A program made the translations under genes and the position numbers. Source: Aureispira sp. CCB-QB1 (GTDB lineage: Bacteria > Bacteroidota > Bacteroidia > Chitinophagales > Saprospiraceae). Taken from it: a DNA stretch of 42,331 nucleotides. The stretch is from NCBI GenBank assembly GCA_945870185.1, contig CAMBRK010000034.1:1-42331 (forward strand), in the 5' to 3' direction. A model generated the notes under the pieces. The model was not told the DNA's origin and did no database searches. It saw only the letters and a list, made by a program, of their open reading frames with translations. Below are positions 1-42,331 of this stretch, in pieces (position 1 is the stretch's first letter; every line of letters starts with the position of its first letter).

Positions 1-183
1 ATATTATAGGTGAAGAGACTATTGCCGACGCAGTTTTAGATCGCTTAGCCCACACATCATATAAAATCGAATTAAGAGGAGATAGTTTAAGAAAAAATCG
101 GTAATTTTGTCACTCCTAAGCGGCATAAACCACCAAATCATCTGGGGGGTCAATATGTCCAGAATAGGGGGTCAGTTTAAACA
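1..183 (+). mobile_element. IS21-family insertion sequence, right end (partial)
   Basis: The end of istB is followed by about 80 nt carrying two related G-rich repeats, GGGGGGTCAATATGTCCAGA (from 144) and GGGGGTCAGTTTAAACAGAA (from 167), spaced about 23 bp. IS21-family ends usually carry such multiple terminal repeats as transposase-binding sites. The element probably ends near 183 in ...CA, but the exact boundary is uncertain because the left end and the target duplication lie outside the window. It sits inside the maturase gene on the opposite strand. Confidence 0.72.
3..104 (+). CDS. istB: IstB-like ATP-binding protein of IS21 family, C-terminal end
   Basis: The frame enters from the left edge and stops with TAA at 102-104. 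The 33 visible residues include AILDRL-type text (ADAVLDRLAHTSYKIELRG) and end in GDSLRKNR, which matches the conserved C-terminus of IstB helper ATPases (pattern DRL.H....I.L.G.S.RK). IstB assists the IstA transposase by binding and remodelling target DNA. The Walker motifs lie outside the window. No competing identity looks plausible for this tail. Confidence 0.8.
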   Translation: MIGEETIADAVLDRLAHTSYKIELRGDSLRKNR

Positions 184-442
184 GAATATCCATTAGTTCA
201 TCTTCTAAATGATTTTTAATAATTGTCTGATTTATATCCGTTTTTAAAATTTCCTTTTTTTCAAGAGATTTTCTGAAATAAATTGAGCACAGTTCTTGAT
301 TTAAATATGAATTAATTATTTCAAATAATTCAAAATTATCTTGTATTCTCTTAAATTCCAAGTTATAATATGAAAGCCAATCAAAAATTACATTAGTAGT
401 TTGATCTTTGCTTTCAGAAATAATATAAATAATTTTACTCAT
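116..442 (-). pseudogene. ATP-grasp peptide maturase (GRASP-with-SPASM type), 5' fragment cut by IS21
   Basis: The ATG at 442 gives MSKIIYIISESKDQTTNVIF, a hydrophobic beta-strand start followed by DWLSYYNLEFKRI. This is the typical N-terminus of the ATP-grasp maturases of grasp-with-spasm peptide systems in Bacteroidota. A later SIYFRKS fits their conserved aromatic-Y-R-K segment. Full-length relatives are around 300 residues or more. Here native sequence stops after about 88 residues, and the last ~20 residues (from KLTPYSGH) are translated IS21 end sequence. The ATP-binding and catalytic parts are absent, so the product should be inactive. It lies downstream of, and on the same strand as, the two precursor peptides. 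Family assignment is from remembered pattern; truncation by the IS is seen directly. Confidence 0.6.
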
Positions 443-571
443 TTCCAATACAGAATTGACACAAATAAATAATTAAAGCAAGTAGATTAACCTTACTTTA
501 ATTATTTATCTTGTATTTTGATTTAAAATATTTAAATAATTTTTAAGCAAATATCCTACAGTCGAACGTAG

Positions 572-769
572 TTATTTATCATCACATTGATCTTCATAAT
601 AATTACCCCCTGTCCACCAACCCATAGAGTGAGTGGTGGTACCATCAGGCCACCTACAAATTGAATCATAATTGACTTTGTCCTTACCACCGATAATACC
701 AGATAATCCAACATTTTCACTTTCCAGTAACTTGTAGGATTCAAAAGAATTCAATAATAAATCTTTCAT
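572..769 (-). CDS. Double-glycine leader precursor peptide 2 (putative graspetide/RiPP)
   Basis: A 65-residue peptide. The leader runs from MKDLLLNSFESYKLLE to the GIIGGK cleavage-type motif near residue 28. The core is rich in W, Y, T, D and contains RWPDGTTTH and a C-terminal DQCDDK. It shares leader (MKD.LL..FE..L), PDG.TH, two cysteines and the C.DK terminus with the neighbour at 868-1053, so the two are paralogous precursors. The T and D/E-rich core suits side-chain ester or amide formation by an ATP-grasp enzyme, but no modification can be read from sequence. The adjacent maturase is truncated, so modification may no longer occur from this locus. Confidence 0.65.
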   Translation of the reverse strand: MKDLLLNSFESYKLLESENVGLSGIIGGKDKVNYDSICRWPDGTTTHSMGWWTGGNYYEDQCDDK

Positions 770-867
770 TTGTTTACATTTTTTTATTTTTAAAAATCAT
801 TTAATTAATAATTAAATAATACCATTATTAAATTTAACATTATAAATTCTGAACAAGATTAATACAT

Positions 868-1053
868 TTATTTATCATAACAAGAATCAGTATAATGAGT
901 AAACTTATAAGAATCTCCCCATTCATGAAATACATGAGTGCGGCCATCAGGAAGATTTGTAATTGTAGTACAAGACCACTGCTTACCGCCAACTATTTTT
1001 TCGTTGTTGGGTAAAATAAATTTTTCAAAATCAGATAACAAAACATCTTTCAT
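868..1053 (-). CDS. Double-glycine leader precursor peptide 1 (putative graspetide/RiPP)
   Basis: A 61-residue peptide and the first gene of the leftward locus. The leader MKDVLLSDFEKFILPNNEK ends in IVGGK at residues 20-24, a Bacteroidota double-glycine export leader. The core has CTTITNLPDGRTHVF and ends DSCYDK, aligning with the second precursor at PDG.TH and C.DK. GG leaders are normally cut by peptidase-containing ABC transporters; none is visible here. The promoter and the GC-rich leader at 1087-1194 lie just upstream. The start is clear because the leader motif begins at this ATG. Confidence 0.68.
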   Translation of the reverse strand: MKDVLLSDFEKFILPNNEKIVGGKQWSCTTITNLPDGRTHVFHEWGDSYKFTHYTDSCYDK

Positions 1054-1086
1054 TTTATTAATTTTTAGTATTAACCTTTTCTTTTC

Positions 1087-1194
1087 AATCGCCTCCCCAC
1101 ACTACATGGTTCTGCCGGGTTCAGGTATCTCCCGTCTGCTTGTCACATCACCGCTGGCCGGCAGCTTTGTGTAAGGGTGCAGCATTCCCTTTTT
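1087..1194 (-). ncRNA. GC-rich structured leader RNA, class not recognised
   Basis: A strikingly GC-rich island in an AT-rich intergenic region. Read on the minus strand it forms nested stems: CCCTTACAC pairs with GTGTGGGG, and inside it GCTGCCGG pairs with CCGGCAG; GGTGAT and ATACC can extend the apical part. It lies in the 5' UTR of the precursor peptides, downstream of a good promoter (1221-1228), so a cis-regulatory RNA is one reading. On the plus strand AGGG/CCCT is followed by TTTTTT at 1189-1194, so a plus-strand small RNA with its own terminator is the alternative. Cobalamin, TPP, SAM and SRP motifs were considered by eye and do not fit. Confidence 0.45.
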
Positions 1195-1220
1195 TGTACC
1201 GTTTGATCATAAATACGATG

Positions 1221-1228
1221 CAAACATA
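1221..1228 (-). promoter_or_regulatory. Promoter -7 element for the precursor-peptide operon
   Basis: On the minus strand the sequence is TATGTTTG, an exact Bacteroidota TAnnTTTG -7 element. Transcription would start near 1214, giving a ~160-nt leader that contains the structured element. No TTG lies at the ideal 19-nt spacing; TTTG within the palindrome at 1240-1254 is 14 nt upstream. Confidence 0.6.
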
Positions 1229-1239
1229 CGGGCAGTGAG

Positions 1240-1254
1240 CGCCAAATTTTGGCG
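1240..1254. promoter_or_regulatory. 15-bp palindrome over the -33 region, operator-like
   Basis: CGCCAAA-T-TTTGGCG is a perfect inverted repeat, placed 11 bp upstream of the -7 element of the peptide operon. Its position over the -33 region suits a repressor or activator site. No cognate regulator is identified. Confidence 0.4.
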
Positions 1255-1424
1255 TTGGACAAATTATTTTTTATTTTTTTTAAATTATTTTTTCTTACCT
1301 TTTCAGCAGCAAACCATGCTTATAAAATAATATTTTGTCCAGCTTTATTAATTCCTACCTCTATCTAATATTGTATGGTCGATGCATTGATGTGACGGTA
1401 TAATGATTGGATTTTTGGGTGTTG

Positions 1425-1827
1425 TCGCCTTTGCGACATTTTTGGGATTTTTTTCTCTATGAGCTAAACTTTAAAAAAACTGTCCAATCTGTGTCGTCTG
1501 CGAGATATTTATCTTGCTCACAGAACTTGTGCTGCCACAGCAGTATATCACAGATTTCACAGATGGAATCGCCTTTACGACATTTTGGGATTTTTTTTCT
1601 CTCTATGATCTAAACTTTAAAAAATCTGCGCAATCTGTGTTGTCTGCGAGATATTTATTTTGCTCTCAGAACTTGTGCTGCCACAGCAGTATATCACGGA
1701 TTTCACAGATGGTATCGCCTTTGCGATATTTTTAGGATTTTTTTTTCTCGATGATCTAAACTTTAAAAATCTGAGTAATCTGCGAGAAGATTGTTTCTCA
1801 CGGATTTCTCGGATTTCGCAGATGGTG
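1425..1827. repeat. Three tandem ~145-bp imperfect repeats
   Basis: Units start at 1425, 1569 and 1715, each at TCGCCTTT; the third is partial. Each unit has a TCGC-cttt-GCGA type hairpin, a T-rich tract, CTAAACTTTAAAAA, and TCTGCGAG. The first two also contain AGAACTTGTGCTGC and ATATCAC. Open frames over this stretch follow the repeat period and are not credible genes. Between 1255 and 1425 only AT-rich spacer is seen. Confidence 0.8.
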
Positions 1828-1838
1828 CTCACTAGACC

Positions 1839-2141
1839 TTATAGGTTTTCAAAACCTGTACAGTCTGTACTTGGCCTCCGACCACCTTTTATTTTCATTA
1901 AATCCTGACTACCAACTGTGACCCGAAATTCATAACTCACAGGCTCGGTTAGTATATAAGAATCACTACTCTTACAAAATTCTATTGGGTAGCCTTCATC
2001 CTTCAGCGCTTGTATCAGTCGCTGCACAGACCTTTTACTCATGTTTAGCTTAGCGGCAAATCGATTCGCATCACCTGTACTTTTTCTTTTCATCAGGCCA
2101 ATCACCCTGGCCAAAAACGCTGCATCATCCATTAGATTCAT
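1839..2141 (-). CDS. Small helix-turn-helix transcriptional regulator
   Basis: Taken from the internal ATG at 2141 (MNLMDDAAFLARVIGLMKRK), giving 100 residues. The longer frame upstream is a hydrophobic, Cys-rich run unlikely to be native. Residues ~8-65 form a winged-helix/HTH_11-like unit: FAAKLNMSKRSVQRLIQALK is the helix-turn-helix and GYPIEF....SYIL the wing. This resembles the DNA-binding part of DeoR/WYL-type or excisionase-like regulators, but no effector domain follows. It ends against the tandem repeats and may regulate only itself or a lost partner. Confidence 0.6.
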   Translation of the reverse strand: MNLMDDAAFLARVIGLMKRKSTGDANRFAAKLNMSKRSVQRLIQALKDEGYPIEFCKSSDSYILTEPVSYEFRVTVGSQDLMKIKGGRRPSTDCTGFENL

Positions 2142-2364
2142 ATCACATGTTTTAAAAATTGTTATAAAAATACCAACACTTATGTCACAACATAAATGCA
2201 ATAATCCTAAAATAAAACCAAATGTGATACAGAATGCCGGAAAACGGGGTAAGTCTTTTCTCATTAAACATTTGAAGTCACATTGTTACATAAATAAGAC
2301 ATTCATCATCAACTTCTCAATAATGAATAATAATCCAGATCGAAATGTATGACCAAATATCTAT

Positions 2365-2400
2365 ACCACTGCATTACTTGATTTATTAAGTGGCAGTGGT
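2365..2400. repeat. Stem-loop with 8-bp arms
   Basis: ACCACTGC (2365-2372) and GCAGTGGT (2393-2400) pair perfectly, with a possible inner ACTT/AAGT extension. No U-tract follows on the plus strand, so it is not an obvious terminator. Confidence 0.5.
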
Positions 2401-3071
2401 TTGACTTTCGGTCTTATTGGAAATTTTTGTTTGTCTTTACAATTTTAAAAAAGTCCAATTCAAATAAATAACAACGGGTATAATTTAATAACGTAAAAAT
2501 ATAAAAATTATGATTACAAAGTATGGGAAAGTGATATTTTTTTATAAATATCAATTGGACATATCGAAGATTACTTTGAAGTACTTATCATCAAAAAGAC
2601 ATTTCAAAGGTTTTGCGATGAAACAATCCAATAATTATTTGATATTGACCAAGCCAAAGACGTCTGCCAAAACACATTATGGGAGACCAATAATACTAAA
2701 TGGGTTGTGGCGAAAGCTTGATGAAAGGTCCTAGTCACTTTATGGACCTTGGTGAAGGATAAACGACCTATACTTTACAGCTTGTGAATGTTCCTTAGCT
2801 GTAAGGGTGATGTCACGAAGTCTTATGGTCTAGTCACAAAGCATTAACGAATCTTCCTGAAGACTTTTGGTGAGGTCCATAAGAGTTTATGAACTGTCGC
2901 AAGTTATTTTTGCCTTATTCGATAAGCTTTAGGTCAGGTCGTAAAGTCTTAACCTTCATCCATATAAGCTTACCGAGCACGCCAATTTGGTTTTTGATAA
3001 GTCAAATACCTTATACGCAGGTACAAAAGAGTTATCGAATAGTCCTTTAAGCTTTTGGAGTACTATCAGTA

Positions 3072-3093
3072 TCTTAATCGATATCGATTAAGA
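3072..3093. repeat. Perfect 22-bp palindrome
   Basis: TCTTAATCGAT is followed directly by its reverse complement ATCGATTAAGA with no spacer. This is long for chance and suggests a dimeric protein-binding site or cruciform. Confidence 0.7.
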
Positions 3094-3259
3094 ATTAATT
3101 TATGTCATGAGACACAGTAATGATGTTGATTAATTCTTTATCAATATGGAGATATACAAAAGCTATATTAAAACAATATCTATCGATATTGATACATTAT
3201 TGAATAATATCGATTTACTATTAAAAAATATAAAATAGTATAAATATGTATGGATTTAC

Positions 3260-3302
3260 ACTCTATTCATATGGATACATGCTTATTCCATATGAATGGA
3301 GT
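3260..3302. repeat. Inverted repeat with 16-bp arms (one mismatch)
   Basis: ACTCTATTCATATGGA (3260-3275) and TCCATATGAATGGAGT (3287-3302) pair with a single mismatch around an 11-nt loop. No U-tract follows on the plus strand (TATTAAACAA), so it is not a clear terminator. Confidence 0.65.
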
Positions 3303-3557
3303 ATTAAACAATATGCCAGTCTAAAGTATGTATATAGATAAACACCAAACTACAAATTATAGCCCATGAAATGAGCATGATACAAAGTGTTTGGATTATA
3401 CCGTAGTTTTAACCAATCGTCCGAATATAAAAAAGTACTTCGCCGAAAGCACCGACTTGGCAGGGACTTTCGAAGCCCTTCGAAATGATTTGAACCATAA
3501 ATTTATGTGCCTGTTTATTCAATGGCTTTTTTATGGTACTTAATTAAGTTTTACAAT

Positions 3558-3565
3558 TACCTTTG
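3558..3565 (+). promoter_or_regulatory. Promoter -7 element for the PH-domain gene pair
   Basis: TACCTTTG matches TAnnTTTG and lies 23 nt before the ATG at 3589. No clear -33 TTG is seen at the usual distance. Confidence 0.5.
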
Positions 3566-3588
3566 TAATCTTTTAAACTTTAATTTTC

Positions 3589-4113
3589 ATGTCCTTCTCC
3601 AACCATCAAATCCAGAGTGCAAGCTTGCCAACCATCTCTGACATCACCTTTGAAAAATTAGATCCGTCTTATCGTAAAATAAGTGTGATTACATCATGTA
3701 TCTTTTGTTTGGTGATACTGATAGTCTACTTGTTTGTTGGCTACTTTATAGATATTTTATATCATTGGCCATGGATATTGGTATTTGCATTAGGATGGTC
3801 AGTTTTGACCAGTTTGATTATTATTTTGGCAATCAAAGGGTATACCTATGAAGGCTTTGCCATTCGGGAGAAAGACATTTTGTACCAATCCGGTATTTTT
3901 TTCAAATCAGTGGTGATCATACCTTTTAATCGGGTGCAGCATTGTGAGATTGAGCAAGGACCTGTAGATAGGATGTTTGGGCTGTCATCTCTTTCTATTT
4001 TTACTGCAGGTGGCAGTTCCAGCGATCTCAATATACCTGGATTGGCACATGATAAAGCAAATCAGCTCAAACAGTTTATAACCAACCAAGTGGCTCGGGA
4101 TGAGGAAGAGTGA
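3589..4113 (+). CDS. PH domain-containing membrane protein (YdbS-like)
   Basis: A 174-residue protein with two transmembrane segments (about residues 32-52 and 60-82), then a bacterial PH-like domain (bPH2/DUF304): YEGFAIREKDILYQSGIFF, IIPFNRVQHCEIEQGP and LSIFTAGGSSSD are the family's typical strands. YdbS/YdbT pairs occur widely; in Bacillus they have been linked to protection against a circular bacteriocin (established for that system, not transferable without test). The last 14 bases overlap the next gene, so the two are surely translated together. The exact role here is unknown. Confidence 0.8.
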   Translation: MSFSNHQIQSASLPTISDITFEKLDPSYRKISVITSCIFCLVILIVYLFVGYFIDILYHWPWILVFALGWSVLTSLIIILAIKGYTYEGFAIREKDILYQSGIFFKSVVIIPFNRVQHCEIEQGPVDRMFGLSSLSIFTAGGSSSDLNIPGLAHDKANQLKQFITNQVARDEEE

Positions 4114-5596
4114 TTTTGATTTCACAGTGCCCAACAGGCAGTCTTATGTAGCTATATTGATGATTCTGTTCAAGACGATCAATATCGTTGTCAGGCAGTT
4201 GATACCTGTATTATTGGTTTTTTTGGTAGGTGGCGCCAAAGATAAAGGAAGTTACATTTTGATGGGTGTGATAGGTATAGCCTTACTTTCCATGATATAT
4301 TCGATTATCAATTTTTTCAAAACTTACTTTTATATTGAAAATAACGAATTGGTTTTGCAATCAGGAGTGTTTCAGCGTAAAAAGACGTCGATTCCCTTTG
4401 AGCGGATTCAATCTATTAACTTTGAACAAAACATCATTCACCAGTTGTTTTCTGTTTTGAAAATAAAAATCGACACTGCGGGTTCCGAAAAAAGTGAGTT
4501 TGAATTTCATGCTATAGAAGAACAAAAAGCTCAAGAACTCAGAGATTTGATTTTGGCCCAAAAAAATCAAAATCATAGTTTTTCAACATCAGAAGATGAA
4601 GCCGCTGTAAATGAAGACGGCTCCATGGTTTTTAAGCCCATTATGACTTTGGGTATAGCCGATTTGTTTAAAGTAGGTTTTACTGAAAATCACATCAAGT
4701 CAGTAGGTCTGATCTTGGTTTTCTTTTTTTGGATCTATCAAAACCTGCAGGAAGTAGGCGTAGATGTAGACGAATACTCTGAAGATATACCTGAATGGGA
4801 ATGGAACGGAACTATAATCATCACCTTGGTGGCCCTCATGATGTTCGTTTCTGTATTCATATCTTTAATCAGGACTGTTGTGACCCACTTTGATTTGCAA
4901 TTTTTAAGATCGAGACATGGTTTTAAGGTAGTTTCAGGTCTATTTACCAAAAAAGAAACATCAGCTGCAGATCACAAAATTCAATATATTTCATGGTCTG
5001 ACAATCTGCTCAAAAGATGGATTGGATTTAAAGACTTACGTCTAAATCAAGCGTCGGGCGCAGAAGCAAACCTGAAAACATCTATCAAAATCCCTGGATG
5101 TCAAGACCAACATTTAGAAAGTGTGATTCATTCGTTATTTGGTGACGCACAGCTAGAACACATGGAAGTACATAGGATTGATAAGCGATATTTTACCCGA
5201 TATGTTTTTTTATTAAGTATTTTATACCTGATTTTTGCCGGAGTCATGATATGGTTTGAACTATGGAAACCGTTGATTGCAGGTACCATCTTTTATATTT
5301 ATTTAGTGGGAAACAGGTACTTGTCATTAACCAAGAAGAAATATGGGTATCATGATGAGTTACTTTATGTCCAAGGAGGTATTTTTGGTGATAAGTCTGA
5401 ACTTTTACCCATATTTAAAATTCAAGCGCTAGAAATTTATCAATCTCCTTATCAAAGTAAAAATGGTCTTTGTAATATTATTTTTTTCACCGCTTCAGGT
5501 AAGATTCAAATCCCATACATCAGTATCCATCTCGCAAATCAGATAAGCGACAATTTTATCTATAAGGTAGAGACTGATCATAGAAAATGGATGTGA
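4100..5596 (+). CDS. PH domain-containing membrane protein (YdbT-like)
   Basis: A 498-residue partner of the preceding gene, starting inside it. Two transmembrane segments near the N-terminus are followed by a bPH2 unit (IENNELVLQSGVFQRKKTSI..ERIQSINFEQ). A middle pair of membrane segments (about 200-260) precedes a second, more diverged PH-like unit (FKVVSGLFTKKETSAADHKIQYISW). A final membrane pair (about 365-405) precedes a third (DELLYVQGGIFGDKSELLPIFKIQALEIYQSPYQ). Three repeats of membrane hairpin plus PH domain is the usual YdbT layout. It is likely an inner-membrane complex with the YdbS-like protein. Confidence 0.8.
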   Translation: MRKSDFDFTVPNRQSYVAILMILFKTINIVVRQLIPVLLVFLVGGAKDKGSYILMGVIGIALLSMIYSIINFFKTYFYIENNELVLQSGVFQRKKTSIPFERIQSINFEQNIIHQLFSVLKIKIDTAGSEKSEFEFHAIEEQKAQELRDLILAQKNQNHSFSTSEDEAAVNEDGSMVFKPIMTLGIADLFKVGFTENHIKSVGLILVFFFWIYQNLQEVGVDVDEYSEDIPEWEWNGTIIITLVALMMFVSVFISLIRTVVTHFDLQFLRSRHGFKVVSGLFTKKETSAADHKIQYISWSDNLLKRWIGFKDLRLNQASGAEANLKTSIKIPGCQDQHLESVIHSLFGDAQLEHMEVHRIDKRYFTRYVFLLSILYLIFAGVMIWFELWKPLIAGTIFYIYLVGNRYLSLTKKKYGYHDELLYVQGGIFGDKSELLPIFKIQALEIYQSPYQSKNGLCNIIFFTASGKIQIPYISIHLANQISDNFIYKVETDHRKWM

Positions 5597-5699
5597 TTAT
5601 TCAATTACGTGATTTTAATTACTTTTTTATATGATTATTATCAGCGTTATAATAGCTTAAATCCAATTTCTTTGTGGCAAAATTTATAAATATCATCAA

Positions 5700-6986
5700 A
5701 TGAGAATTCCCATATCATATCAGACAACAGAAGAAGCACTCCAATTGATTAAAAGTGGAGATCGTGTTTTTGTTCATGGTAGCGCTCAAACACCTACCAA
5801 TATGCTTAAAAATCTTGCAGAACAATCCCATAGACTCAAAGATGTCGAATTGGTTTTTATTTCGGTATTGGGAGAAATATTTGTAAATAAGCCCCAATAC
5901 ATAGATTCTTTTAATATCAATGCTTTGTTTGTATCAGAGCCCATCAGAAAGGATGTCAATGAAGGTAGAGCGGACTATGTACCGATATTTTTAAGTGAAA
6001 TACCCGAATTGTTTAAAAGAAATGTGTTGCCTATTGATGTAGCTATCATTCAGGTTTCGCCACCTGACAAACATGGCTACTGTTCTATGGGTGTGTCCGT
6101 GGATGTAGCGAGGTCTGCAGTCAATACGGCAAAAAAAGTCATAGCTCAAGTAAATCCCAATGTGCCCAGAACTCATGGTGACGGTCTCATACATACTAAG
6201 CGTTTTGCATCTATAGTTTATTGTGAGGAACCACTACATGAGGCTTCTTATGGAGCTAGGGTAGGAGAGGACGAAATCAAAATCGGTGAACACGTTGCTA
6301 ATTTGATAGAAGACAGATCTACGATTCAAATGGGAATTGGAGCTATTCCCGATGCTGTGCTACGCTGTTTGGGCAACCATAAAGATTTAGGGGTACATAC
6401 TGAAATGCTCTCTGACGGTATCATTAGTTTGTTTGACAACGACATTGTGACCAATAAGTATAAAACTATACACCCCAATAAAATTGTGACAGGGTTTGCA
6501 TTAGGTAGTAGAAAACTTTACGATTACATAGATGATAATCCTGCATTTTCGTTTTTAGATATAGATTATGTCAATGATCCTCACGTTATCAAGAGAAATC
6601 CCAAAGTTGTCGCAATTAATAGTGCTATTGAAGTGGATTTGACGGGACAGATATGCTCTGACTCAATCGGTACTTTTCAATTTAGCGGTGTAGGTGGACA
6701 GATGGATTTCTTAAGAGGGGCTGCTTTGAGTCCAGGTGGTAAACCCATCATAGCACTACCGTCTCGTACCAATAAGGGTGTGTCCAGGATTGTACCTTTT
6801 TTAAAGCCAGGAGCAGGAGTTGTTGCTACCAGAGCACATGCACATTATATAGTTACTGAGTTTGGAGTAGCTTACTTATATGGTAAAAACCTAAGACAAA
6901 GGGCAAAAGCACTCATTAACATTGCACACCCTGATGATCGTGAAGGACTTGAAAAAGCATGTTTCGAAAGGTTCATGGTTTTTTAG
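5700..6986 (+). CDS. Acetyl-CoA hydrolase/transferase family (4-hydroxybutyrate CoA-transferase-like)
   Basis: A 428-residue class I CoA-transferase. The N-terminal half has GDRVFVHGSAQTPTNML and PPDKHGYCSMGVSVD. The C-terminal half has GIGAIPDAVL, then GVHTEMLSDG with the expected catalytic glutamate at residue 235, and GVGGQMDFLRGA, IIALPSRTNKG and VTEFGVAYLYGKNLRQRA, all standard for the family. It moves CoA between short-chain acyl groups, probably acetyl-CoA and a hydroxy- or simple fatty acid; the exact substrate cannot be read. Length is normal. It is transcribed alone and converges on the next gene with one base between the stops. Confidence 0.88.
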   Translation: MRIPISYQTTEEALQLIKSGDRVFVHGSAQTPTNMLKNLAEQSHRLKDVELVFISVLGEIFVNKPQYIDSFNINALFVSEPIRKDVNEGRADYVPIFLSEIPELFKRNVLPIDVAIIQVSPPDKHGYCSMGVSVDVARSAVNTAKKVIAQVNPNVPRTHGDGLIHTKRFASIVYCEEPLHEASYGARVGEDEIKIGEHVANLIEDRSTIQMGIGAIPDAVLRCLGNHKDLGVHTEMLSDGIISLFDNDIVTNKYKTIHPNKIVTGFALGSRKLYDYIDDNPAFSFLDIDYVNDPHVIKRNPKVVAINSAIEVDLTGQICSDSIGTFQFSGVGGQMDFLRGAALSPGGKPIIALPSRTNKGVSRIVPFLKPGAGVVATRAHAHYIVTEFGVAYLYGKNLRQRAKALINIAHPDDREGLEKACFERFMVF

Positions 6987-6987
6987 T

Positions 6988-7227
6988 TTAACGTGCTCCG
7001 ACGGTACTTGTAAAAATGGCATTTTTGTTAAAGTTTTCGGCTTTTGTTAAGTCTATTTGGCCATTTATGTACATATATTCTTTAAAATTGCAATCAAAAA
7101 GATTGAAAGCCATATCACATATACAACAATCTAAAGCATAATATTCTAATCCGTCGAGTTTATATAAGGTCATCGTATGGCATGAAAATGATTTATCAAT
7201 TTTAGGCTTCATATGATATTTGTCCAT
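6988..7227 (-). CDS. Small Cys-rich hypothetical protein, DUF6970-like fragment
   Basis: A 79-residue frame 51 bp downstream of clpX. The segment LYKLDGLEYYALDCCICDMAFNLFDCNFKEY resembles the V/L-Y-Y-x-x-x-x-CCD-x-x-x-x-LYD-x-x-C core of small Bacteroidota lipoproteins (DUF6970 type). The frame is open for 13 more codons upstream (including ...NSCVQKV), which fits that family's C...K segment, but no ATG or signal peptide is found there. Either a cytoplasmic variant or, more likely, a decayed gene that lost its secretion signal and the C-terminal PDGG region. Low certainty on both gene reality and family. Confidence 0.45.
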   Translation of the reverse strand: MDKYHMKPKIDKSFSCHTMTLYKLDGLEYYALDCCICDMAFNLFDCNFKEYMYINGQIDLTKAENFNKNAIFTSTVGAR

Positions 7228-7278
7228 TACTTTCTGTACACAACTATTACTGATATCTTTATCATTTTAGCTAAAAAG

Positions 7279-8523
7279 TTATGCCGCTAAAAGTTTTTTG
7301 ATGGACGATTTATTGATCTTGTCTTCTACAAATACGATATCAACTATAAACTCTTTTATATCCTTTTGAGAAGGAAGCTCAAACATTGCATCAGTTAATA
7401 TCGCTTCACACAATGATCTAAGTCCTCTAGCACCAAGTTTGTATTCTAATGCTTTATCTGCTATAAATTCTATAGCTTCTTTTTCGAAATGAAGTCTGAT
7501 ACCTTCAAGTTCAAAAAGTTTGTGATATTGTTTTAGCAATGCATTCTTAGGTTCTGTAAGGATAGTAATCAATGTTTCTCTATCTAGTGGATCCAAGTAA
7601 GTCAATACAGGTAATCGTCCAATTAATTCAGGGATCAAACCATAATTTTTTAAATCCTGATGAGAAATATATTGAAGTAAATTTTCCCTGTCTACTTTTT
7701 CTTTGACATCTCCGTTAAAACCAATGATTTGAGTGTTGAGTCTTCGGGAAATGACTTTTTCGATTCCCGCAAAAGCGCCGCCACATATAAATAGTATATT
7801 GGATGTGTCTACTTTAATCATTTTTTGCTCAGGATGCTTACGTCCACCATATGGAGGAACGTTGACTTCAGTTCCTTCTAAAAGTTTTAGCAAAGCTTGT
7901 TGCACACCTTCGCCAGAGACGTCTCTAGTAATGGAAGGATTATCGCTTTTTCTGGCTATTTTATCTATTTCGTCTATGTAAACAATCCCTCGCTGTGCAG
8001 CTTCTACATCAAAATCACAAGCTTGGAGTAATCTACTCAACATACTTTCCACATCTTCACCCACATATCCAGCTTCAGTAAATACAGTAGCGTCTACAAT
8101 GGCAAAGGGTACTTCCAAAAACTTTGCAATGGTTTTGGCTAAAAGGGTTTTTCCAGTTCCAGTTTCACCTATGAGAATGATATTAGACTTTTCTATCTCC
8201 ACCTCTCCTGGTGCGTTGTGATTCAATCTTTTGTAGTGATTGTATACAGCAACGGAGAGATATTTTTTGGCATCTGTTTGACCAATCACATATTGATCTA
8301 AGAAGGTTTTTATCTGAGCGGGTGTAATATTGCTGGGAAGACTTTTATTTGAAGACTTTGGGGTGTTCTTTTTGGTACCTTTAATTTCATCTGCAATGAT
8401 GTCATAAGCCTGCTCAACACATGTTTCACAAATATGGCCGTCTATACCGGCAATCAGCATGAGTGCGTCCCTCTTATCCTTTCCACAAAAAGAGCACTTA
8501 ATATTTTCTTTATACTTAGACAT
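7279..8523 (-). CDS. clpX: ATP-dependent Clp protease ATP-binding subunit ClpX
   Basis: A 414-residue AAA+ unfoldase. Cys10, Cys13, Cys32 and Cys35 form the N-terminal zinc-binding domain. Walker A is GETGTGKT at 119-126, the pore loop GYVG at 152-155, Walker B VYIDEID at 181-187, and the ClpP-docking IGF loop at 267-269; the sensor-2 GARGLR lies near the C-terminus. Length is normal. It follows clpP by 17 bp in a tig-clpP-clpX order, as in many bacteria, so the product should partner directly with the adjacent ClpP to unfold and degrade tagged proteins in the cytoplasm. Confidence 0.97.
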
Positions 8524-8540
8524 TTGCCAGACTTTTAGGG

Positions 8541-9239
8541 TTAAGGTTTCTTGTTTGGGTTTTTTCTGTCTAGAACTTCATCCACTAAACCATACTCTTT
8601 AGCTTCTGTTGCTGTCATCCAGTTGTCTCTATCAGAATCTTTTTCTATATCTTCAAAAGTTTTACCAGTATGGAAAGCCATGATATCATACAACTCATTT
8701 CTCAATTGTTTGATCAGTTTATAAGATATTTCCATATCGGTAAATTGGCCTTGCATGCCCCCTGAAGGCTGGTGTATCATGACTCTAGAATGTGGTAGAC
8801 AAGTCCTTTTACCTGTTTTACCTGCGCAAAGCAAAACAGCACCCATAGAAGCTGCTAATCCAGTACAAATAGTCGCAACATCAGGTGATACATATTGCAT
8901 CGTATCATAAATACCCATTCCAGCTATCACCGAGCCCCCAGGACTGTTGATAAACATCTGGATGTCTCTTTTAGGATCTGTAGATTCTAAAAACAATAAT
9001 TGAGCTTGGATGACATTGGCTACATAATCATTTACAGGTACTCCCATAAAAATAATCCTATCCATCATCAATCTGGAAAAGACATCCATTCCGACAATAT
9101 TCATTTGCCTTTCTTCAATAACCTGAGGTGTAAAACCATGAATATCAGGTACTGAAGTATTCATATATTTTTCCAAATGCATGCTGTTCATACCCATATG
9201 ACCAACAGCAAACTTCTTAAATTCATCTTGTGGATACAT
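8541..9239 (-). CDS. clpP: ATP-dependent Clp protease proteolytic subunit ClpP
   Basis: A 232-residue serine peptidase (S14). Ser131 ([11 protein letters not shown]), His156 ([10 protein letters not shown]) and Asp205 (DSDRDNWM) form the expected catalytic triad. FINSPGGSV and the C-terminal [14 protein letters not shown] are conserved. The ~40-residue N-terminal extension before the usual start of the folded core is longer than in E. coli, which is common in Bacteroidota and may be a propeptide. It assembles as a double heptamer with ClpX, encoded just downstream. A strong hairpin separates it from tig. Confidence 0.96.
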
Positions 9240-9273
9240 GTAAAAATCTTTTGTTTAAGGTTAATTTAAAGTC

Positions 9274-9317
9274 TTTAAAAACTGAATGCGAAAAATTAAA
9301 AAAATCTTTCGCATTCA
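9274..9317 (-). terminator. Hairpin with U-tract between tig and clpP
   Basis: TGAATGCGAAA and TTTCGCATTCA (9307-9317 and 9283-9293 on the plus strand) form an 11-bp perfect stem with a 13-nt loop, followed on the minus strand by GTTTTT. It may end tig transcripts or attenuate read-through to clpPX. Confidence 0.6.
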
Positions 9318-9375
9318 ATTTCTGAATATAAATGTCTCCAATATACGAAACACTCAATATTTATAACAAAGAAAA

Positions 9376-10752
9376 TTACAAATTGTTAACTCGTTCGTTG
9401 AGTTGCTTTACTTTTTGTACGAAATCTTCTTGTGAAATCTCAATAATATCTCTATTCACTATTTCGCCGATTTTGACAAAAATTCTGTCCGCAAGTATTT
9501 CTTCATAAGCTTTGTTCACCTGTTCTTTATCTTTCATGAGTCTTTCTACTGTCTGAGAGATAAAGGAGTAATCCATATTACCATAGTTTCTCATATAAGA
9601 AAATACGGAATTGGTAAAGTGTCTTTTTAGATCTTCTTCTTGTACTTCGATGCCATATTCAGTGGCAAGTTTGGATTTTTGAAGAGACCACTTCATATTT
9701 TTTGCAAAAGCATCAAATTCTTTTTCCAATACTTCGTCAGATATATTTTCATTCGTTTCCTTAAGATATTTTTTCAAAAATGTCATCGGAAGGTCGATGT
9801 TGTTATTATCCATCAAAGCGTCCATTATCTCACGATACATAAACTGCATGGCTTGATTATCATAGTATGATTTAATATCCTTACCTAAATAAGCTCTTAC
9901 GCTTTCTTCATCCGTTACGCTTTCATCCCCAAAAATCTGAAAAAACTCTTCATTGAGCTCCGCAGGCTCTACTCTAGAAACTTCTGTGATAGTTCCTTTA
10001 AACATCGATCCATTCTCTTGATCTTCATCTGTTTTTTTCAGAATATATTTATCTACATGAGCCTTGTCTTTATCTTCTAATTTATAAACATCAAAGATGA
10101 TGGTATCTCCTAGCTTTTTAGTTTGGATTTCATTTTTTACAGCCTCATCATGGATAATATCTACTAGAACGGAAATCTCAGTTTTCCAGCCGTTTTCTTT
10201 TTCTTCATCACCTTCAAGTTCTACAGATTCCATCTTGACCATATCCATTTTTTGGATGACTTCAGATGTCTCCACTCTTTTGCCATATCTGCGTCTCATA
10301 GCATCTAGCTCATCTTCTATCAGTTTGTCACCGATGTTAACATCATAATATGTATACTTATCAGCGCTGCTTACACCTTTGACTTCAAATTCTGGGGCCA
10401 AACCTAAATCAAAGCTAAATTTGTATTCTTGTAGATTATTGACATCTAGATTAAATACAAAATTTTCATCTCTATTTGGAAGTGGTTGACCTAGATAATT
10501 AAGTTTTTGTTCATCTATATAACCAAACAACTTATTTTGAAGCGTTTCATTGACTACATCAGACAAAATAGACTTACCATACATTTTTTTAATAACTGAC
10601 ATTGGAGTCATTCCTTTACGGAAGCCTTTCATTTGTGCGGTATTCTTATATTTTTTCAATTCACTCTCAAATTTTTGAGAATAATCTGATGGCTCTAAAG
10701 TCAATTCTAAAGTAATGTTTAATGCATCAGCATCCTTTCTAACGATTTGCAT
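9376..10752 (-). CDS. tig: Trigger factor (ribosome-associated chaperone)
   Basis: A 458-residue protein of normal trigger-factor length. The N-terminal ribosome-binding domain contains MKGFRKGMTPMSVIKKMYGK, matching the conserved GFRxGxxP signature. The middle shows the acidic, diverged PPIase-like region typical of Bacteroidota, and the C-terminal helical arm includes FLKKYLKE and repeated charged helices. It meets nascent chains at the ribosome exit and assists folding. It lies upstream of clpP and clpX on the same strand, the classic arrangement, though a terminator-like hairpin stands between. Confidence 0.93.
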   Translation of the reverse strand: MQIVRKDADALNITLELTLEPSDYSQKFESELKKYKNTAQMKGFRKGMTPMSVIKKMYGKSILSDVVNETLQNKLFGYIDEQKLNYLGQPLPNRDENFVFNLDVNNLQEYKFSFDLGLAPEFEVKGVSSADKYTYYDVNIGDKLIEDELDAMRRRYGKRVETSEVIQKMDMVKMESVELEGDEEKENGWKTEISVLVDIIHDEAVKNEIQTKKLGDTIIFDVYKLEDKDKAHVDKYILKKTDEDQENGSMFKGTITEVSRVEPAELNEEFFQIFGDESVTDEESVRAYLGKDIKSYYDNQAMQFMYREIMDALMDNNNIDLPMTFLKKYLKETNENISDEVLEKEFDAFAKNMKWSLQKSKLATEYGIEVQEEDLKRHFTNSVFSYMRNYGNMDYSFISQTVERLMKDKEQVNKAYEEILADRIFVKIGEIVNRDIIEISQEDFVQKVKQLNERVNNL

Positions 10753-10948
10753 AGAAAATATTATAAAGATTAAAGTAAATATATAAATAAATTGAATAGT
10801 ATGTTTTTAACAATAACATTATATATGAACAATTCAATTTTAAAAAACTCAAAAATATTGGAAATGAGAAAATTAAAAAAATGTTCAAAACACACTGCTT
10901 TACAAAATGTAAACTAAAGAAGAGTAGTTAGTTTTACGCACAAGAAAG

Positions 10949-11030
10949 TGCGGGTGGAGGGACTCGAACCCCCAAGCCTCGCGGCACCAGATCCTAAGTC
11001 TGGCGTGTCTACCAATTTCACCACACCCGC
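10949..11030 (-). tRNA. tRNA-Leu (anticodon UAG)
   Basis: On the minus strand the acceptor GCGGGTG pairs with CACCCGC, with discriminator A. The D-loop has AAATTGGTAGAC, the anticodon loop is CTTAGGA (anticodon TAG), a long variable arm GTGCCGCGAGGC marks a class II tRNA, and the T-arm has GGTTCGAGTCC. CCA is not encoded. The isolated gene reads CUA codons and, with modification, other CUN codons. Confidence 0.96.
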
Positions 11031-11060
11031 AATTCAAAAGTACTTTAAATTAAAGTTGCG

Positions 11061-11068
11061 CAAAGGTA
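11061..11068 (-). promoter_or_regulatory. Promoter -7 element for tRNA-Leu
   Basis: Minus-strand TACCTTTG matches TAnnTTTG and is 30 nt upstream of the mature tRNA 5' end, leaving a short leader for RNase P removal. Confidence 0.55.
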
Positions 11069-11131
11069 TAACTTTACAATAAATAAAGAAGCTTTTTTAG
11101 ATTTTTTTCATCATAATTATTAATTTTTATT

Positions 11132-11164
11132 AAAAAAAAAGAGCTAGACATCAGTCCAGCTCTT
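11132..11164 (-). terminator. Rho-independent terminator of the OmpA-family gene
   Basis: AAGAGCT(A)GAC-atca-GTC(C)AGCTCTT forms a strong stem. On the minus strand it is followed by a run of T (plus-strand A9 at 11132-11140). It lies 25 nt past the stop at 11190. Confidence 0.85.
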
Positions 11165-11189
11165 CTTTTAGATATTAACAGGAAAAAAT

Positions 11190-12965
11190 TTAGAATCCTG
11201 AATTTTTATTACCTATGAATTTTGTACCTCTTGAGTTCCCTTCAGTTTTTGAAAAAGATTTTATAGCTGGACCTTCAGGTTTAGCCATTTCAGAGTCGGT
11301 AGGAGCACAAACCCTTACTTCAACTCTTCTATTCATATAACTCTCTTTTTTAGAGTTGCTGAATACGGGGCTTGATTCAGTACCATACATTATTTTGATT
11401 CTACCTCTATCTACACCATATTGAGAAACTAAGTAATTGGCTACGGTTTCTGCTCTACTGTATGCAAGTCCTTCAGCATATTTGTTTTTACTACTTACAT
11501 CTGTATTACCCTGTACAGTGATACATAAACCAGGACACATTTTCATAACATGAGCTATGTGGTGAATATGACCGTAATATTCAGGTTTTACTGTTGCTTT
11601 ATCAGCATCAAAATGGATCATTGGTAAAAACCATTTTCCGCAATCACTATTTACAAACTTACCAGCTTTCATATCGATAGCCTTATTCACATCATCCATG
11701 TTGATACAACATTTTACATCTGCTACACCATCTTGGTTTACTACGACTCCAGGAGGTGAGTATGGTTCTTTATCTTTATAGTCAGGTATATTGTCACCAT
11801 CACTATCCAAAGCAATGCCTCTTGTATCTACGGGTGCTCCTGCTGGAGTATCCATCTCTTTATCCAACATATCAATAACACCATCGCCGTCAGAATCTGT
11901 AAGATCAAAAACAGGTCTTTGTTTCAAAGCAGCAATATCATTCATCTGGGCATTTAGTGGATTTAACCAATATAATGGCTCAGTAATTTTATCAAAGTTG
12001 CCGAGATTGATACCTAATCTAAGATTAGTGTAATGAGTAATATCATTATTATTGGTTTGATCGAGTGCTGACCGGAATTTGATACCATCCAGGTAATCAT
12101 TATCGGATAAAATCACTTGATGCTCTAAACCTAAATTGATTCTTTTACTCAATTTTCTGCTGATACCCATAGATGCTGTAAATACAAAGCGGATATTGGT
12201 TTCATCGCCTAATCTGAAAATACCGGCTTTTTTAAATCCTGCTGTTTCGTATTTACCATCATATTTTGCATCAAGATCTTCAATAATCTCTTTTCTACCT
12301 GCTTTGGTATTAAATTTATCTCCTGTACCTCTTATAGCCGCTAGACCAGTGTAAGGTCTGCCTGAAGCATCTAGTAAGTCCAACTCAGCTTTGTGTGAAG
12401 ATAAACCAACACCAATTGTTGTATACCAATTCCATTTGTTACTATCTTTATGGAATAAAAGGTTCCCGATATTTAGAACTCCCTGCATAGCTAAGTACCC
12501 TTGAGTTGTTTTGTAGCTGGGATTCCATCCTTCACCTAGAGTTGTATAAGGTGTGTATCCTTGAAAATTGCCTGTACTGCCAGCTTCTACAAGTCCACCA
12601 CCAAAATTACCCGTGGTCCAGCCTTGTGGATCAATACCTCTAGACTGGCCATACATGAAATCTGCTCTTACAGAAAATACATAATGTATTGCTTTCCTTA
12701 AGTGTAAGCCGAAACCATATCCGCCCGGTTTTCTATTATCTACGTCTCCATAAATGACTAAATGCCCTAAGTGAACTCCAAGCTCCCAAGCATTTTTAGG
12801 TTTAGCTGAGTAAGCTAATTGACCCATACGCCAACTTTTATTTTGATCAGCATCAAAAGTCTTATCATCAGTTACCCCTGTAATGGGTGCTTTAACTTCT
12901 TGTGCAACAATACTATTGCTCAAGAAAATTAAAATTAAATACAAATAATTTAATCTCAATGCCAT
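11190..12965 (-). CDS. OmpA-family outer-membrane protein with TSP3-like repeats
   Basis: A 591-residue protein. Residues 1-21 are a signal peptide ending at VAQE. About residues 40-340 look like an outer-membrane beta-barrel region (alternating aromatic strands such as YGFGLHLRKAIHYVFSVRADFMYG). A short calcium-binding thrombospondin type 3-like linker follows (DSDGDGVIDMLDKE and DSDGDNIPDYKDKEP). The C-terminal OmpA peptidoglycan-binding domain has MIHFDADKATVKPEY, QGNTDVSS, YSRAETVANYL and NRRVEVRVC. It likely ties the outer membrane to the cell wall. This layout is common in Bacteroidota; a T9SS link is possible but not shown. Confidence 0.87.
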   Translation of the reverse strand: MALRLNYLYLILIFLSNSIVAQEVKAPITGVTDDKTFDADQNKSWRMGQLAYSAKPKNAWELGVHLGHLVIYGDVDNRKPGGYGFGLHLRKAIHYVFSVRADFMYGQSRGIDPQGWTTGNFGGGLVEAGSTGNFQGYTPYTTLGEGWNPSYKTTQGYLAMQGVLNIGNLLFHKDSNKWNWYTTIGVGLSSHKAELDLLDASGRPYTGLAAIRGTGDKFNTKAGRKEIIEDLDAKYDGKYETAGFKKAGIFRLGDETNIRFVFTASMGISRKLSKRINLGLEHQVILSDNDYLDGIKFRSALDQTNNNDITHYTNLRLGINLGNFDKITEPLYWLNPLNAQMNDIAALKQRPVFDLTDSDGDGVIDMLDKEMDTPAGAPVDTRGIALDSDGDNIPDYKDKEPYSPPGVVVNQDGVADVKCCINMDDVNKAIDMKAGKFVNSDCGKWFLPMIHFDADKATVKPEYYGHIHHIAHVMKMCPGLCITVQGNTDVSSKNKYAEGLAYSRAETVANYLVSQYGVDRGRIKIMYGTESSPVFSNSKKESYMNRRVEVRVCAPTDSEMAKPEGPAIKSFSKTEGNSRGTKFIGNKNSGF

Positions 12966-12998
12966 AAGATAAATTTTATTAATTTAATATATTTAAAA

Positions 12999-13006
12999 CA
13001 AAGATA
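12999..13006 (-). promoter_or_regulatory. Promoter -7 element for the OmpA-family gene
   Basis: Minus-strand TATCTTTG matches TAnnTTTG and lies 33 nt before the ATG. Only a TTA lies near the expected -33 position. Confidence 0.5.
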
Positions 13007-13167
13007 GTTCATAATAAGCTATAAATTAACTTTTTGATGGAAAATATTATAATAACTCACCATAAATAATACATTATGTATATGACTAATATATTGTAAT
13101 GTGACAAACCAAACACGTATAAATTTAAAAATTTTGTAGGAATATTATTTTAATGTGATGGTTTTGT

Positions 13168-13290
13168 ATGTTGAAAAACAAAATGGAACAGATTCATATT
13201 GCTCACAAAGATGTTATGTTGCTTCAAAATAGAGACGGCTACACTTTTGTAATGTCACATTTTTTTATAAGTACTTTTTTAATTAAATAA
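13168..13290 (+). pseudogene. Possible LytTR-domain remnant (40 codons)
   Basis: The frame reads MLKNKMEQIHIAHKDVMLLQNRDGYTFVMSHFF then stops. IHIAHKDVMLLQNRDGYTFV resembles the start of the LytTR DNA-binding domain (strand, then -DI-YLEA-xxYTxV-). The rest of the domain is missing, so it could be a gene remnant; chance resemblance is possible. Confidence 0.3.
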
Positions 13291-13382
13291 TACAATAGTT
13301 ATTATTGATCAAAAACTGAGCCATGGTATTGAAAAAATATTACTTAAAATTAAATTACAAAAGACTATTATAGTATTATTTA

Positions 13383-13390
13383 TATCTTTG
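13383..13390 (+). promoter_or_regulatory. Promoter -7 element for the arginase-fold gene
   Basis: TATCTTTG matches TAnnTTTG, 17 nt before the ATG at 13408, implying a very short leader. Confidence 0.5.
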
Positions 13391-13407
13391 CAAAAAATAT
13401 AATATAA

Positions 13408-14379
13408 ATGTATAACGATTTTCTTCCCAGTAGATCAAGAGAGAATAATATTTTTTTTAATTTTCAAAATACTCAAGGATTAGATGTATTTAGTTTTGAT
13501 AGGCCTGGTCTTGTTTTAATAATTTTTGAAAAGAGTAAACTTGATAGCTTACCTGATACTTTTTTGAAATATAAAAATCATTTTAAAAATATTAGCATTT
13601 ACGATTGCGGTAGACTGTGTTCTTTTGAAGAATTGAATACTATATTAGAGTTTTTTAAATCCAAGGGAATTTTACCCTTTATAGTTGGGAGCGAATGCGA
13701 ACCCATAAGTAAATATGCTTCTTTACACCAAAAGAATATTTATCATTTTTCGAATCAAATATTTTATACCAATACTGATAGTGCACCCGTAGAACAAAAA
13801 TATTTGGGATACCAAAGACACTTATGTGATTACGATGATATCATGGAAATTGAGTCTTATCACCAAAATTCTATGAGTTTGGGCAAATTAAGAACTTACG
13901 GATATATGACGGAGCCAGTTTTAAGGGACTGTAATCTTGTAATTTTTAATTCCAATGTTATACGAGCCTCTGACTGTAGTGAAAACTTAGAATGTCTTCC
14001 GACTGGATTGAATGCGGAAGAAATATGTCAAATCTTTAGGTATTTGGGCACTGGTACAGATTTGGATGCTATTTTTATTGATGATACTAATCTTTCCTTC
14101 AAAAGTGGTCATTTAATTGCAGAAGCATTTTGGTATTTTGCAGAAGGATTTAATATAAGAATGAATGACCACCCATCAAAGAATAGCGATTTTTCAGAGT
14201 TTGTAGTAGACTCAACAGAGCACGGTGAGTTCAGTTTTGTCAAGAATAATCAATCCCAAAGATGGTGGCTTAAAAAGCAAGGGGTTTATAATATCCATTA
14301 TTTGGCTTGTGCCTTTGAAGAATATCAATTAAGTATTCAAAATGAAATACCAGAGAGACTTCAAAAATTTCTGATGTAG
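13408..14379 (+). CDS. Arginase/formimidoylglutamase-fold protein, probably non-catalytic
   Basis: A 323-residue protein. Its C-terminal half reads like Bacteroidota arginase-family proteins: GLNAEEICQIFRYLG, LDAIFIDDTN, HLIAEAFWYFAEGF, FVVDSTEHGEFSF and QRWWLKK. The metal-binding motifs of the family are not recognisable: where GGDHS is expected there is VGSECEP, where DAHxD is expected there is IYHFSNQ, and where SxDxDxxDP is expected there is IFNSNVIRAS. It therefore looks like a ureohydrolase-fold pseudoenzyme, perhaps a structural or regulatory protein. It stands next to murF and gldJ, a gliding/T9SS neighbourhood, which hints at an envelope role (inference). The family call comes from pattern, not a search. 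Confidence 0.65.
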   Translation: MYNDFLPSRSRENNIFFNFQNTQGLDVFSFDRPGLVLIIFEKSKLDSLPDTFLKYKNHFKNISIYDCGRLCSFEELNTILEFFKSKGILPFIVGSECEPISKYASLHQKNIYHFSNQIFYTNTDSAPVEQKYLGYQRHLCDYDDIMEIESYHQNSMSLGKLRTYGYMTEPVLRDCNLVIFNSNVIRASDCSENLECLPTGLNAEEICQIFRYLGTGTDLDAIFIDDTNLSFKSGHLIAEAFWYFAEGFNIRMNDHPSKNSDFSEFVVDSTEHGEFSFVKNNQSQRWWLKKQGVYNIHYLACAFEEYQLSIQNEIPERLQKFLM

Positions 14380-14387
14380 TTAAGAGT

Positions 14388-15656
14388 TTATTCCTCTAAT
14401 ATTTTTTCCACAGCAATACCTCTCGAGCCTTTGAGTAAAATATTTGTGTTGTCATATTTTTGAATACTAAAATATTTTTTCGCTTCCATAATATTTTCAA
14501 AGTAATTTCCTAAACGGTTATGGCCAGCTTGAAAAAACTGTTTACCTACGAAAATAGCATCATAAGGATTTATTTTTTCAACCAAGTCTATGATTTTTTG
14601 ATGTTCTGACTTACTATATTCACCCAGTTCAAGCATATCGCCAAGCACTAATACTTTTTTACCATTCATTTTACTGAAACTTTGAAGACTTTCTAGCATG
14701 GAAGATGGATTGGCATTGTATGCATCTAAAATGATAGTATTACTTCCATTTTGTATTACTTGTGATCGGTTATTATCCGGTTTATAGGAAGAAATTGCAT
14801 CTATAATATCTTCATTCGGCACTCCAAAATAAGCTCCCAAAGCGATTGCAAATGCAATATTATGAACATTATACTTACCGTAAAGATGGGTGGATAATTC
14901 TTGTCCATTGTATTTCAAAGTTAAAAAATGTTCATCATTCAGAATTTCCACTAATTTTGATGAAGAATATATAATGGTACTGCTTCCTACAGGAATAAGG
15001 GATTTTAAAACACCATCATCTTCATTTAGAAATAATTGACCTCCATTGATATTTAAATGCTTGTATAATTCAGATTTTCCTAGTTTGATCCCTTCCACGC
15101 CACCGAAACCTTCCAAATGTGCCTTGCCAATATTTGTAATCATTCCAAAGTTAGGATTTGCTATGTTGGAAAGTAGATTAATTTCCCCTTGATGATTGGC
15201 CCCCATTTCCACTATTAAAAATTCAATATCTTCTTTTACTGATAATAATGTTAATGGAACACCAATGTGATTGTTGAGATTGCCTTGAGTAGCATATACT
15301 TTATATTTTTTAGCTATTACATCCCTTGCAAGTTCTTTGGTGGTAGTTTTTCCATTCGAGCCAGTAATCCCTAAAACAGGAATTTGGAGCAGAGACCTAT
15401 GAAATCTAGCTAAGTTTTGCAGATGTTTCAAAACATCATCTACCAAAATTATTTTCGATGTTACGTTACCGTTAAATTTATCTTTGTCAACTATTGCGTA
15501 AGAAGCACCAGATTCTAAGGCTTTTTCTGCAAAAATATTTCCGTCGAAATTTTCACCACTAAGCGCAAAAAATAAACAGCCATCGTGAATTTTACGGCTA
15601 TCAATACATACTCCAGTGGAGTTTTTCCAGATTTGATAAAACTTTGATATTTCCAT
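14388..15656 (-). CDS. murF: UDP-N-acetylmuramoyl-tripeptide--D-alanyl-D-alanine ligase MurF
   Basis: A Mur ligase adding D-Ala-D-Ala to the UDP-MurNAc tripeptide in cytoplasmic peptidoglycan synthesis. The sequence shows CIDSRKIHDGCLFFAL at the N-terminus, the ATP-binding GITGSNGKTTTKE, VEMGANHQGEI, ITNIGKAHLEGFG, the central NNHIGVPLTLL, and ILDAYNANPSSMLESLQSF with LGDMLELGEYS in the C-terminal domain. The ATG at 15656 is chosen (422 residues); a start nine codons further upstream would lie inside the gldJ terminator hairpin. It follows gldJ on the same strand. Convergent end with the arginase-fold gene. Confidence 0.93.
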   Translation of the reverse strand: MEISKFYQIWKNSTGVCIDSRKIHDGCLFFALSGENFDGNIFAEKALESGASYAIVDKDKFNGNVTSKIILVDDVLKHLQNLARFHRSLLQIPVLGITGSNGKTTTKELARDVIAKKYKVYATQGNLNNHIGVPLTLLSVKEDIEFLIVEMGANHQGEINLLSNIANPNFGMITNIGKAHLEGFGGVEGIKLGKSELYKHLNINGGQLFLNEDDGVLKSLIPVGSSTIIYSSSKLVEILNDEHFLTLKYNGQELSTHLYGKYNVHNIAFAIALGAYFGVPNEDIIDAISSYKPDNNRSQVIQNGSNTIILDAYNANPSSMLESLQSFSKMNGKKVLVLGDMLELGEYSKSEHQKIIDLVEKINPYDAIFVGKQFFQAGHNRLGNYFENIMEAKKYFSIQKYDNTNILLKGSRGIAVEKILEE

Positions 15657-15660
15657 AAAT

Positions 15661-15688
15661 AAAAAACCCCTGCAATGGTGCAAGGGTT
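15661..15688 (-). terminator. Terminator between gldJ and murF
   Basis: Minus-strand AACCC-T-TGCA-ccat-TGCA-G-GGGTT is followed by a T-run ending four bases before the murF ATG. It lies 27 nt past the gldJ stop. It should end most gldJ transcripts or attenuate murF. Confidence 0.75.
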
Positions 15689-15714
15689 CAAATTATAACT
15701 TATAAAATTAAAAT

Positions 15715-17220
15715 TTATTTGTATCTTCTTTTGATCGTTTTACCTTTTTCTTTAAAGGTATTTCCTCCCATGTCTTCATTTCCTGCTTGTCCACCTAATC
15801 TGATCATGGCACATCTGAATCCTATGGATCTATCTGCCTTATCTTCATCTTTGTATCTTCTAGTACCAGGCTGTAACCAATATAATCTATCAGCCCATGA
15901 ACCTCCTTTATATACCTTAGATTTATCACTTACTAAAGTAGATTCACCATAAAGATATTTGATATTTTCTGTATCACCGTCTTCGTGGCCTCTTACATCA
16001 CCTTTTTTATAGTTTTCTCTATCTTTTGCTTCATCATCTTCTACATTTCTGTATTTCAATCTACCCAAAGAATCTTTTTCTACAGGCTTACCTTCTTCAT
16101 CTATTATTAAAGTTTGGAATTGATTACCTCTGTATGGATTCAATTCGTGGTTTTCAGCATCATTTAATGTAAGCGAAGTCATAGGTCTATAAGTATCTGC
16201 TGTCCATTCATTTACATTACCCGCCATGTTGTACAATCCAAAGTCATTTGGTAGATATTGTCTTACTGGCCCGCAGAATGAAGCATTATCGTTAAGGTTT
16301 CCTGCAAGACCCATGTAGTCTCCACGACCTCTCTTAAAGTTTGCTAAGATTCTACCTTGTGATGCTGTTCTCTTTTTGTATCTAACAGTATTTCCATTCC
16401 AAGGGAAAAATCTTCTTTCAGTATATACTTCATCTTCAGAAGTAGGCTGATTTCCTTGAAGTGCCAGTGCTGCATATTCCCACTCAGCTTCTGTAGGTAA
16501 TCTGTAATCAGGTAAAAGAATACCGTCATCAAACATTACAGGCCTTTCACCACCAGTAACCAAATTTGGAAGATTTTTCTTTACATTACCTTGATATTGA
16601 CCTGTAAGATACGCTTTGGTATCAAAGTTGTCGCTATCTTTTGAATCAGGAGTTGTATTTAGTATTCCTTTCTCTACAAGAATCATTTCATTAACTCTAG
16701 AAGACCTCCATTTACAATAATCATTAGCTTGTAACCATGTTATACCCACTACCGGATAGTCATCATATGAAGGGTGTCTGAAATAAGTCTCTACTAAAGG
16801 TTCGTTAAACGCCAACTCTTCTCTCCAAACCAAAGTATCTGGTAAGGCCTTTCTATAAACTTCAGGGTAACTTACATATCTGTTTTTGATGTAGTGTAAG
16901 TAACCTCTATAATTTATGTTGGAAACCTCAGTTTCGTCCATATAAAAAGAAGAGACTGTAACTCTTCTAGGTACATTATTGAATTCATAGGTAATATCTT
17001 GTTGAGCATTCCCCATTGAATAAGTACCTCCTTCTATAAGGACTAAGTTTGGACCATCTATTTGGCCTTCATATTCCTTTTTTTCAAAACCGCCCCAAGC
17101 CGGATCGTTGTATTTCCAGCCCGTATCTGACGCGGTTTCTCCACTTCCTCTTTTACTACAAGAAGACAATAATATGGCAAACACTGCCACCACTCCTATT
17201 GAATTAATTACATTCATCAT
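15715..17220 (-). CDS. gldJ: Gliding motility lipoprotein GldJ
   Basis: A 501-residue lipoprotein with signal peptide and lipobox LLSSC (Cys21), followed by TGWKYNDPAWGGFE, a GldJ hallmark. A formylglycine-generating-enzyme-like (FGE-sulfatase) domain spans most of the protein: LVLIEGGTYSMGN, VSSFYMDETEVSNINY, PVVGITWLQANDYCKWRS, RLPTEAEWEYAAL, LYNMAGNVNEWTAD, YKGGSWAD and IGFRCAM. The catalytic cysteines of true FGE are not expected in GldJ. In F. johnsoniae GldJ is needed for gliding and for stability of T9SS partners. A consensus promoter lies upstream and murF downstream, with porU and porV nearby. Confidence 0.93.
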   Translation of the reverse strand: MMNVINSIGVVAVFAILLSSCSKRGSGETASDTGWKYNDPAWGGFEKKEYEGQIDGPNLVLIEGGTYSMGNAQQDITYEFNNVPRRVTVSSFYMDETEVSNINYRGYLHYIKNRYVSYPEVYRKALPDTLVWREELAFNEPLVETYFRHPSYDDYPVVGITWLQANDYCKWRSSRVNEMILVEKGILNTTPDSKDSDNFDTKAYLTGQYQGNVKKNLPNLVTGGERPVMFDDGILLPDYRLPTEAEWEYAALALQGNQPTSEDEVYTERRFFPWNGNTVRYKKRTASQGRILANFKRGRGDYMGLAGNLNDNASFCGPVRQYLPNDFGLYNMAGNVNEWTADTYRPMTSLTLNDAENHELNPYRGNQFQTLIIDEEGKPVEKDSLGRLKYRNVEDDEAKDRENYKKGDVRGHEDGDTENIKYLYGESTLVSDKSKVYKGGSWADRLYWLQPGTRRYKDEDKADRSIGFRCAMIRLGGQAGNEDMGGNTFKEKGKTIKRRYK

Positions 17221-17252
17221 TGATTGATATTCGATTTTCTAATTTAGCGCCC

Positions 17253-17282
17253 CAAATATAAGGGTATTTTAAAAAACGCCAA
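17253..17282 (-). promoter_or_regulatory. Consensus promoter of gldJ
   Basis: Minus-strand TTG (17282-17280) and TATATTTG (17260-17253) are separated by exactly 19 nt, the ideal Bacteroidota -33/-7 arrangement. Transcription would start about 25 nt before the gldJ ATG. Confidence 0.75.
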
Positions 17283-17329
17283 TTAATTTAACAAAAAAAT
17301 GAACCTTTAGCGAAACTTTTTTTTATTTT

Positions 17330-18361
17330 TTACCTAAAAATGGCAAAACAGTCGTTGTAATCTTGCTTTTTAGGATATAAATAATCAAAATTTAATACTA
17401 TACCAACTTCGTGGCTACCACCTTGCTCTAACCCTAAACTGGACATGGTCAAGTCAAAACTATATGTTATTTTAAAAAAATCCTTTTTGACACCAAATGA
17501 TGTGATTAAAGCATCACCATTTTGTGAAGTTTGTCGATACCAAACTCCACCATGGATTTTATTAACTGACAAGTATGCTCCTAAATTTATTTGATTAAAG
17601 TCACGTTGCCTTTGAAACATGATATTTGGAGATATAAACGTAGCATCTTTATTTTTATTGCCTGGTCGAAGTAAAATTTGACTGCCAGCATGTAAGGAAA
17701 TACGCGTTGGGACAGATGTTAACGATGCATCTCCTGTGTTTTCGCTACCTATAAATTGTAAAGATGGGGTATTTAGATTTTTTAAACTGATACCTACATA
17801 ATATTGTGGATTGTAAAGTAAGATACCTGCACCTATTCTTAAATTATTTACAGATAAATCTTCCGGAACTGCTTCTCTACTGGGAAATGGGGTGCCACCT
17901 GGCGATACAGGACCTGAAATAGGATCCAAGGCGTCACCAAATTGCAGTTTTGTCCAGTCCAAAGATGTATTGGTTATACCAGCTTCTATTCCACTTTTAA
18001 TAAATAGATCTCCTTTAATTTTTATCCTATAACTATAGTAACCTGTAAAGTTTGTAGTTTTGAGAGTACCGTCTCCAGCATTGTCAGTCAAGATACTAGC
18101 TCCGAACCCACTTTTTAGTCTGTTGGAATATTGATCATATGCTACCGCATAGCTTGTATATATATTTCCTAAAGCGGGCCATTGGTTTCTGTAGCTTAAC
18201 TGTATAAGAGGCCCGCGACTGGTACCTGCCAATGCTGCATTTAACTGGAGATTTGCATGATAAAACTGACTAAAAACAGGATCTTGAGCACTGATGGGTA
18301 AATAGCTTATAAATACCCATATTGCGGTAATAACTAATGTCCTATTTATCAAATGTTCCAT
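17330..18361 (-). CDS. PorP/SprF family type IX secretion system membrane protein
   Basis: A 343-residue protein from the ATG at 18361; an upstream ATG would add eight residues. The signal peptide ends near ISAQ, directly followed by DPVFSQFYHANLQLNAALAG, the defining PorP/SprF start. LSYRNQWPALGNIYTSYAVAYDQ, GFGASILTDNAGDGTL and repeated amphipathic strands fit an outer-membrane beta-barrel of about 14 strands. PorP is a core T9SS protein near the PorKN ring, while SprF-type paralogues help secrete specific adhesins; these cannot be told apart here. Same strand as gldJ, divergent from porU. Confidence 0.88.
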   Translation of the reverse strand: MEHLINRTLVITAIWVFISYLPISAQDPVFSQFYHANLQLNAALAGTSRGPLIQLSYRNQWPALGNIYTSYAVAYDQYSNRLKSGFGASILTDNAGDGTLKTTNFTGYYSYRIKIKGDLFIKSGIEAGITNTSLDWTKLQFGDALDPISGPVSPGGTPFPSREAVPEDLSVNNLRIGAGILLYNPQYYVGISLKNLNTPSLQFIGSENTGDASLTSVPTRISLHAGSQILLRPGNKNKDATFISPNIMFQRQRDFNQINLGAYLSVNKIHGGVWYRQTSQNGDALITSFGVKKDFFKITYSFDLTMSSLGLEQGGSHEVGIVLNFDYLYPKKQDYNDCFAIFR

Positions 18362-18564
18362 CCGTTTAAAAGTTAAAATTATCAAATCACCTGTTATTTA
18401 TCATTTGTAAAACAATACAACAGCAAAGATGGGCGTTTTATGTCAAATTTAAGTTCATTTTAACATTTTTTTGATTAAATGGTTATCTAGATTGCCAACT
18501 CATTTAAAATGCTAATCTTTTTTGGAAGAACCTTGTTTCAATTTTCAAACACCTTAGAACCCAT

Positions 18565-21500
18565 ATGTATACAAAAATGTTATTTTTATTGATTTTTTCT
18601 ATATTAAGTTTTAATCTGAAAGGCCAAGCGACTCAAGAGTTCAAATTCGAAATAGGTTGGAAGGATTTAAGTGGAGAATCTCCAACTTTAAAGTTTGTTG
18701 AGAATGCAATTAGCTTGGATGCAACTCCAGATTTCTGTGGATTCTTTTATTCGATACCTTTCGAGAATGTTGAAATACTGTCTGCTACCATTATTGAAGA
18801 GGAAGTAGCAGCGGTCAATGTAAAAGAAGGGATTACCAAAGGGTTGGGTTCTACTTATCTGATGAATGCGAATGTAAATGAAATTAGGCGTAAATACAAT
18901 CTGAGCATAACCGTTATTCCTGCAAAAAAGATTTCAGGAACGCAAGTGGAAATACTCAAAAAATTTAGAGTAAAAATTGAATATGTTCAAAATCCTAGTG
19001 TGGGAAATAGAAATCCTGACGCCACTTATACTTCTGTACTTTCCGTAGGTGATATTTACAAAATAAGCGTTAATCAAACAGGTTTGTATAAAATTGACAA
19101 AGCTTTTTTAGAAAACAAATTAGGTATCAATTTAACTAATCTTAATCCTAAGAAAATCAAATTATATGGAAATAAAGGTGGTAGAGTTCCGGAAGCCAAT
19201 AATGCGAAAAGGATAGATGACTTAGAGCAACTTCATATTTTTGTATCGGGGGAAGCGGATGGAAAGTTTGACAATAATGATTATGTATTATTTTATGCTG
19301 AAGGTCCGGATTTGTGGAGTTATGATCAGGCAACCGATAAATATAGTTTTGACAAAAATATTTATGACGACTTTAATTACTTTTTTATCAAAATTGATAA
19401 TGAAGACGGACTGCGAATTTCAAAATCTCCCATTGTAAATAGTACACCTCAAAATACATATGAAGCATATGATTTCTTACAGCGGCTTGAAGAAGACAAA
19501 ACCAATCTGTTGGGTAGTTATACAGCTGCAGAAGGTACTGGTAAACAATGGTATGGAGATGTGTTTAATAGTAGTTTGAGAGAACGTAATTACACTAGCA
19601 GATTTGATTTTAGTGGATTTGTTAATACGAAGCCACTGGAATTAGAAATGGTTTTCGCAGGACGAAGTCGGGTCACTAATTCTGTGAATGTGAAAATTGG
19701 AAGTAAATCCATTAATAGAAGTATGTCTGCAGTCAGTGATTTGAATCAAGAATCGCTTTACGCCAGAAGAGTAACGATTACAGATAATTTTATCATACCT
19801 GAAAGTAATCCAGAAGTAAGAGTTAATTACCCTAACGTATCGGCAGAATCACAAGGATGGTTAGATTATATTCAGATTATTAATCAAAGAAAAATCAATT
19901 TACCCACTAGTGGACAGTTGTCTTTTAGAAATAGAGAAAGCAAAACTACAACAATTTCTGCTTACGGATTATCAGGTTATACCAATCAAGTGGTTTGGGA
20001 TATCAGTAATCCGTTTATACCTCAGGAGATGACCGTTAATAACTCAAGTATTGTCTTCAATACTCAGGGTAACAATAGAGAGTTTTTAGCTCACAACCAA
20101 TTAAATGGCGCTTATGAGCCTGTTGGCCTTGGAAAAGTGAAAAATCAAAATATTCATGCTATGAAAGATGAAGACATGATCATTGTTTGCTTCCCGGAAT
20201 TTAAGGCACAAGCCCAGATTTTGGCAAACCACCGCCAGAAGAAATCAAATATTAAAGTACTCGTGGTAGAAACCACAGAAGTTTTTAATGAGTTTGGAGG
20301 TGGAAAAGCGGATCCGGCAGCTATCAGAGATATGGCAAGATTATTACTCTTTAGGAATCCAAAATTTAAATATTTGCTTTTATTTGGGGATGGTTCTTTT
20401 GACTACAAAGGAATTGTAAAAGATATGCCCTATGAAAATTTTGTACCTGTGTATGAAACCGACGAATCACTAGATCCTATAGATGGTTTCCCTTCGGATG
20501 ATTTTTATGGCTTGCTTGGTGACACTGAAGGCGTAAATTTGGTAGGTGGTCTTGATATCTATGTAGGTAGACTTCCTGCTCGAAACAAAGAACAAGCCAA
20601 GATACTGACGGATAAAATCATACATTATGAGACAAATCCCGCTACATTAGGTGACTGGAGAACTAGGACTTCATATGTTGCTGATGATGAAGACAGGAAT
20701 ACCCATCTTTCAGATATTGATGATATAGCCAGATTGGACGAAGAAAGACACCCGATCTACAATCAACAAAAAGTTTATTCAGATGCATTTAGGCAAGTAT
20801 CTACGTCAGGTGAAAAAAGATATCCTGACGCCACTAGAGCGATCAATGATAATATGTTTAAAGGTCAAATTTCAATGACGTACCTTGGACATGGAGGTCC
20901 ACTTGGATGGGCGCAAGAAAGAATTTTGACAGTGCCTGATATTCAAAATTGGACCAATTACAACAGTATGACATTATTGGTCACAGCCACATGCTCATTT
21001 GGGGCATATGATGATCCATCAATTGTCAGTCCTGCCGAACACGCTATTTTAAACCCAAATGGTGGAGCCATTGCATTAATGACCACAACTAGAGCGGTAT
21101 ACACTAATTCTAATAAGCAACTGACTGACGCGGCCCACGAACTAATGTTTAAAAAAGTAAATGGCAATGCGCCAACACTTGGGTTGATACTTACCGAAGG
21201 TAAAAACAAATATGCTAATGAATTTTTTAGAATAAACTCGAGAAAGTTTGCTCTATTAGGTGATCCTTCGATGCAGATTGCCATGCCCAAACTTGACGTA
21301 ATCGTAGAGAAAATAAATAATAAAGAAGCAGCAACATTTGGTGATACGATTACAGCATTAAAAAAAGTTACTATGGATGGATTTATCTCCAACCAGTCTG
21401 GAAATATTGCTTCTGACTTCAATGGTACAGTTTTTCTGACTGTTTTTGACAAAAAATCAAATCTGCAGACACTTTCCAATGATGGAGATGCATCACCTAG

Positions 21501-22377
21501 ATTTAGTTACACCATGTATAAGAACATATTATTTAAAGGAGCGGCAACAGTATCAGGTGGCAAATGGACTATTAGTTTTTGGATTCCTAAGAACATAAAC
21601 TACAGTCTCGGTTATGGAAGATTGTCTTTTTATGCGACTGATGGAAAAGAAAAGGACGCGGCGGGATTATATAATAGACTGTATATAGGTGGATCTTCCA
21701 ATCAACTTGTAGATAACCAAGGACCAATAATACAAGGTTATATGAACGATGAAAATTTTGTCTCAGGTGGGATGACCAATGCAAACCCAGTGTTGTTGCT
21801 CAATTTGTCAGATGATTTTGGAATCAATGTAACGGGGAATGCCATAGGGCAGGATATCACTGCAGTATTGGATGGAGATAACAAAAACACTTTTATACTC
21901 AATGATTTTTATGAGTCTAAGAAAGATGATTTCTCTTCAGGTAAGGTAAGATTTCCGCTTTCGGGACTTAGCAAAGGGAGTCATTATATTACAGCAAAAG
22001 CTTGGGATATTTCAGGGAACTCAGCTGAGACTCGTATCGACTTTGTCGTAGCTGAAGATAAGAATAGTACGATCAGTCGAGTGTATAATTATCCCAATCC
22101 ATTCACTACCTTCACTCAGTTTCAGTTTGAGCATGATTTGATAAATACAGAAATTGATATTGTGGTCAATATTTACACAATTACAGGAAAATTGATTAAA
22201 AGTATCACTCAAACAAAATATTCTTCAGGATTTAGAGTTAATGATATTGGTTGGAATGGAAATGACGATTTTGATTCAGGACTAGCGAGAGGAATTTACC
22301 TGTATAAGATTCACATTCATTCCAAAGCGCTCAACCAAAGCAGAGAAAGTAAGTTTGAGAAGCTTATTAAACTATAA
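18565..22377 (+). CDS. porU: Type IX secretion system sortase PorU
   Basis: A 1270-residue, gingipain-type (C25) peptidase. A signal peptide precedes a long N-terminal region. The catalytic domain has His776 in MTYLGHGGPLGWAQE and Cys810 in LVTATCSFGAYDDP, the expected dyad, with LLLFGDGSFDYKG and DIYVGRLPARN before it. The end carries a T9SS C-terminal sorting-type domain (YNYPNPFT, ITGKLIKS, GIYLYKI). PorU sits on the cell surface with PorV, removes the C-terminal signal of cargo and attaches A-LPS. Length is typical. porV follows 48 bp downstream and should be co-transcribed. Confidence 0.95.
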   Translation: MYTKMLFLLIFSILSFNLKGQATQEFKFEIGWKDLSGESPTLKFVENAISLDATPDFCGFFYSIPFENVEILSATIIEEEVAAVNVKEGITKGLGSTYLMNANVNEIRRKYNLSITVIPAKKISGTQVEILKKFRVKIEYVQNPSVGNRNPDATYTSVLSVGDIYKISVNQTGLYKIDKAFLENKLGINLTNLNPKKIKLYGNKGGRVPEANNAKRIDDLEQLHIFVSGEADGKFDNNDYVLFYAEGPDLWSYDQATDKYSFDKNIYDDFNYFFIKIDNEDGLRISKSPIVNSTPQNTYEAYDFLQRLEEDKTNLLGSYTAAEGTGKQWYGDVFNSSLRERNYTSRFDFSGFVNTKPLELEMVFAGRSRVTNSVNVKIGSKSINRSMSAVSDLNQESLYARRVTITDNFIIPESNPEVRVNYPNVSAESQGWLDYIQIINQRKINLPTSGQLSFRNRESKTTTISAYGLSGYTNQVVWDISNPFIPQEMTVNNSSIVFNTQGNNREFLAHNQLNGAYEPVGLGKVKNQNIHAMKDEDMIIVCFPEFKAQAQILANHRQKKSNIKVLVVETTEVFNEFGGGKADPAAIRDMARLLLFRNPKFKYLLLFGDGSFDYKGIVKDMPYENFVPVYETDESLDPIDGFPSDDFYGLLGDTEGVNLVGGLDIYVGRLPARNKEQAKILTDKIIHYETNPATLGDWRTRTSYVADDEDRNTHLSDIDDIARLDEERHPIYNQQKVYSDAFRQVSTSGEKRYPDATRAINDNMFKGQISMTYLGHGGPLGWAQERILTVPDIQNWTNYNSMTLLVTATCSFGAYDDPSIVSPAEHAILNPNGGAIALMTTTRAVYTNSNKQLTDAAHELMFKKVNGNAPTLGLILTEGKNKYANEFFRINSRKFALLGDPSMQIAMPKLDVIVEKINNKEAATFGDTITALKKVTMDGFISNQSGNIASDFNGTVFLTVFDKKSNLQTLSNDGDASPRFSYTMYKNILFKGAATVSGGKWTISFWIPKNINYSLGYGRLSFYATDGKEKDAAGLYNRLYIGGSSNQLVDNQGPIIQGYMNDENFVSGGMTNANPVLLLNLSDDFGINVTGNAIGQDITAVLDGDNKNTFILNDFYESKKDDFSSGKVRFPLSGLSKGSHYITAKAWDISGNSAETRIDFVVAEDKNSTISRVYNYPNPFTTFTQFQFEHDLINTEIDIVVNIYTITGKLIKSITQTKYSSGFRVNDIGWNGNDDFDSGLARGIYLYKIHIHSKALNQSRESKFEKLIKL

Positions 22378-22402
22378 ATACCAAAAAAATAAATATAATT
22401 TG

Positions 22403-22410
22403 TAATATTG
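22403..22410 (+). promoter_or_regulatory. Possible internal -7 element before porV
   Basis: TAATATTG differs from TAnnTTTG at one base and is followed by CGGC, a common context at Bacteroidota start sites. It may give porV extra transcription beyond read-through from porU. Confidence 0.3.
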
Positions 22411-22425
22411 CGGCAATTTTAAAAA

Positions 22426-23682
22426 ATGTGTATGAATTCTAATATTAAAATAGTTTTATTTACGATTACCCTTTTGATGCCTTTATGGTCGGAGGCTCAG
22501 TTTTTTGACCCCAACAAGGGTTGTGTTGTAGATAATAACGGAAATTGTGTTTCTAATACTTTACTTACGGCTATGCCATTTTTACGAATCACTCCTGATG
22601 CTAGGTCTGGAGCAATGGGTGATGCAGGAATAGCTTTAAGCCCGAACTCAAATGCTATGCATTTTAATGCATCTAATCTAGTTTTTGCAGAGGACCAATC
22701 TGGCTTCTCCATGACTTATACACCATGGCTGACCAATTTAAATCTGGATGATATATTCTTACTTTATATGTCTGGCTATTACAAAATTGATGATAATTCG
22801 GCATTGGGCGGAAGTATTAGGTTCTTTTCATTAGGTGATATAGAATTTACTGATAATGGTGGGAATTCATTAGGTACAGGAAGACCTAGAGAAGGTGAAT
22901 TTTCATTAGCATATGCGAGACGATTGGGAGATAAATTGTCAGCTTCTTTAACTGGAAAGTACATTTTTAGTAATCTAGCTTCTGGTCAAAATGTCAATGG
23001 TTTGGATATTAATACTGCACAAGCTTTTGCTGCGGATTTAGGTATAAACTATAGATCCAAGACTACCCTAGGTGGATATAAAGGCGAATGGTCTCATGGA
23101 TTGTCAATAACCAATCTGGGAAATAAGGTTACCTATACTCGAGATAATGAAGTAAGGGATTTTATACCAGCAAATCTAGGCCTTGGAACATCACTTCGTT
23201 TAGATCTAGATCAATATAACTCGTTGACTTTTGCTTTAGATCTCAATAAACTTTTAGTGCCTACGCCTATATCAGCGTCTATTTTGGGTCCAGATGGAAA
23301 CCCTATAGAAAATCCAGAATTTGACAAGGACGGAAATGATATTGCAGATTATAGAGAGAAATCCTTGTTCTCCGGTGTTTTGGGTTCATTTAATGATGCA
23401 CAAGGTGGATTGAGAGAAGAAATGAAAGAGTTTTCTATAAGCTTTGGTGCAGAATATTGGTATGATAGACAATTTGCCTTCAGAGGTGGATATTATTGGG
23501 AAAGTGCTGAAAAAGGGAACAGAAGATATTTTACAGTAGGTGCAGGTATCAAGTATAATGTTTTTGGTATCGACCTTTCTTATCTCATCCCTACATCGGT
23601 GATTCCAAATCCATTGGACAACACCCTGAGATTCTCACTATTGTTTGACTTTTCAGTATTTAAGTCTGACTTAGGCAATTAA
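22426..23682 (+). CDS. porV: Type IX secretion outer membrane protein PorV (LptO)
   Basis: A 418-residue outer-membrane beta-barrel of the FadL-like kind. The signal peptide ends near SEAQ. The N-terminal FLRITPDARSGAMGDAGIALSPNSNAMHFNASNLVFAE is the PorV hallmark, followed by MTYTPWLTNLN and barrel strands, ending FSLLFDFSVFKSD. PorV shuttles secreted cargo from the translocon to the PorU-containing attachment complex. It directly follows porU, as in many Bacteroidota, and a strong terminator follows. Initiation could also be two codons later at the second ATG. Confidence 0.95.
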   Translation: MCMNSNIKIVLFTITLLMPLWSEAQFFDPNKGCVVDNNGNCVSNTLLTAMPFLRITPDARSGAMGDAGIALSPNSNAMHFNASNLVFAEDQSGFSMTYTPWLTNLNLDDIFLLYMSGYYKIDDNSALGGSIRFFSLGDIEFTDNGGNSLGTGRPREGEFSLAYARRLGDKLSASLTGKYIFSNLASGQNVNGLDINTAQAFAADLGINYRSKTTLGGYKGEWSHGLSITNLGNKVTYTRDNEVRDFIPANLGLGTSLRLDLDQYNSLTFALDLNKLLVPTPISASILGPDGNPIENPEFDKDGNDIADYREKSLFSGVLGSFNDAQGGLREEMKEFSISFGAEYWYDRQFAFRGGYYWESAEKGNRRYFTVGAGIKYNVFGIDLSYLIPTSVIPNPLDNTLRFSLLFDFSVFKSDLGN

Positions 23683-23707
23683 AACCAAACTTACAGAAAG
23701 AATAATT

Positions 23708-23744
23708 AAAAAGGGGATCGAAGTTTTAGCTTCTTTCCCCTTTT
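23708..23744 (+). terminator. Terminator of the porU-porV operon
   Basis: AAAAAGGGG and CCCCTTTT form the stem, with GAAG/CTTC as an inner stem. The T-run on the plus strand marks transcript end 26 nt after the porV stop. Confidence 0.8.
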
Positions 23745-23846
23745 CTATTGGTGGTAGTTTTAGTCCATAAATCACCAAAATCTCTAAGTTCTTTTGATCA
23801 AACTGCTAACTTACTATTAAAATTTTCGGTGATGTGTTACTACAAT

Positions 23847-24026
23847 TCATGTTGTTTCATTGGGTGGTTTAGATTCCGACCTTATATTTTTGGTGTCTTT
23901 TAATGCTTTGTTTATAATATATTCTAGCTGTCCATTGACACTGCGGAACTCATCTATGGCCCATTTTTCCAATGCGTCATAGGTTTTTTTATCCAACCGC
24001 AATACAAAAGACTTCTTCTCGCTCAC
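23847..24026 (-). CDS. Ribbon-helix-helix (Arc-like) DNA-binding protein, GTG start
   Basis: A 59-residue product read by eye from a GTG at 24026: MSEKKSFVLRLDKKTYDALE, then KWAIDEFRSVNGQLEYIINKALKD. This matches the small Bacteroidota proteins of the form KKSFVLRID..T..ALEKWA.DEFRS.NGQ.E.II..AL, with an RHH beta-strand (SFVLRLD) followed by two helices. No ATG precedes in frame before a stop, and the family match begins at this GTG. It has no adjacent toxin gene, so it is probably a stand-alone regulator or nucleoid-type protein. An array of phased GATATTA repeats lies upstream and may be its operator. Confidence 0.72.
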   Translation of the reverse strand: MSEKKSFVLRLDKKTYDALEKWAIDEFRSVNGQLEYIINKALKDTKNIRSESKPPNETT

Positions 24027-24085
24027 TTCTTTGTTTATAAATGTAAGGTTGGTTTTTAAGAACCTAAATCAAGACCGTACACTTT

Positions 24086-24136
24086 GATATTTATTATGAT
24101 ATTAATATGATATTAAAAATATACGCAAAGATATTA
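24086..24136. promoter_or_regulatory. Phased GATATTW repeat array, possible RHH operator
   Basis: GATATTT at 24086 and GATATTA at 24098, 24109 and 24130 all point the same way, at steps of 12, 11 and 21 bp, close to one, one and two helical turns. The array is 60-110 nt upstream of the RHH start. RHH proteins often bind phased direct repeats. Low complexity could produce this by chance. Confidence 0.4.
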
Positions 24137-24309
24137 AAATAATATTTAAATGATAGCTTATTTTAATTTTTTTAAATTTATGTATGTTTCTATTCCAAAT
24201 AGGTGAAATAGGATGTGTACACAGATATACATTGTATTACCTGCCACTGCATCTGACAAACTTGTTTTGAGTGAACGGAAAGGGTGCAGTTTCTTACAGA
24301 TCGAAAATT

Positions 24310-25074
24310 TTAAAACGATCTCCGCATGATCAGTATGATAATAATCAATACATTATAATACATAAAAAATGGAATGATATACTGTATCATTCCAAACGAT
24401 AACATTACGGCGATGATCAGCAATTGGAAGCCTAAACCATACAATGACACAAAGCTCATAAACCAATTTGGAAAGGATTTAACTTTGTAAGCGCTTTGGT
24501 CCATCCCAAAAACTAATTTGTCAAAAACGCTATAGAGCAAATAAAAGATAAAAAATAGTCGATCCACTGTTTGTTGGCTTTCACCGGGTAAAGCTTTAGG
24601 GGATTTTTGTTCAAAGATTTTGCTTGTTTGGTCACCGCCAATGCTTTTATTTCTGACAATCACATAGTAATAGTTGTATAATGTACCCTGTATCTGTATG
24701 CTGATAAAAGCAATAATTATCCAAACAAATGAATGAACACCCACCATACCAATGGCTACCAAGAAAAGGAAATTTAATATAATATCAAAAATGCTATCCA
24801 AATACCTTCCTGAATGTGAAGGTGTATGTTTAACACGTGATAGCTCACCATCAGCAGCATCCAATACTGATTTGAGTATCAGGAAAAAACCTGCTAAAAT
24901 ATAATATGCATGAAGGATACAAAATATAGCCAATAATCCACTGACACCGAATGCATAGGTGACATGAATAGGTGTGAAATGGGTATTTTTAAGACTTTGG
25001 GCGATGAAAACTGCAAGCGGTCTGCCATAATCAGAGCAATCAAAAAATCTGTCTTTTACAGCTAATTTTGACAT
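24310..25074 (-). CDS. CDP-alcohol phosphatidyltransferase family protein
   Basis: A 254-residue integral membrane enzyme. The family signature is present with one substitution: D72, D75-G76, S79-R80, G89, D93 and D97 (DAADGELSR...GRYLDSIFD; Ala of the usual AR is Ser). About six hydrophobic segments follow the usual layout. Enzymes of this kind swap CMP of a CDP-alcohol for an acceptor alcohol in phospholipid synthesis. Which lipid is made (phosphatidylserine, glycerophosphate, inositol or another) cannot be decided. Transcribed alone and away from the next operon. Confidence 0.82.
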   Translation of the reverse strand: MSKLAVKDRFFDCSDYGRPLAVFIAQSLKNTHFTPIHVTYAFGVSGLLAIFCILHAYYILAGFFLILKSVLDAADGELSRVKHTPSHSGRYLDSIFDIILNFLFLVAIGMVGVHSFVWIIIAFISIQIQGTLYNYYYVIVRNKSIGGDQTSKIFEQKSPKALPGESQQTVDRLFFIFYLLYSVFDKLVFGMDQSAYKVKSFPNWFMSFVSLYGLGFQLLIIAVMLSFGMIQYIIPFFMYYNVLIIIILIMRRSF

Positions 25075-25405
25075 AATGGTATTTCAATACTGATGGATCA
25101 AGATAGATCGGTGGCAAAGGTAGTGATTTATTATTATCTAAAATGGCCTTGATATTCACTATAAATCAAATCAATTCAAGATAATCATTATTACTAAACA
25201 TAGAACAATGAACAACGATTAAATCTAGTCAAAGTGAAGTAAATTATTTCTCTTCCAAATCCTTTATCCCATCTAGAGAGTCTATAGGCTATTTATTGAC
25301 TGGAAAAGTAGCTAGTTACTTCTAAAATTAAGACAAAAACATTTTCAATATTCAATTCCAATAAAATTCCTCATATTTGAGCTTTTATTTTGCAAAGCCA
25401 ATCAT
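25075..25405. other. Intergenic region between divergent genes
   Basis: AT-rich with no coding frame or strong hairpin. TTTATTTTGC at 25385 is near a -7 element for the rightward operon but one base short of consensus. Confidence 0.5.
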
Positions 25406-28400
25406 ATGGAGTCATTTAAAGCCAGTTTTGTCCAGTATTTACTTTTTTGTTTGTCCTTTTCATGGTTCACAAGTTGTGATGATGGGAAGAAAATAGACTT
25501 GCAACCCAATACACACATCGCGCTCATAGGCAACAACTTATGTTCCAGGATGATGGAGTATGATCATTTCGAGACAGAACTTTACTTGAGATATCCTGAG
25601 CACAATCTATATATACGTAATATGTGCGACCCTAGCAATACCGCAGGTTTTCGTCCACATCCGGGAAGATTTGATCCTTGGGCATATCCTGGTGCACAAA
25701 AGTTTCATCCTGACAAACAACATCCTTCCCATAGTGAAGGTCATTTCGCTTCGCCAGACGAGTGGCTGACCAATCATAAAGCAGATGTCGTTTTGGCATT
25801 TTTTGGGTACAATGAGTCCTTTTTTGGAGTAGAAGGACTGGCCAATTTTAGTGCTGAACTCAAAGCTTTTATCATTCACACCAAAAGTCAGGTGTATAAT
25901 GGTGTCGGAGCACCACAATTGGTGATGGTTTCTCCTATTGCTTTTCAGGATTTATCAGCAACTCGTGATCTGCCTGATGGTAAAGAAATCAATCAAAACT
26001 TACAACTTTACACCGCAGCCATGCAAGCGGTATGTGATGAACAGAAAGTGCCTTTTGTCAATGTTTTTGATGAAACATTATCCTGGTATAAAATTGGAGA
26101 TGCACTGACCATCGATGGCTCACAACTCAATGATGATGGTTGTCAAAAATTGGCTGTTTTATTGTCTGATAAAATATTTGGCAATCAAAAAATTAGCGCT
26201 TCCGTAGATAAACAAAAAGTAGCGGATGCGGTAAGAGAAAAGAACTGGATGTGGCACAATGATATCAAAATACCTAATGGTGTGCATGTGTACGGTAGGA
26301 GATATGAGCCATTCGGACCAGACAATTATCCCGCTGAATTGGAAAAAATAAGACAAATGACGGCCATACGTGATACCGCCATCTGGAAAGCTGCCACCAG
26401 TCAACCTTATAATGTTGCCCAAGCAGATCAAAGGACTAAAAAATTGCCTGAAGTACAAACCAATTACACTTCAGGTGAGGGAAAATATCTGTATGGTGAT
26501 GATGCTTTGGCGACCATGAAAATGGCTCCTGGATTTAAAGTAGAAATGTTTGCATCAGAGAAGGAATTTCCTGATTTGGCCAATCCTGTGCAGATTTCTT
26601 TTGACAACAAAGGCAGGCTTTGGGTAGCTACGATGCCATCTTATCCACATTATAAACCCGGAGACAGCCGGCCTGATGACAAACTCATCATACTAGAAGA
26701 TACTGATGGTGATGGCAAGGCTGACAAACAAACCGTATTTGCAGATAAATTACATTTGCCCATTGGTTTTGAATTTGCACCTGAAGGTGTTTATGTCACC
26801 CAAAGTCCACATCTCAAGCTCTATACAGATACTGACGGTGATGATAAAGCGGATAAGGTGGAAGTAATTTTAAGTGGTTTTGATGATCACGACACCCACC
26901 ATGCGATCAGTGCTTTTTGTGCCGATCCATCAGGTGCAATTTATATGGCAGAAGGTGTGTTTTTGCATACGAACGTAGAAACTTCTTATGGACCTGTCAA
27001 TGCGACCAATGGTGGATTTTTTAGGTATAATACCAATAGAAATCATCTGGAAAGGACGGCACAGCTACCAATACCCAATCCATGGGGCATTGCTTTTGAC
27101 GAATGGGGCCAAAATATATTTGCAGAAACATCAGGTCCAGATGTACGATGGATGATGCCAGGTTCTATCAAGCCAATGTATGGCGTGGAGTCACCTATTT
27201 CTGCCACCATGGTGGAGCAAAAACATATGGTCAGACCTACTTCAGGCTTAGAATATGTGTATAGTGCACATTTTCCAGATGAGATGCAAGGTGACTTCCT
27301 AATCAATAATGTGATCGGATTTTTAGGTACCAAGCAGCATCGGCTAACGGATGATAGATCTGGTTATAAGAGTACTTTCAGACAGGATTTGATCCAGAGT
27401 AGTGACCCCAATTTCCGTCCTGTTGACCTGGAGTTTGCCCCTGATGGATCGTTGTATATAGCAGACTGGCACAATATGCTCATCGGCCACATGCAACACA
27501 ATGCGCGCGATCCGTTGCGTGATCATGTACATGGTAGGATATATCGGGTTACCTATCCATCACGTCCATTGGTAAAACCAGCCAAAGTTCATGGAGCAAC
27601 CATAACCGACTTAATGGAAAATCTGAAATCAACTGATTATCGCACTAGGTATCGTACAAAACGTGAACTGAGAAGTAGAAAGACAGAAGATGTATTGTCG
27701 GCTGTCAAATTATGGACTGGAAAATTGGACAAAAATGCATCAAGATATGAGCATCATTTATTGGAAGCACTTTGGGTGACTTGGGGATTAAATAAAGTAA
27801 ATGCCAATTTACTCAAACAACTGTTGTCATCGGCTGATTTTAGGGTACGATCAGCAGCGGTACGAGTACTCAGATATACAGGACATCAAATTAAAGATCA
27901 GGTCAATTTGCTTCAAAAATCTGCTGGGGATGAACATGGAAGAGTAAGATTAGAAGCCATCGTTGCTGGCAGTTGGTTGCCCCAAAAAGATGCCTTAAGT
28001 ATTTTGGATATTGCCAAAACCAAACCCATGGACACATGGATGAAAGCACCATTTGAAAGAGCGTATGCCTATGTCACCGACACATACAAACCTATAATAG
28101 CAGATTCCGTTAGCGACAATCCCAATTTTACAGCAGAGCAAAAGTTGATCTATAAAAAAGGAAAAGAAATCTACGAACGTGAAGGATTTTGTAGCACTTG
28201 CCACCAAAAAAATGGTTTTGGGTTACAATCTTCGGGTTTTCCGCCATTATCTAGGTCAGAATGGGTCAATCAAAGTACCGAAGGACTCATCAAAATCACG
28301 CTAAAAGGTGTCTATGGCCCTATGAAAGTAAAAGGTGTCAATTATCCCGGACAAGTGCCTATGACGCCGTACGAAGGTATGCTTAATGATGCAGAAGTTG

Positions 28401-28552
28401 CAGCCGTATTGTCCTATATTCGCAATAGTTTTGGGAATAACACGGACTTTGTCGCTGCAAGTGAAGTAGCCAAAATAAGGGCAGAGATAAAAGACAAAAA
28501 AGGATTTTACACATCAGAAGAACTTTTAAAATCGCATCCACATGACAAATAA
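25406..28552 (+). CDS. Multidomain lipoprotein: SGNH-like, PVC-type dehydrogenase propeller and cytochrome c
   Basis: A 1048-residue lipoprotein with signal peptide and lipobox-like FTSC (Cys24). Residues ~35-270 look like an SGNH/GDSL-type hydrolase-like domain (HIALIGNNLCSRM, VLAFFGYNESFFG, DGSQLNDDGCQKLA). Residues ~370-690 form an NHL/PQQ-type beta-propeller of the PVC-type membrane-bound dehydrogenase family (FKVEMFASEKEFPDLANPVQ, GRLWVATMPSYP), with DTDGDGKADK and DTDGDDKADK, likely calcium sites. Residues ~700-900 are helical repeats (HEAT-like, VRSAAVRVLRYTG). The end is a cytochrome c domain with CSTCH (Cys929, Cys932, His933). It probably oxidises or cleaves sugar derivatives at the cell surface; the substrate is unknown. 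Overlaps the next gene. Confidence 0.82.
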   Translation: MESFKASFVQYLLFCLSFSWFTSCDDGKKIDLQPNTHIALIGNNLCSRMMEYDHFETELYLRYPEHNLYIRNMCDPSNTAGFRPHPGRFDPWAYPGAQKFHPDKQHPSHSEGHFASPDEWLTNHKADVVLAFFGYNESFFGVEGLANFSAELKAFIIHTKSQVYNGVGAPQLVMVSPIAFQDLSATRDLPDGKEINQNLQLYTAAMQAVCDEQKVPFVNVFDETLSWYKIGDALTIDGSQLNDDGCQKLAVLLSDKIFGNQKISASVDKQKVADAVREKNWMWHNDIKIPNGVHVYGRRYEPFGPDNYPAELEKIRQMTAIRDTAIWKAATSQPYNVAQADQRTKKLPEVQTNYTSGEGKYLYGDDALATMKMAPGFKVEMFASEKEFPDLANPVQISFDNKGRLWVATMPSYPHYKPGDSRPDDKLIILEDTDGDGKADKQTVFADKLHLPIGFEFAPEGVYVTQSPHLKLYTDTDGDDKADKVEVILSGFDDHDTHHAISAFCADPSGAIYMAEGVFLHTNVETSYGPVNATNGGFFRYNTNRNHLERTAQLPIPNPWGIAFDEWGQNIFAETSGPDVRWMMPGSIKPMYGVESPISATMVEQKHMVRPTSGLEYVYSAHFPDEMQGDFLINNVIGFLGTKQHRLTDDRSGYKSTFRQDLIQSSDPNFRPVDLEFAPDGSLYIADWHNMLIGHMQHNARDPLRDHVHGRIYRVTYPSRPLVKPAKVHGATITDLMENLKSTDYRTRYRTKRELRSRKTEDVLSAVKLWTGKLDKNASRYEHHLLEALWVTWGLNKVNANLLKQLLSSADFRVRSAAVRVLRYTGHQIKDQVNLLQKSAGDEHGRVRLEAIVAGSWLPQKDALSILDIAKTKPMDTWMKAPFERAYAYVTDTYKPIIADSVSDNPNFTAEQKLIYKKGKEIYEREGFCSTCHQKNGFGLQSSGFPPLSRSEWVNQSTEGLIKITLKGVYGPMKVKGVNYPGQVPMTPYEGMLNDAEVAAVLSYIRNSFGNNTDFVAASEVAKIRAEIKDKKGFYTSEELLKSHPHDK

Positions 28553-29516
28553 TATAACATGGCTGACACCCTTAACCTTCGTTTTGAGTATCCTTTTATT
28601 AGCTACTTCATGTAGTCGTAAGTTAGATTTCAGATCCAAACATATTGTTTTTGTCTCAGGTGAAGAAGAATACAGGTCAGAAGAATCTTTGCCAATGATA
28701 GCCAAAATAATAAAAAGAGAGACAGGAGCGAAAGTATCATTTTGCTTCTCAGTGGATTCCGCAGGATATATTGATCCTAATAATATACGACATATAGCAG
28801 GCCTGGAAAAACTCAAAGATGCAGACTTGATGGTCATGTTTGCCAGGTTCAGAGCTTTGCCAAAGGAAGAATTAAAGCACATTCAGGAATATGTCGAATC
28901 AGGTAAGCCTATCATTGGTTTGCGTACGAGTACCCATGCATTTCTATATCAGGAAGATAGCCTTAAACATATGAACAACGAATGGCCTACTAAGGTTTTT
29001 GGTCAGCAATGGATCACCCATCATGGTCATTTCGAAGATGGTAACAAACCTTTGACTTCCGTTTATTTTGCCAATAAAATGATGCAACCGATTTTGCGTG
29101 GTGTGAAGTCGTTTGAGGCCTATTCCTGGCTCTATCATGTGGATGGTGGCGAATGGAAACTAAATGGTGATTGCCAAATTTTACTCCAAGGAAAGTCATT
29201 AAAATCCAATCATGAGATGGAAGGAAATTTGGATAAATTTCCGATGACTAATCCTGTCGCATGGACCAAAACCTACACCACCAAAAGTGGTAAAACTTCC
29301 AAAGTATTTTTCACTACCCTAGGTCATCCGTATGATTTTAAAGATACTTCCATGCGAAAGTTGCTGCTCAATAGTATCTTTTGGGCCTTGGATGCGAAAA
29401 ATAAGATCCCTGAGAATGGCGTAAACGCGGATCCTGTTGATAATTATCAACCTAGCCATAGTGGATTTGGTCAGAAATATAAAAAGGGGGTGAAATGGGA
29501 ACAATTTAACCACTAA
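28542..29516 (+). CDS. ThuA domain-containing lipoprotein
   Basis: A 324-residue protein starting inside the preceding gene (11-bp overlap), so translation is coupled. The N-terminus is a lipoprotein signal with LLATSC. The ThuA-like fold shows FVSGEEEYRSEESLPMIAKIIKRETG, ADLMVMFARFRALPKEELKHI, GKPIIGLRTSTHAF and later VFFTTLGHPYDF with LLLNSIFWALDA. ThuA-like proteins (class I glutamine amidotransferase-like fold) are often found beside membrane-bound dehydrogenase/cytochrome proteins in sugar-related clusters and have been linked to trehalose or glucoside use elsewhere. The exact reaction is unknown. Confidence 0.87.
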   Translation: MTNNITWLTPLTFVLSILLLATSCSRKLDFRSKHIVFVSGEEEYRSEESLPMIAKIIKRETGAKVSFCFSVDSAGYIDPNNIRHIAGLEKLKDADLMVMFARFRALPKEELKHIQEYVESGKPIIGLRTSTHAFLYQEDSLKHMNNEWPTKVFGQQWITHHGHFEDGNKPLTSVYFANKMMQPILRGVKSFEAYSWLYHVDGGEWKLNGDCQILLQGKSLKSNHEMEGNLDKFPMTNPVAWTKTYTTKSGKTSKVFFTTLGHPYDFKDTSMRKLLLNSIFWALDAKNKIPENGVNADPVDNYQPSHSGFGQKYKKGVKWEQFNH

Positions 29517-29657
29517 TTTTATTTATATTTTTCATAAGTTTTTTTAATAAGCAAAAAGCAATTATTTTGTACTTTGTGGTGTTTTAATATGATTGATAGC
29601 TACATCTATTAATGGTTTATTGTGAAAGGTGGGAGTTTTTATCCAAAATATGGAAGT

Positions 29658-31919
29658 ATGATTTATAGAATAGGATTCATTTTTTCTTTTCTTTTTTTCT
29701 TTGGGCAATTAAATGCATTGCATATCATTGGAGGAGATGTAGTGTATAAATGTTTGGGGAAAGACAGCATCAGAAATGAAGTGAGATTCCAGATCATATT
29801 TACCATGTACAGGGACTCCAGAAGTAATGGTGCAAATTTCGATAATCCTACGAGATTTGGAGTATATAGGGGTTCGGGGCAAAATTGGACATTTGTGAGG
29901 ACAATTACAAATATCAGAGTTCAAGATGTAAAAGATATTGATATAGCTACCAACAATCCGTGCATTTTAGTGCCTGTAAATGTAGGTGTTCAGAGCGGTG
30001 TATACATATTTGAAGTTACACTTCCTATTTCGAATGATTCTTACTTGATTGCTTATCAACGATGTTGCAGAAACAACACTATCTTAAATCTAGTCAACCC
30101 AGGCGGTACAGGTGCAGCATTCACTACAGAAATCACTCCCGCAGCCCAGAGAATGTGCAACAATAGTCCACAATTTACCGGATTTCCACCTGTAGTAATT
30201 TGTGTAAACAGGCCAATAAATTTTGACCATTCGGCTTTTGATATTGACGGAGATAGTTTGGTATATGAGTTTTGTAATCCTATGACAGCCGGTGGTACAG
30301 ACGGTGCAACTACTCCAGGTTCAGCTATCTCTTGTACAGGAGTTACACCTGATGCTGGAGCTTGTCCTCCACCTTTTGATTTAGTAACCTTCAGAGCTCC
30401 AAATTTTACTTTTAATCGACCTATGGGTGGTAATCCAGTAGTTAATATAAACCCGGTAACAGGACTCATAGGTGGTTCACCTAATGTTTTGGGACAGTAC
30501 GTAGTAGGAGTTTGTGTAAAGGAATACCGTAATGGAGTACTCATAAGCACTCTTCAGAGAGACTTTCAGTTTAATGTCACTACTTGTGAAGTGGCTGTAA
30601 AAGCAGATATTGTGGCATCTTCCAAAACAGCTACGGAATATAATGTAATCAGTTGTGGAGATTTTAACATAAATTTTAAAAACTTAAGTACTGATGTCAG
30701 ATATATTCAAAGCTACTATTGGGAATTTGACATTCAAGGCAGTAAAAAGATTTTTTCAACCCGGGATGCTTCGGTTACATTTCCAGGGTTAGGTCAATAC
30801 AGAGGAACAATGATTCTCAATAAAGACTTGGCTGGTTTAGTAGAATGCTCAGATACCGCCAATATTGTAGTGAATGTCTTTCCTGCTATTAATGCCGATT
30901 TTACTTTTAAATATGATACCTGTGTTGCTGGTCCTGTAGAGTTCAAAAACTTTTCTGTAAGTGGGGCGGGACCGATCCAAAAATATGATTGGAACTTCGT
31001 CGAAGGTAAATCAAGTTTAAAGGATCCTCTGTTTGAATACGAAAAGCCTGGTATAAAGATTGCTAGGCTTATTGTAGAAGATCAAAATAAGTGTAGAGAT
31101 ACATTGAATAAAAATATCAATTATTTTCCTGTGCCTTCTATTGTGGTGATAGAACCTAATACATTCACAGGTTGTCAACCAGCTTCCATCTTTTTTGATA
31201 ATCTCAGTACGCCCATTGATGAAACGTATAAGTTCGAGTGGGATTTTGGAGATGGTAAAACGGGTGATAACTTGAGCCCAACCAATGTTTATGAAAACGT
31301 TGGAGTATTTACGGTAAAACTCAAGTTGATATCGCCAATAGGCTGTGAAGTTACAAAGACTTGGCCCAATTTGATTAAAATATTCGAAAGTCCGACAGCA
31401 GGCTTTGTTTTCGACCCCAAAGAACCCAATTCTTTTAATAATACCGTTAGATTTACCGATCAGTCGCTAAATGCTTCATCTCATTTATGGACTTTTGATA
31501 CCATAGGAGTTTCATTATTACAAAGCCCTACATTTACTTTTCAAGATACTGGACTATACAAAGTGGAGCAAGTGGTGTTCAATGCATCCGGTTGTACTGA
31601 CACGGCTACCGTTTTTATCCCTATTTATCCATTTATAAATTTCTTCATGCCCAACGCATTTACACCCAATAATGACGGGTTAAATGACGTGTTTATTCCA
31701 GTGGGTAGTTTTTTTGGTATCGGTTTTTACAATTTTTCTATTTGGAATAGATGGGGAGAAAGAATATTTTTTACAGAAGATTATGCTACGGGCTGGAATG
31801 GTCAAAAAAATAATACGGGAGAAAACGCTCCTCCCGGAGTGTACGCATATACCATTGACTACATTGATGGTCGTGGTGAGTCCAAAAAATTAAAAGGGCA
31901 ATGTACTTTGATTAGGTAA
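29658..31919 (+). CDS. T9SS type B cargo protein with PKD-like repeats
   Basis: A secreted protein of 753 residues from the ATG at 29658, chosen because MIYRIGFIFSFLFFFGQLNA is a clean signal peptide; a GTG 12 codons upstream is less likely. LHIIGGDVVYKCLG begins an N-terminal domain typical of Bacteroidota adhesin-like proteins (with RCCRNNTI and a DIDGDSLVYEFCNP segment). PKD-like units follow (YYWEFDIQG, KYDWNFVEGKS, FEWDFGDGKTGDN). The C-terminal ~90 residues are the gliding-motility sorting domain: FMPNAFTPNNDGLNDVFIP, NFSIWNRWGERIF, GWNGQKNNTG, PPGVYAYTI. It should be exported by the T9SS encoded nearby and processed by PorU. Function on the surface is unknown. Confidence 0.88.
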   Translation: MIYRIGFIFSFLFFFGQLNALHIIGGDVVYKCLGKDSIRNEVRFQIIFTMYRDSRSNGANFDNPTRFGVYRGSGQNWTFVRTITNIRVQDVKDIDIATNNPCILVPVNVGVQSGVYIFEVTLPISNDSYLIAYQRCCRNNTILNLVNPGGTGAAFTTEITPAAQRMCNNSPQFTGFPPVVICVNRPINFDHSAFDIDGDSLVYEFCNPMTAGGTDGATTPGSAISCTGVTPDAGACPPPFDLVTFRAPNFTFNRPMGGNPVVNINPVTGLIGGSPNVLGQYVVGVCVKEYRNGVLISTLQRDFQFNVTTCEVAVKADIVASSKTATEYNVISCGDFNINFKNLSTDVRYIQSYYWEFDIQGSKKIFSTRDASVTFPGLGQYRGTMILNKDLAGLVECSDTANIVVNVFPAINADFTFKYDTCVAGPVEFKNFSVSGAGPIQKYDWNFVEGKSSLKDPLFEYEKPGIKIARLIVEDQNKCRDTLNKNINYFPVPSIVVIEPNTFTGCQPASIFFDNLSTPIDETYKFEWDFGDGKTGDNLSPTNVYENVGVFTVKLKLISPIGCEVTKTWPNLIKIFESPTAGFVFDPKEPNSFNNTVRFTDQSLNASSHLWTFDTIGVSLLQSPTFTFQDTGLYKVEQVVFNASGCTDTATVFIPIYPFINFFMPNAFTPNNDGLNDVFIPVGSFFGIGFYNFSIWNRWGERIFFTEDYATGWNGQKNNTGENAPPGVYAYTIDYIDGRGESKKLKGQCTLIR

Positions 31920-31950
31920 TCCTTGATATGCAATGTTCTGCTTGAATTAT

Positions 31951-33117
31951 TTAATTTTCTGAAAGTTCTTTTTCAAGATGATGATATTCAAGATTGAAAA
32001 AAGATTTTAAAGCCTCTATTTGTTCCTTTGCTTTGGGGTTAGGTGTATCTTTTACAGCGGTAATCATGAGATTTTTACTAGTATGCTCTGATGAAATAAA
32101 TTCGAAAACCTGACTTTTATAACCTTCTGATTCCAAAATTAAGGACCTGATTCCATCTGTTAAAATTTCAGCTTGCCTTTCTTCGAGAATTCCATGTTTT
32201 AGGATAGGAGATAATACATTATCATATTTCATCGTATTCCTTACCTGCTTGTGGCAACAAGGAGATGCCACTATATATCTTGCTCCTGCTTTGATTCCTT
32301 TGGCCAAAGCCATATCTGTAGCGATATCACAAGCATGGAGTGCGATAACCATATCTGTTGCTGTAAGGCTTACCTGATGTATATCTTTTTGTTGAAAAGT
32401 CAGACCAACGAAGCCATGTTTTATAGCAAGATTATAACACAGAGCTACCACATCTTGATTGACATCATAACCAGTTACTCTGCATCTTAATTTTTTAGCA
32501 TTGGAAAGATAATCGTACAGAGCGAAGGTAAGATATCCTTTGCCACAGCCCATATCTGCGATATTAATTAATTGATCATTATTGAAGTCCTTCAGTAAAT
32601 GGTCAATGATTTCGATAAACTTATTGATTTGTCTAAATTTATCCTGGGATTTATCTAGAATTTTACCATCCTTACCCGCAATGCCTAGATCTTGTAACCA
32701 AGTTGTTTTTTCTGGTATCAGTCTTGATTTTTGATGATCGTGGCTCGTATTGATGATTATTTCTTGGCTTAGCTTTTTGGAAAAAAGAGTAGATTTTCCT
32801 TTTTTACTTTGCAATAAAGTAGTTTCTTCATTTTCCGTAAACAGTACAGCGTTATAAAATAAATTTCCTAAAAAGTTATCCAGTAATCCTTCCATCTGCT
32901 CGGCAGCATAATTTTTTACTTCATCTCTACGTGGGTGTCTATAAGTAGCTGAATATTGGATTTGGTTTTTTATAATTGTAGTTTTGAGATATACATTGGA
33001 TACTTCTTTATTTTGATGGCGCTGTTTGGAAAAAGTAATCTTAAAATTTTGATTTTCTGCCACCAATTGAAGCACTTTTTCTTCAAATAGCTGTTTGTTT
33101 TGATTCGTATTTGCCAT
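31951..33117 (-). CDS. SAM-dependent methyltransferase (METTL25/PF13679-like)
   Basis: A 388-residue protein. The C-terminal part is a class I Rossmann methyltransferase: INIADMGCGKGYLTFALYDYL holds the SAM-binding glycines, VTGYDVNQDVVALC the acidic residue, and MVIALHACDIATDMALAKGI with VASPCCHKQVRN the family-typical CCH motif. The N-terminal ~150 residues are an unassigned accessory domain. Relatives are often annotated only as methyltransferases; RNA or protein substrates are possible. Convergent with the T9SS cargo gene, 31 bp apart. Confidence 0.8.
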   Translation of the reverse strand: MANTNQNKQLFEEKVLQLVAENQNFKITFSKQRHQNKEVSNVYLKTTIIKNQIQYSATYRHPRRDEVKNYAAEQMEGLLDNFLGNLFYNAVLFTENEETTLLQSKKGKSTLFSKKLSQEIIINTSHDHQKSRLIPEKTTWLQDLGIAGKDGKILDKSQDKFRQINKFIEIIDHLLKDFNNDQLINIADMGCGKGYLTFALYDYLSNAKKLRCRVTGYDVNQDVVALCYNLAIKHGFVGLTFQQKDIHQVSLTATDMVIALHACDIATDMALAKGIKAGARYIVASPCCHKQVRNTMKYDNVLSPILKHGILEERQAEILTDGIRSLILESEGYKSQVFEFISSEHTSKNLMITAVKDTPNPKAKEQIEALKSFFNLEYHHLEKELSEN

Positions 33118-33230
33118 TAAGGATGTCTTTAGCTTATAATTTTGAAATAAAAAATTTATACAAATGTACCGATTAAAACATAATAATATTTAAATCGCAG
33201 CAATAAGTTATTTAAAACGCCTATTTTAAC

Positions 33231-33238
33231 TAATTTTG
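33231..33238 (+). promoter_or_regulatory. Promoter -7 element for the MscS-type gene
   Basis: TAATTTTG fits TAnnTTTG and is followed by CGG; it lies 16 nt before the ATG at 33255. No TTG is seen at 19 nt. Confidence 0.5.
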
Positions 33239-33254
33239 CGGTCTAATCCTTTTT

Positions 33255-34592
33255 ATGTCCAATTCAGTTTTTACCATTTCTGGATTTGAAATTTCAATAA
33301 TAGGAGTACTTATGTGTACTTTGGTATTATTGGTAGCTATATATAGCTATTACCGTTTAAGCAATTATGACTTTTTTGATAATCAGGATAAAAAAGTCTA
33401 TAGGTTACAACAAAAGAGTTTTAAAATTAAGTTGGCTCTCACTTTATTTTTTGTAAGTATTTTGTTGATATTGAGAGTTTTAAATTTTGATATGTTTATC
33501 TACGACTATCAAAATTTTGGAATAACAATCAATCAGATTATTGAAGTTTTTGCATTGTTCAGTAGTGCTCTTTTAGCTGATTGGCTCATCAGTCATGTTG
33601 TAATCAAAAATAAATTTAGGAAAAGAGAAATACCGCTAAGAACTACATTTAGCCATGAAAATACCAACGAACAAAAGGCAACTAAGCTAGTCAGATATAT
33701 TGTCTATCTCTACATCCTGCAAGTATTATTAAAAAAGCTAGATCTCGATTATATTTTAATCCAAAGAGAAATAAATAAAGAAATCTTTACGGTTCATTTA
33801 TCTGATTTGATTGTTGCTTTTATGATTTTGATGGGAGCCAGAATCATAGTTTGGTTTATAACTCAGGTGACTCTCTTTAGAATGTACAGATCAAAAGATA
33901 TGGATGAAGGCATACAATATGCTATCAACCAATTGGTTATGTACGTGGTATATGTGATGGCGTTCTTATTTGCTTTGGATAGAGTGGTTTCAGATATGAG
34001 CATCATATATGGTGGTGCGGCGGCATTACTTGTAGGTGTAGGACTTGGTCTTCAGCAAACGTTTAATGATTTTTTCTCCGGACTCGTCTTACTTTTTGAA
34101 CGCACTGTTATGGTTGGTGATATTTTAGAGATTGATGGTAAGGTAGGCCGTGTGCTCAAAATAGGCCTCAGGGCTTCTCGGATTGAGACCAGAGATAGCG
34201 TATCTATGCTAGTTCCCAATAGTAAATTAGTCAATCAATCTGTGGTAAATTGGACTCATTATGATAATATCGTTAGGTTTCAGGTAGATGTCAATGTAGC
34301 CTACGGTACCGATGCCAATCAAGTTAAAATGATATTATTGGAAGCTGCAGGAAATGCTGAAGATGTATTAAAAATTCCTGATGCATTTGTAAGACTCAAT
34401 GATTTTGGAGATAATGGTATTTTATTTACGGTCTACTTTTTTACTACTCAAGTCATGACAGCTGAAAATGTAAAGAGTAACGTACGGTTTGAAATTGATA
34501 AACTGTTTCATCAAAATAATATTACTATACCTTTCCCACAAAGAGATTTGCGGATCATCGATTCTGGCCAGAAAACACTCATAAATCCTTAA
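33255..34592 (+). CDS. MscS-family mechanosensitive ion channel
   Basis: A 445-residue inner-membrane protein with about five transmembrane helices. The last is the pore helix and beta-domain start: GGAAALLVGVGLGLQQTFNDFFSGLVLLFERTVMVGDILEIDGKVGRV. Then IETRDSVSMLVPNSKLVNQSVVNWTH, the conserved MscS beta-domain signature, and a soluble C-terminal part. These channels open under membrane tension to release solutes on hypo-osmotic shock. It is longer than E. coli MscS because of extra N-terminal helices. A small membrane protein follows almost without gap. Confidence 0.92.
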   Translation: MSNSVFTISGFEISIIGVLMCTLVLLVAIYSYYRLSNYDFFDNQDKKVYRLQQKSFKIKLALTLFFVSILLILRVLNFDMFIYDYQNFGITINQIIEVFALFSSALLADWLISHVVIKNKFRKREIPLRTTFSHENTNEQKATKLVRYIVYLYILQVLLKKLDLDYILIQREINKEIFTVHLSDLIVAFMILMGARIIVWFITQVTLFRMYRSKDMDEGIQYAINQLVMYVVYVMAFLFALDRVVSDMSIIYGGAAALLVGVGLGLQQTFNDFFSGLVLLFERTVMVGDILEIDGKVGRVLKIGLRASRIETRDSVSMLVPNSKLVNQSVVNWTHYDNIVRFQVDVNVAYGTDANQVKMILLEAAGNAEDVLKIPDAFVRLNDFGDNGILFTVYFFTTQVMTAENVKSNVRFEIDKLFHQNNITIPFPQRDLRIIDSGQKTLINP

Positions 34593-34595
34593 GTT

Positions 34596-34865
34596 TTGAC
34601 AAAGATCATTTTTACTGCCGTAGCTGCACTTTTGATCATACTCACTATCATAGATAAAATTAGAGTAGCTTTTGGAAAAAAAAATCCCGCAAGTACCGCA
34701 AAATTTAAACAGTATCTATTATACGGAATGACTGTTTGCCTTATTTTACTTTTATTTATTGGCTATCAGTTTTATACTTACAGAGATACATCTTTACTTT
34801 CTAAAGCCTTATTTCCATTGTTTATCATAATCATATTGGTAGACCAATGGCGCCGAACCAAATAG
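34596..34865 (+). CDS. Small membrane protein, TTG start
   Basis: An 89-residue product beginning with TTG three bases after the mscS-type stop (MTKIIFTAVAALLIILTIID). It has three hydrophobic segments (about 3-20, 42-60 and 68-84) and a basic end DQWRRTK. The tight spacing suggests translational coupling to the channel gene, and a regulatory or accessory role for it is only inference. No family is recognised. Confidence 0.6.
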   Translation: MTKIIFTAVAALLIILTIIDKIRVAFGKKNPASTAKFKQYLLYGMTVCLILLLFIGYQFYTYRDTSLLSKALFPLFIIIILVDQWRRTK

Positions 34866-34877
34866 CCAAATCACCGA

Positions 34878-34972
34878 TCACCAGAACTTGTGCCGCTGTA
34901 AGCGGTATCACCGATCACAAGATCACCAAATCACCAGAACTTGTGCCGCTGTAAGCGGTATCACCGATCACC
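34878..34972. repeat. Two direct copies (42 bp, period 53) of a REP-like hairpin repeat
   Basis: Copies at 34878-34919 and 34931-34972 are identical and contain AGAACTTGTG, a CCGCT-gta-AGCGG hairpin and TATCAC. The same AGAACTTGTG-stem-TATATCAC layout occurs at 1522-1551 and 1668-1697 with a different but paired stem. The unit may also act as a transcript end between two converging genes. Confidence 0.75.
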
Positions 34973-34977
34973 AAAAC

Positions 34978-36519
34978 TTACATAGGTATATTCCCATGCT
35001 TTCTGTTGGGCATCAAAACCTTTTTATTAAGTAGCATCGAAAAAGACTTAATCAGTTTTCGCCTGGTCTCCCTGGGTTCAATGACTTCATCTATAAATCC
35101 CCTAGCTGCCGCTCTATAAGGATTTGCAAATTTTTCCTGATATTCTGCTTCTTTTTCTTTGAGTTTAGTTTCTGGATTTTCAGCTTTATTAATTTCATTT
35201 TTAAAAATGATTTCAGAAGCACCTTTAGCACCCATTACAGCAATTTCAGCAGTTGGCCATGCGTAATTCATGTCAGCACCTATGTGTTTAGAGTTCATTA
35301 CATCATAGGCTCCACCATACGCTTTTCTAATGATCACTGTGATACGCGGAACTGTGGCATCACTAAAAGCATAAAGCAATTTGGCTCCATTAGTTATGAT
35401 CGCATTCCACTCTTGATCTGTACCCGGTAAAAATCCAGGCACGTCAACTAATACCAGTAATGGGATATTGAAACAATCACAAAATCTTACAAATCGGGCA
35501 CCTTTTTTACTACTCTCCACATCCAGTACACCTGCAAGTGCATAAGGCTGATTGGCCACGATACCGATCGATTTTCCGGCTAATCTGGCAAAACCTACTA
35601 CTATGTTTGCTGCATAATTTTCATGAATTTCAAAAAAACTCTCTTCGTCTACGATTCCATGTATAACTTCTTTCATATCATAAGGATGCATGGCATTTTC
35701 AGGTATGATGTCGGTAAGTTGGTTTCTGTATTCGTCTTGTATGTCGTATGCTAGATCAGGAGCTTTTTCATTACAATTTTGAGGTACAAAGGAGAATAAC
35801 TTTTTAAGTTTTGATATACATTCCAAATCATTGGCTGCCGTTAAATGTGTTACACCACTTTTGGTAGAGTGGGTACTTGCTCCACCAAGGTCTTCAGAAG
35901 ACACCTCTTCATTGGTCACAGTCTTGACGACATTGGGGCCAGTCACAAACATATACGATGATTGCTCAACCATAATGATAAAGTCAGTGATTGCTGGTGA
36001 ATACACTGCGCCTCCCGCACACGGTCCCATGATGGCAGACAATTGGGGGATTACTCCCGATGCTTTTGTATTCCTGTAAAAAATATCAGCATATCCTCCG
36101 AGACTGTCCACACCTTCTTGTATTCTAGCACCGCCTGAGTCATTAAGTCCTATTACTGGAGCACCATTTTCTATGGCGAGATCCATGATTCTGCATATTT
36201 TTTGAGCATGTGTCTCTGATAGTGCACCTCCAAAGACAGTAAAATCCTGTGCAAAAACATATACAAGCCGACCGTAAATCTGGCCAAATCCCGTCACTAC
36301 TCCGTCACCAGGAAATTGCTGATGTTCCATTCCGAAGTCATGAGATCTATGCTCCTTAAGCATACCGATCTCTTCAAAAGAGTTTCTATCCACTAGTAAC
36401 TCTATTCTTTCCCGAGCGGTCAACTTACCTTTTTGGTGTTGTTTTTGTATTCTTTCTATACCACCACCGAGTAAGGCTACCTGTTTTTGGTCTCTTAATC
36501 TGTTTATTTTTTCTTGCAT
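34978..36519 (-). CDS. Acyl-CoA carboxylase carboxyltransferase subunit (PccB/MmdA-like)
   Basis: A biotin-dependent carboxyltransferase, 513 residues from the ATG at 36519 ([13 protein letters not shown]...), the family's usual start; a longer frame upstream contains the probable promoter. Motifs: [88 protein letters not shown] and [15 protein letters not shown]. It transfers carboxyl between carboxybiotin and propionyl-CoA (or acetyl- or methylmalonyl-CoA). No biotin carboxylase, carrier or decarboxylase subunits are adjacent, so the partner is elsewhere and the exact substrate is open. Confidence 0.88.
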
Positions 36520-36539
36520 GAGGATTACTATTTCTCGTG

Positions 36540-36547
36540 CAAATGTA
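36540..36547 (-). promoter_or_regulatory. Promoter -7 element for the carboxyltransferase gene
   Basis: Minus-strand TACATTTG matches TAnnTTTG and lies 20 nt before the ATG at 36519, supporting that start over the longer frame. No TTG at 19 nt is seen. Confidence 0.45.
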
Positions 36548-36693
36548 GTGTTTTTGTTCCTTTTCATATTGTACAAGTCAACAGTATTTTTTTATCTTTA
36601 CTGATGACCTTTATCACTGGATGATTTGACCAAAAAATAAATCTAACTACAAAAGTTGCAAAAAAGAAATATATTTGACCAAATTTTTAATGT

Positions 36694-37677
36694 ATGTATT
36701 TAAATCAAGGTTTTAAAGGAGACAATGCATGGTGGAAATACCTCATAGGGATCATTATGGTGTTTATTGGATATTTTGTGGGGCAATTTCCACTTTATGT
36801 GGTGTTGATGACTAAGCTTTCTAATAATAAAGATCTCGGTACTGATGAGTTGAAATCATTTGAAAACAATATGAATTTTGAAGCACTAGGTATAGACAAG
36901 AATGTAGGATTTATTTTACTTATTTTGATGTTTGTGGGAGCTTTGTTGGCTTTATGGGTGGTCATCAAGTACTTACACCAAAAGCGTATGATAGATTTGG
37001 TTACTGCTCAAAAGCCGATTCAATACCATAAAATATTTTTTGGTTTCGGATTATGGATGTTACTCACTTTGATTTTAGAAGGAGGGAATTATCTATTGGA
37101 TCCATCCAACTATACCTTTAGATGGGCCGGCGGTAATTATTTCATATTACTATTGATCTCGATTTTGTTTTTACCTATTCAAACCAGTTTTGAAGAATTA
37201 TTCTTCAGGGGATATATCATGCAGGGTCTTGCATTTTTGACCAAGCATAAATGGGTAGCTATTTTGGGTTCCAGTATTTTTTTTGGATTGGTACACGGCA
37301 CAAACCCAGAAGTAGAAGAGTATGGTTTTTGGACGATGCAATCTTATTATGTGGTTGCGGGATTATTTTTAGCTCTGATTACAGTTTTGGATGATGGATT
37401 GGAATTGTCACTTGGAGTGCACGCAGCTACCAATATCAGTGGAGCTACATTGTTTACCTACAAAGGTAGTGTCTTGCAAACCGATAGTTTATTTATTACA
37501 GAAGAAGTCAAACCTTTATTGATGCTTGCGGGATTTATATTAGCTAGTATTTTATTTATCACGATTTGTTATATGAAATATCAATGGCCTTCATGGCGTA
37601 CACTCAACGAACCTATCCTAAGTCCTGATTCTTCAAAAGATGAAATCTTTGCCATAGGACAAGAACGTGATCTGTAA
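36694..37677 (+). CDS. CPBP family intramembrane metalloprotease
   Basis: A 327-residue protein with about eight membrane segments. The Abi/CPBP motifs are present: EELFFRGYIMQGL with paired glutamates E167-E168 and an arginine, FGLVHGTNPE with the second-motif histidine, and a later HAATNI with the third-motif His/Asn. These are type II CAAX prenyl endopeptidase-like enzymes; bacterial members act in maturation or immunity to peptides, but the substrate here is unknown. It stands alone, divergent from the carboxyltransferase gene. Confidence 0.87.
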   Translation: MYLNQGFKGDNAWWKYLIGIIMVFIGYFVGQFPLYVVLMTKLSNNKDLGTDELKSFENNMNFEALGIDKNVGFILLILMFVGALLALWVVIKYLHQKRMIDLVTAQKPIQYHKIFFGFGLWMLLTLILEGGNYLLDPSNYTFRWAGGNYFILLLISILFLPIQTSFEELFFRGYIMQGLAFLTKHKWVAILGSSIFFGLVHGTNPEVEEYGFWTMQSYYVVAGLFLALITVLDDGLELSLGVHAATNISGATLFTYKGSVLQTDSLFITEEVKPLLMLAGFILASILFITICYMKYQWPSWRTLNEPILSPDSSKDEIFAIGQERDL

Positions 37678-37800
37678 GCCTGAACATATATCATTATTTC
37701 CTTGTTAAATTCTATATATTTCTATTAACTTGCTTTATGAATTTTACATAAAGGAAATCAGGTTCTAATGTTATTATCTCTAATTTTTTAAAAATCATTT

Positions 37801-39669
37801 ATGTATTTTAGCTTTAAAAATGTTTTGGGAATATTGCTGCCGATTTTTTTGTCGTTTCATACCGCATGGGCGCAACCAGAGCGATGGCAGCAAGCCGTTA
37901 AGTACACCATGGATATTGATTTTGATATCAAAAAGCATCAAGCCAAAGGCAAACAAATTTTAGAATATACCAACAATAGTCCTGACACTCTAGACAAAGT
38001 GTTTTACCATTTGTATTTCAATGCATTTCAGCCCAATAGTATGATGGATGTCAGATCTAGGACGATTAAAGATCCTGATCCAAGGGTAGGGGACAGGATT
38101 ATGAAACTTTCTAAAGGTGACCAAGGCTTCCAAAACATCGAATCTCTCCAAATGAATGGTCGTAAGGTAGTATATGAAATAGTAGGTACAATTCTTGAAG
38201 TGCGTCTGAGCGAACCTATTTTGCCCAAAACTAAGGTAACCTTCGAGATGGAGTTCGTAGCTCAAGTGCCTCTGCAAATTAGAAGGTCAGGTAGATTTAG
38301 CAAAGAAGGTATCGAATATTCAATGGCTCAATGGTATCCTAAGATGTGTAACTATGATTACCAAGGATGGCACTCCAATCCATATGTAGGTAGAGAGTTT
38401 TACGGTATCTGGGGTGATTTTGATGTGAAAATTACCGTTCCTTCTGATTATGTCGTAGCGGCCACAGGAATCCTTCAAAACAAAGATATCGTAGGCTATA
38501 GTTATAGTCAACTAGAACCTGCTTACCGACCTAAAAGATTGACTTATCACTTTAAAGCTGAAAATGTGCACGATTTTGTGTGGGCAGCAGATCCTGATTA
38601 TACACAGATTGTGCACCAAATGTCTGATAGTACAAAGATTAGATGTTTTTTCCAACCAGGAGAAAAAACCACTGAAAATTGGAATAAGTTGCCTTTAATC
38701 ATGGAAGAAGCTTTTCACTATATTAATAAGAAGTACGGCCAATATCCTTTCAAAGAATATGCATTTATCCAAGGTGGAGATGGCGGTATGGAGTATCCGA
38801 TGGCTACCCTGATTACGGGTGAACGAAGTCTAGTAAGTTTAGTTGGTGTCTCAGTTCATGAGTTAATGCATTCTTGGTTTCAGATGGTTTTGGGATCCAA
38901 TGAAGCACTCTATCATTGGATGGATGAGGGCTTTACATCTTTTGCTACCAATGATGTCATGAATCATCTGGTCTCTAAAAAACTAATTCCAGGTACTTAT
39001 GAAGACAATCCTCATATTAAATCTGTAAATGGCTACATCAATTTCGCACTTAGTGGCAATGAAGAACCTTTAATAACGCATGCAGATCATTTTATAACTA
39101 ATACGGCCTATGGAGTAGCTTCTTATACCAAAGGTGAAGTCTTTTTAGAACAATTGAGATATATCATCGGTGATCAAGCATTCAATAAAGGTATGTTGTC
39201 CTATTTCCATACTTGGAAATTTAAACATCCCAATCCAAATGATTTTGTCCGCATCATGGAAAAAGCGAGTGGATTGGAGTTGGATTGGTTTAAAGAATAT
39301 TTTGTAAATACCACACATACTATAGACTATCAGATTGAAGAAATGAGAGGAGATGAACTGATCTTACGTAGAGTTGGCAACATGCCGATGCCATTAGACA
39401 TTACTTTAACCAAAAAGAATGGGGAACGATTATATTTTAATATTCCTTTGGAAATGATGCGTGGTGCAAAAAAAGGTGATTTCTTTTTTAATAACTTTAA
39501 AGTAGTGAAAGATTGGCCATGGACCCATCCTACCTACAGCTTCAAGACGGGTGTCAATTTTCGGGATGTAGATAAGGTGGAAATAGATCCAACAAAACGC
39601 CTCGCAGATAAAGACAAAACCAATAATGTATGGCCTAGACTTATGCCTGAGAAAGGTGCAGATAAATAG
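37801..39669 (+). CDS. M1 family zinc metallopeptidase (aminopeptidase-like), secreted
   Basis: A 622-residue protein with signal peptide ending at AWAQ. The N-terminal beta-domain has YTMDIDFDIKKHQAKGKQILEYTNNS. The catalytic domain has GGMEYPMATLITG (the GxMEN-like motif, with Y replacing N), zinc motif HELMHSW at 353-359 (His353, Glu354, His357) and Glu376 in the WMDEGF helix. KGEVFLEQLRYIIG and DWFKEYFVNTT follow. It likely trims peptides in the periplasm or outside the cell. Length is normal for Bacteroidota secreted M1 enzymes. Confidence 0.9.
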   Translation: MYFSFKNVLGILLPIFLSFHTAWAQPERWQQAVKYTMDIDFDIKKHQAKGKQILEYTNNSPDTLDKVFYHLYFNAFQPNSMMDVRSRTIKDPDPRVGDRIMKLSKGDQGFQNIESLQMNGRKVVYEIVGTILEVRLSEPILPKTKVTFEMEFVAQVPLQIRRSGRFSKEGIEYSMAQWYPKMCNYDYQGWHSNPYVGREFYGIWGDFDVKITVPSDYVVAATGILQNKDIVGYSYSQLEPAYRPKRLTYHFKAENVHDFVWAADPDYTQIVHQMSDSTKIRCFFQPGEKTTENWNKLPLIMEEAFHYINKKYGQYPFKEYAFIQGGDGGMEYPMATLITGERSLVSLVGVSVHELMHSWFQMVLGSNEALYHWMDEGFTSFATNDVMNHLVSKKLIPGTYEDNPHIKSVNGYINFALSGNEEPLITHADHFITNTAYGVASYTKGEVFLEQLRYIIGDQAFNKGMLSYFHTWKFKHPNPNDFVRIMEKASGLELDWFKEYFVNTTHTIDYQIEEMRGDELILRRVGNMPMPLDITLTKKNGERLYFNIPLEMMRGAKKGDFFFNNFKVVKDWPWTHPTYSFKTGVNFRDVDKVEIDPTKRLADKDKTNNVWPRLMPEKGADK

Positions 39670-39748
39670 TAAATATTGCTGACACGTATATTGAATCATA
39701 AGATATTTTAAATAATACAGCGTATTTACTATTTTTTTTATCAAAACA

Positions 39749-39779
39749 TTTGTAGGTTACATAAAAACTAGTACTTTTG
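39749..39779 (+). promoter_or_regulatory. Consensus promoter of rpmH
   Basis: TTTG at 39749-39752 and TACTTTTG at 39772-39779 are separated by 19 nt, an ideal Bacteroidota -33/-7 pair, followed by CGGC. Start near 39787 gives a leader of about 70 nt. Confidence 0.8.
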
Positions 39780-39854
39780 CGGCTCTTTTCGCGTACCCTT
39801 TTTTAAATGGGTATCAATAGATTAGGTTTAAATCATATTTTTAAGCAATACACG

Positions 39855-40010
39855 ATGAAACGTACATATCAACCATCCAAAAGAAAAAGAGTTAACAAAC
39901 ATGGGTTCAGATCCAGAATGGCGACCAAAAACGGCAGAAGAGTGCTTGCCAAAAGAAGAGCAAGAGGTAGAGCCAAATTGACTGTCTCTGACGAAAAAGG
40001 AGTAAAGTAA
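39855..40010 (+). CDS. rpmH: 50S ribosomal protein L34
   Basis: A 51-residue ribosomal protein starting at [20 protein letters not shown], the universal L34 start; upstream in-frame ATG at 39807 would add an unlikely 16 residues. [24 protein letters not shown] follows. It is very basic and of standard length. It is paired with rnpA 225 bp downstream, the usual bacterial order. Confidence 0.96.
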
Positions 40011-40022
40011 ACTTCTGATTAG

Positions 40023-40043
40023 ATGATAATGTTTTATCATTTT
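40023..40043 (+). terminator. Weak hairpin after rpmH
   Basis: ATGATAA-tgtt-TTATCAT forms a 7-bp A/U-rich stem followed by TTT. It could partly end the rpmH transcript; it is weak. Confidence 0.35.
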
Positions 40044-40235
40044 CGATGCAATATTTATAGTTTAAAGTTTTGGTAATTTACTAGTGAAATTTTAAAATTC
40101 AAACTTTAATGTTGTAATTGTTATAATCTGTATACATTTAGTGTTCCAAAATTATATAGTTCTGAATGTTTGTGATTATTCACTTCATTCAGAATTTTTT
40201 ATTTCGTACTTTAGCCAAGCATTATCGATGAAACC

Positions 40236-40583
40236 ATGAGGCTCAAAGGTGAAAAGAAAATAGAAAAAATTTTTAAGGAAGGAAAGTCAGTTTTTGTATT
40301 TCCTGTCAAAGCTGTTTTCCTTTTTCCGAATGAACCCATCAATGGGGCGAACTTTTCTTATGGAGTATCCGTCAGTAAGCGCAATTTTAAAAAAGCTGTG
40401 GACCGCAATAGGATTAAGAGACAAATGAGAGAAGCTGTTCAACATAATCAAAAAAATAATTTAATAGATTCAAAGTTATGTACTGCGATTATGTACCTAT
40501 ATATCGGAAAGGAACTCATGGAATATCATGTAATTGAAACTGCAATTAGGAAAATTGACAAAAAGGTCTTTGTATTGCAATAA
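40236..40583 (+). CDS. rnpA: Ribonuclease P protein component
   Basis: A 115-residue basic protein. VSVSKRNFKKAVDRNRIKRQMREA holds the RNR signature that contacts RNase P RNA, preceded by the usual LKGEKKIEKIFKEGKS start. With the RNA subunit it removes tRNA 5' leaders. It follows rpmH. TACTTTAG just upstream (about 40206) is one base off a -7 element and may give it its own promoter. Confidence 0.92.
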   Translation: MRLKGEKKIEKIFKEGKSVFVFPVKAVFLFPNEPINGANFSYGVSVSKRNFKKAVDRNRIKRQMREAVQHNQKNNLIDSKLCTAIMYLYIGKELMEYHVIETAIRKIDKKVFVLQ

Positions 40584-41065
40584 TTTTAAAAAATTAATAT
40601 TTAGGCACTCTTTATTTTTGATGTCGTAAAATGAAGATAATCATTTATCTATGTATAAATATGAATATTGAACTTTTTAAAAAAGCTTAAATTTAAAAAT
40701 ATAATTATGTACAGAGCGGAACAATTCATAAATACATATTGAAATAAATATAAAATAATTTTCAAAATTTTATGAAAGTTCAAATTGTTTGCATAGCTTT
40801 GCACTTTAATTGAACTCCATCAAAGGATGAAGTATATATTTATGTGGCAGATTTTGATATTAGTTTGGATAAACAGGTTGTATAAAGACGATGTTTCAAC
40901 TTATTTAAACTAATGTATTTGTAAGGATTATATAGATGTATTTTTGTTAATATGACGATAAAGCAAATTGCACAAATCTAATAATTTATCACTTAATTTC
41001 TGCTTTCATTAAAATGGCTAATTTATTATTTAATAACATTTATTTTTTAACCAAAACTCAATCTC
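40584..41065. other. Intergenic region before secreted proteins
   Basis: AT-rich with no gene seen. TAGCTTTG at 40794-40801 is a good -7 element, but it lies 265 nt before the next ATG, implying a long leader, a small unseen RNA, or chance. The last 20 bases before the ATG are a leader shared with the following gene. Confidence 0.5.
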
Positions 41066-41428
41066 ATGAAAAAATGTAATTTTTTCACAGTGCTAATTGT
41101 AGCGCTTTCGTTTTTGTTTGCTGGCGATATCTCTGCGCAAAATATGCCTAAAGCATATTATGTAGTATTAGATGTAGTAGAGACTCTTCAGAAGCAAACA
41201 CAACAATCCTCTGTAAACGGTAATGCATATAATAATGCAGCTGCTACCCTTGATGCACTCAAGGTAGTTGTAGGAGGATCAATTATTTCAAACATGAAAA
41301 GTGGAGACAGTGCTACTGTTGCCCTAGGCAAAGCAGTGACACCTTTTAGAAGTAGTGATGCTTCTAGAAATGCTCTTACCACTGAAGTGGAGACTTATTA
41401 CACTGATCTTATCAGAAAGTCTAATTAA
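41066..41428 (+). CDS. Secreted hypothetical protein
   Basis: A 120-residue protein with a clear signal peptide (MKKCNFFTVLIVALSFLFAG...ISAQ). The mature part is mixed and alanine-, serine- and threonine-rich, with VVLDVVETLQKQTQQSS and YNNAAATLDALKVVVGG suggesting helices. No conserved domain is recognised and no sorting domain is visible. It shares an identical upstream leader with the next gene and probably its expression. Confidence 0.7.
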   Translation: MKKCNFFTVLIVALSFLFAGDISAQNMPKAYYVVLDVVETLQKQTQQSSVNGNAYNNAAATLDALKVVVGGSIISNMKSGDSATVALGKAVTPFRSSDASRNALTTEVETYYTDLIRKSN

Positions 41429-41459
41429 TCAATTTTTTATTTAACCAAAACTCAATCTC

Positions 41460-42331
41460 ATGAAGAATTTTTTAACTTCGAAGGTGTTATTGCCTTTAAA
41501 CTCTCTCTTTGTGGTTGCTTGTTTGTTGTTTGGTACGAGTACCAATGCACAAATAAGTTATGCTGAGAACTGGAATGCTAATACAACTTTAGCAAACTGG
41601 ACTACCACTGGAGCATTTACTTCTAGTTTTACAGGTCCGACCACTTGTGGTGGTACAGGTAATACTATCAGATTTAACCTTTATTCTTTCAGTGCAGCAC
41701 AGACTTTTACTTCACCTTTGACAGGTACTTCTAATGGTCAGGCTGTAACTTTCACGTTTGATTATAAAGTTGCTGACTGGTCTGCCAACACGGTTGGAAC
41801 TTCAGCAACATCATTTATTATCAAACCACAATGGGGTACAAGTCCTACAGGTCCTTGGACAGACATCGCTACTATCGGTGGACCTACAGGAGCAGGACAC
41901 GTTGCATCAGGAAGTTGTGCTACAAAAACTTACACTTTTACTCCTGCAGTTGGAGCTCAAGTTTATGTAAGATTTGATAACACATGGAACGGTGCGGGTG
42001 ACTACTATGTAAATTTTGACAACGTAGCACTTTCACAGGCACTTCCACCACCACCACCAACAGGAGGTGCAGTTGAGTGTCTTTTAGTATGTTCAGGCAA
42101 TCAAAATGTTACTTTAGCTCCAGGAGCGTGTACTTACCAACTTCCAAACCTAGTAACAACAGCAGGCCCATGTGTGCCTTCTACAGTACCAGGAAGAAGA
42201 ACGACGTTAAACACAGCGCCGTGGAACTTTTTGACCTACCCAGCATTTGATTTATTCCCATGGGCGGGCTTCCCACCAGCGAGTGGCACGTTCACCATCA
42301 ACAGGAATACGCTCCAGGCAGGAACTCCGAT
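41460..42331 (+). CDS. Large secreted adhesin-like protein, N-terminal part (runs off window)
   Basis: The ATG at 41460 opens a frame that is still open at the window end (290 codons). A signal peptide (MKNFLTSKVLLPLNSLFVVA, ending near NAQ) is followed by a ~150-residue beta-sandwich, concanavalin/choice-of-anchor-like region (FTFDYKVADWSAN, KPQWGTSPTGPWTDI, VYVRFDNTWNGAGDYYVNFDNV). Then a PPPPP linker and a Cys-containing segment, CSGNQNVTLAPGACTYQLPN, like the repeats of large Bacteroidota surface proteins. Likely exported and possibly T9SS cargo, but its C-terminus is outside. Confidence 0.8.
   Translation, partial: MKNFLTSKVLLPLNSLFVVACLLFGTSTNAQISYAENWNANTTLANWTTTGAFTSSFTGPTTCGGTGNTIRFNLYSFSAAQTFTSPLTGTSNGQAVTFTFDYKVADWSANTVGTSATSFIIKPQWGTSPTGPWTDIATIGGPTGAGHVASGSCATKTYTFTPAVGAQVYVRFDNTWNGAGDYYVNFDNVALSQALPPPPPTGGAVECLLVCSGNQNVTLAPGACTYQLPNLVTTAGPCVPSTVPGRRTTLNTAPWNFLTYPAFDLFPWAGFPPASGTFTINRNTLQAGTP

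Follow-up and report, generated by a model that had tools for sequence, protein, structure and literature searches.

In graspetide biosynthesis, the ATP-grasp enzyme installs lactone or lactam bonds; the C39-peptidase ABC exporter (PCAT) cleaves at the Gly-Gly (GG) site and exports the peptide. In the GRASP-with-SPASM loci, the ATP-grasp peptide maturase (TIGR04192) is found with a SPASM-domain partner (TIGR04193). Carter et al. (2026) (PMC13097080) probably describe these loci as their group 14. The partner is named a radical SAM enzyme in the relevant text of Makarova et al. (2022) (PMC8939145), and the corresponding text of Carter et al. describes a SPASM-domain containing protein, of a kind "often associated with" rSAM enzymes. 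We found no open-access paper that links graspetides to insertion sequences (IS).

The window analyzed here is a stretch of 42,331 nucleotides from Aureispira sp. CCB-QB1, and it is the entire contig CAMBRK010000034.1 (C34) of a draft assembly of 168 contigs and 4.9 Mb. At its left end lies a GRASP-with-SPASM-type locus that is cut by an IS21-family element. The same assembly contains a complete locus of this type on another contig (C82).

Results

A peptide locus cut by an IS21-family element

On the minus strand of C34, peptide 1 (...IVGGK) is followed by peptide 2 (...IIGGK) and by an ATP-grasp gene that starts from the ATG at position 442 and breaks off between positions 193 and 192. Table 1 lists the features. 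The initial annotation had described two paralogous double-glycine-leader peptides and an ATP-grasp gene in order on one strand, and all of them were present. It had also reported a maturase cut after about 88 codons and continued as IS end sequence. The truncation was confirmed, but the codon count was not: the listed open reading frame (ORF; 116-448) extends into IS sequence, the final IS base is 192, and the gene's own share is 83 whole codons.

The IS terminus reads ...AATATCCA. The last 33 codons of IstB lie at positions 3-104, and PF01695 matched positions 3-98 with 27.8 bits (cut-off, 24.1). As C34 stops inside the repeat, the window contains no more of the element than its istB end. 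The same end recurred at 7 other contig ends with 99-100% identity, and the flanks diverged past base 192.

Two tandem repeats were also seen in C34, one at 1425-1782, to the right of the peptides where genes are few (unit of 146 bp, 2.5 copies), and one at 34870-34971 (unit of 53 bp, 1.9 copies, 96% matches). Positions 1085-1210 were considered as a structured RNA and rejected, as the Rfam match was at chance level at best and the folding was not better than that of shuffles.

Table 1. Positions of the features at the C34 locus and of related features in the same assembly, with the IS21 pairs and their target duplications
Feature	Location	Strand	Basis or duplication
istB end of IS21-family element	C34, 1..192	+	PF01695 match; same end at 7 other contig ends
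N-terminal 83 codons of putative GRASP-with-SPASM ATP-grasp peptide maturase (pre-ATP-grasp region), IS-cut	C34, 193..442	-	TIGR04192; 58-sequence profile
Putative precursor peptide 2, 65 aa, leader end IIGG, second Gly-Gly in core	C34, 572..769	-	ORF; paralogy to peptide 1
Putative precursor peptide 1, 61 aa, leader end IVGG	C34, 868..1053	-	ORF; matches in relatives; leader profile
Split C39-VKOR-thioredoxin gene	L021 (C82), 17433-18524 + L129 (C91), 85-696		IS21-split
IS pair	C113-C61		TAGTG
IS pair	C12-C85		ACTATGA
IS pair	C110-C151		GTTAA
IS pair	C82-C91		ATTGGG
IS pair	C49-C79		ATTGA
IS pair	C8-C90		AAAAA (weak)

The ATP-grasp fragment matches the GRASP-with-SPASM family

TIGR04192 was the sole NCBIfam match of the 83-codon fragment up to an E value of 10 (E = 0.0012, 18.2 bits, profile positions 1-60 of 318), while Pfam gave no match up to the same E value. 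The score is to be read against a fragment of 83 of about 320 residues, the curated cut-off of TIGR04192 being 230 bits. From the fetched loci we then built a profile with 58 ATP-grasp ORFs, keeping duplicates and including the gene of C82. The fragment scored 28.9 bits with this profile, and the best of 1000 shuffles (997 listed) scored 9.4 bits. TIGR04192 itself matched (E ≤ 1e-5) in 31 of 199 same-family genomes, the source genome included, and in none of 14 control genomes. Outside the source genome there were 47 such places, of which 43 were covered by the 40 stretches that were fetched. By eye, the relatives usually show a W-[YH]-R-R-G stretch, which is IYFRKS in the fragment.

As far as sequence comparison goes, the profile results support the assignment of the C34 fragment to the GRASP-with-SPASM type of maturase, and the family named in the initial annotation was kept. 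The RimK-like ATP-grasp domain of the C82 enzyme begins at residue 129. The 83 residues left in C34 are without this domain and therefore cannot act.

Two double-glycine-leader peptides precede the fragment

Peptides 1 and 2 are 42% identical in alignment and have in common PDG[RT]T, a D-x-C-x-D-K end and the GG site. We searched with peptide 1 the ORFs of stretches of up to 19.5 kb around ATP-grasps of this kind. Twelve ORFs outside the window matched at E < 1, and 11 of them lie within about 1.6 kb upstream of a same-strand ATP-grasp of this kind, a nearness that is partly due to the choice of the stretches. The remaining match is in L092.

A leader profile was built from 27 hand-chosen sequences among 70 candidate peptides of relatives. 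It scored peptide 1 at 14.5 bits, which none of 824 scored shuffles reached (1000 made), and the precursor of C82 at 10.0 bits, which none of 819 scored shuffles reached. Peptide 2 was not recognized (0.1 bits, with 28 of 655 scored shuffles as high). Because the leader profile alone fails for peptide 2, its reading as a precursor rests on the 42% identity to peptide 1. Predicted GG-leader precursors are thus found beside the ATP-grasp gene, peptide 2 by paralogy only.

Among 298 genomes drawn from the family, the peptide pair had no credible match in the 297 others. Besides the source genome, the search returned three weak matches (E values of 0.002-0.008). The best of these was considered as a RiPP locus and rejected, since there were no RiPP genes among the surrounding ORFs, and the frames that contain the remaining two are long (310 and 947 aa).

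The same assembly holds a complete cassette

The set of genes on C82 consists of a VKOR-thioredoxin gene, a precursor, an uncharacterised gene, the ATP-grasp gene, a 41-aa ORF, and the SPASM, PCAT and HlyD genes. The ATP-grasp, SPASM, PCAT and HlyD frames are open at full length. The ATP-grasp scored 224.5 bits against TIGR04192, slightly under the cut-off of 230, and the SPASM gene scored 272.3 bits; the 41-aa ORF occupies the position that a small LPL gene has in other loci. In the stretches chosen by TIGR04192 alone, 40 ATP-grasps have a length of at least 250 aa. In 29 of them the following gene on that strand is SPASM, and 8 continue with PCAT and then HlyD, many of the contigs ending soon after. 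When all loci were taken, including those chosen by PCAT, the ATP-grasp was followed by SPASM in 43, PCAT in 21 and HlyD in 20 of 57. The gene order of the C82 type agrees with branch 5 as set out in the pertinent passages of Makarova et al. (2022) (PMC8939145).

Next to the C82 cassette, the same IS21 has a further copy that splits a C39-VKOR-thioredoxin gene and is flanked by a 6-bp duplication, ATTGGG. Domains were checked for this one pair of IS ends: on the C91 side of the split, the C39 domain scored 17.2 bits, under its cut-off of 22, and on the C82 side VKOR was over its cut-off. Since this neighbouring gene is also split, both peptide loci of the genome have been hit by IS21.

Ends and target duplications of the IS21 copies

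A C39 peptidase search led to C91, whose first 146 bases are the other (left) end of the element. The left end occurred 8 times (139-146 of 146 bases), along with a 37-bp remnant and a weak C123 match. The right end occurred 8 times over a 70-base query, along with two remnants and four weaker matches. Solo IS-end remnants without an element were seen at C100:14531-14575 (45 bp), C2:71427-71447 (21 bp) and C123:570-606 (37 bp). A search with the right-end sequence missed all left ends, because the two ends of the element differ; it returned right ends, along with remnants and weak matches.

At each of the 16 ends, the assembly breaks off within the IS, and the interior of the element is absent from it; PF22483 (IstA) was not found in the assembly. 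IstB (PF01695) was over the cut-off at the ends of C12, C34 and C113. At the left IS end of C160, an ATG-started frame, MSTIKQLLSLHS, resembles by eye the start of IstA. Also by eye, the IS copy of C160 seems short of one internal repeat unit that is found in the copy of C41, so that the copies are perhaps distinguishable. When 100 relatives were searched for the IS, diverged matches outside the source genome were found in 3 genomes, and the whole element was not obtained from the G009 matches that were fetched.

Matching the flank ends of the 8 right and 8 left ends gave six right/left pairs with target duplications of 5-7 bp (Table 1). Five of the six pairs have the pattern of a split gene, with open frames of at least 49 aa that read into the IS at one end and away from it at the other; C12-C85 has no frame over 18 aa. 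The initial annotation had placed an IS21-family element at the locus, and both PF01695 at the end of C34 and the short duplications of the six pairs support that family, as judged from the sequence.

The right ends of C34 and C144 and the left ends of C41 and C160 were unpaired. The IS copy of C34 had no target-duplication partner among the 8 left ends. Frames run into the IS at C34 (93 aa) and C41 (73 aa) and away from it at C160 (307 aa), and the C144 end has no frame over 18 aa. If C41 and C144 were mutual partners, they would represent a second IS21 copy without a target duplication, and the missing duplication of C34 would not be unique.

The likeliest far side of the IS is a half exporter

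The initial annotation had expected the rest of the maturase, and any SPASM gene, beyond the IS. Neither expectation was borne out in the assembly. A search with TIGR04192 up to an E value of 10 found the gene of C82, the C34 fragment and a weak, 12.3-bit match on C93, and no second full gene; with TIGR04193 (E ≤ 1), the only gene found was that of the C82 cassette. A search for the C39-PCAT type returned one full gene (C82), a C39 fragment of another gene on C91 and, on C135, a weak match that contains stops. Binning errors are possible in this draft.

On C160, a frame opens at the base adjoining the IS and reads away from it. This frame is a PCAT of 306 aa that corresponds to residues 424-729 (to the end) of the PCAT of C82, with 69% identity and no gaps. 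It is followed by a DUF2683/YoeB pair and then by an HlyD gene 47% identical to that of C82. The pair, of the DUF2683/YoeB toxin-antitoxin type, lies at L142 (C160) 2546-3007, between the 3' half of PCAT and HlyD.

The direction of the C34 gene is carried on by just one of the two free left ends, C160, whose frame reads away from the IS; that of C41 reads into it. Read from C34 through the IS to C160, the order would be the peptides, the start of the ATP-grasp gene, the right IS end, the left IS end, the 3' half of PCAT and HlyD, which is the order and orientation of the family. This link is present in no contig. Among the matches listed, the closest PCAT outside the genome to that of C160 (L167, 72%) is in an intact GRASP-SPASM-PCAT-HlyD locus. 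In the fetched loci of the nearest PCATs (best 80 of 514, some stretches short), GRASP and SPASM were both found in only 17 of 79, so that a PCAT of the C160 type is no proof of such a cassette.

The SPASM partner protein

CX3CX2C is the radical-SAM motif. We took the 49 ORFs that matched the SPASM protein of C82 at E ≤ 1e-10 and dropped the 7 that were shorter than 310 aa or identical. In the 42 distinct partner proteins that remained, from loci between L021 and L245, CX3CX2C was found in none, and C-terminal cysteines were common. PF04055 was not found in the SPASM protein of C82 at E ≤ 0.1, nor was it among the 14 Pfam families matched by 15 aligned relatives at E ≤ 1. SPASM (PF13186) was found in 8 of these 15. 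The label of a SPASM radical-SAM partner, which the initial annotation had used, is thus doubtful.

An AlphaFold2 model of the partner from L180 had a mean pLDDT of 79.1 and a pTM of 0.72, with a weak C terminus. In the model, the first 75 residues form four strands and then three helices, after which strands and helices alternate, and we read these 75 residues as RRE-like. A search of the sequences of solved structures with the SPASM alignment gave one match at chance level (E = 0.12). The partner of the GRASP-with-SPASM ATP-grasps may be an RRE-SPASM iron-sulfur protein and not a radical-SAM enzyme.

Discussion

We consider it probable that C34 carries the front remnant of a second GRASP-with-SPASM (graspetide-type RiPP) cassette, that about 3.2 kb of this cassette was lost via recombination between two IS21 copies, and that its far side is on C160. 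In its working form, the cassette would have encoded two leader peptides, an ATP-grasp and a SPASM-domain protein with an RRE-like front that would link core side chains (ester or amide), and a PCAT that would cut after Gly-Gly and export the product with HlyD. Two same-orientation copies of one IS21 would have inserted in the ATP-grasp gene at codon 84 and in the PCAT gene at about codon 423. Recombination between such same-way copies would have left a single IS copy without a target duplication, in keeping with the finding that C34 and C160 share no duplication. The deleted part, 3221 bases when sized from the spacing on C82, would have held the C-terminal part of the ATP-grasp gene, the small gene, the SPASM gene and the N-terminal part of the PCAT gene. 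What remains would be peptide 1, peptide 2, 83 ATP-grasp codons, the IS21 copy, the 3' half of PCAT, the YoeB-type toxin-antitoxin pair and HlyD. By its gene content, such a remnant cassette cannot make a product by itself. Since no second TIGR04193 gene was found in the assembly at E ≤ 1, the C34 locus is predicted to be a remnant and not a working member of the family.

Alternatively, the cassette may have been broken twice and not deleted, with two IS21 copies still flanking an existing middle (the C-terminal part of the ATP-grasp gene, SPASM and the N-terminal part of PCAT) that is missing from the assembly. At all 16 IS ends the assembly breaks inside the element. The contigs appear to be sorted by length, the smallest seen among the 20 last-numbered contigs had 3070 bases, and none of the 18 last-numbered contigs fetched was shorter; contigs under about 3070 bases thus seem absent from the assembly, and a missing short contig is possible. 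However, the middle would be expected to have 3221 bases plus about 145 IS bases at each end, just over the apparent size cut-off. The left and right IS ends balance, 8 and 8, and no further TIGR04192 remainder or TIGR04193 match was found. We therefore regard an undeleted middle as unlikely, and deletion is preferred because the middle and its IS ends, about 3.5 kb together, would be expected in the assembly, if by a margin of only about 0.5 kb.

It is also conceivable, but more doubtful still, that the far side of the IS of C34 is C41 or a sequence outside the assembly, and that what remains on C160 comes from an unrelated exporter locus. C41 is likewise unpaired, the linkage of C34 to C160 is our inference, and 62 of the 79 nearest PCAT loci (best 80 of 514) were without the GRASP and SPASM pair in the fetched stretch. 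On the other hand, the frame of C41 enters the IS from the other side, and the frames at its junction do not look RiPP-like by eye. The PCAT and HlyD of C160 are paralogous to those of C82, the nearest outside relative of this PCAT among the matches listed sits in a GRASP-with-SPASM cassette, and the genome has no other notable truncated TIGR04192 or TIGR04193 gene. That the 83-codon fragment is a chance ORF or belongs to another ATP-grasp family, as its TIGR04192 score far under the curated cut-off and its IYFRKS stretch might suggest, is extremely improbable given the shuffle test and its place after GG peptides, relatives of which lie next to such ATP-grasps.

That the rest of the ATP-grasp gene is missing beyond the IS had been named beforehand as a result that would refute the initial reading, and as far as the assembly shows, this rest is absent. 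The evidence from the neighbourhood keeps the family assignment and points to deletion, so that the initial reading is partly supported.

If deletion is correct, the C34 locus would catch a RiPP cassette in decay: IS recombination would have removed its enzymes and left its precursors intact, in a genome that also has a complete paralogous cassette. The stranded precursors might even still be matured in trans by the C82 cassette, one enzyme set serving a wider precursor pool, with an RRE-SPASM partner that is not a radical-SAM enzyme, although we think this rather unlikely. The suggestion that the C82 enzymes serve the C34 peptides is a tentative one, made because of the same leader pattern and the paralogous exporter. 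Should the deletion be right, the genome would provide a natural test of whether precursors can be served in trans. More generally, "IS-interrupted" clusters at contig ends can be traced by pairing IS ends through target duplications, and SPASM partners without the radical-SAM motif would bear on the annotation of this whole group of graspetides.

Compared with known systems, the IS21 element of this genome has the IstB C terminus at one end, the TG...CA termini and the repeated GGGGTCA-type motifs of its family, with 5-7 bp duplications for 6 pairs of the 8 left and 8 right ends, and it differs in that its interior is absent from the assembly and the C34 copy is without a duplication partner. 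As in other GRASP-with-SPASM graspetide loci, the GG-leader precursors of C34 precede an ATP-grasp of the family on one strand. In contrast to them, it retains only the precursors and 83 ATP-grasp codons, and its peptide pair (PDG[RT]T, D-x-C-x-D-K end) stands without a credible match in 297 of the 298 genomes. The C82 cassette and the C160 remnant have the same kinds of genes, with PCATs that are 69% and HlyDs that are 47% identical. The kind of system is ordinary; its history, as preserved at the C34 locus, can be read unusually well.
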